From: Stutzerimonas stutzeri
GTDB lineage: Bacteria; Pseudomonadota; Gammaproteobacteria; Pseudomonadales; Pseudomonadaceae
Assembly: GCF_002909485.1 (NCBI RefSeq)
Contig: NZ_PPXG01000002.1
Location: 310,001 to 374,000, forward strand
DNA length: 64,000 nt
Direction: 5' to 3'
Part shown: positions 1-64,000 of the stretch, in pieces
Numbering within the stretch: the first letter of the stretch is position 1
Layout: every line of letters starts with the position of its first letter
Made by a program: the position numbers and the translations under genes
Notes under the pieces: model-generated
What the model was told of the DNA's origin: nothing
Database searches by the model: none
The model's input: the letters and a program-made list of their open reading frames with translations, nothing else

Positions 1-584
1 CGGGAATCGGCCAGCTGCAGATACTTCATTGTGCCCCAGGGTGTTTCGTTTGAAAGGCCGATATGGCGAATCCTGCCGGCTTTAATTTCCTCGTCTAGTA
101 CCTCCAGGGTTTCTTCAAGCTCTGTGAAATCGCCCTCCTGATGCTGGTAGCCCAGTTGTCCGAAGAAGTTCGTGCTGCGTTCAGGCCAGTGCAGCTGATA
201 GAGGTCGACCCAGTCCGTCTGGAGCCGGCGGAGGCTGTCGTCCAGCGCAGCGCGAATGTGTTTGCGGTTGAATTTAAGATGGCCATCGCGGATGTGGGTG
301 ATGCCGTTGCCGGGCCCGGCGATCTTGGTCGCTAAAATCCAATTGGCCCGATCGCCGCGAGCCTTGAGATAGCTGCCAATGCAGCGCTCGGTGGCTGCGT
401 AGGTTTCCGGGCGCGGAGGGACCGGATACATTTCGGCCGTATCGATAAAATTGATCCCGGCCGCTTTCGCGCGGTCGAGCTGGGTGAATGCTTGGGCTTC
501 GGTGTTTTGTTCGCCCCATGTCATCGTGCCTAAACAGAGTGCGCTGACGTTCAGGTCGGTGCGGCCTAGTTGGCGATATTGCAT
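1..584 (-). CDS. Aldo/keto reductase, Tas-like (3' part cut by window edge)
   Basis: NADP(H)-dependent aldo/keto reductase of the Tas/YajO type, predicted to reduce aldehydes or ketones in the cytoplasm; the natural substrate is unknown. The start is ATG at 584 with GAGGT just upstream, and the reading frame stays open to base 1, so about 195 N-terminal residues are visible and the C-terminus lies outside the window. It begins MQYRQLGRTDLNVSALCLGT, and FIDTAEMYP holds the Asp and Tyr expected of the catalytic tetrad. It is transcribed away from rplM; I recall the same arrangement in P. aeruginosa. Family is secure; Tas orthology is less so. Confidence 0.88.
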   Translation of the reverse strand, partial: MQYRQLGRTDLNVSALCLGTMTWGEQNTEAQAFTQLDRAKAAGINFIDTAEMYPVPPRPETYAATERCIGSYLKARGDRANWILATKIAGPGNGITHIRDGHLKFNRKHIRAALDDSLRRLQTDWVDLYQLHWPERSTNFFGQLGYQHQEGDFTELEETLEVLDEEIKAGRIRHIGLSNETPWGTMKYLQLADS

Positions 585-951
585 GGGGGTACCTCGTGCA
601 GTAGGGCGAATCGGAGAGCGGGTAGGTTATCGAAGATGGGCGGCTCGTGAGCATGAGAGTGACTGCGTGCATTGAAGTGCCACGTGTGTTCGTTTGAAGC
701 GTTGGACCGAGCTTCGAGGCTTAAGGGTGCGATAAATTTTCCCTGGGGCGTCCGCCTAGATAAGTGCGTGGAAGTAGTAAATGTCGGTTGCTATTTTTCT
801 GGTAATCAGGATAATTCCGCAGCCTGTCGCCGGGGATGCCTAGCCCGTCGACGCAAGTCAAAGGTAGGGGATGCCAAGCCTGCCGAATCATTGCCGTAGC
901 GGACGCGCTGACCCGAGCCCCCGATAGCGTCTGTTTCCGGCTGCCCTGGTC
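585..951. other. Non-coding gap upstream of rplM and tas-like gene
   Basis: No convincing gene was found here. Short open frames on both strands lack ribosome binding sites and recognisable protein character. The region lies between divergent genes and should hold the promoter of the leftward reductase; the right end leads into the rplM promoter. Confidence 0.6.
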
Positions 952-980
952 TTGCCAGGGCGAGCACCATTCAGTAAGAT
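952..980 (+). promoter_or_regulatory. Candidate sigma70 promoter of rplM-rpsI
   Basis: TTGCCA (952-957) and TAAGAT (975-980) are separated by exactly 17 bp, about 40 bp upstream of the rplM start. This is a good sigma70-type arrangement and would give a short leader of about 35 nt. It is a pattern match only. Confidence 0.6.
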
Positions 981-994
981 TCGCCGTCTTATTT

Positions 995-1010
995 TCAGGG
1001 CGGCCCCTGA
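995..1010 (+). promoter_or_regulatory. Leader hairpin next to the rplM ribosome binding site
   Basis: TCAGGG (995-1000) pairs perfectly with CCCTGA (1005-1010) around a CGGC loop. The 3' arm runs into GAGG (1009-1012), the only Shine-Dalgarno-like sequence before ATG 1022, so the hairpin could limit initiation. rplM-rpsI in E. coli is known to be autoregulated by L13; that this hairpin plays that role here is inference. Confidence 0.4.
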
Positions 1011-1021
1011 GGCTATAACGA

Positions 1022-1450
1022 ATGAAGACATTTACTGCTAAACCGGAAACCGTCAAGCGCGACTGGTTCGTCGTCGACGCTGCCGGCCAGACCCTGGGTC
1101 GTCTGGCAACCGAAATCGCTAGCCGCCTGCGTGGCAAGCACAAGCCGGAATACACCCCTCACGTAGATACCGGCGATTACATCGTTGTGATCAATGCTGA
1201 GCAAGTGCGTGTTACTGGTGCCAAGACCACTGACAAGATGTACTACTCTCACTCCGGTTTCCCGGGTGGCATCAAGTCCATCAACTTCGAGAAGTTGATT
1301 GCCAAGGCGCCCGAGCGTGTGATCGAGACCGCGGTCAAAGGCATGCTGCCGAAGAACCCGCTGGGTCGCGACATGTATCGTAAGCTGAAGGTTTACAAGG
1401 GTGCTAGCCATCCTCATACCGCTCAGCAGCCCCAAGAACTGAAGATTTAA
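1022..1450 (+). CDS. rplM: 50S ribosomal protein L13
   Basis: Large-subunit protein L13, 142 residues, the normal length. The start [20 protein letters not shown] and the internal [16 protein letters not shown] and [13 protein letters not shown] blocks are typical of the family. It is the first gene of a two-gene operon with rpsI, 14 bp downstream, as in most gammaproteobacteria. The Shine-Dalgarno is weak and touches a small leader hairpin. Confidence 0.98.
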
Positions 1451-1464
1451 CGGAATAGTTCATT

Positions 1465-1857
1465 ATGTCGGCGACTCAAAATTACGGCACTGGCCGTCGC
1501 AAGACTGCAACCGCGCGCGTTTTTCTGCGCCCGGGCACTGGCAAGATCTCCATCAACAACCGTGAGCTGGACAACTTCTTCGGCCGCGAAACTGCCCGCA
1601 TGGTAGTTCGCCAGCCTCTGGAGCTGACTGAGACTGTCGAGAAGTTCGACATCTACGTCACTGTTCTGGGTGGTGGTGTAAGTGGTCAGGCTGGTGCAAT
1701 TCGTCACGGTATTACTCGCGCCCTGATTTCGTACGACGAGACGCTGCGTAGCTCGCTGCGTAAGGCTGGCTTCGTTACTCGTGATGCTCGCGAAGTTGAA
1801 CGTAAGAAGGTCGGTCTGCGCAAAGCGCGTAAGCGTCCGCAGTACTCCAAGCGCTAA
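1465..1857 (+). CDS. rpsI: 30S ribosomal protein S9
   Basis: Small-subunit protein S9, 130 residues. [19 protein letters not shown] at the N-terminus and the basic tail [11 protein letters not shown], which reaches the P-site tRNA in ribosome structures, are diagnostic. It follows rplM by 14 bp, is co-transcribed with it, and is closed by a strong intrinsic terminator 17 bp after its stop. Confidence 0.98.
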
Positions 1858-1873
1858 TTCGCGCTTTCAAAAG

Positions 1874-1911
1874 AAACGCCCAGTTTCGTTCGGAGCTGGG
1901 CGTTTTTTTTT
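1874..1911 (+). terminator. Intrinsic terminator of rplM-rpsI
   Basis: AAACGCCCAG (1874-1883) and CTGGGCGTTT (1896-1905) form a perfect 10-bp stem followed by an unbroken T run to 1911. Confidence 0.93.
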
Positions 1912-1998
1912 CTGCTCGTTTTGTGTTGGTGCGACAGTGTGTCGCGCGTCGCTAGGCCAGGTTGTCTGGGGGGAGAGGCTTTGTGACTGGCTATTACC

Positions 1999-2027
1999 TT
2001 GTCAGAAGAAGGTCTTTTCTTTACCAT
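1999..2027 (+). promoter_or_regulatory. Candidate promoter of petABC
   Basis: TTGTCA (1999-2004) and TACCAT (2022-2027) with a 17-bp spacer lie between the rpsI terminator and petA. A small inverted repeat, GCCTG/CAGGC, sits further down the leader. This is the best sigma70-like match in the gap, but the -10 is mediocre. Confidence 0.4.
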
Positions 2028-2110
2028 TTGGCGAATTTTTCGCGGCTCAATTTTACGTAGTACATGCCTGTTTTAAAGCAGGCCATAAGAAGCTGATGGG
2101 AGACGACTGA

Positions 2111-2704
2111 ATGAGCAATGACGGCGTGAATGCAGGCCGGCGTCGCTTCCTTGTGGCCGCCACTTCGGTGGTGGGCGCTGCAGGAGCGGTGGGTGCTGCG
2201 GTCCCGTTTGTGGGATCGTGGTTCCCGAGTGCCAAGGCCAAGGCTGCCGGTGCGCCGGTAAGGGTAAATATCAGCAAGATCGAGCCGGGGCAGCAGATGG
2301 TCGCCGAGTGGCGCGGTCAGCCGGTATTTATCGTGCGTCGGACCGACGAGGTCCTCGGAAATCTGGAGAAGGTTGCCGGCCAGGTAGCCGATCCTGAGTC
2401 CAAGGCTTCCGAGCAACCTGCTTATGTCGATCCGAAAAACCGGTCGATCAAGCCCGAGTTGCTCGTGGTGGTCGGTCTGTGTACTCACCTCGGCTGTGCG
2501 CCGTCCTTCCGTCCTGAGGTGGCTGCGGCCGATCTCGGTGCCGATTGGCTTGGTGGGTATTTCTGTCCTTGCCATGGTTCCAAATACGATATGGCCGGTC
2601 GCGTCTATAAGTCGCAGCCAGCTCCCTTGAACCTGCCGGTGCCCCCGCACTCGTACGAGACCGATAATGTAATCATCATCGGTGTGGACCAGGAGAACGC
2701 CTGA
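2111..2704 (+). CDS. petA: Ubiquinol-cytochrome c reductase, Rieske iron-sulfur subunit
   Basis: Rieske [2Fe-2S] subunit of cytochrome bc1, 197 residues, which takes electrons from quinol and passes them to cytochrome c1 on the periplasmic side. A twin-arginine motif (RRRFLVAATS, residues 10-19) precedes the single N-terminal membrane anchor. The cluster-binding motifs are CTHLGC (124-129) and CPCHG (152-156), and all four ligands are present. Its stop TGA overlaps the petB ATG (TGATG), so translation is probably coupled. GGGAGA precedes the ATG. Confidence 0.97.
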   Translation: MSNDGVNAGRRRFLVAATSVVGAAGAVGAAVPFVGSWFPSAKAKAAGAPVRVNISKIEPGQQMVAEWRGQPVFIVRRTDEVLGNLEKVAGQVADPESKASEQPAYVDPKNRSIKPELLVVVGLCTHLGCAPSFRPEVAAADLGADWLGGYFCPCHGSKYDMAGRVYKSQPAPLNLPVPPHSYETDNVIIIGVDQENA

Positions 2705-3915
2705 TGAGCAAGTTCATGGAATGGGTCGACGCCCGCTTTCCCGCGACCAAGATGTGGGAAGACCATCTTTCGAAGTACTACGCCCCCAAGAACTTCAACG
2801 TCCTGTATTTCTTCGGTTCGCTGGCCCTTCTCGTACTGGTCAATCAGATACTTACCGGTATCTGGCTGACCATGAGCTTCGAGCCTTCGGCTGAGGGTGC
2901 CTTCGCCTCCGTCGAATACATCATGCGCGACGTTGAGTACGGCTGGATCATTCGCTACCTGCACTCCACGGGCGCGTCCGCGTTCTTCGTGGTGGTCTAT
3001 CTGCATATGTTCCGTGGGATCCTCTACGGCTCCTATCAGAAGCCGCGCGAGCTGGTGTGGATCTTCGGCATGATGATCTATCTGGCGCTCATGGCTGAGG
3101 CCTTCATGGGCTATCTGCTGCCTTGGGGACAGATGTCCTACTGGGGTGCCCAGGTAATCATCTCGCTGTTTGGTGCCATTCCGGTCATCGGTGGTGACCT
3201 GACCCAGTGGATTCGCGGTGACTACCTCATCTCAGGCATCACGCTGAACCGCTTCTTCGCGCTGCACGTGATCGCGCTGCCAATCGTCATTCTTGGCCTG
3301 GTCGTTCTGCACATCCTGGCGCTGCACGAGGTTGGCTCGAACAACCCGATGGGTGTCGATATCAAGAAGACCAAGGATGAGAATGGCGTGCCGCTCGATG
3401 GCATCCCGTTCCACCCTTACTACACCGTTAAAGACATTGTCGGTGTCGTAGTATTCCTCTTCGTCTTCTGTGCGGTCGTGTTCTTCTTCCCTGAGATGGG
3501 CGGCTATTTCCTTGAGAAGCCGAACTTCGAAGTGGCGAACGCGTTCAAGACTCCGGCACACATTGCTCCTGTTTGGTACTTCACTCCGTTCTACGCGATT
3601 CTGCGTGCGGTGCCGGATAAGCTGCTTGGCGTCATTGCCATGGGGGCGGCGATCGCAGTGCTCTTCGTGTTGCCCTGGTTGGATCGAAGCCCGGTCAAAT
3701 CCATGAAGTACAAGGGTTGGATGAGCAAAGTAACGCTGTTGGCGTTCTGTGTATCCTTCATCATTCTCGGCGTGCTTGGCGTACTTGCACCGACTCCCGA
3801 GCGCACTCTGCTCGCGCGGATATGTACTGCTATCTACTTCGGCTACTTCATCCTGATGCCGTTCTATACCAAGCTCGAGAAGACCAAAGTGGTTCCGCAA
3901 AGGGTGGCTGGCTGA
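2704..3915 (+). CDS. petB: Ubiquinol-cytochrome c reductase, cytochrome b subunit
   Basis: Diheme cytochrome b of the bc1 complex, 403 residues, a multispanning inner-membrane protein carrying both quinone sites. Typical stretches are LLPWGQMSYWGAQVI near the Qo site and the heme-ligand helix regions around RYLHSTGASAFF, VVYLHMFRG and FFALHVIALP. FYAILRAVPDKLLGV lies in the C-terminal part. It overlaps petA by 1 base and petC by 1 base, forming a tightly coupled three-gene operon. Length and composition are normal. Confidence 0.97.
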   Translation: MSKFMEWVDARFPATKMWEDHLSKYYAPKNFNVLYFFGSLALLVLVNQILTGIWLTMSFEPSAEGAFASVEYIMRDVEYGWIIRYLHSTGASAFFVVVYLHMFRGILYGSYQKPRELVWIFGMMIYLALMAEAFMGYLLPWGQMSYWGAQVIISLFGAIPVIGGDLTQWIRGDYLISGITLNRFFALHVIALPIVILGLVVLHILALHEVGSNNPMGVDIKKTKDENGVPLDGIPFHPYYTVKDIVGVVVFLFVFCAVVFFFPEMGGYFLEKPNFEVANAFKTPAHIAPVWYFTPFYAILRAVPDKLLGVIAMGAAIAVLFVLPWLDRSPVKSMKYKGWMSKVTLLAFCVSFIILGVLGVLAPTPERTLLARICTAIYFGYFILMPFYTKLEKTKVVPQRVAG

Positions 3916-4694
3916 TGAAAAAGCAATTTGCTGCATTGATTCTTGCAATTCTGCCGGTCTTTGCCTCCGCTGCAGGGACCGAGGTGCACTTGGATAAGGT
4001 CGATATCGACCTGACTGACAAAGCGGCCATGCAGGACGGTCTGAAGACTTTCGCCAACTACTGCATGGGTTGTCATAGCGCGCAGTACCAGCGTTATGAG
4101 CGTGTTGCCACTGACCTCGGTATTCCCGAAGAGGTCATGATGGACAACGTCGTTTTTGCTGATGCCAAGTTTGGCGATCACATGAAGATCGGCATGAAGC
4201 CTGATGACGCCAAAGTCTGGTTCGGTGCTGCTCCGCCGGACCTGACCCTGGTTGCTCGCGTTCGCGGCAACGACTGGCTGTACACCTACATGCGCAGTTT
4301 CTACGAAGATCCGGCCCGCCCTTATGGCGTCAACAATACGGTCTTCCCGAACGTCGGTATGCCGCACGTCTTGGCTCCGCTTCAGGGGCGTCGCGTCGTG
4401 GGCTGCAAGCAGGTGCAGGTGGTCGAAGACGGTCGCAAGCAGTTTGATCCTCTGACCGGCACGCCGATCACTAAAGAGGCATGCGATCAGATGGTCATCG
4501 AGCCTGGTACCGGCACGCTCTCCGAGGCCGAGTATGACGAGAAGATCAAGAACCTGGTGACCTTCCTTGCCTATTCGGCAAACCCGGTCAAGCTGGAGAG
4601 CCAGCGCATCGGTACCTATGTGCTGCTGTTCCTGGCGGTGTTCTTCGTGTTCGCTTACCTGCTCAAGCGTGAGTACTGGAAAGACGTTCACTAA
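3915..4694 (+). CDS. petC: Cytochrome c1 of the bc1 complex
   Basis: Membrane-anchored c-type cytochrome that receives electrons from the Rieske protein. The start is ATG 3915, overlapping the petB TGA, giving 259 residues. A longer in-frame extension from 3717 lies inside petB and lacks a signal peptide, so it was rejected. The N-terminus MKKQFAALILAILPVFASAA is a Sec signal peptide. CMGCH is the covalent heme site, and the C-terminal YVLLFLAVFFVFAYLL is the membrane anchor. A terminator follows 27 bp after the stop. Confidence 0.96.
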   Translation: MKKQFAALILAILPVFASAAGTEVHLDKVDIDLTDKAAMQDGLKTFANYCMGCHSAQYQRYERVATDLGIPEEVMMDNVVFADAKFGDHMKIGMKPDDAKVWFGAAPPDLTLVARVRGNDWLYTYMRSFYEDPARPYGVNNTVFPNVGMPHVLAPLQGRRVVGCKQVQVVEDGRKQFDPLTGTPITKEACDQMVIEPGTGTLSEAEYDEKIKNLVTFLAYSANPVKLESQRIGTYVLLFLAVFFVFAYLLKREYWKDVH

Positions 4695-4721
4695 GCTGCA
4701 CGTTCCAACTGCTGTACCCTG

Positions 4722-4750
4722 CGCGCGCCCTCTGGGCGCGCGTGTTTTTT
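4722..4750 (+). terminator. Intrinsic terminator of petABC
   Basis: CGCGCGCCC (4722-4730), loop TCT, GGGCGCGCG (4734-4742), then TGTTTTTT. Perfect 9-bp GC stem with a T tract. Confidence 0.92.
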
Positions 4751-4782
4751 CTGCTTCAAGATAAAAGAGTGAGGAAGGACCT

Positions 4783-5400
4783 ATGGCTGCAACCAATCGG
4801 TTGGGCTGCTACTCCGATCCCGCCGACCACTATTCCCATCGCGTTCGTCTCGTGCTCGCAGAGAAGGGCGTTAGCGTCGACATCCTTGATGTCGAGGCAG
4901 GGCAGTGCCCGGTGAAGTTGGCGGAGGTTAACCCCTATGGCAGCTTGCCGACTTTGGTGGATCGGGATCTGGCGCTGTATGAGCCGGGAGTGATTCTGGA
5001 GTATCTGGAAGAGCGTTATCCGCATCCGCCGCTATTGCCGGTCTATCCCGTGGCGCGGGCCAATACGCGGCTACTGGTGCATCGTATTCAGCGTGACTGG
5101 TGTTCTCTGGTTGATCGCATTCTCGATCAACGTACCAGCGAGCCACAGCGTACGCAGGCCCGTAAGGAGCTTCGCGAAAGCCTGACGGGCGTTTCCCCGA
5201 TATTCACCGAGAAGGCTTATTTCATGAGCGACGAGATCAGTCTGGTCGACTGCTGTCTGTTGCCTATCCTATGGCGTTTGCCCAAACTCGGTATCGAGCT
5301 GCCCCGAGCAGCCAAGCCACTGCTTGATTACATGGAGCGCAATTTCGCCCGCGAGGCCTTCCAGGCCAGTCTTTCCGCCGTCGAGCGCCGCATGCGCTGA
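4783..5400 (+). CDS. sspA: Stringent starvation protein A
   Basis: RNA-polymerase-associated protein with a glutathione-S-transferase fold, 205 residues, which acts in stationary-phase and acid-stress gene control. The N-terminal thioredoxin-like half carries [20 protein letters not shown] and [19 protein letters not shown]; the C-terminal half is the helical GST domain. GAGGAAGG precedes the ATG by the usual distance. It lies between the petC terminator and sspB (14 bp gap), the standard sspAB operon of gammaproteobacteria. Confidence 0.96.
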
Positions 5401-5414
5401 GAGAGGATGTCGTC

Positions 5415-5819
5415 ATGAACTCAAGTCGCCCGTATCTAGTGAGAGCGCTCTACGAGTGGATCGTTGACAACGAGTGCACGCCGCATCTGCTGGTCAACGT
5501 CGATTATCCGGGGGTGCAAGTGCCTGCCGGTTTCGCCAGCGACGGTCAGATCGTGCTCAACGTTGCGCCAAGCGCTGTGCGCCATTTGCACATGGACAAT
5601 GAAGCGATCAGCTTTGAGGGGCGTTTTGGTGGTGTTGCTCACTCGCTTAATGTGCCGTCCGCGGCGGTTATGGCGATCTATGCCAGAGAGAATGGGCAGG
5701 GCATGGTTTTCGAAATCGAGCCTAGCCCGCCGGATGATGATGCGCCGAGTGATAACGGTGGGGCTGGTGATGAGGGGCCGCGACCAGGCGGGCGCCCGAG
5801 TCTGAAGGTGGTGAAGTAA
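5415..5819 (+). CDS. sspB: ClpXP protease specificity-enhancing factor SspB
   Basis: Adaptor that binds ssrA-tagged proteins and delivers them to ClpXP, 134 residues. The folded domain (about 1-110) carries PYLVRALYEWIVDNECTPHL and FGGVAHSLNVP. An acidic, glycine-rich linker follows. The C-terminal tail GRPSLKVVK matches the ClpX-docking peptide of the family. It forms an operon with sspA; its end faces the leftward dolP gene across a perfect hairpin. Confidence 0.96.
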   Translation: MNSSRPYLVRALYEWIVDNECTPHLLVNVDYPGVQVPAGFASDGQIVLNVAPSAVRHLHMDNEAISFEGRFGGVAHSLNVPSAAVMAIYARENGQGMVFEIEPSPPDDDAPSDNGGAGDEGPRPGGRPSLKVVK

Positions 5820-5834
5820 GCGGGTGCTAGATGC

Positions 5835-5859
5835 CGGAGCTCAGAAACTCTGAGCTCCG
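5835..5859. terminator. Hairpin between convergent sspB and dolP
   Basis: CGGAGCTCAGA (5835-5845) and TCTGAGCTCCG (5849-5859) form a perfect 11-bp stem with a 3-nt loop, between two convergent genes. Neither side has a T run, so classic intrinsic termination is doubtful. It may act as a processing or 3'-end stability element for either transcript. Confidence 0.55.
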
Positions 5860-5867
5860 CTGATGAC

Positions 5868-7132
<1,265 letters not shown>

Positions 7133-7143
7133 CTATGGATCGT

Positions 7144-7506
7144 TCAGCTATCAAATGCGTTGCGGATCCAGTTCAGGTCCTGGGTATGGCCGGCTGCGGC
7201 GATGGCGACTACATCGAAGCGGCAAGGATGTTTAGCCCAGCGGCTTTCCTTCTGCAGGAAGAACTGGGCTGCCTTTATCAGCTTCTGCTGCTTGCGCGTG
7301 TCGACGCTCTCCAGCGCGCCGCCCCAGGCAGCGTGGCGCCTGTAGCGGACTTCGACGAATACTACTGTATCGCCATCTAGCATGACCAGATCGAGCTCGC
7401 CGCTGCGACAGGACCAGTTGCGTTCGAGCAGGCGCAATCCTTTGTCGCGTAGATGGTCCAGGGCGAGCATTTCAGCAGAGCGTCCACTGCTCTGGCTTTC
7501 GCTCAT
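7144..7506 (-). CDS. yraN: YraN family (UPF0102) endonuclease-like protein
   Basis: Small restriction-endonuclease-like-fold protein of 120 residues; cellular role not established. The conserved core is GLRLLERNWSCRSGELDLVM, then VVFVEVRYRRHAAWGGALES, with the E-x-D and E-V-R acidic pattern of the family. ATG 7506 overlaps the lpoA stop (ATGA), supporting this start over an upstream in-frame ATG at 7557. There is a 107-bp gap to the downstream gmhA. Confidence 0.93.
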   Translation of the reverse strand: MSESQSSGRSAEMLALDHLRDKGLRLLERNWSCRSGELDLVMLDGDTVVFVEVRYRRHAAWGGALESVDTRKQQKLIKAAQFFLQKESRWAKHPCRFDVVAIAAAGHTQDLNWIRNAFDS

Positions 7507-9299
7507 TGCTGGGCGTCTTCCAGTCGTTCCACCATGCCATCGCGGAACTGAGCCCACGGCAGCTCACGCTGGATGCGCTGCTCGGCGCTCAGACTCAGGG
7601 TGCCGGAAAGTCCTTCCAGCCGTGTGTCCGGCAGTGCGAGTAACTGGTTCAGGCGCGGGGCCAAAAGGTAAGCATCAGCCCCCATGGCGTAGAGACGCCC
7701 CAGGCTTCCACCGGCCTGCGGCCACTTCTGTTCGACCTCCCGGCGCAGTGGTAGCTGGTCATCCAGCAGCCAGGGGGTTTCGGCAAAGCGGATGCCTTCG
7801 AGGTCCAGATACTGCGTGCGGTTGTGGCTGGCGGTATGCAGGTGCGAAGTTGCATATACCGGCAGGTCACCTGCGTACTGGAATATCAGCGTGGGTCTGA
7901 CTTGCTGAGCTTGCTGCGGAGTTGCGGCCAGGAAGATGAAGTCAACGTCCTGGCGGCGAGATGGCTGGTTGGCTGCGGATGCGCTAGTGGTACTGCCTGC
8001 GCGGCTTCCGCTATTTCGCAGCTGTAACAGGTCGGCGATCTGATTGGCTAGCTTCACTGGCTCGGCCAGCGGCTCGGCTGCGACCAGGGTGCCGCCGGCC
8101 TCTTGCCAGCTCTGGCGAAATGCATCGAGGATTCGGGCGCCCCATTCCCCGCGCGGCGCAAGGGCGATGGCGCGGCGGTGGCCGTCTGCCCAGGCGCGGC
8201 GTGCAACTTCGCGGGCCTCATCCTCGGCAGCCAGTCCAAATTGGAACAGCTGAGGTGGAGTGTTTTGTCCTGCGTCACTGTAGTTGAGGGCGAGGGTGGT
8301 AATTGGCAGCTGGTCGCGTTCGCCGAGTTGCCGAACCAGATCCTTCTCTAGCGGGCCGATTACCAGCTGCACGCCATCTGCCTGGGCCTGTCGATAGAAG
8401 TCATCGATGGAGCTCATGCGGGTGCTGTCGTACAGTTCGATGCGTAGCGCTTGGCCAGCCTGTTGCGCTTGCAGATGAGCGGCCAGGAAGCCATCACGCA
8501 AGGCGCGGGCGACGCTCGCCAGCTGGCCGTCCATCGGTAGCAGCAGGCCGACATGGGTCAGCGGTTGGTCGGCCAGTTCGCGTAGCTTCTGTAGCGATTC
8601 CGGCAGCTGCAGCGCAGCTGGATGCTGAGGATTCTGGGCGATCCAGTCGTCCATGGCACGCTGTTGCTGGGCGACGGTGCCCGCCCGCTTCAATGACAGG
8701 GCAAGCGCCTGCCAGCCGGCCAGATCGGTGTCCGTGGCGCCTTGTAGTTGTTTTTCGGGGAGGGCGGAAATCAGCTTCCAGATCGCTTCGTGGTTCGTCT
8801 TGGCTTGTTCGCCACTCAGCAGTGGAGCGGTGAAAACGCGTTCGCGCGCTGCGGCAAGAGGTTTGTTAGTGGCTTCCAGTGCGGCAGCGCGAGCGAGCTG
8901 GCTACGGATTTGCTGTGCCACCGGAAGTTCGCCGAGACGTTCGAATGCAGGGTGCTGAAATGACTGTTCAGCCTTCTCTGGCTCCCCGTTAGCCAGTGCG
9001 ATCTCGCCTTGCAGGGTCAGTGCAAAGATTTGCTGCGCCGGCATCAATCCATCCAGGGGAACTTGCCGCAGAATGTTCTGCGCCTGCGCGGTGTTGCCCT
9101 GCTGCATGCTCTGATCTGCTGCCGCGAGGCGCAGCTGAGCAGCTTGTTCTGGGTCGCTCTGGCTGGCTTTTTCCAGGAGCTGTTGAGTGGTTGCTTGCGG
9201 GGTGCGAGGAAGCTCGCCCAAGGTGGAGGATGGGGAGCTGGCGCAAGCTGCAAGCATGGCAGCGAGGCAGAGTAGTAGGAGAGGACGTAGGCAGGCCAT
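7503..9299 (-). CDS. lpoA: Penicillin-binding protein activator LpoA (LppC family)
   Basis: Outer-membrane lipoprotein that activates PBP1A-type peptidoglycan synthases, 598 residues. The signal peptide MACLRPLLLLCLAAMLAAC ends in lipobox LAAC at Cys19. A TPR-like N-terminal half is followed by a periplasmic-binding-protein-like C-terminal half (VGLLLPMDGQLASVARALRD near 285, GVQLVIGPLEKDLVRQLGER). ATG 9299 was chosen because the upstream extension has no signal peptide. It leads the leftward lpoA-yraN-gmhA-dolP operon, divergent from rsmI. Confidence 0.94.
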   Translation of the reverse strand: MACLRPLLLLCLAAMLAACASSPSSTLGELPRTPQATTQQLLEKASQSDPEQAAQLRLAAADQSMQQGNTAQAQNILRQVPLDGLMPAQQIFALTLQGEIALANGEPEKAEQSFQHPAFERLGELPVAQQIRSQLARAAALEATNKPLAAARERVFTAPLLSGEQAKTNHEAIWKLISALPEKQLQGATDTDLAGWQALALSLKRAGTVAQQQRAMDDWIAQNPQHPAALQLPESLQKLRELADQPLTHVGLLLPMDGQLASVARALRDGFLAAHLQAQQAGQALRIELYDSTRMSSIDDFYRQAQADGVQLVIGPLEKDLVRQLGERDQLPITTLALNYSDAGQNTPPQLFQFGLAAEDEAREVARRAWADGHRRAIALAPRGEWGARILDAFRQSWQEAGGTLVAAEPLAEPVKLANQIADLLQLRNSGSRAGSTTSASAANQPSRRQDVDFIFLAATPQQAQQVRPTLIFQYAGDLPVYATSHLHTASHNRTQYLDLEGIRFAETPWLLDDQLPLRREVEQKWPQAGGSLGRLYAMGADAYLLAPRLNQLLALPDTRLEGLSGTLSLSAEQRIQRELPWAQFRDGMVERLEDAQQ

Positions 9300-9388
9300 T
9301 GTTTGATCGTTCCTGAAAGCACTGGCGAGTGTTTGCGGATTGTACCCAAGCACTGAAGTGGCCGCGATGTTGCGACGGTGAATCGGGC

Positions 9389-9394
9389 TACAAT
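9389..9394 (+). promoter_or_regulatory. Candidate -10 element of rsmI
   Basis: TACAAT is one base from the consensus -10 and lies 29 bp upstream of GTG 9423. The only TTGCGA-like -35 (9370-9375) is 13 bp away, too close, so a non-standard -35 is implied. If real, the mRNA starts near 9401, after the alternative ATGs at 9378 and 9393, which supports the GTG start. Confidence 0.35.
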
Positions 9395-9422
9395 GCGCAT
9401 TTCCGTAACAGAGGTAAGCCCT

Positions 9423-10286
9423 GTGACTGCCAGCGCTGGTGCGAATTCCGGAGTGGGTACGCTTTATGTCGTTGCCACACCTATCGGCAATCTGGAAGAC
9501 ATCAGTGCTCGTGCCCTGCGCGTGCTTGGTGATGTAGCGCTTATTGCCGCGGAGGATACCCGGCATTCGTCTCGCCTAATGGCGCACTTTGGCATCCAGA
9601 CTCCTTTGGCCGCGTGCCATGAGCACAATGAGCGTGACGAGGGCAGTCGATTCATCGGCCGATTGCAGGCGGGGGATGATGTTGCACTGATTTCTGATGC
9701 CGGCACACCGCTGATCTCCGACCCGGGCTACCACCTCGTGCGTCAGGCTCGCGCTGCGGGGATTGCGGTCGTGCCGGTTCCGGGCGCCTGCGCGTTGATT
9801 GCGGCACTATCCGCTGCCGGCTTGCCGTCGGATCGTTTCATTTTCGAGGGTTTTCTGCCCGCAAAGACTGCTGCTCGGTGCACGCGCCTTGAGGCGCTGA
9901 AGGAAGAGCCTCGCACCCTTATTTTTTATGAGGCGCCGCATCGAATACTCGAGTCTCTGTGTGACTTCGAGGCGATATTCGGTGGGGCGCGTGTCGCTGT
10001 GCTTGGCCGGGAGTTGACCAAAACCTTTGAAACGCTGAAAGGCTTGCCCTTGGCCGAGCTGAGAGCTTGGGTCGAGGCAGACAGCAACCAGCAGCGGGGC
10101 GAGTGCGTACTGCTTGTAGAGGGTTGGCAGGCTCCGCCGGGTGAAAGTGCGGTGAGTGCGGAGGCGTTGCGGGTGCTTGATTTGTTGCTAGCTGAAATGC
10201 CGCTTAAACGAGCAGCTGCCATCGCAGCTGATATCACGGGTGTGCGTAAGAATCTGTTGTATCAGGCAGCGCTGGAGCGCAAATAG
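9423..10286 (+). CDS. rsmI: 16S rRNA (cytidine1402-2'-O)-methyltransferase RsmI
   Basis: Ribosome methyltransferase that 2'-O-methylates C1402 in the decoding centre, partner of RsmH (encoded 2 kb downstream), which N4-methylates the same base. 287 residues from GTG 9423, chosen because GAGGT lies 7 bp upstream and the upstream ATGs overlap a likely -10 box. Tetrapyrrole-methylase fold: GTLYVVATPIGNLEDISARA at the N-terminus, then EDTRHSSRLMAHFGI and ISDAGTPLISDPGYHLV. Divergent from lpoA, the conserved gammaproteobacterial arrangement. Confidence 0.94.
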   Translation: MTASAGANSGVGTLYVVATPIGNLEDISARALRVLGDVALIAAEDTRHSSRLMAHFGIQTPLAACHEHNERDEGSRFIGRLQAGDDVALISDAGTPLISDPGYHLVRQARAAGIAVVPVPGACALIAALSAAGLPSDRFIFEGFLPAKTAARCTRLEALKEEPRTLIFYEAPHRILESLCDFEAIFGGARVAVLGRELTKTFETLKGLPLAELRAWVEADSNQQRGECVLLVEGWQAPPGESAVSAEALRVLDLLLAEMPLKRAAAIAADITGVRKNLLYQAALERK

Positions 10287-10320
10287 CAGGACCCATTGCG
10301 CGTGCGCTAGGGAGGTGCGC

Positions 10321-10349
10321 TTGCAGCAAGCTCCTCGCAACGATACTCT
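10321..10349 (+). promoter_or_regulatory. Candidate rnpB promoter
   Basis: TTGCAG (10321-10326) and TACTCT (10344-10349) have a 17-bp spacer and sit just before the mapped 5' end of the RNA fold. The discriminator GGCGCC is GC-rich, as in growth-rate-regulated stable-RNA promoters. Pattern match only. Confidence 0.5.
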
Positions 10350-10357
10350 GGCGCCTG

Positions 10358-10716
10358 GAGAGTCGATCGGACAGTCGCTGTCTCTTTTTGTTCCGGCAAG
10401 AAGGGAGGGAGGAAAGTCCGGGCTCCATAGGGCGAAGTGCCAGGTAACGCCTGGGGGGCGTGAGCCTACGGAAAGTGCCACAGAAAATAACCGCCTAAGC
10501 GTTTCGGCGCCGGTAAGGGTGAAAAGGTGCGGTAAGAGCGCACCGCACGGCTGGCAACAGTCCGTGGCTAGGTAAACCCCACTTGGAGCAAGACCAAATA
10601 GGGATCCATTGGCGTGGCCCGCGCTGGATCCGGGTAGGTTGCTAGAGGCAGTCAGTGATGGCTGTCGTAGAGGAATGGCTGTCCTCGACAGAACCCGGCT
10701 TACAGATCGACTCTCC
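10358..10716 (+). ncRNA. rnpB: RNase P RNA, type A
   Basis: Catalytic RNA of RNase P. The ends GAGAGTCGATC (from 10358) and GATCGACTCTC (to 10715) pair as the terminal P1 helix. Inside are the universally conserved blocks: GGACAGTCGC, GAGGAAAGTCCGGGCTCC, CAGAAAATAACCGCC, GGTAAGGGTGAAAAGG, AAACCCCACTTGGAGCAAG, and CGACAGAACCCGGCTTA at the 3' end. Length (about 358 nt) is normal for bacterial type A. A separate hairpin, AACAAAG/CTTTGTT at 10770-10791, follows downstream. Its place between rsmI and mraZ matches Pseudomonas. Confidence 0.97.
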
Positions 10717-10908
10717 TCCTCTTTTACCTTCGTGACGCCCGATTTTAATTCCGAAAGATTATTGCTCTTAACAAAGCACATTAACTTTGTTGAGTAACTG
10801 CTTGCGCCTGTTCGGAACCTCCCTTCCTTCCCTTCGCTGTTCTGCTCGATTCCAGCATTAGCGTCGCTAAATTGCCGCTCCGTAAGGCTTTTTCCCGTCC
10901 GGCTTGCC

Positions 10909-10938
10909 TTGACGGTGGGGCGGCTGCGTTTCTATAGT
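10909..10938 (+). promoter_or_regulatory. Candidate promoter of the mra/dcw cluster
   Basis: TTGACG (10909-10914) with TATAGT (10933-10938, 18-bp spacer) or TCTATA (10931-10936, 16-bp spacer). The MraZ repeats start 7 bp after the -10, over the expected transcription start, as in known autorepressed mra promoters. It would drive mraZ and probably many of the division genes that follow. Confidence 0.7.
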
Positions 10939-10944
10939 GCGCAC

Positions 10945-10984
10945 AAGTGGTAGGAAGTGGCAGAAAGTGGGTAAATATGGGCAT
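10945..10984 (+). promoter_or_regulatory. MraZ operator: four 10-bp-phased direct repeats
   Basis: Four consecutive units with period exactly 10 bp: AAGTGGTAGG, AAGTGGCAGA, AAGTGGGTAA, ATATGGGCAT. All share TGG at the same phase. MraZ proteins are known to bind tandem TGGG-type repeats one helical turn apart and repress their own promoter. The position just downstream of the -10 fits that role. Confidence 0.82.
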
Positions 10985-11012
10985 GGATAGCTAATTTAGG
11001 GGAAGCGCAGCC

Positions 11013-11468
11013 GTGTTTCGCGGAGCTAACGCCATCAGTCTCGACGCCAAAGGCCGGCTAGCTATGCCCAGCCGGTATCGCGACGAGCTGAATTCCCGTG
11101 GCGATGGCCAGTTGATCATCACAATCGACGCTGTGGACCGCTGTTTGTGCATCTATCCCCTGCCCGAGTGGGAGCTGATTGAGGCGAAGCTCCGCGAGCT
11201 GCCCTCTCTGCGCGAAGAAGCCCGTCGGTTGCAGCGTCTGCTGATCGGTAATGCCGTTGATCTTGAGATGGATGGCAGCGGTCGCGTGGTTGTGCCGCCG
11301 CGCCTTCGCGAGTACGCCCGGCTAGACAAACGGGCGATGTTGGTAGGGCAACTGAACAAGTTTCAACTGTGGAACGAGGACGACTGGAACGCGATATCCG
11401 ACGCGGACCTGGCGGCCATCAAGCAACCCGGCGGTCTGCCGGAAGAACTACGTGACCTAATCCTGTGA
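11013..11468 (+). CDS. mraZ: Transcriptional regulator MraZ
   Basis: Ring-forming DNA-binding protein with two SpoVT-AbrB-like (swapped hairpin) domains, 151 residues; represses the dcw promoter. GTG start at 11013 with AGGGGAAG upstream. The N-terminal domain has [20 protein letters not shown] and the second copy has [20 protein letters not shown]; both carry the DxxGR motif. It is the first gene of the cluster, right after its own operator repeats, and overlaps rsmH by 4 bases (GTGA). Confidence 0.97.
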
Positions 11469-12408
11469 GCCAGATCAGCAGCCTGCGACATATTACCGTG
11501 TTGCTCGACGAAGCCGTCGCGGCGCTGAACGTGCGCGCGGATGGCCGTTATCTGGACGGAACCTTCGGGCGAGGCGGTCATAGCCGACTGCTACTTCAGC
11601 AACTTGGCTCTGATGGCCAATTGCTAGGCTTCGACAAGGACCCGTTAGCCATCGCTACGGGGCAAGCACTAGCGGCCGAGGACGGCCGCTTTGTCGTTGT
11701 GCAGAGAAGTTTTGCCGAGCTGGGTGAGGAATTGGCGCAGCGCGGCTGGAATGGGACTGTCAGTGGAATTTTGCTGGACCTCGGTGTGTCGTCGCCGCAG
11801 CTGGACGACCCTGCTCGTGGTTTCAGCTTTCTTCACGACGGCCCTCTGGACATGCGAATGGATCCAAGCCGTGGCGTGAGCGCAGCTGAATGGATCGCCC
11901 ATGCCGAAGAGGAAGAGATCGCTCGCGTATTCAAGGAATATGGCGAGGAGCGCTTTGCCAAACGCATGGCGCGCGCGGTGGTGCAGCGCCGTGTAGAGGC
12001 GCCATTCGAGCGCACGGCCGACCTGGCCAAAGTGCTAACCGAGGCCAATCCGGCCTGGGAAAAAGGCAAGAATCCGGCGACACGCGCCTTCCAAGGTTTG
12101 CGTATCTACATCAACAACGAGTTGGGCGATCTTGAGCGTGGGCTTGAGGCTGCCTTGGACGCGCTTGAAGTCGGTGGCCGGCTCGTTGTTATCAGCTTTC
12201 ATTCGCTGGAAGATCGCATCGTCAAACAGTTCATGCGCCGACACGCCAAAGGCGAAGCGGACAAGCTGCCGCGCGATCTGCCAATCATCCCAAAGGCCTT
12301 CGAACCGCGATTGAAGCTGTTTGGCAAGCCCCAGTACGCATCTGATGCTGAGGTCAAGGCCAACCCGCGTTCGCGTAGCGCGGTCATGCGCGTTGCGGAG
12401 AAACTACG

Positions 12409-12412
<4 letters not shown>
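11465..12412 (+). CDS. rsmH: 16S rRNA (cytosine1402-N4)-methyltransferase RsmH
   Basis: SAM-dependent N4-methyltransferase acting on C1402 of 16S rRNA, 315 residues. GTG start within the GTGA overlap with mraZ. The SAM-binding region is [16 protein letters not shown]; other family blocks are [29 protein letters not shown], and [16 protein letters not shown]. The C-terminus [15 protein letters not shown] is typical. It pairs functionally with rsmI at 9.4 kb. Confidence 0.97.
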
Positions 12413-14425
<2,013 letters not shown>

Positions 14426-14426
<1 letters not shown>

Positions 14427-15889
14427 TGCCGATGCCACTGAATCACCTGCTGCCACAAGCGGGCAGCGATATCCTGATTCGCGAGCTGACGCTCGATAGC
14501 CGCAAGGTCCGCGGCGGAGATCTGTTTCTGGCAGTGCCAGGGTTGCAGTTCGATGGTCGCGACCATGTGCACGATGCCATTGCTCGCGGTGCAGCTGCGG
14601 TCGCATACGAAGCTGAAGGGCTCGACCAGGCGCTGACCGGCAATGCGGTAATGGTGCCGGTACAGCACCTGTCCAGCCAGTTGTCGGCTATTGCCGGGCG
14701 CTTCTACGGTGAACCCAGCCGCAGCCTGCGCTTGGTTGGCGTTACCGGAACCAATGGCAAGACCAGTGTCAGCCAGCTGATCGCTCAGGCGCTTGATCGG
14801 CTCGGCGAGCCGTGCGGCATCATCGGCACACTGGGTACGGGATTTCACGGCCAACTGGAGCTTGGCCGCCATACGACGCCGGATGCCATCGGGGTGCAGG
14901 CGACGCTGGCCAATCTCAAGCAGGAGGGCGCCCGCGCCGTAGCTATGGAAGTGTCGTCACATGGCCTTGATCAGGGCCGTGTCGCTGCGCTGGATTTCGA
15001 TGTCGCCGTATTCACCAACCTGTCCCGTGACCATCTGGACTACCACGGCACGATGGAAGCCTATGGCGCTGCCAAGGCCCGCCTGTTCGACGTGCCCGGA
15101 TTGAGCTGCCGGGTGATCAATCTTGATGATGGCTTTGGTCGCGTGTTGGCTGGCGAAGAGCGCGACTCGCGGCTAATTACCTACAGCCTGGAGGACCGCT
15201 CGGCTTATCTGTTTTGCGCCGAAGCCCTGCTCAACGATGACGGCATTCATGCGCGCCTGATCACGCCGCAGGGCGAGCGCTCGATGCGAAGCCCGCTGCT
15301 GGGGCGCTTCAATGTCAGCAATGTGCTGGCCGCTGTCGGCGCTTTGCTGGGCATGGACTACCCGCTGGATGAAATCCTGGCTGTGCTGCCTGATCTCCAG
15401 GGGCCTGCTGGCCGCATGCAGCGCCTGGGCGGCGGCGATCGTCCGCTGGTCGTGGTCGACTATGCACACACACCCGATGCATTGGAAAAAGTCCTCACCG
15501 CACTTCGCCCACACGCGTGCGGCAGGCTGCTCTGTCTGTTCGGTTGCGGCGGCGATCGCGACACCGGCAAGCGCCCGCTTATGGCTGAGGTCGCCGAGCG
15601 ATTGGCCGACGGCGTCGTGGTGACTGACGACAATCCGCGCAACGAGGCGCCCGAGCAGATCATCGATAACATCCGGGCAGGGTTCGTCAACCCCGCGGCC
15701 GTCACCGTCATGCACGGCCGCGCCCAAGCGATTGCCAGCCTTATCGCAACCGCACATGCCGAGGACATTGTGGTCCTCGCGGGTAAAGGTCACGAGGACT
15801 ATCAGGAAATTCGCGGTGAGCGCTTGCCGTTCTCCGATATAGAAGAAGCCTGCGCGGGTCTGTCCACTTGGGAGAAGCCCCATGCTTGA
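14426..15889 (+). CDS. murE: UDP-MurNAc-tripeptide synthetase MurE
   Basis: Mur ligase that adds the third residue to UDP-MurNAc-L-Ala-D-Glu, 487 residues, cytoplasmic. GVTGTNGKTSVSQLIAQAL is the ATP-binding loop; GRHTTPDAIGVQ and FTNLSRDHLDYH are substrate-side motifs. DDNPRNEAP contains the DNPR motif that marks meso-diaminopimelate rather than lysine specificity. It overlaps ftsI by 1 base and murF by 8 bases. Confidence 0.97.
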
Positions 15890-17258
15890 CACGATGCGCC
15901 TGAGCGAGCTGCAGCAGCCTCTCTCCGGCCGCCTGGTAGGTGCGGATGCCAGCTTCGACGCGGTAAGTACCGACAGTCGAGCCGTCCAGCCCGGGCAGCT
16001 GTTCATCGCCCTGACCGGGCCTCGCTTCGACGGCCACGCCTATCTGGCCGATGTGGCTGCGAAAGGCGCGGTGGCGGCGCTGGTTGAGCGCGAGGTGGAG
16101 GGAGCTCCGCTGCCACAGTTGGTAGTCGCCGACACCCGTTTGGCACTAGGGCGCCTTGGTGCGCGCAATCGTGACGCCTTCAACGGGCCGGTCGCCGCGA
16201 TTACCGGCTCCAGCGGCAAGACCAGCGTAAAGGAGATGCTGGCCAGCATCCTGCGCTGCGCCCGCGGCCAAAACGCAGTATTGGCGACTCGCGGTAACCT
16301 TAACAACGATCTGGGCGCGCCTTTGACGCTTCTGGAATTGAGCGCTGAGCACCGCGCGGCGGTTATCGAGCTAGGCGCCTCACGTCCTGGCGATATTGCC
16401 TACACCGTCAATCTAGTACGCCCTGATGTCAGCCTGATTACCAACGCCGGAACCGCCCATGTCGGCGAGTTCGGCGGCCCGCACAAGATCGTCGAAGCCA
16501 AAGGCGAGATCCTCGACGGTTTGAATGAAAGCGGCATTGCGGTGCTGAATCGCGATGACAAGGCCTATCCGGTCTGGGCCGAGCGTGTCGTGGGCAAGCG
16601 CATCGTCTCTTTCGGCCTGGCCAACCCGCTCGCCGATTTCTCCGCCGGTTCGGTCGCCTACGATCAGCGCGGTTGTCCGAGCTTCGTACTGACCGGCCCG
16701 CTGGGCAACCTCCGTATCCAGCTCAATCTGCTCGGCCGGCACAATGTTGCCAATGCCCTGGCGGCAGCCGCAGCGGCTTATGCGCTGGGTGTCGACGCGG
16801 ACGCCGTTGTTGCCGGGCTGCAGCAACTGCAACCGGTCAAGGGCCGCGCCGTGGCGCAGATGCTCGCCAACGGTGTGCGCCTTATCGACGACAGCTACAA
16901 CGCCAATCCTGCATCGATCTGCGCCGCAATCGACGTGTTGGCCAGCTTTGCTGGCCGCACCATTCTCGTACTGGGTGACATGGGCGAGCTGGGCGAGTGG
17001 GCCGAGCAGGGCCATCGTGAAGTCGGCGCCTATGCCGCTGGCAAGGTCGGCACACTATACGCCGTCGGCCCGTTGATGGCCTATGCGGTCGACGCGTTCG
17101 GCCCGGGCTCCCGACATTTTGCCGACCAGAGCAGCCTTATCGAGAGCCTGCGTGCCGAGCAGGGCAGCGGTACCACCATTCTGATCAAGGGCTCGCGTAG
17201 CGCGGCGATGGACAAAGTCGTCGATGCGCTCGCTGGGCCATCCATGGAGAAACACTGA
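15882..17258 (+). CDS. murF: UDP-MurNAc-tripeptide:D-Ala-D-Ala ligase MurF
   Basis: Adds D-Ala-D-Ala to complete the UDP-MurNAc-pentapeptide, 458 residues. [15 protein letters not shown] is the P-loop; [12 protein letters not shown] and [18 protein letters not shown] are family-specific. The C-terminal domain contains [19 protein letters not shown]. Start ATG 15882 lies inside murE (8-base overlap); the stop shares its last base with the mraY start. Confidence 0.97.
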
Positions 17259-18340
17259 TGCTGCTGCTGCTCGCCGAGTATCTGCAACAGTTCCACAAGG
17301 GCTTTGCAGTCTTCCAGTACCTGTCGCTGCGTGGAATTCTCGGCGTACTCACTGCGCTTGTGCTGTCCTTGTGGATGGGCCCCTGGCTGATCCGCACGCT
17401 GCAGATGCGCCAGATCGGCCAGTCGGTACGCACCGATGGTCCGCAGTCGCACCTGTCGAAATCCGGCACCCCAACCATGGGTGGAGCACTGATTCTCAGT
17501 GCTATCAGTATCAGCACCCTGTTATGGGCCGACTTATCCAACCGGTATGTCTGGGTCGTGCTGGCCGTGACGTTGCTGTTCGGTGCGATCGGCTGGGTCG
17601 ATGACTATCGCAAGGTGATCGAGAAGAACTCCCGCGGCCTGCCGAGCCGGTGGAAGTACTTCTGGCAGTCGGTGTTCGGGCTCGGGGCTGCAATCTTCCT
17701 TTATATGACCGCGCAGACGCCGGTTGAAACCACGTTGATCCTGCCGCTGCTGAAGAATATCGAGATCCCGCTGGGGATTGGCTTCGTGGTGCTGACCTAT
17801 TTCGTCATCGTCGGCTCGAGCAATGCGGTAAACCTCACCGATGGTCTCGACGGACTGGCGATCATGCCAACGGTAATGGTTGGTGGTGGCCTGGGTATCT
17901 TCTGCTACCTGTCCGGCAACGTGAACTTTGCCGAGTACCTCCTTATTCCTTACGTCCCGGGCGCGGGCGAGCTCATCGTATTTTGTGGCGCGCTGATCGG
18001 CGCCGGCCTCGGTTTTCTCTGGTTCAACACCTATCCGGCTCAGGTCTTTATGGGCGACGTCGGCGCGTTGGCGCTGGGCGCGGCGCTTGGAACCATCGCG
18101 GTCATCGTTCGCCAGGAAGTGGTGTTGTTCATCATGGGCGGGGTGTTCGTGATGGAAACCCTGTCGGTGATGATTCAGGTCGCCAGTTTCAAACTGACCG
18201 GCAAGCGCGTGTTCCGTATGGCCCCGATTCACCACCATTTCGAACTCAAGGGCTGGCCCGAACCCCGGGTAATCGTGCGCTTCTGGATCATTACCGTGAT
18301 CCTGGTGCTCGTCGGCCTCGCCACCCTGAAACTGAGGTAA
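17258..18340 (+). CDS. mraY: Phospho-MurNAc-pentapeptide translocase MraY
   Basis: Polytopic inner-membrane enzyme that transfers phospho-MurNAc-pentapeptide to undecaprenyl phosphate, making lipid I; 360 residues with about ten membrane segments. Key cytoplasmic-loop motifs are visible: [21 protein letters not shown] (Asp pair), [26 protein letters not shown] and [14 protein letters not shown] (the triple-His motif). It overlaps murF by 1 base. Confidence 0.98.
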
Positions 18341-18346
18341 TTGAGA

Positions 18347-19690
18347 GTGCTCATCGCTTCCGATCAGTTCCGCATCGTTGTCGGTCTCGGCAAGAGCGGC
18401 ATGTCCCTGGTACGCCATCTGGCGCGCCGTGGGCTGCCCTTTGCCGTTGCTGACACCCGCGTGAACCCGCCGGAACTGGCCACGCTCAAGGCCGAGTATT
18501 CGGATGTGCAGGTGCGCTGTGGCGAATTAGACGTGGAGTTTCTTTGCACCGCCAGCGAGCTGCTGGTGAGCCCGGGACTGGCGGTCAGTACTCCAGCGCT
18601 GCAGGAAGCGAAAGCCCGCGGAGTTAAGTTGTCCGGGGATATCGAGCTGTTCGCTCGCGAAGCCAGGGCCCCGATCATTGCTATCACTGGTTCCAACGCT
18701 AAGAGCACCGTAACCACGCTAGTGGGCGAAATGGCAACAGCCGCAGGATGCAAAGTGGCAGTTGGCGGCAATCTCGGCACTCCGGCCCTTGATTTGCTCG
18801 ATGACGAGGTCGAGCTTTACGTGTTGGAGCTGTCCAGCTTTCAGCTGGAAACCACCGAGCAGCTCAATGCCGAGGTGGCGACCTGCCTGAACATCAGCGA
18901 AGACCACATGGATCGCTACAGCGGCCTGCCGGCCTACCACCAGGCCAAGCATCGAATCTTTCGTGGTGCGCGCCAAGTGGTGGTCAACCGTGACGATCGC
19001 CTCAGTCGGCCATTGGTGGCTGATGATTTGCCCACTTGGACCTTCGGGCTCGGCAAACCCGACTTCAAGGGGTTTGGGCTGTTCGAGGATAAGGGTGAGA
19101 AATACCTGGCATTCCAGTTCGAAACCCTGATGCCGGTTCGTGAGTTGAAGATGCGTGGTGCGCATAATCAGTCCAATGCGCTGGCTGCGTTGGCGCTGGG
19201 TAATGCCGTTGGGCTTCCGTTCGAGCCGATGCTGGAGACGCTTCGCCAATTCGCCGGCTTGCCGCATCGCTGTCAGTGGGTTGGTCAGCGCCACGAAGTC
19301 AGTTATTACGACGATTCGAAAGCCACTAATGTTGGCGCCGCGCTGGCAGCGATCGAAGGGCTGGGTGCCGATATCGATGGCAAGCTGGTGCTGATCGCCG
19401 GTGGCGACGGCAAGGGCGCGGATTTCTCGGCGTTGCGTGCGCCCGTCACGCGGTACTGCCGCGCCGTCGTGTTGCTTGGTCGCGATGCGCAGCGTCTCGC
19501 TGAGTCTTTGGCTGATGCGACAACCATCGTTCGCGTCGCGACGCTGGAGGAGGCCGTGCAGAGCGCTGCCGAATACGCCGAGGAAGGCGATGCGGTATTG
19601 CTCTCGCCGGCCTGTGCCAGCCTGGACATGTTCAAGAACTTCGAAGAGCGCGGCCGCCTTTTCGCCTCTGCAGTGGAGGCGCTCAGCTGA
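18347..19690 (+). CDS. murD: UDP-MurNAc-L-alanine:D-glutamate ligase MurD
   Basis: Adds D-Glu to UDP-MurNAc-L-Ala, 447 residues. GTG 18347 was chosen: GAGGT lies 9 bp upstream and the product begins MLIASDQFRIVVGLGKSGMS, as other Pseudomonas MurD proteins do; the in-frame TTG at 18341 is too close to the ribosome site. The ATP loop reads GSNAKST (115-121), with Ala118 where most MurD have Gly. DHMDRYSGL and the C-terminal ACASLDMFKNFEERG are typical. Six bases separate it from mraY. Confidence 0.96.
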   Translation: MLIASDQFRIVVGLGKSGMSLVRHLARRGLPFAVADTRVNPPELATLKAEYSDVQVRCGELDVEFLCTASELLVSPGLAVSTPALQEAKARGVKLSGDIELFAREARAPIIAITGSNAKSTVTTLVGEMATAAGCKVAVGGNLGTPALDLLDDEVELYVLELSSFQLETTEQLNAEVATCLNISEDHMDRYSGLPAYHQAKHRIFRGARQVVVNRDDRLSRPLVADDLPTWTFGLGKPDFKGFGLFEDKGEKYLAFQFETLMPVRELKMRGAHNQSNALAALALGNAVGLPFEPMLETLRQFAGLPHRCQWVGQRHEVSYYDDSKATNVGAALAAIEGLGADIDGKLVLIAGGDGKGADFSALRAPVTRYCRAVVLLGRDAQRLAESLADATTIVRVATLEEAVQSAAEYAEEGDAVLLSPACASLDMFKNFEERGRLFASAVEALS

Positions 19691-20913
19691 TGTTTGCCTT
19701 CCTGCGTCATGCACCGTCGCCACTGTTCGGCCGCCGCGGTCTGGATCTGGATTTTCCCATGCTCGCCGGCTGCCTGGCATTGCTTGGCCTCGGCCTGGTA
19801 ATGATCACCTCGGCATCCTCCGAAGTGGCTGCGGTTAACTCCGGCAACCCGCTGTACCACATGATCCGCCACCTCATTTATGTGTTGCTGGGGCTTGGCG
19901 CCGGCACAGCCATGCTGCTGGTGCCGCTGTCGGTTTGGCAGCGCCTGGACTGGATGCTCCTGCTCGCCGCATTCGGTCTGTTGATCCTCGTTCTGTTGCC
20001 GGGCATTGGTCGGGAAGTGAACGGCTCCATGCGCTGGATCGGCTTCGGCGCATTCAACGTGCAGCCGTCGGAGCTGGCCAAAGTATTCGTGGTGATCTAC
20101 CTGGCCGGGTATCTGGTGCGTCGTCAGGAAGAAGTCCGCGAGAGCATGTGGGGTTTCGCCAAGCCGTTCCTGGTGCTGCTGCCGATGGCGTTTCTGCTGC
20201 TGCTGGAGCCTGATTTCGGTGCCACGGTAGTCATGATGGGCGCCGCGGTAGCGATGCTGTTCCTCGGTGGCGTCGGGATGATCCGCTTCAGCCTGCTGGT
20301 AATCGCGGCGGTGGGCGCCGTGGTGGTGCTGGTGCAGACCCAGGAGTATCGTCTGCAGCGCCTGATCACCTTTACCGATCCTTGGGCCGATCAGTACGGC
20401 GCCGGCTATCAGCTTACCCAGGCATTGATCGCCTTCGGTCGCGGCGAGTGGTTCGGCGTCGGCCTCGGCAACAGCGTGCAGAAGCAGTTCTATTTGCCGG
20501 AAGCGCATACCGACTTCGTCTTTTCGGTGCTGGCCGAAGAGCTGGGGATGATTGGCGCGCTGGCAACCATCGCGCTATTCGCGTTCGTCGGCATCCGCGC
20601 ACTGTATATCGGTCTCTGGGCAGAGAAGGCCAGGCAGTTCTTCGCCGCCTACGTTGCCTGGGGCCTGGCGTTTCTCTGGCTGGGTCAGTTTCTGATCAAT
20701 GTCGGCGTGAACGTCGGCCTCTTGCCGACCAAGGGACTGACGCTGCCTTTTCTCAGCTATGGCGGCAGCTCGCTGGTGGTGACTTGCGCGAGCATGGCGC
20801 TGTTGCTGCGAATCGAATGGGAAAGCCGCACCGTGCTGGGCAGCGAGGATACCGACTTCGACGAAGCCGATTTCGCCGAGCCGCCGGCCAAGGAGGTCGC
20901 CCATGGCCGCTAA
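19690..20913 (+). CDS. ftsW: Septal peptidoglycan glycosyltransferase FtsW
   Basis: SEDS-family polytopic membrane protein, 407 residues, which polymerises lipid II at the septum with FtsI. About ten membrane helices start after an N-terminal cytoplasmic tail of roughly 25 residues. GSMRWIGFGAFNVQPSELAK holds the conserved region leading to the SEDS catalytic side; PEAHTDFVFSVLAEELG and GLLPTKGLTLPFLSYGGSS are diagnostic. It overlaps murD by 1 base and murG by 11 bases. Confidence 0.97.
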   Translation: MFAFLRHAPSPLFGRRGLDLDFPMLAGCLALLGLGLVMITSASSEVAAVNSGNPLYHMIRHLIYVLLGLGAGTAMLLVPLSVWQRLDWMLLLAAFGLLILVLLPGIGREVNGSMRWIGFGAFNVQPSELAKVFVVIYLAGYLVRRQEEVRESMWGFAKPFLVLLPMAFLLLLEPDFGATVVMMGAAVAMLFLGGVGMIRFSLLVIAAVGAVVVLVQTQEYRLQRLITFTDPWADQYGAGYQLTQALIAFGRGEWFGVGLGNSVQKQFYLPEAHTDFVFSVLAEELGMIGALATIALFAFVGIRALYIGLWAEKARQFFAAYVAWGLAFLWLGQFLINVGVNVGLLPTKGLTLPFLSYGGSSLVVTCASMALLLRIEWESRTVLGSEDTDFDEADFAEPPAKEVAHGR

Positions 20914-21965
20914 TGTGCTGATCATGGCTGGCGGCACTGGCGGCCATGTCTTCCCTGCGCTGGCCTGTGCCCGCGAGTTTCAGGCACGGGGCTATGCCGT
21001 GCACTGGCTCGGCACGCCGCGTGGCATCGAGAACGAACTGGTGCCGGCCGCTGGCCTGCCGCTGCATCTGATCCAGATCAGTGGGCTGCGCGGCAAGAGC
21101 CTCGCATCGCTGATAAAGGCCCCAGTGCAGTTGGTTCGCTCGCTGTTCCAGGCACGCCGCATTGTTCGCGAGCTGCAACCAGTCTGCGTGCTGGGCATGG
21201 GTGGCTACGTGACTGGCCCGGGTGGGCTGGCCGCCAAGCTGGCGGGTGTGCCGCTGGTAATTCACGAGCAGAACGCCGTGGCTGGCACCGCCAACCGAAG
21301 CCTCGCGCCGCTCTCCAGCCGTGTTTGCGAAGCCTTTCCCGACACCTTCAAGTCCAGCGCCAAGCGCCGGACCACTGGCAACCCTGTGCGTGAAGAGCTG
21401 TTTCTGGAAACCCCGCGCGACACCCTGATTGGCCGCCGGCCACGCCTGTTGGTGCTGGGTGGCAGCCTGGGTGCCGAGCCCTTGAACAAGCTGTTGCCTG
21501 CGGCGTTGGCTCAGCTGCCTTTGAACTTGCGTCCGGAAGTATTTCACCAGGCTGGCAAGCAGCACGCCGAAATCACCACGCAACGCTATGCAGAAGCGAA
21601 TGTAGAGGCGGAGGTCGCTCCCTTCATCAAGGACATGGCGCGCGCCTACGCCTGGGCCGATCTGGTGATCTGCCGTGCTGGTGCGCTCACCGTTTGCGAG
21701 CTGGCCGCAGCAGGCCTGCCGTCCTTCCTGGTGCCGCTGCCCCATGCGATCGACGACCACCAGACTCGTAACGCCGAATATCTGGCGAAGGAGGGCGCCG
21801 CCGTCCTTATGCCACAAGCCAAGACTGACGCGGCCGCGCTTGCCGCTCAGCTGACCGAGGTAATGATGCAGCCGGAAAAACTAAAGGCCATGGGGGCCAC
21901 CGCGCGCCGTCTGGCTCGGCCCGACGCCACCCGCAGCGTGGTCGAAATCTGTCTGGAGGTGGCCC

Positions 21966-21973
<8 letters not shown>
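20903..21973 (+). CDS. murG: Lipid II synthase MurG (GlcNAc transferase)
   Basis: Peripheral inner-membrane GT-B glycosyltransferase that adds GlcNAc to lipid I, 356 residues. [16 protein letters not shown] is the N-terminal glycine-rich loop, [19 protein letters not shown] the second. The UDP-GlcNAc side shows [15 protein letters not shown], then [18 protein letters not shown]. It starts 11 bases inside ftsW and overlaps murC by 8 bases. Confidence 0.97.
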
Positions 21974-24364
<2,391 letters not shown>

Positions 24365-24366
24365 AA

Positions 24367-25224
24367 ATGATCGTCACGCTGCGCCATTCGCAACCCGGAA
24401 GCGGCCGAGCCTCGCGCAAGCCCGTGCAACGGGGCGCGAGCCGACTGGTGCAACCGCAGCCGCTTTCGCAGCGCCTGCCAAAGCCTAATCTCGCCGGCCT
24501 GAAGCGCTTCGTCTGGCCTGTGCTGCTGGTTGGGCTGGTAGTTGGCCTTTACGATCTGGGCGAGCGCCTGCTGCCCTATGCCGACCGGCCGATCGCCAAG
24601 GTCAGCGTGCAAGGTGAGCTGGGTTATGTCAGCCGTGAAGCGGTTCAGCAGCGTATCGCACCTTTTGTCGAACAGAGCTTCTTCAAGGTTGATCTGAACG
24701 GCATGCGTCACCAACTCGAACAGATGCCATGGATCGCTCACGTCGAAGTTCGCCGCGTCTGGCCGGACCAGGTGATGGTGCGTCTGGATGAGCAATTGCC
24801 GATTGCCCGCTGGGGGGGTGAAGCATTGCTTAACAATAAAGGACAGGCTTTCTCGCCGGATGACCTGAGCCGATATGAACACTTGCCACATTTATATGGT
24901 CCGAAGCGGGCCCAACAGCGTGTCATGCAGCAATACCAGATGCTCAGTCAGATGCTGCGCCCGCTGGGGTTCTCCATTTCCCGTCTTGAGCTGCGTGAAC
25001 GTGGAAGCTGGTTTCTGACCACCAACCAGGGCATCGAGTTGCTGCTGGGCAGGGATCAGGTTGTAGAAAAAATGCGTCGCTTCACCGCCATCTATCAAAA
25101 GGCGCTGGAGCAGGAAAGCGAGAAGATCGCACGGATCGATTTGCGCTACGCGAACGGCCTGGCCGTCGCCTGGCATGAGCCGGTCCCGACTGCGGCGGAT
25201 ACGACCGTTGCTGCGAAGAATTGA
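24367..25224 (+). CDS. ftsQ: Cell division protein FtsQ
   Basis: Bitopic divisome protein that recruits FtsB/FtsL, 285 residues. A basic cytoplasmic N-terminus (about 50 residues) precedes a membrane helix ([18 protein letters not shown]). The periplasmic POTRA domain follows ([20 protein letters not shown]), then the beta domain with [19 protein letters not shown], and [11 protein letters not shown] near the end. It sits between ddlB and ftsA as expected. Confidence 0.95.
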
Positions 25225-25236
25225 GGAATGAAACAC

Positions 25237-26484
25237 ATGTCGAGCGTGCAAAGCGGCAAGATGATCGTCGGCCTGGACATCGGCACCTCCAAGGTGGTGG
25301 CGCTGGTGGGCGAGGTGACCGCCGATGGTGAGCTGGAAATCGTTGGGATCGGTACCCACCCCTCGCGCGGGCTTAAGAAGGGCGTGGTGGTCAACATCGA
25401 GTCCACTGTGCAGTCGATTCAGCGCGCCATCGAGGAAGCTCAGCTGATGGCCGGCTGCCGCATCCATTCGGCCTTCGTTGGCCTGGCCGGTAACCATATT
25501 CGCAGCCTGAACTCCCACGGCATCGTCGCGATCCGCGACCGTGAAGTCAGCGCCGCCGATCTGGAGCGGGTGCTCGATGCCGCACAGGCGGTCGCGATCC
25601 CTGCGGATCAGCGTGTGCTGCATACGCTGCCTCAGGACTACGTGATCGACAACCAGGAAGGTGTACGCGAGCCGCTGGGCATGTCCGGTGTTCGCCTTGA
25701 GGCCAAGGTCCACGTGGTCACCTGTGCAGTGAATGCTGCGCAGAATGTCGAGAAGTGCGTGCGTCGCTGCGGTCTCGAGGTGGACGACATCATCCTCGAG
25801 CAACTGGCCTCGGCCCATGCCGTGCTGACTGATGATGAGAAGGAGCTGGGTGTCTGCCTGGTAGACATCGGCGGTGGCACCACTGATATCTGCATCTTCA
25901 CCGAAGGCGCGATTCGTCACACGGCGGTCATTCCGATCGCTGGCGACCAGGTCACCAATGACATTGCCATGGCACTGCGCACGCCGACTCAGTATGCCGA
26001 AGAGATCAAGATTCGCTATGCTTGCGCGTTGGCCAAGCTGGCAGGCGCAGGCGAGACCATCAAGGTCCCCAGTGTCGGCGATCGTCCGCCGCGCGAGCTC
26101 TCTCGCCAGGCTTTGGCAGAGGTTGTCGAGCCGCGTTACGACGAGCTCTTCACGCTGATCCAGGCCGAGTTGCGGCGCAGCGGATACGAGGATCTGATTC
26201 CGGCCGGGATCGTCCTCACTGGCGGCACAGCGAAGATGGAAGGAGCCATCGACCTGGCCGAAGAAATCTTCCATATGCCGGTGCGCCTTGGCGTGCCGCA
26301 CGGGGTCAAGGGACTGGCCGACGTAGTACGCAACCCAATCTATTCGACGGGCGTGGGCCTGCTGCTGTACGGACTGCACAAGCAGACCGACGGCAATCCC
26401 ATGCCTGGCATCGGCAATTTCGCCGAAGACTCAAAGACGTCTGTTCTGGATCGGCTCAAGGGCTGGATTCAGGGCAATTTTTAA
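25237..26484 (+). CDS. ftsA: Cell division protein FtsA
   Basis: Actin-like ATPase that tethers FtsZ to the membrane, 415 residues. ATG 25237 was chosen because GAGGAA lies about 8 bp upstream; an ATG at 25228 sits directly against that sequence. KMIVGLDIGTSKVVALVGEV is the phosphate-1 motif, VCLVDIGGGTTDICIF phosphate-2, and GIVLTGGTAKMEGAIDLAEE the adenosine motif. The last residues (SVLDRLKGWIQGNF) form the amphipathic membrane-targeting helix. Confidence 0.96.
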   Translation: MSSVQSGKMIVGLDIGTSKVVALVGEVTADGELEIVGIGTHPSRGLKKGVVVNIESTVQSIQRAIEEAQLMAGCRIHSAFVGLAGNHIRSLNSHGIVAIRDREVSAADLERVLDAAQAVAIPADQRVLHTLPQDYVIDNQEGVREPLGMSGVRLEAKVHVVTCAVNAAQNVEKCVRRCGLEVDDIILEQLASAHAVLTDDEKELGVCLVDIGGGTTDICIFTEGAIRHTAVIPIAGDQVTNDIAMALRTPTQYAEEIKIRYACALAKLAGAGETIKVPSVGDRPPRELSRQALAEVVEPRYDELFTLIQAELRRSGYEDLIPAGIVLTGGTAKMEGAIDLAEEIFHMPVRLGVPHGVKGLADVVRNPIYSTGVGLLLYGLHKQTDGNPMPGIGNFAEDSKTSVLDRLKGWIQGNF

Positions 26485-26532
26485 GCAGTGCGCTGTAAAA
26501 CCAAAACTAGAAAGCTGGAAGGAGAGAGGGAA

Positions 26533-27720
26533 ATGTTCGAACTCGTAGATCATACCCCGCAAAGTGCAGTCATCAAGGTCATCGGTGTCGGCGGTGGCGG
26601 TGGCAATGCCGTGAACCATATGGTTCGCAACAACGTCGAAGGCGTCGAATTCATCTGCGCCAACACTGATGCCCAGGCGCTCAAGAAAGTCGAAGCGCGC
26701 ACCGTGCTGCAACTCGGCTCGGCCATCACCAAGGGCTTGGGTGCCGGTACCAATCCGGATATCGGTCGCCAGGCTGCAATGGAAGATCGTGAGCGCATCG
26801 CCGAAGTGCTGGAAGGTGCCGACATGGTGTTCATCACCACCGGTATGGGTGGCGGCACCGGTACCGGCGCTGCGCCGATCATTGCTTCGGTAGCCAAGGA
26901 AATGGGCATCCTTACCGTCGCAGTGGTCACCCGTCCATTCCCCTTCGAGGGCCGTCGCCGCATGCAGGTGGCCGATGAAGGCATCCGCGCGCTGTCCGAT
27001 TGCGTCGATTCCTTGATCACCATTCCCAACGAGAAGCTGCTGACCATTCTAGGCAAGGACGCCAGCCTGCTGGCCGCCTTCGCCAAGGCCGATGACGTGC
27101 TGGCTGGTGCGGTCCGTGGCATCTCCGACATCATGCAGCGTCCTGGTCTGATGAACGTCGACTTCGCCGACGTCAAGACCGTCATGGGCGAGATGGGCAT
27201 GGCGATGATGGGTACCGGCTGTGCCACCGGCCCGAACCGTGCTCGCGAGGCCACCGAGGCGGCCATTCGCAACCCGCTGCTGGAAGACGTCAATCTGCAG
27301 GGCGCCCGCGGCATCCTGGTGAACATCACTGCTGGGCTGGACCTGTCCCTCGGCGAATACGCTGCGGTTGGCGAAATCATCGAAGCGTTTGCCTCCGATG
27401 AAGCGACCGTCAAGGTCGGTGCCGTCATTGATCCCGACATGACCGATGAGCTGCATGTCACCGTTGTCGCGACCGGCCTTGGTCCGCGTCATGAAAAGCC
27501 GGTCAAGGTGGTGGACAACACCGTGCAGACCACCGTTGCTGCTTCCGCCGCACCGGCGCAGCGTCAACAAGAGCACGCGGCAGTCAACTATCGTGATCTG
27601 GAGCGCCCGACCGTAATGCGCAATCAGGCCCATGCAGCTGCCACTGCGGCGAAGATGAACCCGCAAGAGGATCTGGATTATCTGGACATTCCTGCATTCC
27701 TGCGTCGTCAGGCCGATTGA
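26533..27720 (+). CDS. ftsZ: Cell division GTPase FtsZ
   Basis: Tubulin homologue that forms the division ring, 395 residues. ATG 26533 follows GGAGAGAGGG; a longer frame from 26488 would add 15 residues alien to FtsZ. The tubulin signature GGGTGTG is at 106-112, and the N-terminal nucleotide site reads GVGGGGGNAVNHM. The C-terminal conserved peptide DYLDIPAFLRRQAD, docking site for FtsA and ZipA, is intact after a variable linker. It is separated from ftsA by 48 bp and from lpxC by 115 bp. Confidence 0.98.
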   Translation: MFELVDHTPQSAVIKVIGVGGGGGNAVNHMVRNNVEGVEFICANTDAQALKKVEARTVLQLGSAITKGLGAGTNPDIGRQAAMEDRERIAEVLEGADMVFITTGMGGGTGTGAAPIIASVAKEMGILTVAVVTRPFPFEGRRRMQVADEGIRALSDCVDSLITIPNEKLLTILGKDASLLAAFAKADDVLAGAVRGISDIMQRPGLMNVDFADVKTVMGEMGMAMMGTGCATGPNRAREATEAAIRNPLLEDVNLQGARGILVNITAGLDLSLGEYAAVGEIIEAFASDEATVKVGAVIDPDMTDELHVTVVATGLGPRHEKPVKVVDNTVQTTVAASAAPAQRQQEHAAVNYRDLERPTVMRNQAHAAATAAKMNPQEDLDYLDIPAFLRRQAD

Positions 27721-27774
27721 TTGAAGTTATCAGGAGTATTGTTGTGATTGGTGTTCAGCAAAGTTGGCTTCTGC

Positions 27775-28747
<973 letters not shown>

Positions 28748-28770
28748 CTGTACCTCTCTTCCAAAATTTA

Positions 28771-28797
28771 AGGCCACCCTCGGGTGGCCTTTTTTTG
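28771..28797 (+). terminator. Intrinsic terminator after lpxC
   Basis: AGGCCACCC (28771-28779) and GGGTGGCCT (28782-28790) form a perfect 9-bp stem, followed by a run of Ts. It marks the end of the dcw cluster. Confidence 0.95.
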
Positions 28798-28876
28798 TGC
28801 TCGTCACTGCCAGCAAGGCGGAGCGAATACGCCGTCGCCTGATGACGAGGCTCGGCGCAGCACTGATACGCCCAAT

Positions 28877-29410
28877 CTAGTTCATGCCGTCGAGCAACCC
28901 CGCCAAATCATCGGCGTGCTCTTCCTCCTGCGCTAGGATGTCCTCGAAGATGCGCCTGGTGGTGGGGTCTTTATCGCCGATGTACTGGACGATTTCTCTA
29001 TAGCTATCGATAGCAATGCGTTCGGCTACCAGGTTTTCGAAGACCATGTCGCGCAACCCGTTGCCTTCGGTGTACTGCGCGTGGGCGCGCTCGGTCAGGC
29101 TATCGGGGTTGAAGTCTGGTTCACCACCCAGCTGCACAATACGCTCGGCGAGGCGGTCGGCATGTTGCTGCTCTTCGTTGGCGTGCTCAAGAAACTCGTC
29201 GGCGGCAGCGCCTGACTTAAGCCCTGTGGCCATGTAGTAGTGGCGCTTGTAGCGCAGATAGCAGACCAGCTCGGTCGCCAATGCGTCGTTCAACAGATTG
29301 ATCACGACTTCCCGATCAGCCGAATAACTCTCGGTGACGGCGCCGTTCTCGACATGTTGGCGAGCCCGCTCGCGCAGACTCTGCTTATCGCTCAATTGTA
29401 CGTAGCTCAT
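28877..29410 (-). CDS. Ferritin-like / bacterioferritin-type protein
   Basis: Four-helix ferritin-like diiron protein of 177 residues, probably an iron-storage or DNA-protecting stress protein. Diiron ligands fit the ferritin pattern: ATELVCYLRYKRHYY, then EEQQHADRLAERI, FENLVAERIAI and LAQEEEHADDLAGLL. ATG 29410 was preferred over upstream in-frame starts because AGGAG lies 7 bp before it. A 16-bp perfect hairpin (29432-29447) sits just upstream of the ribosome site. I recall a related P. aeruginosa protein near osmE, as is osmE here. Confidence 0.85.
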   Translation of the reverse strand: MSYVQLSDKQSLRERARQHVENGAVTESYSADREVVINLLNDALATELVCYLRYKRHYYMATGLKSGAAADEFLEHANEEQQHADRLAERIVQLGGEPDFNPDSLTERAHAQYTEGNGLRDMVFENLVAERIAIDSYREIVQYIGDKDPTTRRIFEDILAQEEEHADDLAGLLDGMN

Positions 29411-29431
29411 CGCCATCTCCTGGTCTAGGTT

Positions 29432-29447
29432 CACCGCAGTTGCGGTG
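29432..29447 (-). promoter_or_regulatory. Hairpin upstream of ferritin-like gene
   Basis: CACCGCA and TGCGGTG form a perfect 7-bp inverted repeat with a 2-nt centre, ending about 12 bp before the Shine-Dalgarno of the ferritin-like gene. It could be an operator or an RNA hairpin; no regulator can be named. Confidence 0.4.
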
Positions 29448-29489
29448 CTTCACGGGTCGCCAATTGAGATCGAGATGTTGGCGAAAAGT

Positions 29490-29618
29490 TTAGCTGGCAG
29501 GCTCATCCGGCGGCGCGGGTATTGGATCTGACTCGCCTGGCTCGTCTATTGGAACCGGGTCGCCCGGGTCCTCACGCTTGGGGTTGCCTTCTCGAGGCTG
29601 CTCGTACGGCATCGACAT
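29490..29618 (-). CDS. Small proline- and acid-rich protein (42 aa)
   Basis: A 42-residue reading frame with AAGGAG 7 bp before its ATG. It is unusually rich in Pro, Asp and Glu (DPGDPVPIDEPGESDPIPAP, with the DP/EP repeats) and has no hydrophobic core, so it should be disordered. It starts 11 bp after the Rho-N-like gene ends, on the same strand, and is probably co-transcribed. I have an impression of similar short Pro-rich peptides in other pseudomonads, function unknown. The good ribosome site supports it as a real gene. Confidence 0.7.
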   Translation of the reverse strand: MSMPYEQPREGNPKREDPGDPVPIDEPGESDPIPAPPDEPAS

Positions 29619-29629
29619 GCATATACTCC

Positions 29630-30028
29630 TTAGCTAAGTGCCCGTAGCAGCTCGTTCTTGCGCATTGTCGAGCGGCCGCGAATATCCCGTTCGCGGGCTT
29701 TTTGCATGAGTTCGTCACGAGTCATGTCGGCAAGCGCCGTGCTCGAGGACTTCGAGTTTCGCGCCGAGCCCTTGTTGGGTGATTTGCCTTGTCGAGTAGC
29801 GGCAGCCCGATGGGCCGAATCCTTGCGTTCGGCGCGCTTGGCGGTCTGGCTTTTGCTCCCGCCCGATCCGCCCTTGCGCTCGCCACCGCCGGATTGCTTG
29901 TTGACGGTGGCCCAGGCCCGTGCTTCGGCCTCTTTCTCGGGAACACCACGTTGCTCGTAGCTTTCTTCGATATGCTCGGCCTTTCGCTGCTGCTGGTCGC
30001 TGTATTTGGTTTTTTCTCCACGGGGCAT
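29630..30028 (-). CDS. Small basic protein with Rho-N/SAP-like C-terminal domain
   Basis: A 132-residue, highly charged protein. It starts MPRGEKTKYSDQQQRKAEHI (start 30028 chosen, GGAGG 8 bp upstream). The first part, with EHIEESYEQRGVPEKEAEAR, resembles plasmid-stabilisation/KfrB-like annotated proteins. A Gly/Ser/Lys/Arg-rich disordered middle follows, then a C-terminal fold DMTRDELMQKARERDIRGRS and MRKNELLRAL, which fits a Rho N-terminal or SAP-like nucleic-acid-binding domain. It lies between osmE and the 42-aa gene, likely one transcript. Role unknown, nucleic-acid binding inferred. Confidence 0.8.
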   Translation of the reverse strand: MPRGEKTKYSDQQQRKAEHIEESYEQRGVPEKEAEARAWATVNKQSGGGERKGGSGGSKSQTAKRAERKDSAHRAAATRQGKSPNKGSARNSKSSSTALADMTRDELMQKARERDIRGRSTMRKNELLRALS

Positions 30029-30093
30029 GACGATGTCCTCCATTGGCCAGCAGGCGTGTGGCGTAGAGCGTCCACGCCTGCACCGGTGGGTGA

Positions 30094-30432
30094 TCAGCGT
30101 AGATTGCGTTGGTTCTCGTCCAGCTGCTTGCAGGTCAGGAAGCCCTGGCCATCCACCCGGCCGGAGGCGTCAAAACTCACGTAGTAGGCCTGCTGCTTGC
30201 CATCGCGATTAAGAATGTAGTCATGGCATAGCCCAGGGACCGCCCTTCGTGCGCTGGCCTTCGAGGGCTCACCACCGATTGCCAGCACCCGCTCTTGGGA
30301 CATGCCGGTTTCCACATCTCGTACCAATGGCTGATCGCGGAAGGTAATTCGATCGACGGGGTTCTGGACATTGCCCGAGCAACCGACGAGCAGTACCACT
30401 GGGGCGATGGCATAGATGGCGTGCTTGAACAT
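30094..30432 (-). CDS. osmE: Osmotically inducible lipoprotein OsmE
   Basis: Lipoprotein of 112 residues with a SmpA/BamE-like fold. The lipobox is LLVGC at Cys18. RDQPLVRDVETGMSQERVLA and GLCHDYILN, then AYYVSFDASGRV, match OsmE of E. coli, a stationary-phase and osmotic-stress protein. It leads a leftward group with the Rho-N-like, 42-aa and ferritin-like genes, which suggests general stress control, though I could not identify a clear RpoS or AlgU promoter. Confidence 0.87.
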   Translation of the reverse strand: MFKHAIYAIAPVVLLVGCSGNVQNPVDRITFRDQPLVRDVETGMSQERVLAIGGEPSKASARRAVPGLCHDYILNRDGKQQAYYVSFDASGRVDGQGFLTCKQLDENQRNLR

Positions 30433-30521
30433 GTGAATCCCTCATGGCGGATAGTGGATGGTCGTCTCTTTATGGCCGTTCGGCGGGGCTCAAGGTTCAA
30501 CCGGCTGCTCCGATTACCGCG

Positions 30522-31838
30522 TCAACGGTCGCTCGGCGTGACGCGCCAAACGACATTGCCCACGTCATCGGCCACCAGCAGTGCGCCGGTCTTGTCCACC
30601 GCAACGCCTACCGGCCGGCCCAGGGCATCGCCCGACTGATTGACGAATCCGGTCAAGATATCCTCGGCTTCACCCTCCGGCACGCCGTCGCGGAAAGGGA
30701 CGAAAATAACTTTGTATCCGCTGCGTGGCTTGCGATTCCAAGAACCATGCTGGCCGATAAACGCGCCACCGGCGTAGCGCTGCGGGAGCAGCTCGCCCTC
30801 ATAGAAGGCGAGGCCGAGCGAAGATGTATGCGCGCCCAATGCATAGTCTGGAACGATGGCGCGTTCGACCCATTCCGGGCGTGGCGGCGTGACCCGCGCA
30901 TCTACATGCTGGCCGAAGTAGCTGTAAGGCCACCCGTAGAAACCGCCGTCCCGGACCGAGGTCATGTAGTCCGGCACCAAATCGCTGCCAATTTCGTCGC
31001 GCTCGTTTACGGTAGTCCATAGCGCTCCGCTGTCCGGCTGCCAGGCAAGGCCGTTAGGGTTGCGCAAGCCTGAAGCGAACAAGCGCATGGTTCGAGCCTG
31101 GGGATCCACTTCCAGGATCGCTGCGCGGTTCTCCTCGGCCTCCATGCCGTTCTCGGCCACATTGCTGTTGGATCCGCTGGTTACGTAGAGACGCTTGCCG
31201 TCTTTGCTGGCAATGACGTTCTTGGTCCAGTGATGGTTGATCGGCCCTGCTGGAAGGTCCACCACCTTGCTCCCTGGCTCGGTTATTCGGATGGCATCTC
31301 TCTCATAGCGGAAGCGCAGCAGCGCGTCGGTATTGGCGACGTAGAAGTCGTTGCCGACCAGCGCCATGCCGAACGGAGAGTTGAGATTTTCCAGGAACGC
31401 AGTGCGCAGCTCCGGCTTGCCGTCTCCGTCACGATCACGCAGCAAGGTGATACGGTTTGCGCTTGGGCCGCCGGAGCCGGCGCGGGCCATGATCTTGCTG
31501 GCTATCCAGCCGCGCAGCCCCTGGCTCTGCTGCTTGGGCGGCGCGTCTGCCTCGGCGACCAGCACATCACCGTTGGGTAACACGTAGATCCAGCGTGGGT
31601 GGTCCAGGCCGCTGGCAAAGGCCTCGACGTGAAACCCAGGCGCAGCATGCGGTTTGACTCCATCCGGCCAGCCTTTGGCGGGTGCGATGTTTACGGTTGG
31701 CACCAGCGTTCTGTTCGGTTCCGGCAGCACTGGTCTCGGGCCATACCCGGACTCGACGGGCAGCTTGGCTGTTTCGCTGCATCCGGCCAGTGCAAGCAAT
31801 GCAGTGCCGAATAGCAGGACGATTTTGGGGATATGCAT
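30522..31838 (-). CDS. Sorbosone dehydrogenase-like PQQ-type lipoprotein
   Basis: Beta-propeller protein of 438 residues related to L-sorbosone and soluble glucose/aldose dehydrogenases, probably periplasmic. ATG 31838 gives a lipoprotein signal ([13 protein letters not shown]). Propeller strands include [60 protein letters not shown] and [19 protein letters not shown]. The C-terminal [18 protein letters not shown] is typical of the family. Substrate and cofactor use are not established; PQQ use is inferred from the family. Confidence 0.86.
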
Positions 31839-31877
31839 GGCACCTACTGCTCCTGAGTTGATGGGATCCACTTGGTG

Positions 31878-32396
31878 CTAAGAGCGGCTGGCCCGACGGC
31901 GCTGCTTACGGGCAGCCCGTAATGCGGTGTGTCGTTCCAGGCGTGGCATCAGCACGAAGATAGCGAGGGCCAGAAGGGTACTTAGCACGGCCGTAGCCTC
32001 ATGGCCGAGGCCGACTGCCACACCGATCGCTGCGGTAAGCCAGATGCCGGCTGCGGTGGTCAGGCCTTTGACATCTTCCGCTGAGCTGCCTTTGAGAATA
32101 GTCCCTGCACCAAGAAAGCCGATGCCAGTTACCAGGCCCTGGATAACCCTGGAGATGTCTTCATGGGTCATGCCTGCCTGTACCGGTACCAGTACGAACA
32201 GCGCTGCGCCGAGGGCTACCAGCATATGGGTACGCAGGCCGGCAGCTTTGCGTTTGCGCTCGCGCTCGTAGCCGAGCATGCCCCCAAGAATCGAAGCGAT
32301 CAGTAGCCGGCTACTAACTCTCGTCGCATCTTCCAGATCGGTAATATCGGAGAACTCCGACGCAACAGTGCTGGAGATGATTGCCCACCATTCCAT
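31878..32396 (-). CDS. MgtC/SapB family membrane protein
   Basis: Inner-membrane protein of 172 residues with four to five helices. RLLIASILGGMLGYERERKR and KAAGLRTHMLVALGAALFVL, then GLVTGIGFLGAGTIL and LTTAAGIWLTAAIGVAVGLG, are the MgtC/SapB family core. It lacks the long C-terminal ACT-like domain of virulence MgtC, so it is the short form. Start 32396 chosen with GGAGAG upstream. Family members are linked to Mg2+ and pH/phosphate homeostasis; role here unknown. Confidence 0.9.
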   Translation of the reverse strand: MEWWAIISSTVASEFSDITDLEDATRVSSRLLIASILGGMLGYERERKRKAAGLRTHMLVALGAALFVLVPVQAGMTHEDISRVIQGLVTGIGFLGAGTILKGSSAEDVKGLTTAAGIWLTAAIGVAVGLGHEATAVLSTLLALAIFVLMPRLERHTALRAARKQRRRASRS

Positions 32397-32453
32397 GTCG
32401 CTCTCCAAGCCAGGTTTATTCTGATATGGAGTCATGATGGTGGGGAGGGTTCG

Positions 32454-33476
32454 CTAGTCGGTCACCTCGAAACGTAGCATGCCGATCATCTGGCCAGCCT
32501 CAGTGACGACCCGCACACGCCATCGACCCGCGGGGGCTGGCGGGAAGTTGCGCTTGTGAGTCCAGGCGCGATAACCGGCTTCGCGACCGCCGCTGATGTC
32601 CAGCGCGATACGGTCGACGCGCCGGTTGTTGTGCGTCCACTCGTGGTAGATCCGTTCCTTGAGGCCGCGCGGGGCGTTGATCGCAGTGTATGCGTAGAGC
32701 CCGTTAGCGGTCAGCTCGGCGCTGCTCAGCTGCCGCAGCCCCTTGCCTGGTTTGCGCTGGCGGTCATCGAGGCTCATGGTCACTGCAACGTCGGTCAACC
32801 ATAGGGTTGCCGGAGGAACCCAGGTCCGGCCCCACCAGCCTGCCGCTCCAAGCGCCACCGCCAGCAACACGATGCCGGGCACGGTGCGCCAACTCCAGCG
32901 CGGGAACAGGCCGCTCAGGCTTGGCAGCGCCAGCACCACTGCGACCGCTAGGGCCAGCTGATAGCTCTGGGGAGTGGAAAGATGAAAGATGATTGGCAGT
33001 GCGGTCAGCAGAACGGCGAACAGTGTCAACGCATGGAAGCCGAGGTAGACCCAGCGTCTTGGTGCCAGCCACTTGTAGTAAAGCGGATCGATCAGCGACA
33101 CGAGCGCAGCGGCGCCAAGCAACCCAGTAAACACGGCTTGCCCACTGTTCCAAGTGGTGGTGATGAAGAAGAACGGGATGATGAAGAACAGGGTTTCCTG
33201 ATGCACCATCTGGGTGGCGTAGCGCAGCAGTGGTGGTGGCACCTGCCAGCCGAACCAGCGATGCAGGACGCGGCGCAGGCTGGATTCGAGCACCAGCCAC
33301 AGCCAACTGACCAGCATGACCAGGGCCACCACCTTAGCCAGGCCGGCATGGCGCTCCACCAGTACGAAGCTGGCTACGCCGGAAACGAAGCCGAATAACG
33401 CGACGGTGCCTGGGTAGCGACGAATCAGCTGGCTGATCAGTTCGAACAAGCGCGAGAGCAGCGGTGTGAGGGGCAT
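32454..33476 (-). CDS. DUF5924/DUF2914 membrane protein
   Basis: A 340-residue protein with about eight membrane helices in the first 230 residues (for example TVALFGFVSGVASFVLV, FFIIPFFFITTTWNSGQAVF, LTLFAVLLTALPIIF), then a soluble periplasmic-type C-terminal domain resembling DUF2914 (YAYTAINAPRGLKERIYHEW, GRWRVRVVTEAGQMIGMLRF). Function unknown. Next gene on the same strand is mgtC-like, 57 bp away, so they may be co-expressed. No catalytic motif was recognised. Confidence 0.78.
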   Translation of the reverse strand: MPLTPLLSRLFELISQLIRRYPGTVALFGFVSGVASFVLVERHAGLAKVVALVMLVSWLWLVLESSLRRVLHRWFGWQVPPPLLRYATQMVHQETLFFIIPFFFITTTWNSGQAVFTGLLGAAALVSLIDPLYYKWLAPRRWVYLGFHALTLFAVLLTALPIIFHLSTPQSYQLALAVAVVLALPSLSGLFPRWSWRTVPGIVLLAVALGAAGWWGRTWVPPATLWLTDVAVTMSLDDRQRKPGKGLRQLSSAELTANGLYAYTAINAPRGLKERIYHEWTHNNRRVDRIALDISGGREAGYRAWTHKRNFPPAPAGRWRVRVVTEAGQMIGMLRFEVTD

Positions 33477-33633
33477 GGTGGGTCCGGATACAGCGTGCTA
33501 GCTAGCAGTATCGAGCACGCCTGGGCAGGCGCAAGCGTGTGGTTTCGCTCGCAGGGCTGCATGGTACCGCGGACGCACTCTCTCGGGCGGGGCGAACGGC
33601 GCCGCGGTTGGCGACGCCGGCCGCAGCGATGGA

Positions 33634-34116
33634 TTAATCCTCTATTAGCGGTACCTGCTGCGCTGCTGTCTGTTCTGGCATCGCAGATGAGTGGTGACTG
33701 GTAATCAGCCATTGCTTGGTGTCATCGAACCACTTGTAGGTGAAGGTGTAACGCGCCGGAACGCTACTGCCATCGCCAAGTTGAAAGTTGTAGACCCCGG
33801 TATCGAGCGCGCTGTTGCAGTCGATCATGATCATCCGCGAGAGGATTTCGCCTTTCGGTTTGAGCGCGAGAAAGTGTTCGAAATAGTCCAGTTTGGCTCC
33901 CGGGGTCTGTCGGGGCGTATTGGATACCGTCGGTAGCAGCAGCGAGTCCGGCGCATAATTTTCCACTACTCGATGTGGATCACCGGATTGGACATCAGTG
34001 TTCCAGCGGTCGAACAAGGCGGCGACCTGGGTTTCATCGGTCTTATGGCAAGTCTGGTTGTCCGCCAACACGGCGAATGGGGCGAGAGATAGTAATAGGG
34101 GGAGGGCGTATTTCAT
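33634..34116 (-). CDS. Secreted SnoaL-like/CaMKII-association-type protein
   Basis: A 160-residue exported protein. The signal peptide is MKYALPLLLSLAPFAVLADN with cleavage expected after ALA or LAD. The mature part is a cystatin-like alpha/beta fold of the DUF4440/SgcJ type: VAALFDRWNTDVQSGDPHRV, VENYAPDSLLLPTVSNTPR and YTFTYKWFDDTKQWLITSHH. TSHHSSAMPEQ resembles the usual end of this family. Two Cys (one near position 23, one in MIDCNSALDTG) could form a disulfide. No enzymatic role can be assigned. Confidence 0.78.
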   Translation of the reverse strand: MKYALPLLLSLAPFAVLADNQTCHKTDETQVAALFDRWNTDVQSGDPHRVVENYAPDSLLLPTVSNTPRQTPGAKLDYFEHFLALKPKGEILSRMIMIDCNSALDTGVYNFQLGDGSSVPARYTFTYKWFDDTKQWLITSHHSSAMPEQTAAQQVPLIED

Positions 34117-34236
34117 GCTGTCACTCGTAGCCGGTGGTCGATTTGCGGAGTGGCTCCGCAGCGGTACTGCACATCGTGGTTACGTCATGCACAGCTGTGA
34201 CCGTCCGGGACCGCCGTTATTCCCGCCAGCGGTCAG

Positions 34237-34713
34237 TCAGGGACGAAGTGCAGACTCGATGGCTTCACGGACATCTGTGTAGGAGCGGACCGCTTCCGGC
34301 GTCAAGCTAACCAGCGGCAGGCGGACGGTCTCGCACACCTGGTGCATGAAATCCTGATCGGCTTCGGGCTCATCGATATTGATGACGCAGACAGGGAAAA
34401 GATCATTCTTGTCGCACAGCAAAAAATCGAAGCGAGCGGCAGCGATACGGTTGGTGGCTTGATACCAATGGGCTCGCCGTGGAATGGCGGTAACCTCTAC
34501 TACATCCGCGACGCTTACCTTCGACAGGATCAGGTATCGATCACCGACGCTCCGGTGCAGCATTTCAAGCAGCTCGCGTTCGGCTGGCGAAAAAAATGGT
34601 GCCTTGAGGCTGTAGGGAAATTGCAGCGCAGGGTGGTTTAGCTGACGGTTCTTTACGAAGAACACCAAAACGAAGCAGACGAACGCGACGAGCGTCATGG
34701 CAAGCCAGCTCAT
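34237..34713 (-). CDS. DUF2726 domain protein with N-terminal membrane helix
   Basis: About 158 residues. One N-terminal helix (WLAMTLVAFVCFVLVFFV) is followed by a cytoplasmic DUF2726 domain: FFSPAERELLEMLHRSVGD, YLILSKVSVADVVEV, then ARFDFLLCDKNDLFPVCVIN and the end region TVRLPLVSLTPEAVRSY. DUF2726 is related to nuclease-like folds with a conserved D-F-L-L and acidic pair (INIDEPEAD). The start could be ATG 34713 or GTG 34716. Function unknown. Confidence 0.8.
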   Translation of the reverse strand: MSWLAMTLVAFVCFVLVFFVKNRQLNHPALQFPYSLKAPFFSPAERELLEMLHRSVGDRYLILSKVSVADVVEVTAIPRRAHWYQATNRIAAARFDFLLCDKNDLFPVCVINIDEPEADQDFMHQVCETVRLPLVSLTPEAVRSYTDVREAIESALRP

Positions 34714-34831
34714 CACGCAACACCTGAACGAATGTGTGCTGCAGGGCTTCTGTACTTAGGCATCGGCGGCCTCCTGACGTTAAGCGGAACCTGTGGTCAG
34801 TTGAGTCTAAAAGCAGGAAAACGTTCGTGTG

Positions 34832-34868
34832 CTTATCCACCGCAGCTGTGCGTCGTGCTGTGGATAAG
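34832..34868. repeat. 37-bp palindromic element, copy 1 (inverted DnaA boxes)
   Basis: Starts CTTATCCAC and ends GTGGATAAG, perfect 9-bp arms. The right arm extends to TGTGGATAA, an exact match to the DnaA box; the left arm (TTATCCACC) has one mismatch. The centre reads CGCAGCTGTGCGTCGTGCT. Confidence 0.75.
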
Positions 34869-34992
34869 CTTGGGGCTGTTCACTGCGAAGTAGATGGCAC
34901 TAGGCGCTGAGGTGGCTGATCAATAAATGACCGTTTCGCTCCAGAATGGCCGGTGGGCTAAAAAACTTAGGCTTTCCCGGCCGGCTCGCCCG

Positions 34993-35029
34993 CTTATCCA
35001 CCGTAGCTGTGGACGCTGCTGTGGATAAG
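34993..35029. repeat. 37-bp palindromic element, copy 2 (inverted DnaA boxes)
   Basis: Same length and layout as copy 1: CTTATCCAC, then CGTAGCTGTGGACGCTGCT, then GTGGATAAG. Again one exact DnaA box (TGTGGATAA) and one with a single mismatch, plus an internal AGCTGTGGA half-site. It is 161 bp from copy 1. Confidence 0.75.
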
Positions 35030-35111
35030 GTGGGGGGTTAGTGCTGCAAGCTGCACAGATCGTAGCTTTCAAGGTGTAGATTGAATTTTGATCAGCGTGC
35101 CTGCATTACCA

Positions 35112-35705
35112 TCAAGGGTCAAAGCGGTCTGTCTTCGCCCAACGACTATGCGTTGGCGGCTCCCACGCATCGAGTAGCTTGATGAGTGCTTGCGGCTGGT
35201 CGCTGCGCTGTAGCATCTCGCGATGTTGCGCACGCACGAAGCCTTCTTCGACCAGGTGATCTAGGAAGTGGCTGAGCTTGCTGTAGAAGTGATTGACGTC
35301 TAGCAGTCCAAGCGGTTTGGGATGGTAGCCGAGCTGGCCCCAGGTCCAGACCTCGAAGAGTTCTTCCAGTGTTCCCAGCCCGCCAGGCAGGGCAATAAAG
35401 GCATCGGCCAGTTCTGCCATGCGCGCTTTGCGCGCGTGCATGCCGTCGACCACTTCCAAGCGGGTAAGGCCGGTATGACCAACCTCGGCATCTTTCAGGC
35501 TTTGGGGAATGATGCCGATAACCTCGCCACCGGCAGCCATGGTGGCGTCTGCAACCACCCCCATCAACCCGACTGCGCCGCCGCCGTAGATCAGTTGAAT
35601 GCCGTTAGCGGCCAGCGTGCGGCCGAGATTGTGGGCCGCTTGTTCATAAATGGGGTTTGAGCCGCGGCTGGCGCCGCAGAAAACGCAAATGGAACGCAGG
35701 GACAT
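35112..35705 (-). CDS. LOG family protein (cytokinin riboside 5'-monophosphate phosphoribohydrolase type)
   Basis: Cytoplasmic nucleotide-processing enzyme of the Lonely Guy/TIGR00730 family, 197 residues. [20 protein letters not shown] at the N-terminus, [23 protein letters not shown], and the active-site motif [20 protein letters not shown] are intact. Family members cleave the N-glycosidic bond of nucleoside 5'-monophosphates. The gene stands alone, flanked on both sides by DnaA-box-type palindromes. Confidence 0.93.
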
Positions 35706-35969
35706 CTTCTACTCCGCTCATTGGGGCTTGCGCAAGGTTACGCCGCCGACCTCATGTGGCCAAGTGGACCAACCCATCAGCGCAAACGCAGTGAGTCAGC
35801 GTGCGTCGGCGGCGGATGCATAGGCAGCGAACAGATGCTTGAGCAGAAAGCGGCTGGACATAATCGATCCCCTCGAAAAGCATTACGTCCATCCTAGGGC
35901 GGTGAAGTCCGACGCGCTTTTAGAATCTTGTTATTGCCGCCATAGCCCTCGCTTATTCAGGGGAGATTT

Positions 35970-36004
35970 TTATCCCCGAATCTTGTGCGCGTTTCTGTGG
36001 ATAA
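35970..36004. repeat. DnaA-box-type element, copy 3
   Basis: Begins TTATCCCCG and ends in an exact DnaA box TGTGGATAA (35996-36004); spans 35 bp, the same box-to-box distance as copies 1 and 2, and shares TGTGCG at the same internal position as copy 1. The left arm has decayed (TTATCCCCG). Confidence 0.6.
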
Positions 36005-36167
36005 CCTTTGTGCAAGTAGCGGAAAGCCAAGCGCCGCGGGCGTCTCTGAGTTATGTGTGTTTTTTGCTCAGCGCATTGAGGTGCGACGGAAAGCCCCATT
36101 GCAGAGAGCGTGCAGCATCGGTGGTGAGTTTGATGACTGAAATTGCCAGCGGACAGAGCCCTTGTAC

Positions 36168-36202
36168 TTATTCACCAAAGCTGTGGAAAACTCTGTGTGC
36201 AG
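36168..36202. repeat. DnaA-box-type element, degenerate copy 4
   Basis: Starts TTATTCACC and contains AGCTGTGGA at the same offset as copy 2; the right box is lost. CTGTGGAAAACTCTGTGTGC here also resembles the right flank of copy 3 (CTGTGGATAACCTTTGTGC). Confidence 0.45.
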
Positions 36203-36416
36203 TTTGGGTAAACATCGCTGTGGCCCTGCGTTCTCGTAGCCTCTCATCCACATGGTTGAAAACTACGCACTCGTCCTGCCGCAAAGCCCGCGTCTCGGTT
36301 ATCCCCGAGTCTTATGCCGCGGCATTCATTTCTGGCCGGTTGGTTGTGAGGTGCTATCAGCTGAACGACACTCGCCGCTCTGAATCAACCAATAAGAAAA
36401 GCTAAGGGAGATCCCG

Positions 36417-37328
36417 ATGACTGATGCTATCCGCTTCGAAGACAAGGTAGTGATCGTGACCGGAGCAGGCGGCGGGCTCGGGCGAGCCCATGCGCTGCTG
36501 TTTGCTCGTCATGGCGCGAAAGTCGTGGTCAACGATCTGGGCGGCAGTGCTCAGGGCGAAGGCGCCAACAGTTCCGCAGCCGATCGCGTGGTCGAGGAGA
36601 TCCGCCAGGCGGGCGGCATTGCCGTCGCCAATCATTGCTCGGTCACCGATGGCGATCGGATCGTACAGCAGGCTCTGGATTCCTTCGGTCGTATCGACGT
36701 GGTCGTCAATAACGCAGGCATTCTGCGTGACAAAAGCTTCCACAAGATGGAAGACGCCGATTGGGACCTGGTCTATCGCGTGCACGTTGAGGGTGCCTAC
36801 AAGGTCACCCGTGCAGCCTGGCCGCACATGCGCGAGCAGAGTTACGGGCGAGTAATCTTCACCGCTTCGACATCCGGCATTTATGGCAACTTCGGTCAGT
36901 CGAACTATGGGATGGCCAAGCTTGGTCTGTACGGCTTGACTCGCACGCTGGCTCTGGAAGGCCGCAAGAACAACGTGCTGGTGAACGCCATCGCGCCCAC
37001 CGGCGCTACACGGATGACTGAAGGGTTGATTCCACCGCAAGTGTTTGAACAGCTCAAACCGGAACTGGTGAGCCCGCTAGTGGTTTATCTGGCCAGTGAG
37101 CAGTGCCAGGAGACATCGGGCCTGTTCGAGGTTGGCGGCGGCTGGATGGGCAAGGTGCGCTGGGAGCGCAGCCTTGGTGTGGGCTTCGATCCGAAGGCCG
37201 GCTTCGATGCCGAGGACGTCGCAGCTCAATGGCAGCAGATCTGCAGTTTCGAAAACGCTGCGCACCCGGCCGACAACATCGAAGCGTTGAAGGAAATGAT
37301 GGCCAACCTGCAAAAGTACGCTGGCTGA
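36417..37328 (+). CDS. Short-chain dehydrogenase, (3R)-hydroxyacyl-CoA dehydrogenase type
   Basis: NAD(P)-dependent oxidoreductase of 303 residues. TGAGGGLGRAHALLFARHGA is the cofactor loop, NNAGILRDKSFHKM the NNAG motif, and TASTSGIYGNFGQSNYGMAK holds the catalytic Ser, Tyr and Lys. The VNDLGGSAQGEG loop and the roughly 60-residue C-terminal extension (SLGVGFDPKAGFDAEDVAAQ) are like the dehydrogenase part of peroxisomal multifunctional enzyme 2, suggesting fatty-acid beta-oxidation or a related acyl-CoA substrate. AGGGAGA precedes the ATG. It stands alone, convergent with the SulP gene. Confidence 0.9.
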   Translation: MTDAIRFEDKVVIVTGAGGGLGRAHALLFARHGAKVVVNDLGGSAQGEGANSSAADRVVEEIRQAGGIAVANHCSVTDGDRIVQQALDSFGRIDVVVNNAGILRDKSFHKMEDADWDLVYRVHVEGAYKVTRAAWPHMREQSYGRVIFTASTSGIYGNFGQSNYGMAKLGLYGLTRTLALEGRKNNVLVNAIAPTGATRMTEGLIPPQVFEQLKPELVSPLVVYLASEQCQETSGLFEVGGGWMGKVRWERSLGVGFDPKAGFDAEDVAAQWQQICSFENAAHPADNIEALKEMMANLQKYAG

Positions 37329-37352
37329 CCTCACTGCGATTCGACTTGCCGC

Positions 37353-39083
37353 TCAGGCCGGGGCCTCGTCTGGCCCCGCCTGCAGCAGGCGGAGTGCTTT
37401 CTCGCGGGCCTGACTCAGATTGCGCACGTAGAGTAAATGGCCCTGTAACCGATGGATACCAGCGCGGCGCAGCTTCAGGCGGACTTGCGCATTGCTGCCA
37501 CTGAGAATCAGCGTAACCCCTAGCCGGCGGTAATCCACCAGTACGTTTTCCAGCGCTGCCAGGGCAGTCATGTCCAGCATCGGCACCGCGCTGATATCGA
37601 CGATCACCACCTTGACTTCAGGATTGAAGCGCCGCAGTGCGTTCAGCGCCTTTTCTGCCGCACCGAAGAACAGCGGCCCGCGGATTGCGTAGGTGGCAAC
37701 GTGCTCGGGCATGTCCTGAAGGATTCGCCGCTGCTCACGGGAAAGTGCGGTAGTGTCGGTCAGCTCGCTCATGCGCTTGATGAACAGACCGGCCGCCAGC
37801 AACAGTCCTACGCCGACTGCCAGCACCATGTCGAACAGCACGGTTAGCGTCAGGCAGGTCAGCAGCACGAGCACATCGCTGCGCGGCGCGATACGCAATA
37901 CGTGCATTACGTGCGGTGCCTCGCTCATGTTCCAGGCCACCATTACCAGCAAGGCCGCCAGCGCCGCCATGGGCAGATAGCTGAACAGCGGCGCTAGCCA
38001 GAGAATCGCTACCAGCACCACGCCCGCGTGGATGATGGATGCCAGCGGCGAGAAGGCGCCAGCGCGGACGTTGGTCGCGCTGCGGGCGATGGCGGCGGTC
38101 GCGGTGATGCCGCCGAACAGCGGGGCGACCAGATTGCCCAATCCTTGGCCGATCAGCTCGCCATTGGGCTCATGATTGCTGCCGGTCATGCCGTCGGCAA
38201 CCACTGCGCAGAGCAGCGATTCGATGGCGCCGAGCATGGCGATGGCAAATGCCGGGGCGAGCAATTGGCGGAACAGCTCGTAACTCAGCTGCAGCGGCTG
38301 GCCGTCCGGGCCCGGCAACAGCCAGGGCCATGCGAAGTCGGGCAGGAACGGTGGAATACCCGGATGCGTGACGCCGTCCAAGGTGTAGCTGAAGCGCTCA
38401 CCCAGAGTCGCCACGGACAAACCGGACGATTCCAGCAGCAGGCCCGCCAGTGCGCCTACCGTCAGCGCTACCAGGTGCCCTGGTACTTTCGGCACCCAGC
38501 GCGGCCAGATAATCAATACCGCCAGACACATCGCGGCCACCAGGGCGTCGCCAAGGCGTGCGCCGGGCAGTGAGCGTACTAGTAGGTCGATTTGCTCTAC
38601 ATAGTGCTGCGGCTGTTCTGTCAGGGTAAGGCCAAACAGATCTTTGATTTGCAACGTGGCGATGACGATGCCGATGCCCGCGGTAAAGCCCAGTGTGACG
38701 GGGTAGGGGATGAAGGTGATCAGGCGCCCGGCACGCAGCAGGCCGAGGGTGATCAGAATGACGCCCGCGAGCATGGTGCACAGCAGCAGACCGCCGAGAC
38801 CGAACTGCTGGGTAATCGGCAGCAGGATCACCACGAACGCCGCCGTCGGCCCGGACACATTGAAGCGCGACCCCCCGGTCAGCGCGATCAGCGGCGCAGC
38901 GACCAGTACCGTGTAGAGGCCATGTTGTGGTGCCACGCCGACGGCGATCGCCAGTGCCATGGCCAGTGGAATGGCGATGATGCCCACCGTCAACCCGGCG
39001 CTAATGTCGCCGCGTAGGGCGCGGGCTCCGTACCCCAGGCGCAAGGTCTGATGCCATGCGGCAAATAAAGGGGGAAACTTCAT
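37353..39083 (-). CDS. SulP family anion transporter with STAS domain
   Basis: Inner-membrane transporter of 576 residues, probably for sulfate, bicarbonate or a dicarboxylate. Helices start near residue 25 with GDISAGLTVGIIAIPLAMAL, a SulP hallmark, followed by GLYTVLVAAPLIALTGGSRF and NVSGPTAAFVVILLPI. The C-terminal cytoplasmic STAS domain (about 445-560) contains ATYAIRGPLFFGAAEKALN and VVIVDISAVPMLDMTALAAL. ATG 39083 was preferred: the longer frame to 39116 adds residues unlike the family. Substrate cannot be told from sequence. Confidence 0.92.
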   Translation of the reverse strand: MKFPPLFAAWHQTLRLGYGARALRGDISAGLTVGIIAIPLAMALAIAVGVAPQHGLYTVLVAAPLIALTGGSRFNVSGPTAAFVVILLPITQQFGLGGLLLCTMLAGVILITLGLLRAGRLITFIPYPVTLGFTAGIGIVIATLQIKDLFGLTLTEQPQHYVEQIDLLVRSLPGARLGDALVAAMCLAVLIIWPRWVPKVPGHLVALTVGALAGLLLESSGLSVATLGERFSYTLDGVTHPGIPPFLPDFAWPWLLPGPDGQPLQLSYELFRQLLAPAFAIAMLGAIESLLCAVVADGMTGSNHEPNGELIGQGLGNLVAPLFGGITATAAIARSATNVRAGAFSPLASIIHAGVVLVAILWLAPLFSYLPMAALAALLVMVAWNMSEAPHVMHVLRIAPRSDVLVLLTCLTLTVLFDMVLAVGVGLLLAAGLFIKRMSELTDTTALSREQRRILQDMPEHVATYAIRGPLFFGAAEKALNALRRFNPEVKVVIVDISAVPMLDMTALAALENVLVDYRRLGVTLILSGSNAQVRLKLRRAGIHRLQGHLLYVRNLSQAREKALRLLQAGPDEAPA

Positions 39084-39275
39084 GCCTGGGACGCTCCTTG
39101 TTCGCGAAGGCGCCATTATAGACGCGGGCAGCTCTTGTTATTTGTGCTGCAAGATCACCCGGTATGCTGGCGCGGCGATGTACGACCTTGGTCGCAAGCC
39201 GCCTTGGCGCGTTGAGTGAGTCGCCTGCGAGGAGTAAACTGCCGCCCCCGTGAGACCCCGTGGACCGGAGGCGGC

Positions 39276-39563
39276 ATGCGTAAAGACAAGAAGCAGGTGA
39301 TTGGCGACGAGATCGCAGATGAGTCGATCAAGCTGTTTCTTCAGCCTGAGCCGGCTGACGATACTCCCCCTTCGCTGCATAAGCTGATCAAGGCCTACCG
39401 TGGCCTTCGCGTCGATGATTTCGAGCGTTTTCTCGGCTTCTTCGTCGCTGCTGGCTACGATCTTGGCGCGCGGGATGGCAAGGGGCATGACTTTATCGAC
39501 CTGGTCGCCGACCAGCGTCAGGCCAGGCCCTATATCGAATTGATCGAGGCCATGCGCGGCTGA
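39276..39563 (+). CDS. Conserved small protein, PA4642-like
   Basis: A 95-residue soluble protein starting MRKDKKQVIGDEIADESIKL (ATG 39276, GGAGG upstream). It also contains LHKLIKAYRGLRVDDFERFL and GYDLGARDGKGHDFIDLV. It resembles a small Pseudomonas protein I recall as the PA4642 family, whose gene lies near malate:quinone oxidoreductase, and mqo is indeed the next gene here. No function or catalytic motif is known; the predicted fold is mainly helical. Confidence 0.75.
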   Translation: MRKDKKQVIGDEIADESIKLFLQPEPADDTPPSLHKLIKAYRGLRVDDFERFLGFFVAAGYDLGARDGKGHDFIDLVADQRQARPYIELIEAMRG

Positions 39564-39908
39564 ACTGAGAGTCGCCATTTCGTATCGAACACAACGGCAC
39601 CCTAGCCAGCCATGAACGGCAAGGCTGCGGCTGGCTACGGCAACATGATTCGCAATCGATTTCCTCGCAGTGTCCACCGTCGAGCCCTGGGTCAAGCCCG
39701 CTCCGGATGGATCGCAGCGAGAGGAAGGAGGCCAAAAGCCGCCCTTCCGACAGCTGGCAGGCAGCCTTTGGCTACCTGTTCTCGGGCACATGCTCCCGAG
39801 CAGCGGCACAGGCACACGCTCCGTTCCTGACCGTTTGGCTGGTGGGTTTTACGGGGCCGCGTACTGCGGTCACGACAGTTTAATGCTGTGATTCTGGAGA
39901 ACGCGTTG
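39564..39908 (+). other. Non-coding leader region of mqo
   Basis: 345 bp without a convincing gene. It contains a perfect 6-bp hairpin CTCGGG/CCCGAG (39781-39800) and an imperfect longer inverted repeat (GCCAAAAGCCGCC near 39732 with GGCAGCCTTTGGC near 39770). These may belong to a long mqo leader; no clear sigma70 promoter was identified. Confidence 0.55.
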
Positions 39909-41399
39909 ATGACGCAACACGATAGCGAAGCAGTGGATATGGTGCTGGTGGGAGCCGGCATCATGAGTGCGACCCTCGCGGTACTGCTCAAGGAACTCGA
40001 TCCCAATATCAAGCTGGAAATCGTCGAGCTGCAGGAATCCGGAGCCATCGAAAGCTCCAACCCGTGGAACAACGCCGGCACCGGTCACGCCGGGCTCTGC
40101 GAGCTGAACTACACCCCGGACAGCAAAGACGGCGCGATCGATATCAAGAAGGCCGTGCTGATCAACACCCAGTTCGAGGTCTCCAAGCAGTTCTGGGCCT
40201 ACCTTGCCGACCGTGAAGGCTTCGGCTCTCCCCGTGATTTCATCAATCCCGTGCCGCACCTGAGCTTCGTGCGCGGCAGCAAGAACATCGACTACCTCAA
40301 GCGTCGCTTCGAAGCGCTGAAGACCCACCACGCCTTCGCCGACATGGTTTATACCGAGGACCGTGCGACGCTGGCCGAGTGGATGCCGCTGATGATGCCG
40401 GGCCGCGCTGCGGACGAGCCGATCGCGGCGACTCGCGCCATGAATGGCACTGACGTCAACTTCGGCGCGGTGACCAGCCAGATGCTCAGCTATCTGTCGC
40501 GTAGCGGCGGAGTCAAACTGTCCTACAACCAGAAAGTTACCGGTATTGACCGCACGGCCGGTGGCTGGACGGTGGACATCAAGAACACCCGCACGGGGGA
40601 TTCGCGCCAGGTACAGGCCGGCTTCGTTTTCCTCGGTGCCGGTGGTGCTGCGCTGCCGTTGCTGCAGATGTCCGGCGTCGAAGAAGGCAAGGGCTTCGGC
40701 GGGTTCCCTGTCAGTGGCCAGTGGCTGCGTTGTGACAACCCTGAGATCGTCAAGCAACATCAGGCCAAGGTCTACAGTCTGGCTGCAGTCGGTGCGCCGC
40801 CGATGTCGGTGCCGCATCTGGATACCCGCGTCGTCGACGGCAAGAAGTCGCTGCTGTTCGGGCCTTACGCCGGCTTCACCACCAAGTTCCTCAAGCGTGG
40901 TTCGTTCCTGGACCTGCCGCTGTCGATCCGTCCGGGCAACATCGGCCCGATGTTGGCTGTTGCTCGCGACAACATGGATCTTACCCGCTACCTGATCAAG
41001 GAAGTGCGGCAGTCCATGGAGGATCGCCTGGAGACGCTCCGTGGCTTCTACCCTGAGGCCAAGGCCGAGGATTGGCGACTGGAGGTCGCAGGCCAGCGCG
41101 TGCAGATCATCAAGAAAGATCCGAAGAAAGGCGGCATCCTGCAATTCGGCACCGAGCTGGTCGCCGCGAAGGATGGCACCATCGCCGCGCTGCTAGGCGC
41201 TTCGCCTGGGGCCTCGGTGACTGTTTCGATCATGCTCGACCTGCTCGAGCGCTGCTTCCCCGAGCAGTACCGTTCGCAGGCGTGGACGAGCAAACTGCAG
41301 GAGATGTTCCCGGCGCGCGAAGCCACGCTGCAGAACGATCCAGTGGCTTACCGCGAGATCAGCGAAATGGCTGATAAGCGCTTGGGGCTGGAGTACTGA
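39909..41399 (+). CDS. mqo: Malate:quinone oxidoreductase
   Basis: FAD-dependent peripheral membrane enzyme of the TCA cycle that oxidises malate to oxaloacetate and passes electrons to quinone; 496 residues. [20 protein letters not shown] is the dinucleotide-binding loop; [20 protein letters not shown] and [20 protein letters not shown] are conserved, as is [20 protein letters not shown] near the C-terminus. ATG 39909 follows GGAGA at a normal distance; a GTG at 39888 was rejected. A perfect terminator closes the gene. Confidence 0.97.
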
Positions 41400-41427
41400 G
41401 CCGCTAGGCCGGTCTAGTCTGAAGCAT

Positions 41428-41461
41428 AAAGCCCCGTACCGTGCGTACGGGGCTTTTTTTT
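41428..41461 (+). terminator. Intrinsic terminator after mqo
   Basis: AAAGCCCCGTAC (41428-41439) and GTACGGGGCTTT (41445-41456) make a perfect 12-bp stem with a 5-nt loop, followed by Ts. Confidence 0.95.
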
Positions 41462-41503
41462 GCATTGGGTTTGTCAGGGTGAGATATGCCGTGCGCCATC
41501 CAG

Positions 41504-41695
41504 TCAGGCTGCCCGCAGGCAATCGGCGGGGAGTTGTTGGCCGATCCAGCTCAGACGCAGCTCCTGGATCTCGATCCAGCCCGCTCCTTCGGGCTTGCCG
41601 GCACTGCTCAGCAGCATGCGGCAGCGACCATGCTCATCGAGCAGGGCAAAATGGCGGGGCTTGGGGCGGCGCAGTAGCGAGAGGATCTGTCGCAT
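41504..41695 (-). CDS. Small conserved hypothetical protein (63 aa)
   Basis: A 63-residue basic protein: MRQILSLLRRPKPRHFALLD at the start, then HGRCRMLLSSAGKPEGAGWI and LRLSWIGQQLPADCL. Sequence style and the phrase FALLDEHGRCR fit a small Pseudomonas-conserved protein. No domain recognised. Codon usage matches neighbours. It is antisense to nothing else and lies between the mqo terminator and yajG. Real gene likely, function unknown. Confidence 0.65.
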   Translation of the reverse strand: MRQILSLLRRPKPRHFALLDEHGRCRMLLSSAGKPEGAGWIEIQELRLSWIGQQLPADCLRAA

Positions 41696-41862
41696 GGTTT
41701 TCGCTCATCGCAAGGGGATGCCTCTTTATCTCAGAGGTCTGTGACAGGCGCGTGAAATGAACGGTGGGGCGCCGCCGTTGGTCTGAATCGCATCACTGTC
41801 GGCACGTCGTGCTGCTGGGTATACTGCGCCCCACTCGTCGCCCCTAACCTGGAGAAAACAGC

Positions 41863-42447
41863 ATGCTGCAACGCCTGTTGTTCGGTCTTGTCACCGTTCT
41901 TGGAATGAGTCTCGTGGGCTGTGCCCATAGCCCCCAGCAGCTCGATCCCAACCCCAAACTCAATGGCTCTATCAATCCTGTCGGTCAGGGCCAGCCGGTC
42001 GTCGTGCGGGTGGTCGATGGACGCCCGTCGCCGACTCTCGGTACCCGCGGCGGCCTTTACCCGGAAACCAGCGCCGTGATCGTGCCTGCCGCCAAGGTGC
42101 TACCAAAGCTCCAGGCGCAGACCGAAGCGGCAGTACGTCTGCTCGGCTTTACGCCGTCGGCCAATGCCTACAATGCGCCACAACTGACCTTGACCCTGGC
42201 GGAATTGAAATACCAGTCGCCGAAAGAGGGTTTGTACGTCACCGAGGCTAACGTTGGCGCGACGCTGAAGATTGAGGTACAGAATGCCGGCAAGCGCTAC
42301 AACGGCCGTTATGGTGCGTCCCTGAATCAGCGTTTTGGCATGGCACCCAACGAGCAGACCAATACCAAGTTGGTCAGCGATGTTTTGAGTGATGCGCTGA
42401 CCCGCGTTTTTCGGGATGAGAACATTGGCCGCCTGCTAGCCCAGTAA
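41863..42447 (+). CDS. yajG: YajG family lipoprotein
   Basis: Envelope lipoprotein of 194 residues. Lipobox SLVGC with Cys20. The mature domain has VVVRVVDGRPSPTLGTRGGL, QAQTEAAVRLLGFTP, TLTLAELKYQSPKEGLYVTE and NTKLVSDVLSDALTRVFRDE, the YajG pattern. Function not established. GGAGAAAA precedes the ATG and a terminator follows the stop. Confidence 0.88.
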   Translation: MLQRLLFGLVTVLGMSLVGCAHSPQQLDPNPKLNGSINPVGQGQPVVVRVVDGRPSPTLGTRGGLYPETSAVIVPAAKVLPKLQAQTEAAVRLLGFTPSANAYNAPQLTLTLAELKYQSPKEGLYVTEANVGATLKIEVQNAGKRYNGRYGASLNQRFGMAPNEQTNTKLVSDVLSDALTRVFRDENIGRLLAQ

Positions 42448-42489
42448 GCGTCGTTAGCACTGGGCCGTCTCACACGGACGGCTCATCCG

Positions 42490-42523
42490 AAACCCTGCCA
42501 TGGCTGAGCCTGGCAGGGTTTTT
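42490..42523 (+). terminator. Terminator after yajG
   Basis: AAACCCTGCCA (42490-42500) and TGGCAGGGTTT (42511-42521) form a perfect 11-bp stem followed by TTTCATTTT. Confidence 0.88.
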
Positions 42524-42546
42524 CATTTTCAGGGTGCGGAAATGAA

Positions 42547-42571
42547 GACGCCCCGCGGGGAGCGGGGCGTC
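42547..42571 (-). terminator. Terminator hairpin after the DUF1329 gene
   Basis: GACGCCCCGC and GCGGGGCGTC make a perfect 10-bp stem with a 5-nt loop, 17 bp after the stop of the leftward DUF1329 gene. On that strand it is followed by TTCATTTCC, a modest T tract. Confidence 0.7.
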
Positions 42572-42588
42572 GAATGCAGCCAGTTGAA

Positions 42589-43950
42589 TCAGCGCACGCC
42601 GGAGTTGCGCAGGGCGGCCGGGGTGTACTGGTTGGAGTTGGCCTTGTAGTTGTAGGTGTAGGGGTTCTTCTCTTCGTTCTTCATGCCCATGACCAGATAG
42701 CGGCCGGAGATGAGGTCGTAGAGGGTTTCCATCGAGTAGAGCGGAACCTGCACGTTATAGAAGTGCAGGTTATGCGCTTCGGCTACACGCCATAGTTGGT
42801 TGCGACCGTCATAGTGATCGACGACTGCGGCCTGCCAGGTGTCCTCATCGATAAAGAAGTGACGCTTGGCATAGATATGGCGCTCGCCGGTCTTCAGGGT
42901 CGCTTCCACTTCCCAGACGCGGTGCAGCTCGTAACGGGTCAGATCCTGGTTGATATGGCCAGCCTTGATGATGTCGCTGTACTTGAGCTGCGGCGAATCC
43001 AGGCGATAGGCGTTGTACGGGATGTACAGCTCTTTCTTGCCGATCAGTTTCCAGTCGTAGCGGTCCGGCGCGCCATTGAACATATCCAGGTTGTCGGAGG
43101 TACGCAGGCCGTCAGCTGCAGTGCCCGGGCCGTCATAGGCAACCTGCGGGGCGCGGCGCACACGGCGCTGGCCGGCATTATAGATCCACGCCATACGCGG
43201 TTCCTTCACCTGGTCCAGTGTCTCGTGTACCAGCAGCACGTTGCCGGCCAGGCGGGACGGCTCGGTGACCTGCTGCTTAAAGTAGAACAGCACGTTGCCA
43301 TGCTTATCGGGCTTGTAGTCGGTCAGGGTGTCGGTGTAGACCACTTCATCGACGAACTTGACCAGGCTGAAATTGCCGTTCACCTGAGGCGTCGCCTGGG
43401 CGATCACCCGGCGCGCGGAGCCGCCGCGATAGCGGGTGATATGGTTCCAGATGACTTCCATGCCGTCTTTCGGGATCGGGAAAGCGATGGCTTTTTCGAA
43501 ATTCTCCAGGCCGTTGCCGCCACGAACCATGTTGGTCTGCGTAGCGTTGCGCGCTGCAGCGTCATACACGTGCTGCGGCATGGCTGCGCTACGACGGGTC
43601 TCGTAGACCGGCAGGCGGTAGCTCTCCGGATAACGCTTGAACATGGCGATTTGGCCAGGTGTCAGGTTGTCCTTGTACTCCTCGAAGTTCTTCGCCGTGA
43701 TGGTGAACTTTGGCTTGTCGTTGGGATAGGGGTCACCAACGAAACCGTCCGCAGATACCGCCGCGGCGTCCTGGGCCAGCCCGCCGGTCCAGGCAGGAAT
43801 GGTGCCGGCGGCGTTGCCTGCCTTCTCTGCGCCGATCGGCGTCAGCTCGGCGCCAAGACGTGCAGCTTCGGATTCCGATACCGCGGCCATGACGTTACTG
43901 GCGAGCAGTGAAAGCGTGAGCGCCCCGGTTGTGAACATTGTTATTTTCAT
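42589..43950 (-). CDS. DUF1329 outer-membrane/periplasmic protein
   Basis: Exported protein of 453 residues. The signal peptide is MKITMFTTGALTLSLLASNV with cleavage after AMA. Family stretches include LGAELTPIGAEKAGNAAGTI, PAWTGG, ITAKNFEEYKDNLTPGQIAM, FKRYPESYRLPVY and YELHRVWEVEATLKTGERHI. DUF1329 proteins have an LolA/LolB-like fold and usually accompany a DUF1302 outer-membrane protein, sometimes in PHA, steroid or hydrocarbon loci. No DUF1302 gene is adjacent here. Confidence 0.9.
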   Translation of the reverse strand: MKITMFTTGALTLSLLASNVMAAVSESEAARLGAELTPIGAEKAGNAAGTIPAWTGGLAQDAAAVSADGFVGDPYPNDKPKFTITAKNFEEYKDNLTPGQIAMFKRYPESYRLPVYETRRSAAMPQHVYDAAARNATQTNMVRGGNGLENFEKAIAFPIPKDGMEVIWNHITRYRGGSARRVIAQATPQVNGNFSLVKFVDEVVYTDTLTDYKPDKHGNVLFYFKQQVTEPSRLAGNVLLVHETLDQVKEPRMAWIYNAGQRRVRRAPQVAYDGPGTAADGLRTSDNLDMFNGAPDRYDWKLIGKKELYIPYNAYRLDSPQLKYSDIIKAGHINQDLTRYELHRVWEVEATLKTGERHIYAKRHFFIDEDTWQAAVVDHYDGRNQLWRVAEAHNLHFYNVQVPLYSMETLYDLISGRYLVMGMKNEEKNPYTYNYKANSNQYTPAALRNSGVR

Positions 43951-44332
43951 TATCTCGTCCTGTCGTTTCTAAATAGCTGTTTCCCCGTGGCGCGCAAAAA
44001 ATGCTGACGCCAAGTGATACGGCGTAGTGACGCGTGCCGGCAGCGCCCTTCACTGGAAGGCATCCGCTCGGTGGCCATGCAATGCTTGCATCCACCGACG
44101 GCAATCGCGCTTAGCTGCCGCCCCCGCATACGCTCTAGTTCGCCGTTTCGAGGTATGCCGAGGGTGCGGGCGCACCTGGCCATTAGTCAAGGCCGACTGG
44201 TGAAGACCGTGCCATAAGCTGGCCTTATAGTAGTGCAGAGAGGTTGCCGCCCCGTCGGAAACGACGGAAATGGTACGCGTGGCTGGATAAGCTGCGCGGC
44301 TGCCTGGCGGGTCTGTAAAAGAGGATATCTGG
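43951..44332. other. Non-coding region upstream of DUF1329 and a small membrane protein gene
   Basis: 382 bp with no convincing gene. The only clear structure is a short hairpin CCGTCG-GAAA-CGACGG at 44252-44267 with a GNRA-type loop. Promoters for the two divergent genes should lie here. Confidence 0.55.
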
Positions 44333-44629
44333 ATGGCGCTATATGCGCAGGTGGGACTGGTGATTGCCCAGCCGACGCTTCTCAATGCATTGGCGCTGGT
44401 CAGTGTGCTTTGCGGAAGCTGGTTGCTGCTGGCTACCCAATGGCGCGAGGCCCGCGCCCCGCGGCGAGCATTGACTACCTATACGCCGAAGGCTTCGCAT
44501 CAGGTGGCATCGAACGGCACCGCAGCGAACGGCACTGCAACAAGACGCATCAACCAGGTGTTCTACAAGTGCGGTGTGGCTGGGCTGGTGATCGGCCTGA
44601 CGCTTTCGATGGCTTCGCAGCTGCTTTGA
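44333..44629 (+). CDS. Small two-helix membrane protein (98 aa), unknown
   Basis: A 98-residue protein I do not recognise. It has two hydrophobic segments, PTLLNALALVSVLCGSWLLL (about 14-33) and CGVAGLVIGLTLSMASQLL at the end (about 79-97), joined by a polar, Arg/Thr/Asn-rich loop containing NGTAANGTATRR. GAGGA lies 8-9 bp before the ATG. Topology suggests a hairpin membrane protein. No partner is evident. Confidence 0.6.
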   Translation: MALYAQVGLVIAQPTLLNALALVSVLCGSWLLLATQWREARAPRRALTTYTPKASHQVASNGTAANGTATRRINQVFYKCGVAGLVIGLTLSMASQLL

Positions 44630-44714
44630 AAAGCTCGTGTTGAAGGTTTGTGTTTGACGGCATTGTGGCTGACTGCAGGGCCCGTCGCAGTCTGTGCGCA
44701 GGGCCCAGCGCGTC

Positions 44715-45878
44715 TCAGGGCTCTAGCCCGGCGTTCAGGCGGTACTGGTTACGCACCGGCGTGGCGTACTGCTGAATCAGATAGGGTTGTTGTACGCTCG
44801 GGCAGGCGGCGAGGCGTTTGCTCCATTCGGCTTCGGCGCGCTCCACTTCCTCACGGCTGAACAGCTCGGCTGCGCTCGGTACCTGGATATCCGGATCTTG
44901 CTCATCCCAGAGGCGATAGGCCAGATAGTGCACTGGGAACAACCTATAGCTGCCGAGAATCTGACGATCGACCGCATTGGCCATCTGCTTGGCATCCTCG
45001 GGCACGCTCTCCATCGGCGTGCCGAAGGCAATATGCACACGGCCTTTGTAGCCGGTGATGCCCAAGGCGATGCTGGCATCGTCCTCACCCGGAGCCTTGT
45101 TGTAGGTCCCGGTAGTGGCGCGGATGTACAGCTCGCGTGCCTTGGCCTGATCGCACGGGTCGTACTCGTAGCTGATCGCCACCGGCACCGGTCGCAGCGC
45201 GGCGAGCGTTTCGGCAAAGGCCTCATCCTTGCGGCTCATGTGCAGCATCTTGAGGATCGCCGAGTCGGTGCGGTCATCACCATCCTTGGCGCGGCCTTCA
45301 GCCTGCGCGATCCAAACCGACTCCCCATCGTTGCGGATCGAGTGGTTGATATAGCCTGAAAGTACCTGATACGCCGCCAGCTTTTCCCGGCGGCCGGTAA
45401 TGGACCGGCGTACGATGAAGCTCTTGTTCAGGCGCATCAGATCGCTGACGAAGGGCCGCTGTAACAGGTTGTCGCCAATGGCGATGCGTGGCGTACGGAT
45501 GCCGGCCTGATAGACCGCATAGTTGACAAATGCCGGGTCCATGACGATGTCACGGTGGTTGGCCAGGAACAGATAGGCGCGGCCTTGCTGCAGCCGTTCC
45601 AGGCCGGAAAAGGTCACACCGTCGGTGGCTCTCTCAATGGTGCGGTCGATGTAGGCTTCGATCTTGTGCTGTAACGCATCCACTGTATGGATGCTGGCGA
45701 ACTGTCGGCGCAGCCTGCGCGAGATGACTGGCTTGATCAGCCAGCCCATGCTGTCGGCCAAGCGCGGAAAGCGGAAGTGCGCCAGAATGTCGAGAAACTC
45801 CCGGTCGGCAAACAGGCGTGCCATGACTACCGGGACTTCGGCGTCGGCGTAGGGTCGGATGGCTTCGAATTCGTCCAT
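44715..45878 (-). CDS. 1-acyl-sn-glycerol-3-phosphate acyltransferase-like protein
   Basis: PlsC/PlsB-like acyltransferase of 387 residues. The catalytic region reads AYLFLANHRDIVMDPAFVNY: His108 and Asp114 are six apart (HX5D) rather than the classic HX4D. GDNLLQRPFVSDLMRLNKSF and VWIAQAEGRAKDGDDRTDSA match the later acyltransferase motifs (the usual F-P-E-G-T/S is replaced by A-E-G-R). Start ATG 45878 (or 45881); an extension to 45962 looks spurious. It is probably a membrane-associated lipid enzyme; substrate unknown. Confidence 0.8.
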   Translation of the reverse strand: MDEFEAIRPYADAEVPVVMARLFADREFLDILAHFRFPRLADSMGWLIKPVISRRLRRQFASIHTVDALQHKIEAYIDRTIERATDGVTFSGLERLQQGRAYLFLANHRDIVMDPAFVNYAVYQAGIRTPRIAIGDNLLQRPFVSDLMRLNKSFIVRRSITGRREKLAAYQVLSGYINHSIRNDGESVWIAQAEGRAKDGDDRTDSAILKMLHMSRKDEAFAETLAALRPVPVAISYEYDPCDQAKARELYIRATTGTYNKAPGEDDASIALGITGYKGRVHIAFGTPMESVPEDAKQMANAVDRQILGSYRLFPVHYLAYRLWDEQDPDIQVPSAAELFSREEVERAEAEWSKRLAACPSVQQPYLIQQYATPVRNQYRLNAGLEP

Positions 45879-46121
45879 CATGCTCTCTGTAAAGGAAACA
45901 AGGAACGGGCTGCAGCGCTGGGCAGGGCAATTCACGGAACGGGCCGGAGCCGGTTGGCTCATACTCTTCGAGTACAGCGGCTGTTCGCATGATTGCCGGC
46001 TAGGTCCTGCATGCGGCCCGGGGGCCTAATTGCAAGACGCACCGAGTCAGTCTTCTTGTATGGGGTCGAGTCAACGACCTTCAAAGACGGCGATTATAGC
46101 GGCAAGTCACGTGGAGGATTG

Positions 46122-46304
46122 ATGCTAGAAACACAGGTCTTTCAATGCCCCTACTGTGGCGAGCCGGTCGAAGCCGTGCTCGATCTGAGTGGCGGCGACC
46201 AACAGTACATCGAAGACTGTGCGGTGTGTTGCCGGCCAGTGCTGTTCGATCTGCGCACGGACGGTGAACAGTGGCAACTGGAAACCCTCAGGGAGGACGA
46301 GTAA
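46122..46304 (+). CDS. CPXCG motif-containing zinc-ribbon protein
   Basis: A 60-residue protein, MLETQVFQCPYCGEPVEAVL, with two Cys pairs (CPYCG and CAVCC) suited to one Zn2+. ATG 46122 follows GTGGAGGATT, whereas the longer frame to 45993 has no ribosome site. Its TAA overlaps the next gene (TAATG), a coupled pair seen in other pseudomonads. Function unknown. Confidence 0.88.
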   Translation: MLETQVFQCPYCGEPVEAVLDLSGGDQQYIEDCAVCCRPVLFDLRTDGEQWQLETLREDE

Positions 46305-46564
46305 TGCAGCGTATTTACGAGCCGCGCGACCTGTTGGAGGCGGAGATGCTCAACGGCATGCTGATCGGTGAGGGCATCGAGGCCTTTCTGGCGGGCAGTC
46401 ACCTGATCGGCGCCATGGGCGAGCTGCCCGCCGCCGGGTTACTCGGGCTGATGGTGCCGGATGAGGATGCCGAACGGGCACGTCAGCTGATCGCTGCGTA
46501 CAATGGCGCCGAGCCATTGCCGGGCGATGAACCGGAAAGTTATCCCGGCGAACTGATCTGCTGA
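46304..46564 (+). CDS. DUF2007 putative signal-transducing protein
   Basis: An 86-residue soluble protein. RIYEPRDLLEAEMLNGMLIG and EGIEAFLAGSHLIGAMGELP, then LMVPDEDAERARQLIAAYN, are the DUF2007 pattern, a small alpha/beta fold of unknown role. It is translationally coupled to the CPXCG gene (shared A of TAATG), and the SRAP gene begins 12 bp after its stop, so the three may form one operon. Confidence 0.87.
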   Translation: MQRIYEPRDLLEAEMLNGMLIGEGIEAFLAGSHLIGAMGELPAAGLLGLMVPDEDAERARQLIAAYNGAEPLPGDEPESYPGELIC

Positions 46565-46575
46565 CGAGTGTTTCT

Positions 46576-47193
46576 ATGTGCGGTCGCTACGCCCTTTTTC
46601 GTTGGAGCCAGGACTTCGCTGCCTTGCCGGGTTTCCCCGCCGATCAGCAGCCGCATTGGAGCCTTGCGCCTGGCGCTTCGGTGCTGTTGCTGCGCCAGGT
46701 AGATGCAGAATTGCAGCTGAGCCGGGTGCGCTGGGGGCTTACACCGGCCTGGCTCACCGATCTGACGCGCACGCCCGCGCAGGCCCGCGCCGAAACCCTG
46801 GCTGAGCAACCGATGTTCCGTGATGCCTTGCGCCTGCGTCGTGGTCTGCTGCCGGCCAACGGCTTCTACGAGTGGCGGGGCACCGCACGAAAACGCCCTT
46901 ACTGGATGACCAGCGAAGGTTCGCTGACCTACTTCGCAGCGCTCTGGGAAGCCTATCCAGTGCAGGGGCATACCTACCTCAGTGCTGCGGTCGTGACGCT
47001 GCCGGCGGCGACTCTGCGCCGGCCGTTGATACTCGATGAGGCCGGGCAGGCTGCCTGGCTCGATCCTGACATGCCGCTTGAGGCACTGAAGGCGTTGCTG
47101 GCTCAGTCCCAGCCAGCATTGCGTGAGCGCCCGCTCGCAACAGTGGTGAATGACCCGCGCATCAACGGGCCGGAATGCCTAACGCCGGCTTGA
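46576..47193 (+). CDS. SRAP-domain (YedK/HMCES-like) protein, divergent
   Basis: SOS-response-associated-peptidase-fold protein of 205 residues. In the family Cys2 forms a DNA-protein cross-link with abasic sites. Here MCGRYALF keeps Cys2, and NGFYEWRG keeps the Glu (Glu99). However the usual Asn of the N-A-R-A-E-T motif is Gln69 (AQARAET), and the His-x-Arg-Met-Pro motif is replaced by TLRRPLIL (146-153), so the catalytic His is absent. The overall fold (WGLTPAWLTD, FAALWEAYP) is otherwise complete. It may bind abasic DNA differently or have lost activity. Confidence 0.88.
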   Translation: MCGRYALFRWSQDFAALPGFPADQQPHWSLAPGASVLLLRQVDAELQLSRVRWGLTPAWLTDLTRTPAQARAETLAEQPMFRDALRLRRGLLPANGFYEWRGTARKRPYWMTSEGSLTYFAALWEAYPVQGHTYLSAAVVTLPAATLRRPLILDEAGQAAWLDPDMPLEALKALLAQSQPALRERPLATVVNDPRINGPECLTPA

Positions 47194-47214
47194 GCAGGCG
47201 TGCTGCTTACCTAC

Positions 47215-49344
47215 TTACACCCTGAACTGATTGATCAGGCGGCGCTGCTGCTCGGCCAGGCGTGTCAGCCCGGCACTCGCTTGACTGGCTTCGTCGGCGC
47301 CGGCGGCGACTTGCTGGGCGACCTGGCCAATATTGGTGACGTTGCGGTTGATGTCTTCGGCGACCGCGCTTTGCTCTTCGGCAGCGCTGGCGATCTGGTT
47401 GTTCATGTCGTTGATCAACGAGACTGCTTGGGTGATTGCCTGCAAGGCTTCGGCTGCGGCGTCAGCCTGCTCGACGCTGCGTAGCGTACGGCTCTGGCTC
47501 TGCTCCATCACCTGCACCACGCTCCGCGTACCACTTTGCAGTTGCTGAATCATCAGCTGGATTTCGCTGGTCGCTTGCTGGGTCTTCTGTGCCAGGTTGC
47601 GTACCTCGTCAGCCACCACAGCGAAGCCGCGGCCTTGCTCCCCAGCTCGGGCTGCCTCGATTGCCGCATTGAGGGCGAGCAGGTTGGTCTGCTCGGCGAT
47701 GCTGCGGATGGTGACCAGAATGGCGTCGATATTCTCGCTGTCTCGGGCGAGCGTCTGCACCACCTCAACCGCCTTGCCAATCTCGTCGGCCAGCTCGGTG
47801 ATGGTGGAGCCGGTGTCCCGCACGATATGGCGGCCCTGGTTGGCGGCGCGGTCCGCGTTATTGGCTGCCTCGGCGGCCTGGGTCGCATTGCGCGCAACGT
47901 CCTGTGCGGTTGCGGTCATCTCATGCACCGCCGTGGCGACCAGTTCGATCTCCGCCAGCTGGGTTTGCACACCTTTGTCGGTGCGGATGGCGATGTCTGC
48001 CGTATGCTCGGATGCATCGCTGACCTTTTGGACGGACGCGACTACCTCACCGATCATGCCCTGCAGGCGTGCCAGGAATGCGTTGAAGCCAGCCGCGATC
48101 TGGCCGAGTTCGTTGCGGCTGTCGATGTTCAGCCGTTGGGTGAGGTCACCTTCGCCCTGGCCGATGTTGTCCAGCATCACCACCATGTCGCGCAGCGGCC
48201 GGGTAATGCGACGGCTGATCAGCCAGATGGCGAGCAGTCCAACAAAGGCGATCAGCACGCCGATGACCAGCATGGTGCCGAGATCGCTGCGGCTTTCCTC
48301 GCCGAGCGCGACCATCAATTGATCCAGTTCCTTCATTACTTCTGCAGTCGGCAGTTCGAGCATCAGCACCCAGCGGGCATCGGTACCGGGGAATGAGAAT
48401 GGCAGCAGCAGTGCGACGCGGCCGCGAGCGTGATCGATGCGGTAGTGGGTCTGGCCGGAGGGCAGTTGTTTGACCAGCGCCTGCTCATCGGCATCGAGAA
48501 TTTGCGCTGCGGGTTTGCCAAGCAGGCTCTTGTCACGACTGTATGCCGCGAGGCGCCCATTGTTGGAGATCAGTGCGATCTGCCCGACACCGCCATATAG
48601 CTGGCTATTAGCGGCGCTCAGCAATTGCTGGATAAAGTCGACACTGATATCCGCGCCGACGATGCCCTGGAACTTGCCGTCAATGATGATCGGTGCGTTG
48701 AACGACGACAGCAGCTGCGTCTGGCCATTCATATCATACGGCGCGGGGTCGCCGACGCAGGGCTTGAGTTGTTCACGCGGACACAGGTAGTACTCGCCGG
48801 CACGAACGCCGGTTTCCAGCAGGCTGGTGTCCTCGATGTCAGTGAGTCGCTCGACCAGCAACTTGCCGCTGGTGTCGCGGTAGATCCAGCTGGCGAAGCG
48901 GCCATTGACCATGCCCGGGGCGTCGCCGCGATACATCAGGTCATTGGCGTCTACCCCGTTAGGCTCCCAGGCGATATAGGTACTGGTGAGATTGGGATTC
49001 TCGGTCAGCGTCTGGCGCGCCAGGTTGATCAGTTCCTCGCGCGTGAGGTTGGCCATTGGCATACCCTCGTCGTCGCTGAGGCCGGTGAGGGTATGCACCC
49101 GGGCGAGGCCGGTGGCAATCTGCAGAGGTGCCTGTAGTTGTGCCTGGATGCGGCTGACCTGGGCTTGCGCCAGCGCCGTGACGCGCTGTTCGACCATGCC
49201 ATCGATCAACGTGCGCGTGCGGTCCTCGACCAGCGCCTGGCTGCGCATGCCGGAAACCATTGCGTACAGCAGAAGCGCCGCGATCACGGCTAACGTGCAA
49301 GCACCGGCCAATGCCGCGAAGGCGGTCTGAATGGATCGGAACAT
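47215..49344 (-). CDS. Methyl-accepting chemotaxis protein with dCache sensor
   Basis: Chemoreceptor of 709 residues. The first helix is at about 9-31 and a large periplasmic dCache domain spans about 35-345 ([38 protein letters not shown]). The second helix lies near 356-377 ([19 protein letters not shown]), then HAMP ([20 protein letters not shown]). The signalling hairpin tip is [20 protein letters not shown]. There is no C-terminal methyltransferase-docking pentapeptide. Two Cys in the sensor ([12 protein letters not shown]) could form a disulfide. The ligand is unknown. Confidence 0.95.
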
Positions 49345-49474
49345 GTGCGGTACTCCAGTTGCGTAGCGGATAAGTAGGCTATCGGCCGAATTTGCGACAA
49401 CTGCAGCGGAGTCGCTGGTTGCCTGCCAGGTGGGGCCGCTCTAGGATACGGCGCAGGTTTACTGGAGAGACTCG

Positions 49475-50293
49475 ATGTTCAAGCCGCACAGATTATCCAT
49501 GCTTGTCGCTGCAGCCGTGCTGGCGGGGTGTCAGGCCGTCAACACCACCAGTGGCGGTGCCGTGGGTGTCGAACGCAAGCAGTACATGTTCAGCATGCTG
49601 TCGACCGACCAGGTCAACCAGATGTATGCCCAGTCTTATCAGGAGACGCTCAGCAAAGCTGCGAGCCAGGGTGTGCTGAAGAAGGACACCGCGATCGCCA
49701 AGCGGGTCAACGGCATAGCTCAGCGGCTGATCGCCAAGGTGCCGGTGTTCCGTCCAGACGCAGCGCAGTGGGCTTGGGAGGTTAACGTTATCGACAGCCC
49801 CGAACTCAATGCCAACTGCGGCCCGGGCGGCAAGATCATTTTCTACACCGGCCTGATCGAGAAGCTGAAACTGACCGACGATGAGATCGCAGCGGTGATG
49901 GGGCACGAGATCGCGCACGCGCTACGTGAGCATGGGCGCGAGGCGATGTCCAAGGCTTATGGCGTGCAGATGGCGACCCAGCTGGGTTCGGCCATGGGCG
50001 TAGGCACTGGCGGCCTGCAGATGGCGAATATGGGTGTCGAGTATCTGATGACCCTGCCCAACAGCCGGGGCAATGAGAACGAGGCGGATCTGATCGGTCT
50101 GGAACTGGCTGCACGAGCCGGTTACAACCCGAATGCCGCGATTACGCTGTGGGAGAAGATGGGGGCCGCCGGTGGCTCGGCGCCGCCAGAGTTCATGAGC
50201 ACTCACCCGTCGTCAACCACGCGCACTGCGGCGCTCAGGGCGAATATCCCGAAGGTCATGCCGCTGTACGAGCAGGCCCGCAGCGGCCGCTGA
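49475..50293 (+). CDS. M48 family metalloprotease lipoprotein
   Basis: Periplasmic/outer-membrane-linked zinc protease of 272 residues, like LoiP/BepA-type M48 enzymes. Lipobox VLAGC at about Cys19. The zinc motif HEIAHALREH begins at His144, with Glu145 catalytic, and the third ligand region is NEADLIGLELAARAGYNP. The ending HPSSTTRTAALRANI is typical. GGAGAGACTCG precedes ATG. Likely role: degradation or repair of outer-membrane proteins, inferred from the family. Confidence 0.92.
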   Translation: MFKPHRLSMLVAAAVLAGCQAVNTTSGGAVGVERKQYMFSMLSTDQVNQMYAQSYQETLSKAASQGVLKKDTAIAKRVNGIAQRLIAKVPVFRPDAAQWAWEVNVIDSPELNANCGPGGKIIFYTGLIEKLKLTDDEIAAVMGHEIAHALREHGREAMSKAYGVQMATQLGSAMGVGTGGLQMANMGVEYLMTLPNSRGNENEADLIGLELAARAGYNPNAAITLWEKMGAAGGSAPPEFMSTHPSSTTRTAALRANIPKVMPLYEQARSGR

Positions 50294-50315
50294 GCGATGC
50301 CTCGTCGCCGACCGC

Positions 50316-50759
50316 TCAGGCCGGCGACAGCAGTGCTGAAAGGGGTGTTTCGATGCCCAGTTGCTGATGCACGCCTTCGAGGTCGATGAGCGTGTGAATC
50401 TCCTCGATGTCCCCGGCTGGGCTGAGTGTCCAGACGCTCACCACAGCAATTGCAAGAATCTTGTCGGTTACCGAGTAGCCGAATTGTGGCGTGGCGAGTG
50501 TGCCCATCACGGTGCTCGAGGTGACTACCTTGTGTCCCTCGCAAATGCACTCATCCACAACCACTTCCAGATCCGGCATGGCCGCACGCACGTTACGCAC
50601 GAGTTCGGCGAAGCCTGCGCTGTTCAGCGGCTGGCCAATGAGTGAGCCTTTATAGGCGAAATATTTGCTCTGCATCTGTTCGGAGAGGGCTAGTCGGCCC
50701 TTGTTCCAGCTCAGATCGATATGGTTGCAGACTCGTTTCTTGCGTCCATCCGCTGACAT
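50316..50759 (-). CDS. SnoaL-like / ketosteroid-isomerase-fold protein
   Basis: Soluble protein of 147 residues with an NTF2-like fold of the ester-cyclase/SnoaL type: YFAYKGSLIGQPLNSAGFAE, LVRNVRAAMPDLEVVVDE, GHKVVTSSTVMGTLATPQFG and VVSVWTLSPAGDIEEIHTLI. No catalytic triad can be assigned with confidence. It is an isolated gene convergent with the M48 protease gene. Function unknown. Confidence 0.8.
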   Translation of the reverse strand: MSADGRKKRVCNHIDLSWNKGRLALSEQMQSKYFAYKGSLIGQPLNSAGFAELVRNVRAAMPDLEVVVDECICEGHKVVTSSTVMGTLATPQFGYSVTDKILAIAVVSVWTLSPAGDIEEIHTLIDLEGVHQQLGIETPLSALLSPA

Positions 50760-50844
50760 GCAGCCTATTCTCCTCGGGGCGCTGATGGTGCGCTGCGGTA
50801 GCGCACTCTAGCAGCTCCCCGAGTGCGCAGATTTGCGCTGCGTA

Positions 50845-51432
50845 TCAGCCTGAGACAATAGTGCTCATGGTCAGCGCCTGATAACCGGCATAAAGCGCCA
50901 GGGCCGCAAAGCCGGCTGCTGCGACGCGGCGGATCAGCGTCAACGGCAGCCGATCGGCTGCGAAATGGCTCGCCAGAACGACCGGGACGTTTGCGAGCAG
51001 CATGCCGACCGTGGTCCCGAGGATGACCAGGACGAAGTCCGGGTACTGCGCAGCGAGCATCACTGTGGCTACCTGGGTCTTGTCTCCCATTTCGGCGATG
51101 AAGAAGGCCACGGTGGTGGCGACGAAGGGGCCATAGCCGCGGCCCAGTTTGGCGTCGTCGTCATCCAGCTTGTCTGGGATCAGCGTCCACAGTGCGACGG
51201 CGACAAAGCTTGCGGCCAGCACCCAGCTCAATACAACTGGCGAGACCAGACCTGCCACCCAGCTGCCAAGCGCGCCAGCGGCAGCATGGTTGGCCAGGGT
51301 TGCAACGACGATGCCCCAGATGATCGGCCACGGCCGCCGATAACGAGCGGCCAGCAGCAGTGCGAGCAGCTGCGTCTTATCGCCGATTTCGGCGAGGGCA
51401 ACGATCAGGGTAGGGATAAAAAACGATTCCAA
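50845..51432 (-). CDS. TMEM165/GDT1 family (UPF0016) Mn2+ exporter
   Basis: Inner-membrane cation transporter of 195 residues with six to seven helices and the duplicated E-x-G-D-K-(S/T) signature: AEIGDKTQLLALLLAARYRR near 14 and AEMGDKTQVATVMLAAQYPD near 113. Bacterial relatives (such as MneA of Vibrio) export manganese, and the yybP-ykoY Mn2+ riboswitch upstream strongly supports that here. The start must be TTG 51432 (AAAGGAA 6 bp upstream); no in-frame ATG or GTG gives the conserved N-terminus, and a nearby ATG (51439) is out of frame. Confidence 0.93.
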   Translation of the reverse strand: MESFFIPTLIVALAEIGDKTQLLALLLAARYRRPWPIIWGIVVATLANHAAAGALGSWVAGLVSPVVLSWVLAASFVAVALWTLIPDKLDDDDAKLGRGYGPFVATTVAFFIAEMGDKTQVATVMLAAQYPDFVLVILGTTVGMLLANVPVVLASHFAADRLPLTLIRRVAAAGFAALALYAGYQALTMSTIVSG

Positions 51433-51466
51433 GCGGCATTCCTTTAGGGCGGGTCGACAGATTCAC

Positions 51467-51512
51467 CATGACATGCGCAGCCTGCCCGCCCGGGTCAGGT
51501 GTACATGTCATG
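51467..51512 (-). promoter_or_regulatory. Hairpin downstream of the Mn riboswitch (candidate expression platform)
   Basis: CATGACATG (51512-51504) can pair with CATGTCATG (51475-51467). Interleaved with it, GGGCGGG (51491-51485) can pair with CCCGCCC (51453-51447), which directly precedes the AAAGGA ribosome site of the transporter gene. The two stems cannot form as simple nested hairpins at once, so they may be alternative states or a pseudoknot. Confidence 0.5.
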
Positions 51513-51645
51513 GGTCTTGTCAAACCTGGCTTGGCGTATCGTTACGCACTGGCCGGTCGCATGCGCCATGGTCTGCGGACCAAGTATGTTGACGCATGCC
51601 GGACGAGCAGGGCGCTCGTCGGAGACTACTCCCCCAAGGACGGCG
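51503..51645 (-). ncRNA. yybP-ykoY manganese riboswitch
   Basis: On the minus strand, the signature TTGGGGGAGTAG (51637-51626) begins the aptamer, and AAGCCAGGTTTGACAAGACC (ending at about 51513) matches the conserved 3' loop region (G-A-C-A-A-G-A-C-C type). Between them are paired arms such as CGACGAGC/GCTCGTC and a GCATGCG arm. Length about 130 nt fits the family. It lies 70 bp upstream of the GDT1-type exporter, the classic gene under this riboswitch. Boundaries are approximate. Confidence 0.85.
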
Positions 51646-51693
51646 GCGAGTTTGCCGCAACCGCCTGTCCGGCGCAACTGCCAGAAGCCGGCC

Positions 51694-52692
51694 TCAGGCG
51701 CGTGCGGCGCGGTAAATGCGGAAGCCGTCGCGCTCAGCGACAGTCTGGCAGGCGCCGAGATGCTGCTCGATCAGCGGCGGGTACCTGAGAAACGCGTTGG
51801 CTACCAGGCGCAGCTCGCCGCGGTTTAGCAGATGCTCGGCGGCGCGCTCGATCAGTGTCTCGCTGGCCTGGTAGCTGGTGTGTACGCCTTGGTGGAAGGG
51901 TGGATTGCTGACGATTGCTGCCAGTTGCCGCGGTGCAGCGTCGATGCCATCGCCCGCGATCACTTCAGCTTCCAGCCCGTTGGCGGCCAGCGTCCTGCGG
52001 CTGCTCTCGACGGCGAAGGCGTCTACGTCCAGCAGCACCAGATCGCTCTGCGGATAGCGGCGTTTGAGGGTGGCGCCGAGAATGCCCGCACCACATCCGA
52101 AATCGAGCACTCGCCCATGGGGCAGATTGTCGAGGTGTTCGAGGAGGAGCGCGCTGCCCAGATCGAGCCGGCCATGGCTGAATACGCCGGGCAGGCTGAC
52201 CACCTGTAGCGGGCCGTCCGCCAGCTCCAGGGTGAAATGGCGAGCCAGTGCATCAAGTTCCGGCGCGCTCGGTGCCTGCTCGATGTCAACCCGCCAGAGC
52301 TGGCAATGACGGGCGCTATCGAGTTTGCGGGCACGGCCGAGACTGGCCAGCTGTTTCGCGGCACGCTCGACGCCAGCACGTTTCTCGCCGATCAGATAAA
52401 GCGGGCGGCCGCTTAGATGTGCCGCTAAAGCGTGAAGCAGATAGTCGGTCAGCTCACGGGATTTCGGCAGGAACAGCACCGCGGCTTCGAAGTCGCCCTG
52501 CGGTGGAGCCACGCCGAAGCTGCAGCGCCCGGCAAAGCGCTTGTCCATCACGTGCTGCTCGCCGGCATGCCAGCTCCAACCGACAGCGCCTGGGAGCTGG
52601 CCCAGCAGATCGTCGGCGGGCAGCCCGGCCAGTAACAGCCGGCCTTGAAACAGCTCGGCCTGCCGCAACAGCACTTCGCTTCGAGGATCCAT
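51694..52692 (-). CDS. rsmC: 16S rRNA (guanine1207-N2)-methyltransferase RsmC
   Basis: SAM-dependent methyltransferase of 332 residues for G1207 in 16S rRNA. The C-terminal catalytic domain has the SAM loop [20 protein letters not shown] and the target-base motif [20 protein letters not shown]; the N-terminal half is the degenerate non-catalytic methyltransferase domain of the family. ATG 52692, normal length. Its 3' end meets the riboswitch region of the GDT1 gene, which reads in the same direction. Confidence 0.92.
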
Positions 52693-52777
52693 CGACGTCT
52701 CCCTGAAAAAGTCCGGGAGCTTATGGGCTATGGACCTTTACTCGCAAGCTGGGCAGCGATACTACTTGGGGCTGCGC

Positions 52778-53737
52778 TCAGTTCACCTGACGAATCGGCG
52801 CTCCGGCGAAGAAGGCTCTAGCATTCTCGGTCAGTTGACCAACGATGCGCTGACGTGCCTCCTGACTACCCCAGGCGCTATGCGGGGTGATGATCAGTCG
52901 TGGCAGGCCCGGGTCCAGCAGTGGGTTGTCATCGCTAGGCGGCTCGCTGGTCAGGACATCGGTGGCAGCGCCGCCCAGATGGCCTCGACGCAATGCGTCA
53001 GCCAGCGCCTGCTCGTCGACCAAGCCACCGCGGGCGGCGTTGATAAGAAATGCGGTCGGCTTCATCAATTGCAGTTCGCGTGCACCGATCAGATTGCGCG
53101 TCTGCTCCGTCAGCGGGCAATGCAGCGTCAGTGCGTCCACCTGTGGCAGCAGATCGTCCAGATCCAGGCGCTCCGAGCGCTTCGGTCGCCCCGGCAGATT
53201 GCCGACCAGCACGCGCATACCGAACGCTTCGGCTAGCCGTGACACCGCACTGCCGAGTTCGCCGTGGCCGAGCAGGCCGAGCGTCTTGCCCTCCAGTTCG
53301 ACGATAGGGAAGTCCAGCAGGCAGAACTGGCCGCTTTCCTGCCAGCGACCGCGGGCGACTGCTGCCTGGTAGTCCGGCAGGCGAGTCGCAAGCGCCAGCA
53401 GCAGCATCAGAGTGTGCTGGGCGACGGTGGGCGTGCCATAGGCCTGGCAGTTGCAGACAACGATGCCGCGCTCGCGGGCAGCCTGCAGGTCGATGTTGTT
53501 GACGCCAGTGGCAGAGACCAGAATCAGTTTGAGATCGGGGCAGGCGGCCAGGATGTCTGCATTCAGCGCGACCTTGTTGACGATGGCCACCTGCGCGCCT
53601 CGCAGGCGCTCAACGATTTGATCCGCGGTGCTTTGCTCGTGACAGACGAGTTCACTGAATGCGCTCTGTAGTGGGGTCAGATCGAGGTCGCCTTGTTCGA
53701 GCGGAGAAAGATCGAGGAAAACGGCGCGACTGGACAT
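52778..53737 (-). CDS. D-2-hydroxyacid dehydrogenase (glycerate/hydroxypyruvate type)
   Basis: NAD(P)-dependent enzyme of 319 residues. ATG 53737 chosen (a TTG one codon upstream is possible). LVSATGVNNIDLQAARERGI is the substrate-domain motif, LGLLGHGELGSAVSRLAEAF the cofactor loop, FLINAARGGLVDEQALADAL the Arg motif and LIITPHSAWGSQEARQRIV the catalytic His motif. It resembles glycerate dehydrogenases, but specificity cannot be read from sequence. It is divergent from the LysE gene. Confidence 0.9.
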   Translation of the reverse strand: MSSRAVFLDLSPLEQGDLDLTPLQSAFSELVCHEQSTADQIVERLRGAQVAIVNKVALNADILAACPDLKLILVSATGVNNIDLQAARERGIVVCNCQAYGTPTVAQHTLMLLLALATRLPDYQAAVARGRWQESGQFCLLDFPIVELEGKTLGLLGHGELGSAVSRLAEAFGMRVLVGNLPGRPKRSERLDLDDLLPQVDALTLHCPLTEQTRNLIGARELQLMKPTAFLINAARGGLVDEQALADALRRGHLGGAATDVLTSEPPSDDNPLLDPGLPRLIITPHSAWGSQEARQRIVGQLTENARAFFAGAPIRQVN

Positions 53738-53805
53738 CAACTGTACCTTTCGAAGAAGCCGGGGCTAATCGACAATGAAACCCGACATTGCGTGGAGAAT
53801 GAATT

Positions 53806-54435
53806 GTGTACTGGATGGAATTTATGACCGTGGCACTGGTGCATCTACTCGCAGTGGCCAGCCCCGGACCGGATTTCGCGGTAGTGGTCCGCGAAAGCGT
53901 GACTCAGGGTCGCCGCACTGGGAGTTGGACCGCCTTGGGCGTCGGCTGCGGGATATTTGTCCACGTTGCCTATTCGCTGCTGGGCATTGGCCTGATCGTC
54001 TCGCAGTCGATTGTGCTGTTCAACCTCTTCAAGTGGCTCGCAGCCGGCTATTTGCTCTATCTCGGCTGGCGTGCGCTGCGTGCACGTCCAATGAGCCTGG
54101 ATGTCGCGGATGATCCCAGCATGCGGGTGGGTCGCTCTGCGTGGCAGGCATTCGCCGTCGGCTTCGTCACCAACGGTCTGAATCCGAAGGCCACACTGTT
54201 CTTCCTGTCCTTATTCACGGTAGTGATCAGCCCCGATACGCCGCTGTTGGTGCAGGCCGGCTATGGCCTTTATCTCGCTGGCGCCACGGCGCTGTGGTTT
54301 CTGCTGGTGGCCTGGTTGTTCAGTCGAGGCCGCGTGCGTGCTGGCTTTGCACGGATGGGTCATTGGTTCGATCGACTGACCGGCGCCGTACTGATTGGCC
54401 TCGGGGTACGCCTTGCAGTGAGTGAGATCGGTTAA
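53806..54435 (+). CDS. LysE family amino-acid exporter (RhtB type)
   Basis: Inner-membrane exporter of 209 residues with six helices. The N-terminal AVASPGPDFAVVVRESVTQG is the RhtB/LysE signature and GFVTNGLNPKATLFFLSLFT the second hallmark. Start GTG 53806 with GGAGAAT upstream. Substrates in the family are amino acids such as threonine, homoserine or lysine; which one here is unknown. The next gene is a separate acyl-CoA ligase 98 bp downstream. Confidence 0.9.
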   Translation: MYWMEFMTVALVHLLAVASPGPDFAVVVRESVTQGRRTGSWTALGVGCGIFVHVAYSLLGIGLIVSQSIVLFNLFKWLAAGYLLYLGWRALRARPMSLDVADDPSMRVGRSAWQAFAVGFVTNGLNPKATLFFLSLFTVVISPDTPLLVQAGYGLYLAGATALWFLLVAWLFSRGRVRAGFARMGHWFDRLTGAVLIGLGVRLAVSEIG

Positions 54436-54542
54436 CACCCTGAAACGAGGGGGCGGGGAAAATAATCCTTTGGACTGATTTTGCATGGAGTCGGACGCTC
54501 TAGAGTGCAGCTTACAACTCCAACAAGAACAGGATGCCCCTC

Positions 54543-56228
54543 ATGCTGCAGACCCGTGTGATCAAGCCCGCGGCGAACGCCTATCAGTACCCCCTGTTGA
54601 TCAAGCGCCTACTGTTGTCCGGCGTGCGCTACGAGCGCAATCGCGAGATCGTCTACCGTGACCAGCTGCGTTACGACTACCGTACCCTGAATCAACGTGT
54701 TGCCCGGTTGGCCAACGTGCTGACCGAAGCTGGTGTCAAAGCGGGCGACACCGTGGCGGTGATGGATTGGGACAGCCATCGTTATCTGGAATGCATGTTC
54801 GCCATACCGATGATTGGCGCAGTGGTACACACCATCAACGTGCGGCTCTCGCCGGACCAGATTCTCTACACCATGAACCATGCCGATGACCGCTTCGTGC
54901 TGGTCAACAGCGAATTCGTGCCGCTATACCAGGCGATCGTCGGTCAGCTGACCACGGTACAGAAGACGCTGTTGCTCACCGATGGCAGCGAGCACGACGT
55001 TGGCCTGCCCGACTGCATCGGCGAATACGAAAGCCTGCTGGCCGCTGCTGCACCGAGCTACGACTTTCCCGATTTCGACGAGGATTCGGTCGCCACGACC
55101 TTCTACACCACCGGTACCACTGGCAACCCCAAGGGAGTTTACTTCACGCATCGCCAGCTGGTGCTGCACACCCTCGCAGCAGCTGTGACCGTCGGCTGCC
55201 GCGAGAATCCGCAGCTGATGGGCTCGGGTGACGTCTATATGCCGATCACGCCAATGTTCCATGTGCACGCTTGGGGCCTGCCCTATGTCGCTACCATGCT
55301 GGGCCTCAAGCAGGTTTATCCAGGCCGTTACGATCCCGAGTATCTGATCGAGCTGTGGCGTCGCGAGCAGGTGACTTTCTCCCATTGCGTACCGACTATC
55401 GTGCAGATGCTGCTCAACGCCAAGGCGGCCCAGGGCACCGATTTCAAAGGCTGGAAGATCACCATCGGCGGTAGCGCACTGACCCGTGGCCTGTACGACC
55501 AGGCCAAGGCCTGCGGCATGAGCCTGATCGCTGCCTACGGCATGTCCGAGACCTGCCCGCTGATCTCCGGTGCGCACATCAACGACGAGCTGCTCGAGGC
55601 CGACGAAGATACCCGCAGTACCTTCCACCTCAAGGCCGGCGTCCCGGTGGTGCTGGTGGATGCGGCGATCCAGGCCGCCGATGGCAGCTTTCTGCCGGCA
55701 GACGGAACGTCACAGGGCGAGCTGGTGCTTCGCGCGCCCTGGCTGACCCAGGGCTATTACAACGAGCCGGAAAAAAGCGAGGAGCTGTGGGCCGACGGTT
55801 GGCTGCATACCGGTGATGTTGCGGTGATCGACGAGATGGCCAATATCGAGATTCGCGACCGCATCAAGGACGTGATCAAAACGGGCGGTGAATGGCTGTC
55901 ATCCCTCACCCTAGAAGGGCTGATCAGTCGTCACGAGGCGGTGCGCGACGTCGCCGTGGTCGGTGTGCCGGACGAGCGCTGGGGCGAGCGCCCCTTTGCT
56001 CTGGTGGTTCTGGCAGAAGGCCGTGCTTTGAGCGCTGATGAGCTACATGCCTTCCTCGAGCCGGCGGTAGCCGAAGGGCATATCAACAAATGGGCGATCC
56101 CCAAGCAGATCGCCGTGGTATCCGAAATACCCAAGACGAGTGTCGGGAAGCTGGACAAGAAGCGCATCCGTAGCGAAATAGCACGCTGGCAGGACGAAGC
56201 TGCTTCACCGCAGACCTTGACCAGCTGA
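54543..56228 (+). CDS. Medium/long-chain fatty-acid--CoA ligase (AlkK-like)
   Basis: AMP-forming acyl-CoA synthetase of 561 residues from ATG 54543 (AGGA 8 bp upstream; ATG 54534 is an alternative). YTTGTTGNPKGVYFTHRQLV is the ATP-binding motif; MPITPMFHVHAWGLPYVATM, AYGMSETCPLISG and the hinge region GWLHTGDVAVID, IRDRIKDVIKTGGEWLSSL follow. The C-terminal PKTSVGKLDKKRIR has the catalytic Lys. The length and style resemble AlkK of Pseudomonas. It activates fatty acids for beta-oxidation or PHA synthesis, chain length unknown. Confidence 0.92.
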   Translation: MLQTRVIKPAANAYQYPLLIKRLLLSGVRYERNREIVYRDQLRYDYRTLNQRVARLANVLTEAGVKAGDTVAVMDWDSHRYLECMFAIPMIGAVVHTINVRLSPDQILYTMNHADDRFVLVNSEFVPLYQAIVGQLTTVQKTLLLTDGSEHDVGLPDCIGEYESLLAAAAPSYDFPDFDEDSVATTFYTTGTTGNPKGVYFTHRQLVLHTLAAAVTVGCRENPQLMGSGDVYMPITPMFHVHAWGLPYVATMLGLKQVYPGRYDPEYLIELWRREQVTFSHCVPTIVQMLLNAKAAQGTDFKGWKITIGGSALTRGLYDQAKACGMSLIAAYGMSETCPLISGAHINDELLEADEDTRSTFHLKAGVPVVLVDAAIQAADGSFLPADGTSQGELVLRAPWLTQGYYNEPEKSEELWADGWLHTGDVAVIDEMANIEIRDRIKDVIKTGGEWLSSLTLEGLISRHEAVRDVAVVGVPDERWGERPFALVVLAEGRALSADELHAFLEPAVAEGHINKWAIPKQIAVVSEIPKTSVGKLDKKRIRSEIARWQDEAASPQTLTS

Positions 56229-56397
56229 GGTGCTGCTGCCTGTGACCCAGGTGTCCAGCAGGGCTGCACGAGGCTCTGCCGGATGCCCAAAGGTGTGCGG
56301 CTTTCCATTTCGGATCAGCCATCGGTAGTTGGCCAATGGCACAATCGGCACCGGCTGCGCGCCGGCGTAGCAAGAAATTGCCGAAATAGAGGACCTC

Positions 56398-57042
56398 ATG
56401 GCCGTCACTCAACCGATGCTGATCCGCGAAACCTTCCCCGTCGGGCCTTTGCAGTGCAACTGCACGATCATCGGTGACCCGGTAAGCAAGACGGCCATCG
56501 TGGTCGATCCAGGTGGCGACCCGGAGCTGATCATGGCGCGACTGGAGGCTCATGGCCTGAAAGTGGTGAGCATCATCCATACCCATGCGCATCTGGATCA
56601 CTTTCTGGCTTCGGGACAGATGAAGGAAAAGACCGGCGCCACGCTGCATCTGCACAAGGCTGATCAGTTTCTCTGGGACAACCTGGAAATGCAGTGCCGC
56701 ATGTTCGGTGTGCCGTATACGCCGGTGCCAGGGCCTGATAAGTGGCTGGCCGATGACGAGGAGCTGGCCTGCGGTTGCGGTGTGGCGTTGCACACTCCGG
56801 GGCATACGCCAGGCTCGATGAGTTTCTGGTTCGCTGACGCCAAGCTGTTGATCGCCGGCGATACACTGTTCCGTCGCGGTATCGGGCGTACCGACCTTTG
56901 GGGTGGGGACTACTCGAGCATCGAGCGCTCCATCAAGCAGCGACTCTACTCGCTCGACGAAGAGGCCACCGTGGTGACTGGCCATGGTCCGGACACTCGT
57001 CTGGGAGACGAGATGCGCGAGAATCCTTTCGTTCGCGCCTGA
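56398..57042 (+). CDS. Metallo-beta-lactamase-fold hydrolase, glyoxalase II-like
   Basis: Binuclear-metal hydrolase of 214 residues. THAHLDHFLASGQMKEKTGA is the HxHxDH motif. GVALHTPGHTPGSMSFWFAD gives the third His, LLIAGDTLFRRGIGRTDLWG the bridging Asp, and VVTGHGPDTRLGDEMRENPF the last His. It is shorter than authentic glyoxalase II and of the GloB2/YcbL type, probably a thioester hydrolase. AGAGGACCTC precedes the ATG. Confidence 0.92.
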   Translation: MAVTQPMLIRETFPVGPLQCNCTIIGDPVSKTAIVVDPGGDPELIMARLEAHGLKVVSIIHTHAHLDHFLASGQMKEKTGATLHLHKADQFLWDNLEMQCRMFGVPYTPVPGPDKWLADDEELACGCGVALHTPGHTPGSMSFWFADAKLLIAGDTLFRRGIGRTDLWGGDYSSIERSIKQRLYSLDEEATVVTGHGPDTRLGDEMRENPFVRA

Positions 57043-57180
57043 ATGCCTGGCCGTTGGACAGGTTCTGTTGCACGGTTCCTATCCTTGGTAGTGGTCGGTG
57101 GTAATCTAGCGCCGCATTCAGGGCTGCGCTCGCAAGGGCTGGGGGACTGCCCTGGTAACTGACAAGAGAAGGAAGTAACT

Positions 57181-57834
57181 ATGAAAATGCTGAACATGAC
57201 CGCTCTGGCTGCAGGCGTCGCCCTGTTGGTCGGTTGCACCACCAACCCCTATACCGGCGAGCAGCAGGCTGGAAAAGCGGGTGTTTATGGCGGTATCGGT
57301 GCCGTCAGCGGCGCGGTCATCGGTGCTGCGACTTCCAGCAAGAAAGATCGCACCAAGGGCGCGCTGATCGGCGCTGCGGTTGGCGGCGCGGCAGCCGGCG
57401 GCTACGGTTACTACGTCGACACTCAGGAAGCCAAGCTGCGTCAGACGCTGCAGGGCACCGGTGTTCAGGTTCAGCGTAATGGAGACAATCTGACGCTGAT
57501 CATGCCTGGCAATATCACCTTCGCCAGCAATTCGGCAGATATCTCCAGCAGCTTCTACCCGACGCTGAACTCACTGGTGCAGGTGTTCAAGGAATTCAAC
57601 AAGAATGGTGTGGATATCGTCGGGCATACCGACAGCACTGGCTCGCTGCAGCTGAACCAGGACCTGTCTAACCGTCGTGCGCAGAGCGTTGCCTCCTACC
57701 TGGCTTCCAACGGCGTCGCGCCCGCGCGGATATCCTCCTACGGTGCAGGTCCAAGCCAACCGATTGCCAGCAATGACACCACTGCTGGTCGCGCGCAGAA
57801 CCGCCGCGTCGAGATCAATCTTCGTCCGCTGTAA
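57181..57834 (+). CDS. OmpA-family lipoprotein, YiaD-like
   Basis: Outer-membrane lipoprotein of 217 residues. Lipobox LLVGC at Cys19. A glycine-zipper region (YGGIGAVSGAVIGAATSSKK, then GALIGAAVGGAAAGGYGYYV) is followed by an OmpA peptidoglycan-binding domain: ITFASNSADISSSFYPTLNS, VDIVGHTDSTGSLQLNQDLS and NRRAQSVASYLASNGV, with the NR-x-R-V-E motif near the end. It likely links the outer membrane to peptidoglycan. Confidence 0.94.
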   Translation: MKMLNMTALAAGVALLVGCTTNPYTGEQQAGKAGVYGGIGAVSGAVIGAATSSKKDRTKGALIGAAVGGAAAGGYGYYVDTQEAKLRQTLQGTGVQVQRNGDNLTLIMPGNITFASNSADISSSFYPTLNSLVQVFKEFNKNGVDIVGHTDSTGSLQLNQDLSNRRAQSVASYLASNGVAPARISSYGAGPSQPIASNDTTAGRAQNRRVEINLRPL

Positions 57835-57983
57835 TGTCCTAATAGATTGCGGGGCCGCAATGGCCTCGTAGTTGCCTGTTTTCAGACGCCATTAATCCGT
57901 TTCTTGCTCATGCCATTGAACCTCTGCGGACTATTCGAATCTGACATTCGATAGCAAACCAGTAGTGGCACCGAGGAGGTCGA

Positions 57984-60900
57984 ATGGATGATCGTCCCGC
58001 TCTCCATTCCCGCAGGTCCTGGTTGCCATTACTGGTCGCGCTGGCCCTGATGGCGGGGCTGGGTGGATGGATTGGCTGGCAATGGTATGTTCAGGAACAG
58101 CGCAGCAGGGTCGAGCAAGAGCAGCGCTTCACCTTTGCCGTCGATGATATAGAACACACCCTCCGTGAAAGAATGCGTGCCTATGAAATGGTCCTGCGTG
58201 GGCTTGCCGGCGTTGTTGCGGGCAATGACGACGTAAAAGTGGACGAGTGGGCGCGTGCCGCAGACCAACTTCAGCTGCAGGACTTCTACCCTGGCATTCA
58301 GGGCGTTGCATTGGCGCGGCATGCCACGCCAGCGACCCTGGAGACCATGATCAATCACATCCGCAGCAATGGGCGCGACCGCTTCCGGATGTATCCGCCT
58401 GGGGAGCGGGACGAATATGTCGTGACCGATTACATCCACCCCACCGATTGGCGCAATCGCCGGGTGCTCGGTTTCGACTTGTTCAGCGAAGCGACACGCC
58501 GCGAAGCCATCAACACCGCACGAAATACCGGCAATCCGGTGCTCACCGCGCCGTTGCGCCTCAAGCAGGAAACCGAGCAGAACGTGCAGATGGGCGTGCT
58601 GCTGTTCTTCCCCCTTTACGCGGCCGCTGCGCCGGTGACTACCGAAGAAGAGCGTAAGCGGGCATTCGTCGGCAGCCTGCATGGTGCTTTCCGTCTGACT
58701 GATCTGATGGAAGGCATCCTGGGATCTCGTAGTCGGATGCTGCAGCTGCAGCTGTTCGATGCCGCCTACCCTGAAGCACCGCTGCTCACCGGGCGCGCGC
58801 CGGTAAGTACGGATGCCGCGTTTCAGCGCATACGCAATATCTATATGTATGGACGTAGCTGGCAGCTGCAAGTGGCAAGCACGCCGGAATACGAAGCGGT
58901 GCTGCGCGACAATAATCGGGCGTTCAGCCTGGCCGCGGCGCTAACGGCCGCCGCGCTGTTTTCCTTGCTGGTGGGCGGCTACCTGTATTTGCGCGAACGC
59001 GCGCTGCGTAGCAGCCAAGCGCTAAGCCTGCAGCTGCAGGAGCGTGAAGCGCGATTCCGCCAATTGATAGAGCAGCTCCCAGTGGCCACCTTGCTGTGCA
59101 ACGCCGGCGGGCGTATTGAACTGGCCAACCAGAGTGCCGGGCAGTTACTGGCAAGTTCAACGGAACTGCTGGCCGGGGAGCGCGTGAGTCGCTATGTCCC
59201 AGGTGTGCTAGGCGAGCAGATTTTGCGCCAGCTGCGTGAAACCAGCCAGCTGGAGCTCCAGGCTCAGCGCGAGGATGGCAGGCCCATACCAGTGGCCGTC
59301 AGCCTCACAAGTTTCAGTCATGATGACGAGTTGTACTACGTACTCAACCTGCTCGATCTGCAGGCGCGCAAGCGCGATGAGGAACGCTTTCGCAATGTCG
59401 TCGAGGCCTCCCCCAATGCCTTCGTGCTGGTTGATGCGAAGGGTGAGATCGTCATGGTCAACCGTCAGACCGAGCTTTTGTTCGGCTACAGCCGGCAAGA
59501 TCTGGTTGGACAACCGGTGGAAGTTCTGTTGCCCGAGGCGCTGCGTGAAGCGCACAACGGCCTGCGCCAGGGTTATGCCGAGAATCCTGAGCCACGCCGC
59601 ATGGGCGGCAATCGCGAGTTGTTTGGCCGTCACCGTGACGGCAGTGGTCTGCCGGTGGAGATAGGACTGTCGCCGTTGCGTAGCGGCGATGAGCAGCTGG
59701 TGCAGGCGGTGATCATTGATATCAGCCACCGCAAGGCCGCGGAGAGGCGTCTGCGCGACCAGGCCGACCAACTGGCTGTGGCCAATCGCTACAAGTCTGA
59801 ATTTCTCGCCAATATGTCGCACGAGTTGCGTACGCCGCTCAACAGCATTCTGATCCTCAGCGACCAGTTGCGGCAGAACGGTGCGGGAAACCTCAATGAA
59901 AAGCAGGTCCGCCACGCCGACATCATTCACCGTGCCGGGCACGAGCTGCTCGAGTTGATCAACGATGTCCTGGATCTCGCCAAGATCGAGTCCGGGCGAA
60001 TGCAGTTGAAGTTGGAGCCGCTGAACCTTCGCGAGCTGCTGAATGAGCTGGATATCTCGCTTAGACCGATGGCTGAGCAAAAAGGCTTGGCGTTGAAAAC
60101 GACCGTCGATCCCGAGGTGCCGCTCATGCTAAGTTCTGATCGTGCTCGGCTTCAGCAGATTCTGAACAACCTGTTGACCAATGCGTTGAAGTTCACCGAG
60201 CGCGGCGGTGTCGAGCTGTTGGTGTGTTGCCTGCCAGCCGAAGACCAGGCGGGGCAGCTGCTCCAGTTGCAGGTGCGCGACAGCGGTATCGGTATCGCCC
60301 CGGATCAGCATGAGCGGATATTCCAAGCATTTCAGCAGATTGACGGCTCGATAAGCCGACATTACGGCGGCACCGGGCTTGGTCTGGCGATTACACGCCA
60401 ATTGGTGGATGTCCTCGGTGGCCATCTCACCGTAACGAGCGAGTTGGGCCAGGGTGCGACGTTCACTGTCCAATTACCCGTGGAGTCGATGGTCGGTACT
60501 CCAACTCAATCGCTACTGCCGCCGCAGCCGCAGCGACGCGGGCTGGGGCCAGGCTTGCTGATCATCGAGGATGACGCGGATTTTGCGTCTGTGGTCGCAG
60601 AGGTCGGTCAGAGTCACGGCTTTACCAGTCTGATTTGTAGCACTGGGCAGCAGGGGCTCGAAGCGCTTAATCGCGAGCATTTTGCGGCCGTGATCCTCGA
60701 CATTCTGCTTCCAGATATCAGCGGCTGGCAGGTTCATCGCGAGCTGCGCGCAGATGAGCGCCACCAAGGTATGCCGGTGATGATCATTTCCTGCGTACCT
60801 CAACCCCATGATTGGCATGACGACGGTTCGCGCTATCTGGTCAAGCCAGTAGCGCAGTCCGAGCTGGAGCGAATATTCAGCGAGCTGGCTCGGCATGATC

Positions 60901-61703
60901 ATAATCCGCTACGCCTGCTATTGATAGAAACGGATCCGCGGCGGCGCGTGCTGATTCGTGATTACTTCGAACGGCTTGGCTACAGCGTCACACTGGCCAC
61001 TACCGCAGAGGCGGCACGGCTGGCCTACGCCGAGCAGTCCTTTGCGGTGGTGGTGACCGATCACGAACTTGCTGATGGCAACGGCCTGGATCTGTTGGAC
61101 GCGCTCGAGCGGCTGCGCTCGCTGAAAACGGTCACTGTGCTGGTCAACAGCGGCACGCCTTTGTCGGAGGATGATATGCAACGGTTGCGCAGATACTCGG
61201 CATCGGTCTTGTCCAAGGATGAGGATGTGGAGCGCATGGGGGCACTGGCACGGCCCGAGCCCAGCGTTCCGGCGAGAAGTGCTGCCGCCTCGTTGCAGGT
61301 GGCTGCGCCTGGCCGCCGTGTTCTGCTGATGGACCATGATGTGCGCTTGATCTACTCGCTGACGGCTCAGCTCGACCAGTTGGGTCTGCAAGTGGTTCCG
61401 GTTACCAGCGCCGACGAGGCCATCGAGCGCTTCGAAGAGGATGCCTTCGATCTGGTACTGCTGGACATGAGCCAACCTAGGGCGGATGGTCCTGAGTTGG
61501 CGCAGCGGCTTAAGCGGGGGCATGACTATCAGGCGCCGATCATCGCGCTGGTAGCGGTGGACAATGATGACGAGCGCGAGCGTTGCGCTGCTGCTGGCGC
61601 AGACGATGTATTGGTCAAGCCGGTTGAGGCAGTGGCGCTGCAAGAGTTGATGCGGCACTGGCTGGGCCTGGAGACGGGCGCGGCTGATGCTGATGAGGAG
61701 TGA
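57984..61703 (+). CDS. Hybrid sensor histidine kinase: CHASE-PAS-PAS-HisKA-HATPase-REC-REC-REC
   Basis: Membrane sensor kinase of 1239 residues. First helix about 12-32; periplasmic CHASE domain about 75-230 (LQDFYPGIQGVALARHATPA); second helix about 312-335. Two PAS domains follow (around 355-460 and 470-590). HisKA has FLANMSHELRTPLN with phospho-acceptor His613; the ATPase has RDSGIGIAPDQHERIFQAFQ and HYGGTGLGLAITRQLVDVLG. Three receiver domains carry Asp906, Asp1026 and Asp1161, all in place. No HPt domain is attached, so an external phosphotransfer protein is expected. The GGDEF-EAL gene follows 111 bp downstream. Confidence 0.95.
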   Translation: MDDRPALHSRRSWLPLLVALALMAGLGGWIGWQWYVQEQRSRVEQEQRFTFAVDDIEHTLRERMRAYEMVLRGLAGVVAGNDDVKVDEWARAADQLQLQDFYPGIQGVALARHATPATLETMINHIRSNGRDRFRMYPPGERDEYVVTDYIHPTDWRNRRVLGFDLFSEATRREAINTARNTGNPVLTAPLRLKQETEQNVQMGVLLFFPLYAAAAPVTTEEERKRAFVGSLHGAFRLTDLMEGILGSRSRMLQLQLFDAAYPEAPLLTGRAPVSTDAAFQRIRNIYMYGRSWQLQVASTPEYEAVLRDNNRAFSLAAALTAAALFSLLVGGYLYLRERALRSSQALSLQLQEREARFRQLIEQLPVATLLCNAGGRIELANQSAGQLLASSTELLAGERVSRYVPGVLGEQILRQLRETSQLELQAQREDGRPIPVAVSLTSFSHDDELYYVLNLLDLQARKRDEERFRNVVEASPNAFVLVDAKGEIVMVNRQTELLFGYSRQDLVGQPVEVLLPEALREAHNGLRQGYAENPEPRRMGGNRELFGRHRDGSGLPVEIGLSPLRSGDEQLVQAVIIDISHRKAAERRLRDQADQLAVANRYKSEFLANMSHELRTPLNSILILSDQLRQNGAGNLNEKQVRHADIIHRAGHELLELINDVLDLAKIESGRMQLKLEPLNLRELLNELDISLRPMAEQKGLALKTTVDPEVPLMLSSDRARLQQILNNLLTNALKFTERGGVELLVCCLPAEDQAGQLLQLQVRDSGIGIAPDQHERIFQAFQQIDGSISRHYGGTGLGLAITRQLVDVLGGHLTVTSELGQGATFTVQLPVESMVGTPTQSLLPPQPQRRGLGPGLLIIEDDADFASVVAEVGQSHGFTSLICSTGQQGLEALNREHFAAVILDILLPDISGWQVHRELRADERHQGMPVMIISCVPQPHDWHDDGSRYLVKPVAQSELERIFSELARHDHNPLRLLLIETDPRRRVLIRDYFERLGYSVTLATTAEAARLAYAEQSFAVVVTDHELADGNGLDLLDALERLRSLKTVTVLVNSGTPLSEDDMQRLRRYSASVLSKDEDVERMGALARPEPSVPARSAAASLQVAAPGRRVLLMDHDVRLIYSLTAQLDQLGLQVVPVTSADEAIERFEEDAFDLVLLDMSQPRADGPELAQRLKRGHDYQAPIIALVAVDNDDERERCAAAGADDVLVKPVEAVALQELMRHWLGLETGAADADEE

Positions 61704-61814
61704 GCGGGTGGTGCACGCTGAACATCGCAGTGGCGAGACAATGGACGGGCTATCTTGTGCGTTGCACGTGGTGTCGCCGTGGGCGCATCGACACGGTTCG
61801 CTTGGGGGTTGGCG

Positions 61815-63938
61815 ATGACGCAAACACAGCTTAAGTCCAAGCCCCGTAGCCGCACGTTGTTGGTGGTGGATGATCGCGAAGCCAATCTGGTGGCGATGGA
61901 AGCGTTGCTGGGCGACGGCGATTGGCAGGTACATACCGTCAATTCGGGGGAAGGGGCGCTCAGGGCGCTGCTGGAACTTGACGTCGAACTGGTGCTGCTC
62001 GACGTGCAGATGCCGGGCATGGATGGCTTCGAGGTCGCGCGGCTGATGCGCGGCAGCCCGCACACCCGCTACACGCCGATCATTTTCGTTTCGGCAATCG
62101 CTCACACTCGCGATTCAGTATTGCGCGGTTATGCCACCGGGGCGGTCGACTTCATTCTCAAGCCGTTTGACCCGCAGGTGCTCAAGCACAAGATCAACAC
62201 GCTGCTGGCTCACGAGCACAATCGCCGCGACTTGCAGCTGCTCACTCAGCAGCTGGACAGCGCACGTGCGTTCAACGCCTCAGTGCTGAGCAATGCGGCC
62301 GAGGGCATTCTGGTCGTGGGTGAAGACGGCTACATCAACTTCGCCAATCCAGCCATTGCCGGCATGCTGCACAGTCGCGTCGAGGATCTGCAGGGCACGC
62401 CGCTGCTGTCGCATCTAGCGGCACCGGAGATGCCGACCAACTGGCAAGAGTCCGATTTCTATCGGTACTGGCGCAGCGGCTCGACCTATCGCCTGCACGA
62501 GGCCCAGTTGCACACCGCCAACGGCACGCCGCTGCCGGTGGCCCTGTCCAGTTCGCCGCTGCCGCGCCAGCAGCGTTCGATGGTGGTTATCGCGCTGGAC
62601 ATGTCGGTCGTGCGCAACCTGCACGTCCAGCTGGAAACCCAGGCAGTGACCGATTCGCTCACCGGCCTGCTGAACCGGCGTGGCTTTCATCAGGCGCTGG
62701 AGTCATCGCTGGCGCGGGTCGATCGCAATGGCAAACGTATGGCCATTCTCTATATCGATCTGGACGGTTTCAAGCGCATCAACGACTCCCTTGGCCACGA
62801 CGCCGGCGACGAGATTCTGTGCAAGGTGGCTCGCCTGCTGGAAACCTGCATGCGTCCATACGACATCATTGCGCGCATGGGGGGTGACGAGTTCACGGCG
62901 TTGTTGGACTCTCTGGATCATCCGGAAGATGCGGCTCGGGTGGCCGAAAAGCTGATCGAACTGATCTCGGTGCGGCACAAGATCGATGGCACCGAAGTGA
63001 CCCTTGGCGCGAGCATCGGCATCGCGCATTTCCCTGATTGTGGTGTGAGCGTCGACCAGCTGCTGCGTTCGGCGGACATGGCGATGTACGAAGCCAAGCG
63101 GGCCGGACGTCGGCAGTACCGCTTTTTCTCGAACGACATGAACGAGCGTGCCCACGCGCGATTGATGATGGAGGAGAATCTGCGCAACGCCACCGAGCGC
63201 AACGACTTCGAGTTGCTCTACCAGCCGCAGGTAATGCTTGCCAGCGGCAAGCTCAGGGGCTTCGAAGGCCTGTTGCGCTGGCCGCAAGGCGACGCGAGTG
63301 AGAACGAGCCCGGCGTATTCATCCCGCTGCTGGAAGAGACTCGTCTTATCGAGCGGGTGGGCGACTGGGTGTTGCGTGAGGGGATGAATCAGTATTGCCG
63401 ATGGGAGTCATCGCCCGGCAGCGATCTGATTCTCAGCCTGAATGTTAGTCCTGTGCAGTTCAGTCGCGCCGGGCTGTTCGATTCGCTCCGCCGGCTGCTC
63501 GACGAGTATCAGCTCAATCCGGTGCAGCTTGAACTGGAAGTCACCGAAGGCACGCTTATGCAGGATCTGGATCGAAGCTGCGAGAAGCTTCGTCAGCTGC
63601 GCAAGCTGGGTGTGCGCGTGGCAATCGATGATTTCGGCACGGGTTATTCGTCATTGGCCTATCTGCGTCACTTCGAGCTGGATACGCTGAAGATCGACCG
63701 TCTGTTCATCGCCAACATGCTGGGCTCACCGCGCGATGCCGCGGTGGTCAGCACCATCATCGACCTTGGCCGCAACCTCGATCTGGAAGTGATAGCCGAG
63801 GGCGTAGAAACACTCGCTCAGCGCGATTGGTTGCTGGAAAACGGCTGTGATGTCATGCAGGGTTTTTTGGTATCGCCGGCAATGACAGCCGAGGAGGCGC
63901 GGGCCTTCTCTGCCCGGCCGACCTGGGATGCGGGCTGA
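61815..63938 (+). CDS. Response regulator with PAS, GGDEF and EAL domains (cyclic di-GMP)
   Basis: Cytoplasmic regulator of 707 residues. REC domain with LVLLDVQMPGMDG (phospho-acceptor Asp63), PAS about 155-270, GGDEF domain with ARMGGDEFTA (356-360) and an RPYD inhibitory-site motif five residues before it, then an EAL domain whose motif reads GFEGLLRW (Glu484-Gly-Leu, EGL instead of EAL), with IDDFGTGYSSLAYLRHF and VIAEGVET intact. ATG 61815 was chosen over a longer frame from 61755, since the REC start follows it directly. It is likely phosphorylated by the upstream kinase's pathway and adjusts cyclic di-GMP. Confidence 0.95.
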   Translation: MTQTQLKSKPRSRTLLVVDDREANLVAMEALLGDGDWQVHTVNSGEGALRALLELDVELVLLDVQMPGMDGFEVARLMRGSPHTRYTPIIFVSAIAHTRDSVLRGYATGAVDFILKPFDPQVLKHKINTLLAHEHNRRDLQLLTQQLDSARAFNASVLSNAAEGILVVGEDGYINFANPAIAGMLHSRVEDLQGTPLLSHLAAPEMPTNWQESDFYRYWRSGSTYRLHEAQLHTANGTPLPVALSSSPLPRQQRSMVVIALDMSVVRNLHVQLETQAVTDSLTGLLNRRGFHQALESSLARVDRNGKRMAILYIDLDGFKRINDSLGHDAGDEILCKVARLLETCMRPYDIIARMGGDEFTALLDSLDHPEDAARVAEKLIELISVRHKIDGTEVTLGASIGIAHFPDCGVSVDQLLRSADMAMYEAKRAGRRQYRFFSNDMNERAHARLMMEENLRNATERNDFELLYQPQVMLASGKLRGFEGLLRWPQGDASENEPGVFIPLLEETRLIERVGDWVLREGMNQYCRWESSPGSDLILSLNVSPVQFSRAGLFDSLRRLLDEYQLNPVQLELEVTEGTLMQDLDRSCEKLRQLRKLGVRVAIDDFGTGYSSLAYLRHFELDTLKIDRLFIANMLGSPRDAAVVSTIIDLGRNLDLEVIAEGVETLAQRDWLLENGCDVMQGFLVSPAMTAEEARAFSARPTWDAG

Positions 63939-64000
63939 GGGGGCTAGGATGCCCGGCGCTGCACTGGAAACCTCTCGTGCAGCTGCCCCAGCTTTGCATC

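Follow-up and report, generated by a model that had tools for sequence, protein, structure and literature searches.

Exact DnaA boxes gathered around a LOG-family gene, on a contig other than the one that carries dnaA, raise the question of what DnaA might do at such a place. The window, by which we mean the whole stretch of DNA analysed (64,000 nucleotides of Stutzerimonas stutzeri), corresponds to C16:310001-374000 in a 4.80 Mb genome of 28 contigs. It contains the exact box TGTGGATAA three times, with starts at 34859, 35020 and 35996 and all between 34859 and 36004, compared with a mean of 0.17 in 100 shuffles of the window, none of which reached three; across the whole genome, 25 exact boxes were found against 15 for the reversed word. 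The cluster on which the original prediction was built, three exact boxes in 1.2 kb, is therefore real. Its first two elements do carry paired arms, at 34833-34867 and 34994-35028, and these are the sole exact matches of the pair type genome-wide; a third element with the same box spacing lies at 35970-36004, as had been described. The prediction was also correct that this is not oriC, with dnaA sitting on a separate contig (C27) and no turn in GC skew across the window. The observed arrangement is more regular than was first described, in that the boxes had been rightly paired but an inner third box, a Fis-like site at -65 and a dyad element had gone unnoticed. DARS function is known from E. 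coli, and by structure the array is of the DARS kind, its activity being predicted from the arrangement of its sequence elements.

On the minus strand, each unit opens with TTATCCACA; a 3-bp spacer separates this from a second box, which terminates in CACA, and a further 5 bp separate that box from an inverted one, giving box positions 1-9, 13-21 and, inverted, 27-35, the same as in both DARS cores of E. coli MG1655. Listed in the order box III, box II and inverted box I, the cores are TTATCCACA-GCA-CGACGCACA-GCTGC-GGTGGATAA in unit 1 (34833-34867), TTATCCACA-GCA-GCGTCCACA-GCTAC-GGTGGATAA in unit 2 (34994-35028) and TTATCCACA-GAA-ACGCGCACA-AGATT-CGGGGATAA in unit 3 (35970-36004), all on the minus strand. 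Against R1, a sequence-only model of the unit whose E-values are rough, they score 61.8 bits (E 2.8e-16 in its own genome), 66.1 bits (E 1.2e-17) and 57.1 bits (E 8.1e-15), respectively. A scan of the window for the three-box core, scored over 24 positions and including unit 1 among its hits, returned four sites with 4, 4, 5 and 6 mismatches, compared with two sites, both with 7, in 15 shuffles. In E. coli MG1655, the DARS1 core was located as TAATACACA-TGG-TTATCCACA-GGAAT-AGTGGATAA between bioD and uvrB, which we take to be its place in the chromosome and which the geometry found there supports, and the DARS2 core as TTCTTCACA-ACT-CTATCCACA-GAAAA-GGTGAATAA upstream of mutH. The latter assignment was confirmed by the primer stretches printed for deletion of 'DnaA box I-III' in the available sections of PMC4585315, which enclose exactly its 35 bp. 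The accessible part of PMC5742627 likewise gives the DARS core as three boxes, equally spaced in DARS1 and DARS2, with box I opposite to boxes II and III.

When all spacings from 9 to 69 were examined at 26 named LOG loci, NNNGGATAA followed TTATCCACA at 26 (70 cases) or 14 (8 cases) and at no other distance; these are the III-to-I and II-to-I distances of DARS, and thus support a DARS geometry. Each position of the inner CACA, for which no selection had been made, is conserved in 57 or more of the 59 modules. The units have their perfect box at III, and the same TTATCCACA is named as the high-affinity DnaA box of Pseudomonas putida in the portion of PMC4285127 available to us. The units therefore hold three boxes, with box I inverted, at the spacing of DARS1 and DARS2, but box II is weak: it is little conserved beyond CACA, so that the head-to-head pair of boxes I and II may be weak too, which counts against a DARS reading.

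A fourth, weaker core, CTGCACACA-GAG-TTTTCCACA-GCTTT-GGTGAATAA, lies at 36168-36202 on the minus strand (R1 only 12.5 bits), with a Fis-like site, GCGTAGTTTTCAACC, at -66 (36254-36268, minus strand; 10 of 13 consensus positions). Its box I is identical to that of E. coli DARS2, and a core occupies this place in all eight aligned sequences (the window and seven others). A degenerate copy had been proposed near here; the copy is present, but 'degenerate' does not describe a three-box core with 5 mismatches over 24 positions. The other copy, suggested near 36299, was ruled out as a further unit, as the conserved block found there differs from the core. That block, at 36301-36330 upstream of the SDR gene, reads AATGAATGCC, GCATAAG and GGAT on the minus strand and is kept in 8/8 aligned sequences; it is not a DARS core.

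Conservation extends well beyond the boxes. Flanks were aligned ungapped on box III after dereplication from 201 to 81 units, the three of the window included (an 80-sequence alignment, A1, omits the L008 core, which lacks a Fis-like site at 6/13), and they show three conserved blocks upstream of box III and little conservation downstream. One block, spanning -65 to -51, matches the Fis consensus, which we take to be GNTYAAWWWTTRANC and scored over 13 positions, with 76 of the 81 units having G at -65 and 78 having C at -51. The best Fis match within 200 bp upstream falls at exactly -65 in 69/81 units, the mean score there is 10.3/13 versus 4.1 over all offsets, and a score of at least 9/13 is reached at -66 to -63 in 79/81 units versus 0 to 7 at 27 other offsets. 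In the window, the sites at -65, all on the minus strand, are GGTCATTTATTGATC in unit 1 (34918-34932), GATCAAAATTCAATC in unit 2 (35079-35093) and GAGCAAAAAACACAC in unit 3 (36055-36069), matching 12, 12 and 9 of the 13 consensus positions. Fis itself is encoded in the genome (138 bits, above the cut-off).

The same spacing was found at 14 loci that had not been used for discovery (10 from genus g36 of the same family, two named Pseudomonas and two of the window's genus), where 40 of 44 cores score at least 9/13 at -67 to -63, the exceptions scoring 8, 8, 8 and 5; two of the original 46 rows, with Fis scores of 6 and 7, were removed as the same boxes on the other strand. Four further loci are not independent of R1, because R1 selected them: L167 has three perfect boxes and a Fis score of 12/13, L171 has 13/13 in AT-rich surroundings, and L173 and L175 score 8. 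The -65 rule is not universal, as E. coli DARS1 scores 5 and DARS2 7 of 13. Single-copy cores in the window's genome score 10 at -65 (C16:190300), 9 at -66 (C24:183704) and 7 at -65 (C26:296026), and a single core in G011 scores 8 at -66.

Between the Fis-like site and the core, the 81 units share a dyad-symmetric element at -44 to -16, located on the minus strand at 34883-34911 in unit 1, where the symmetry is not visible by eye, and, by the 81-unit alignment, at 35044-35072 in unit 2 and 36020-36048 in unit 3. Its arms (-44 to -34 and -26 to -16) form 4.83 of 11 pairs on average versus 2.5 to 3.3 when slid. Arms shuffled among units still form 4.51 pairs (maximum of 2000 shuffles 5.0), so the symmetry is real yet mostly a matter of shared sequence, and a structural hairpin was rejected for want of clear covariation. 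The copy at L172:1524-1552, unlike most units, is a near-perfect inverted repeat with 10/11 pairs. A short block, approximately CC(C/A)NAG(G/C), abuts box III. No consistent IHF site emerged when the 81 flanks were scored; its best mean of 4.6/9, versus 10.3/13 for Fis at -65, led us to reject IHF as the conserved flank protein.

The array also keeps a constant place on the chromosome. In all 13 genomes with the array, dnaA and dif on one contig, it lies at 0.48 of the replichore (SD 0.04, range 0.43-0.55), a count in which 12 of the 13 genome sizes were rounded to 0.1 Mb (four recomputed exactly gave 0.475 to 0.487) and G028 was assumed to be NZ_CP090366.1. Of 17 genomes searched for dnaA and dif, four (G000, G024, G029 and G072) were omitted, their sites being on different contigs. 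The array is on the left arm in eight genomes and on the right in five, with the TTATCCACA strand always running toward oriC. Shared gene order together with origin-centred inversions could explain part of this constancy. A second array, of the type on C23, was placed in two genomes (G071 and G027, that of G027 being equated with the C23 type by sequence likeness), where it sits on the opposite arm at 0.34 and 0.39. With oriC and dif coordinates that we take to be those of E. coli, DARS2 falls at 0.41 and DARS1 at 0.66, on opposite arms.

Geometry, flank and position all bear on the possibility that the boxes merely sequester DnaA and leave its nucleotide unexchanged. A run of three exact boxes within 1.2 kb is what a titration cluster would offer, and E. 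coli DnaA is reportedly titrated on the chromosome, a large share of it at DARS1, DARS2 and datA, according to the accessible part of PMC12371093. However, titration needs a number of boxes, not a fixed three-box geometry, a Fis spacing or a dyad, and the same portion of that source places the peak of E. coli box density near oriC, whereas the array is at mid-arm; we regard titration as unlikely.

The LOG-family gene inside the array (35112-35705, minus strand; Pfam PF03641) looks incidental to it. Relatives of the LOG locus nearest to the window share 92-94% identity and are mostly named Stutzerimonas. At least two modules surround LOG, at no more than 2 mismatches, in 27 of 80 named loci, always with a 19-bp gap although 17 to 21 were allowed, while the other 53, among which one (S. 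kirkiae) bears the name Stutzerimonas, have no modules in the stretch covered around LOG, which reaches up to 4 kb on each side. In G067 and G071, modules stand together beside the same neighbours (SDR and MgtC side, ORFs judged by eye) with no LOG between them, and LOG therefore does not look part of the system; with units absent from 53/80 LOG loci as well, the association was rejected. Regulation of neighbouring genes (LOG, DUF2726 or SDR) through DnaA and Fis sites might still be imagined, as both proteins can act as transcription factors and the units are intergenic. Yet the units flank LOG on its upstream and its downstream side while all facing the same way, persist in G067 and G071 without LOG between them, and recur at other loci of the genome and in other Pseudomonadaceae, making transcriptional control improbable.

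A datA-like site promoting hydrolysis of DnaA-bound ATP, which the original prediction had offered beside DARS, is highly improbable. The available text of PMC5742627 describes datA as an intergenic DnaA-box cluster with a nucleoid protein, a description that this locus would fit in part, but also states that IHF is required and that the essential boxes of datA all face the same way, unlike the units, whose box I is inverted and whose flanks showed no consistent IHF site.

How often the unit occurs decides whether it could be a repeat family or mobile element carrying DnaA-like boxes by chance. In the window's genome, the 35-bp pattern at up to 3 mismatches occupies eight places, the three perfect ones all in the cluster, and R1, with its rough E-values, finds six strong units (E ≤3.8e-9), three here, two on C23 and one at C16:190232, the next match having E 0.003. 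Such numbers fall short of the tens to hundreds of copies of a REP-like family, and they exclude a high-copy repeat, the 'repetitive palindromic family' of the original prediction, from this 4.8 Mb genome. Across the genus, the core at no more than one mismatch is present in 54 of 56 genomes, with none for the reversed-pattern control; in the family it is present in 195 of 298 genomes and 12 of 19 genera, and was absent at that threshold from 103, including all 13 of g27 and all 8 of g31. A class-wide R1 search, run with stricter filters and an E limit of 1e-4, matched 104 of 229 genomes, of which 102 belong to other genera; among the matches listed, many are near full model length and some are partial. 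Tandem copies (seven units at L162, five at L158 and three at L159) and a core without a Fis-like site on plasmids are features that a mobile repeat might show, but six strong units per genome, class-wide spread and constant internal spacing make this a very doubtful account.

Several related loci were observed alongside. The genome of the window holds a further array at L143 (G000:C23:344043-344352), made up of two units. At L142:6301-6335 (G000:C16:190300), one core stands alone beside a long ORF that by eye resembles an ATP-dependent protease; its box II is perfect and it has a Fis-like site at -65. Similar cores occur in G007, G242 and G011, of which the first two match the Fis consensus well at -65 and the last does not. 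The plasmid-borne, DARS-core-like sequence at L008 (G031:C160:25923-25957) is a 35-bp three-box core without a Fis-like site (6/13); it is also found in G017, G069 and G074, and its surroundings (0.9 kb) occur on large Pseudomonadaceae plasmids in 4 of 72,556 records.

That the cluster is a secondary replication origin is barely credible; work on two putative origins in P. aeruginosa reportedly exists. In favour of an origin, these are defined by clusters of DnaA boxes, and within 34717-36417 the 40-mer richest in AT (35055-35094, 65% AT) lies above the 99th percentile of the window, 57.5%, although it covers the Fis-like site of unit 2. Against it, GC skew does not turn across the window, and the dnaA region on C27 has no three-box core better than 8 mismatches and only a partial R1 match of 17.6 bits.

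We return to DARS, the other function first proposed, which is strongly supported by box number, orientation and exact spacing, by the Fis-like site and by the mid-replichore position. The DnaA of Stutzerimonas is identical to E. coli DnaA at 324 of 467 residues and keeps 15 of 15 residues checked, among them D269, R285, L290, R399, H434 and T435. Residues for box recognition are thus retained together with Asp269, named for DARS1, and Leu290, named for DARS2, in the accessible part of PMC5742627. In our judgement, the array is probably a multi-copy DARS, a variant of the known kind, in which Fis would serve as co-activator for the recharging of ADP-DnaA. After initiation, when most DnaA carries ADP, the protein would bind boxes I to III of every 35-bp core, and the molecules lying head to head on boxes I and II would have their ADP loosened. 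On the side of box III, Fis at its site 65 bp upstream would act with a factor bound to the dyad to bend the flank into contact with the DnaA complex, driving ADP release. The resulting apo-DnaA would take up ATP, raising the amount of initiation-competent DnaA in the cell, with several mid-replichore units presumably setting the dose and timing of recharging. Besides the weak box II, points that speak against this reading are the lack of a consistent IHF site, which DARS2 needs, the exceptions to the -65 rule, the weak flank-only ranks of DARS2 and the G011 core, and the 103 family genomes in which no core was found at up to one mismatch.

DARS or similar sequences are mentioned for a number of Gammaproteobacteria or proteobacteria in the available parts of PMC4451416 and PMC10380432, the former crediting Fujimitsu et al. 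2009 for the Gammaproteobacteria, and the DARS2 homologues displayed in the accessible part of PMC8682772 are from E. coli-proximal species. Our literature search found no description of DARS in Pseudomonas or Stutzerimonas, although the founding DARS paper may list relatives. Nor did the fixed Fis-like site, the dyad or the arrays appear in the accessible portions of the DARS literature, namely PMC5742627, PMC4245941, PMC4585315, PMC8682772, PMC10380432, PMC4285127, PMC8203912, PMC4451416 and PMC12371093. A broader reading, to which we give even odds, is that the widespread gammaproteobacterial DARS is a unit of ~100 bp comprising a Fis site, a dyad for a third factor and a three-box core at fixed spacing. 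The DARS2 of E. coli, which has IHF sites, would then be a derivative of this unit, and the flank of DARS1, so far poorly explained, would be the same dyad. With the unit multiplied in Pseudomonadaceae into arrays of up to seven per locus, the number of units would determine how strongly DnaA is recharged. Should the units act as we infer, DnaA recharging would become testable in pseudomonads, the differing unit numbers would provide a natural dose series, Fis would be tied directly to initiation timing beyond E. coli, and the dyad would point to an additional factor that binds it.

Set against the known systems, the array resembles datA in being an intergenic DnaA-box cluster, but differs in its inverted box I, the essential datA boxes all facing one direction and depending on IHF in the accessible part of PMC5742627; same-direction boxes with a consistent IHF site were not found here. 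DARS1 is closer. Its core geometry is equal; the R1 match, over model positions 23-107, scores 28.3 bits; and a flank-only profile places its flank at rank 3 of 15,902 positions. Besides this similarity to DARS1, the flank of the units shows the Fis-like site at -65, and a consistent IHF site was not found in it. The ~50-bp regulatory region of DARS1, which enhances ADP release in vitro according to the same portion of PMC5742627, may lie on either side of the core. DARS1 differs in having no Fis consensus at -65 (5/13), in being one site, and in that its perfect box is box II. For comparison, the flank-only profile ranks single-copy cores of the window's genome 42 of 19,902, 61 of 21,902 and 218 of 25,902; the fourth core of the window comes at 130 of 19,900, and the rank of the single core in G011 is weak (2052 of 19,902).

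With DARS2, the array shares its mid-arm position and a 35-bp core in which boxes III, II and inverted I are spaced identically; Fis sites, required in DARS2 according to the available text of PMC4245941, may have their counterpart in the Fis-like sites of the units. R1 matches DARS2 with 15.6 bits over model positions 42-106, and the flank-only rank is weak (527 of 19,902). DARS2 is one site, whereas three to four units share one locus here; its core has no perfect box, whereas box III of the units is perfect; and it needs two IHF sites, whereas the units lack a consistent one and instead carry a dyad between the Fis-like site and the core, somewhat nearer than the IHF-like sequences of DARS2. 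In DARS2, two matches resembling IHF sites, at -87 and -71, are separated by 3 bp, and the highest-scoring Fis match falls at -125; the accessible part of PMC4245941 places IBS1 and IBS2 3 bp apart, with translocation tests setting IBS1-2 between the core and FBS2-3. From these positions and that layout, Fis in the Stutzerimonas unit seems to occupy the side that it has in DARS2, only nearer to the core, with the dyad apparently taking the place of IHF.
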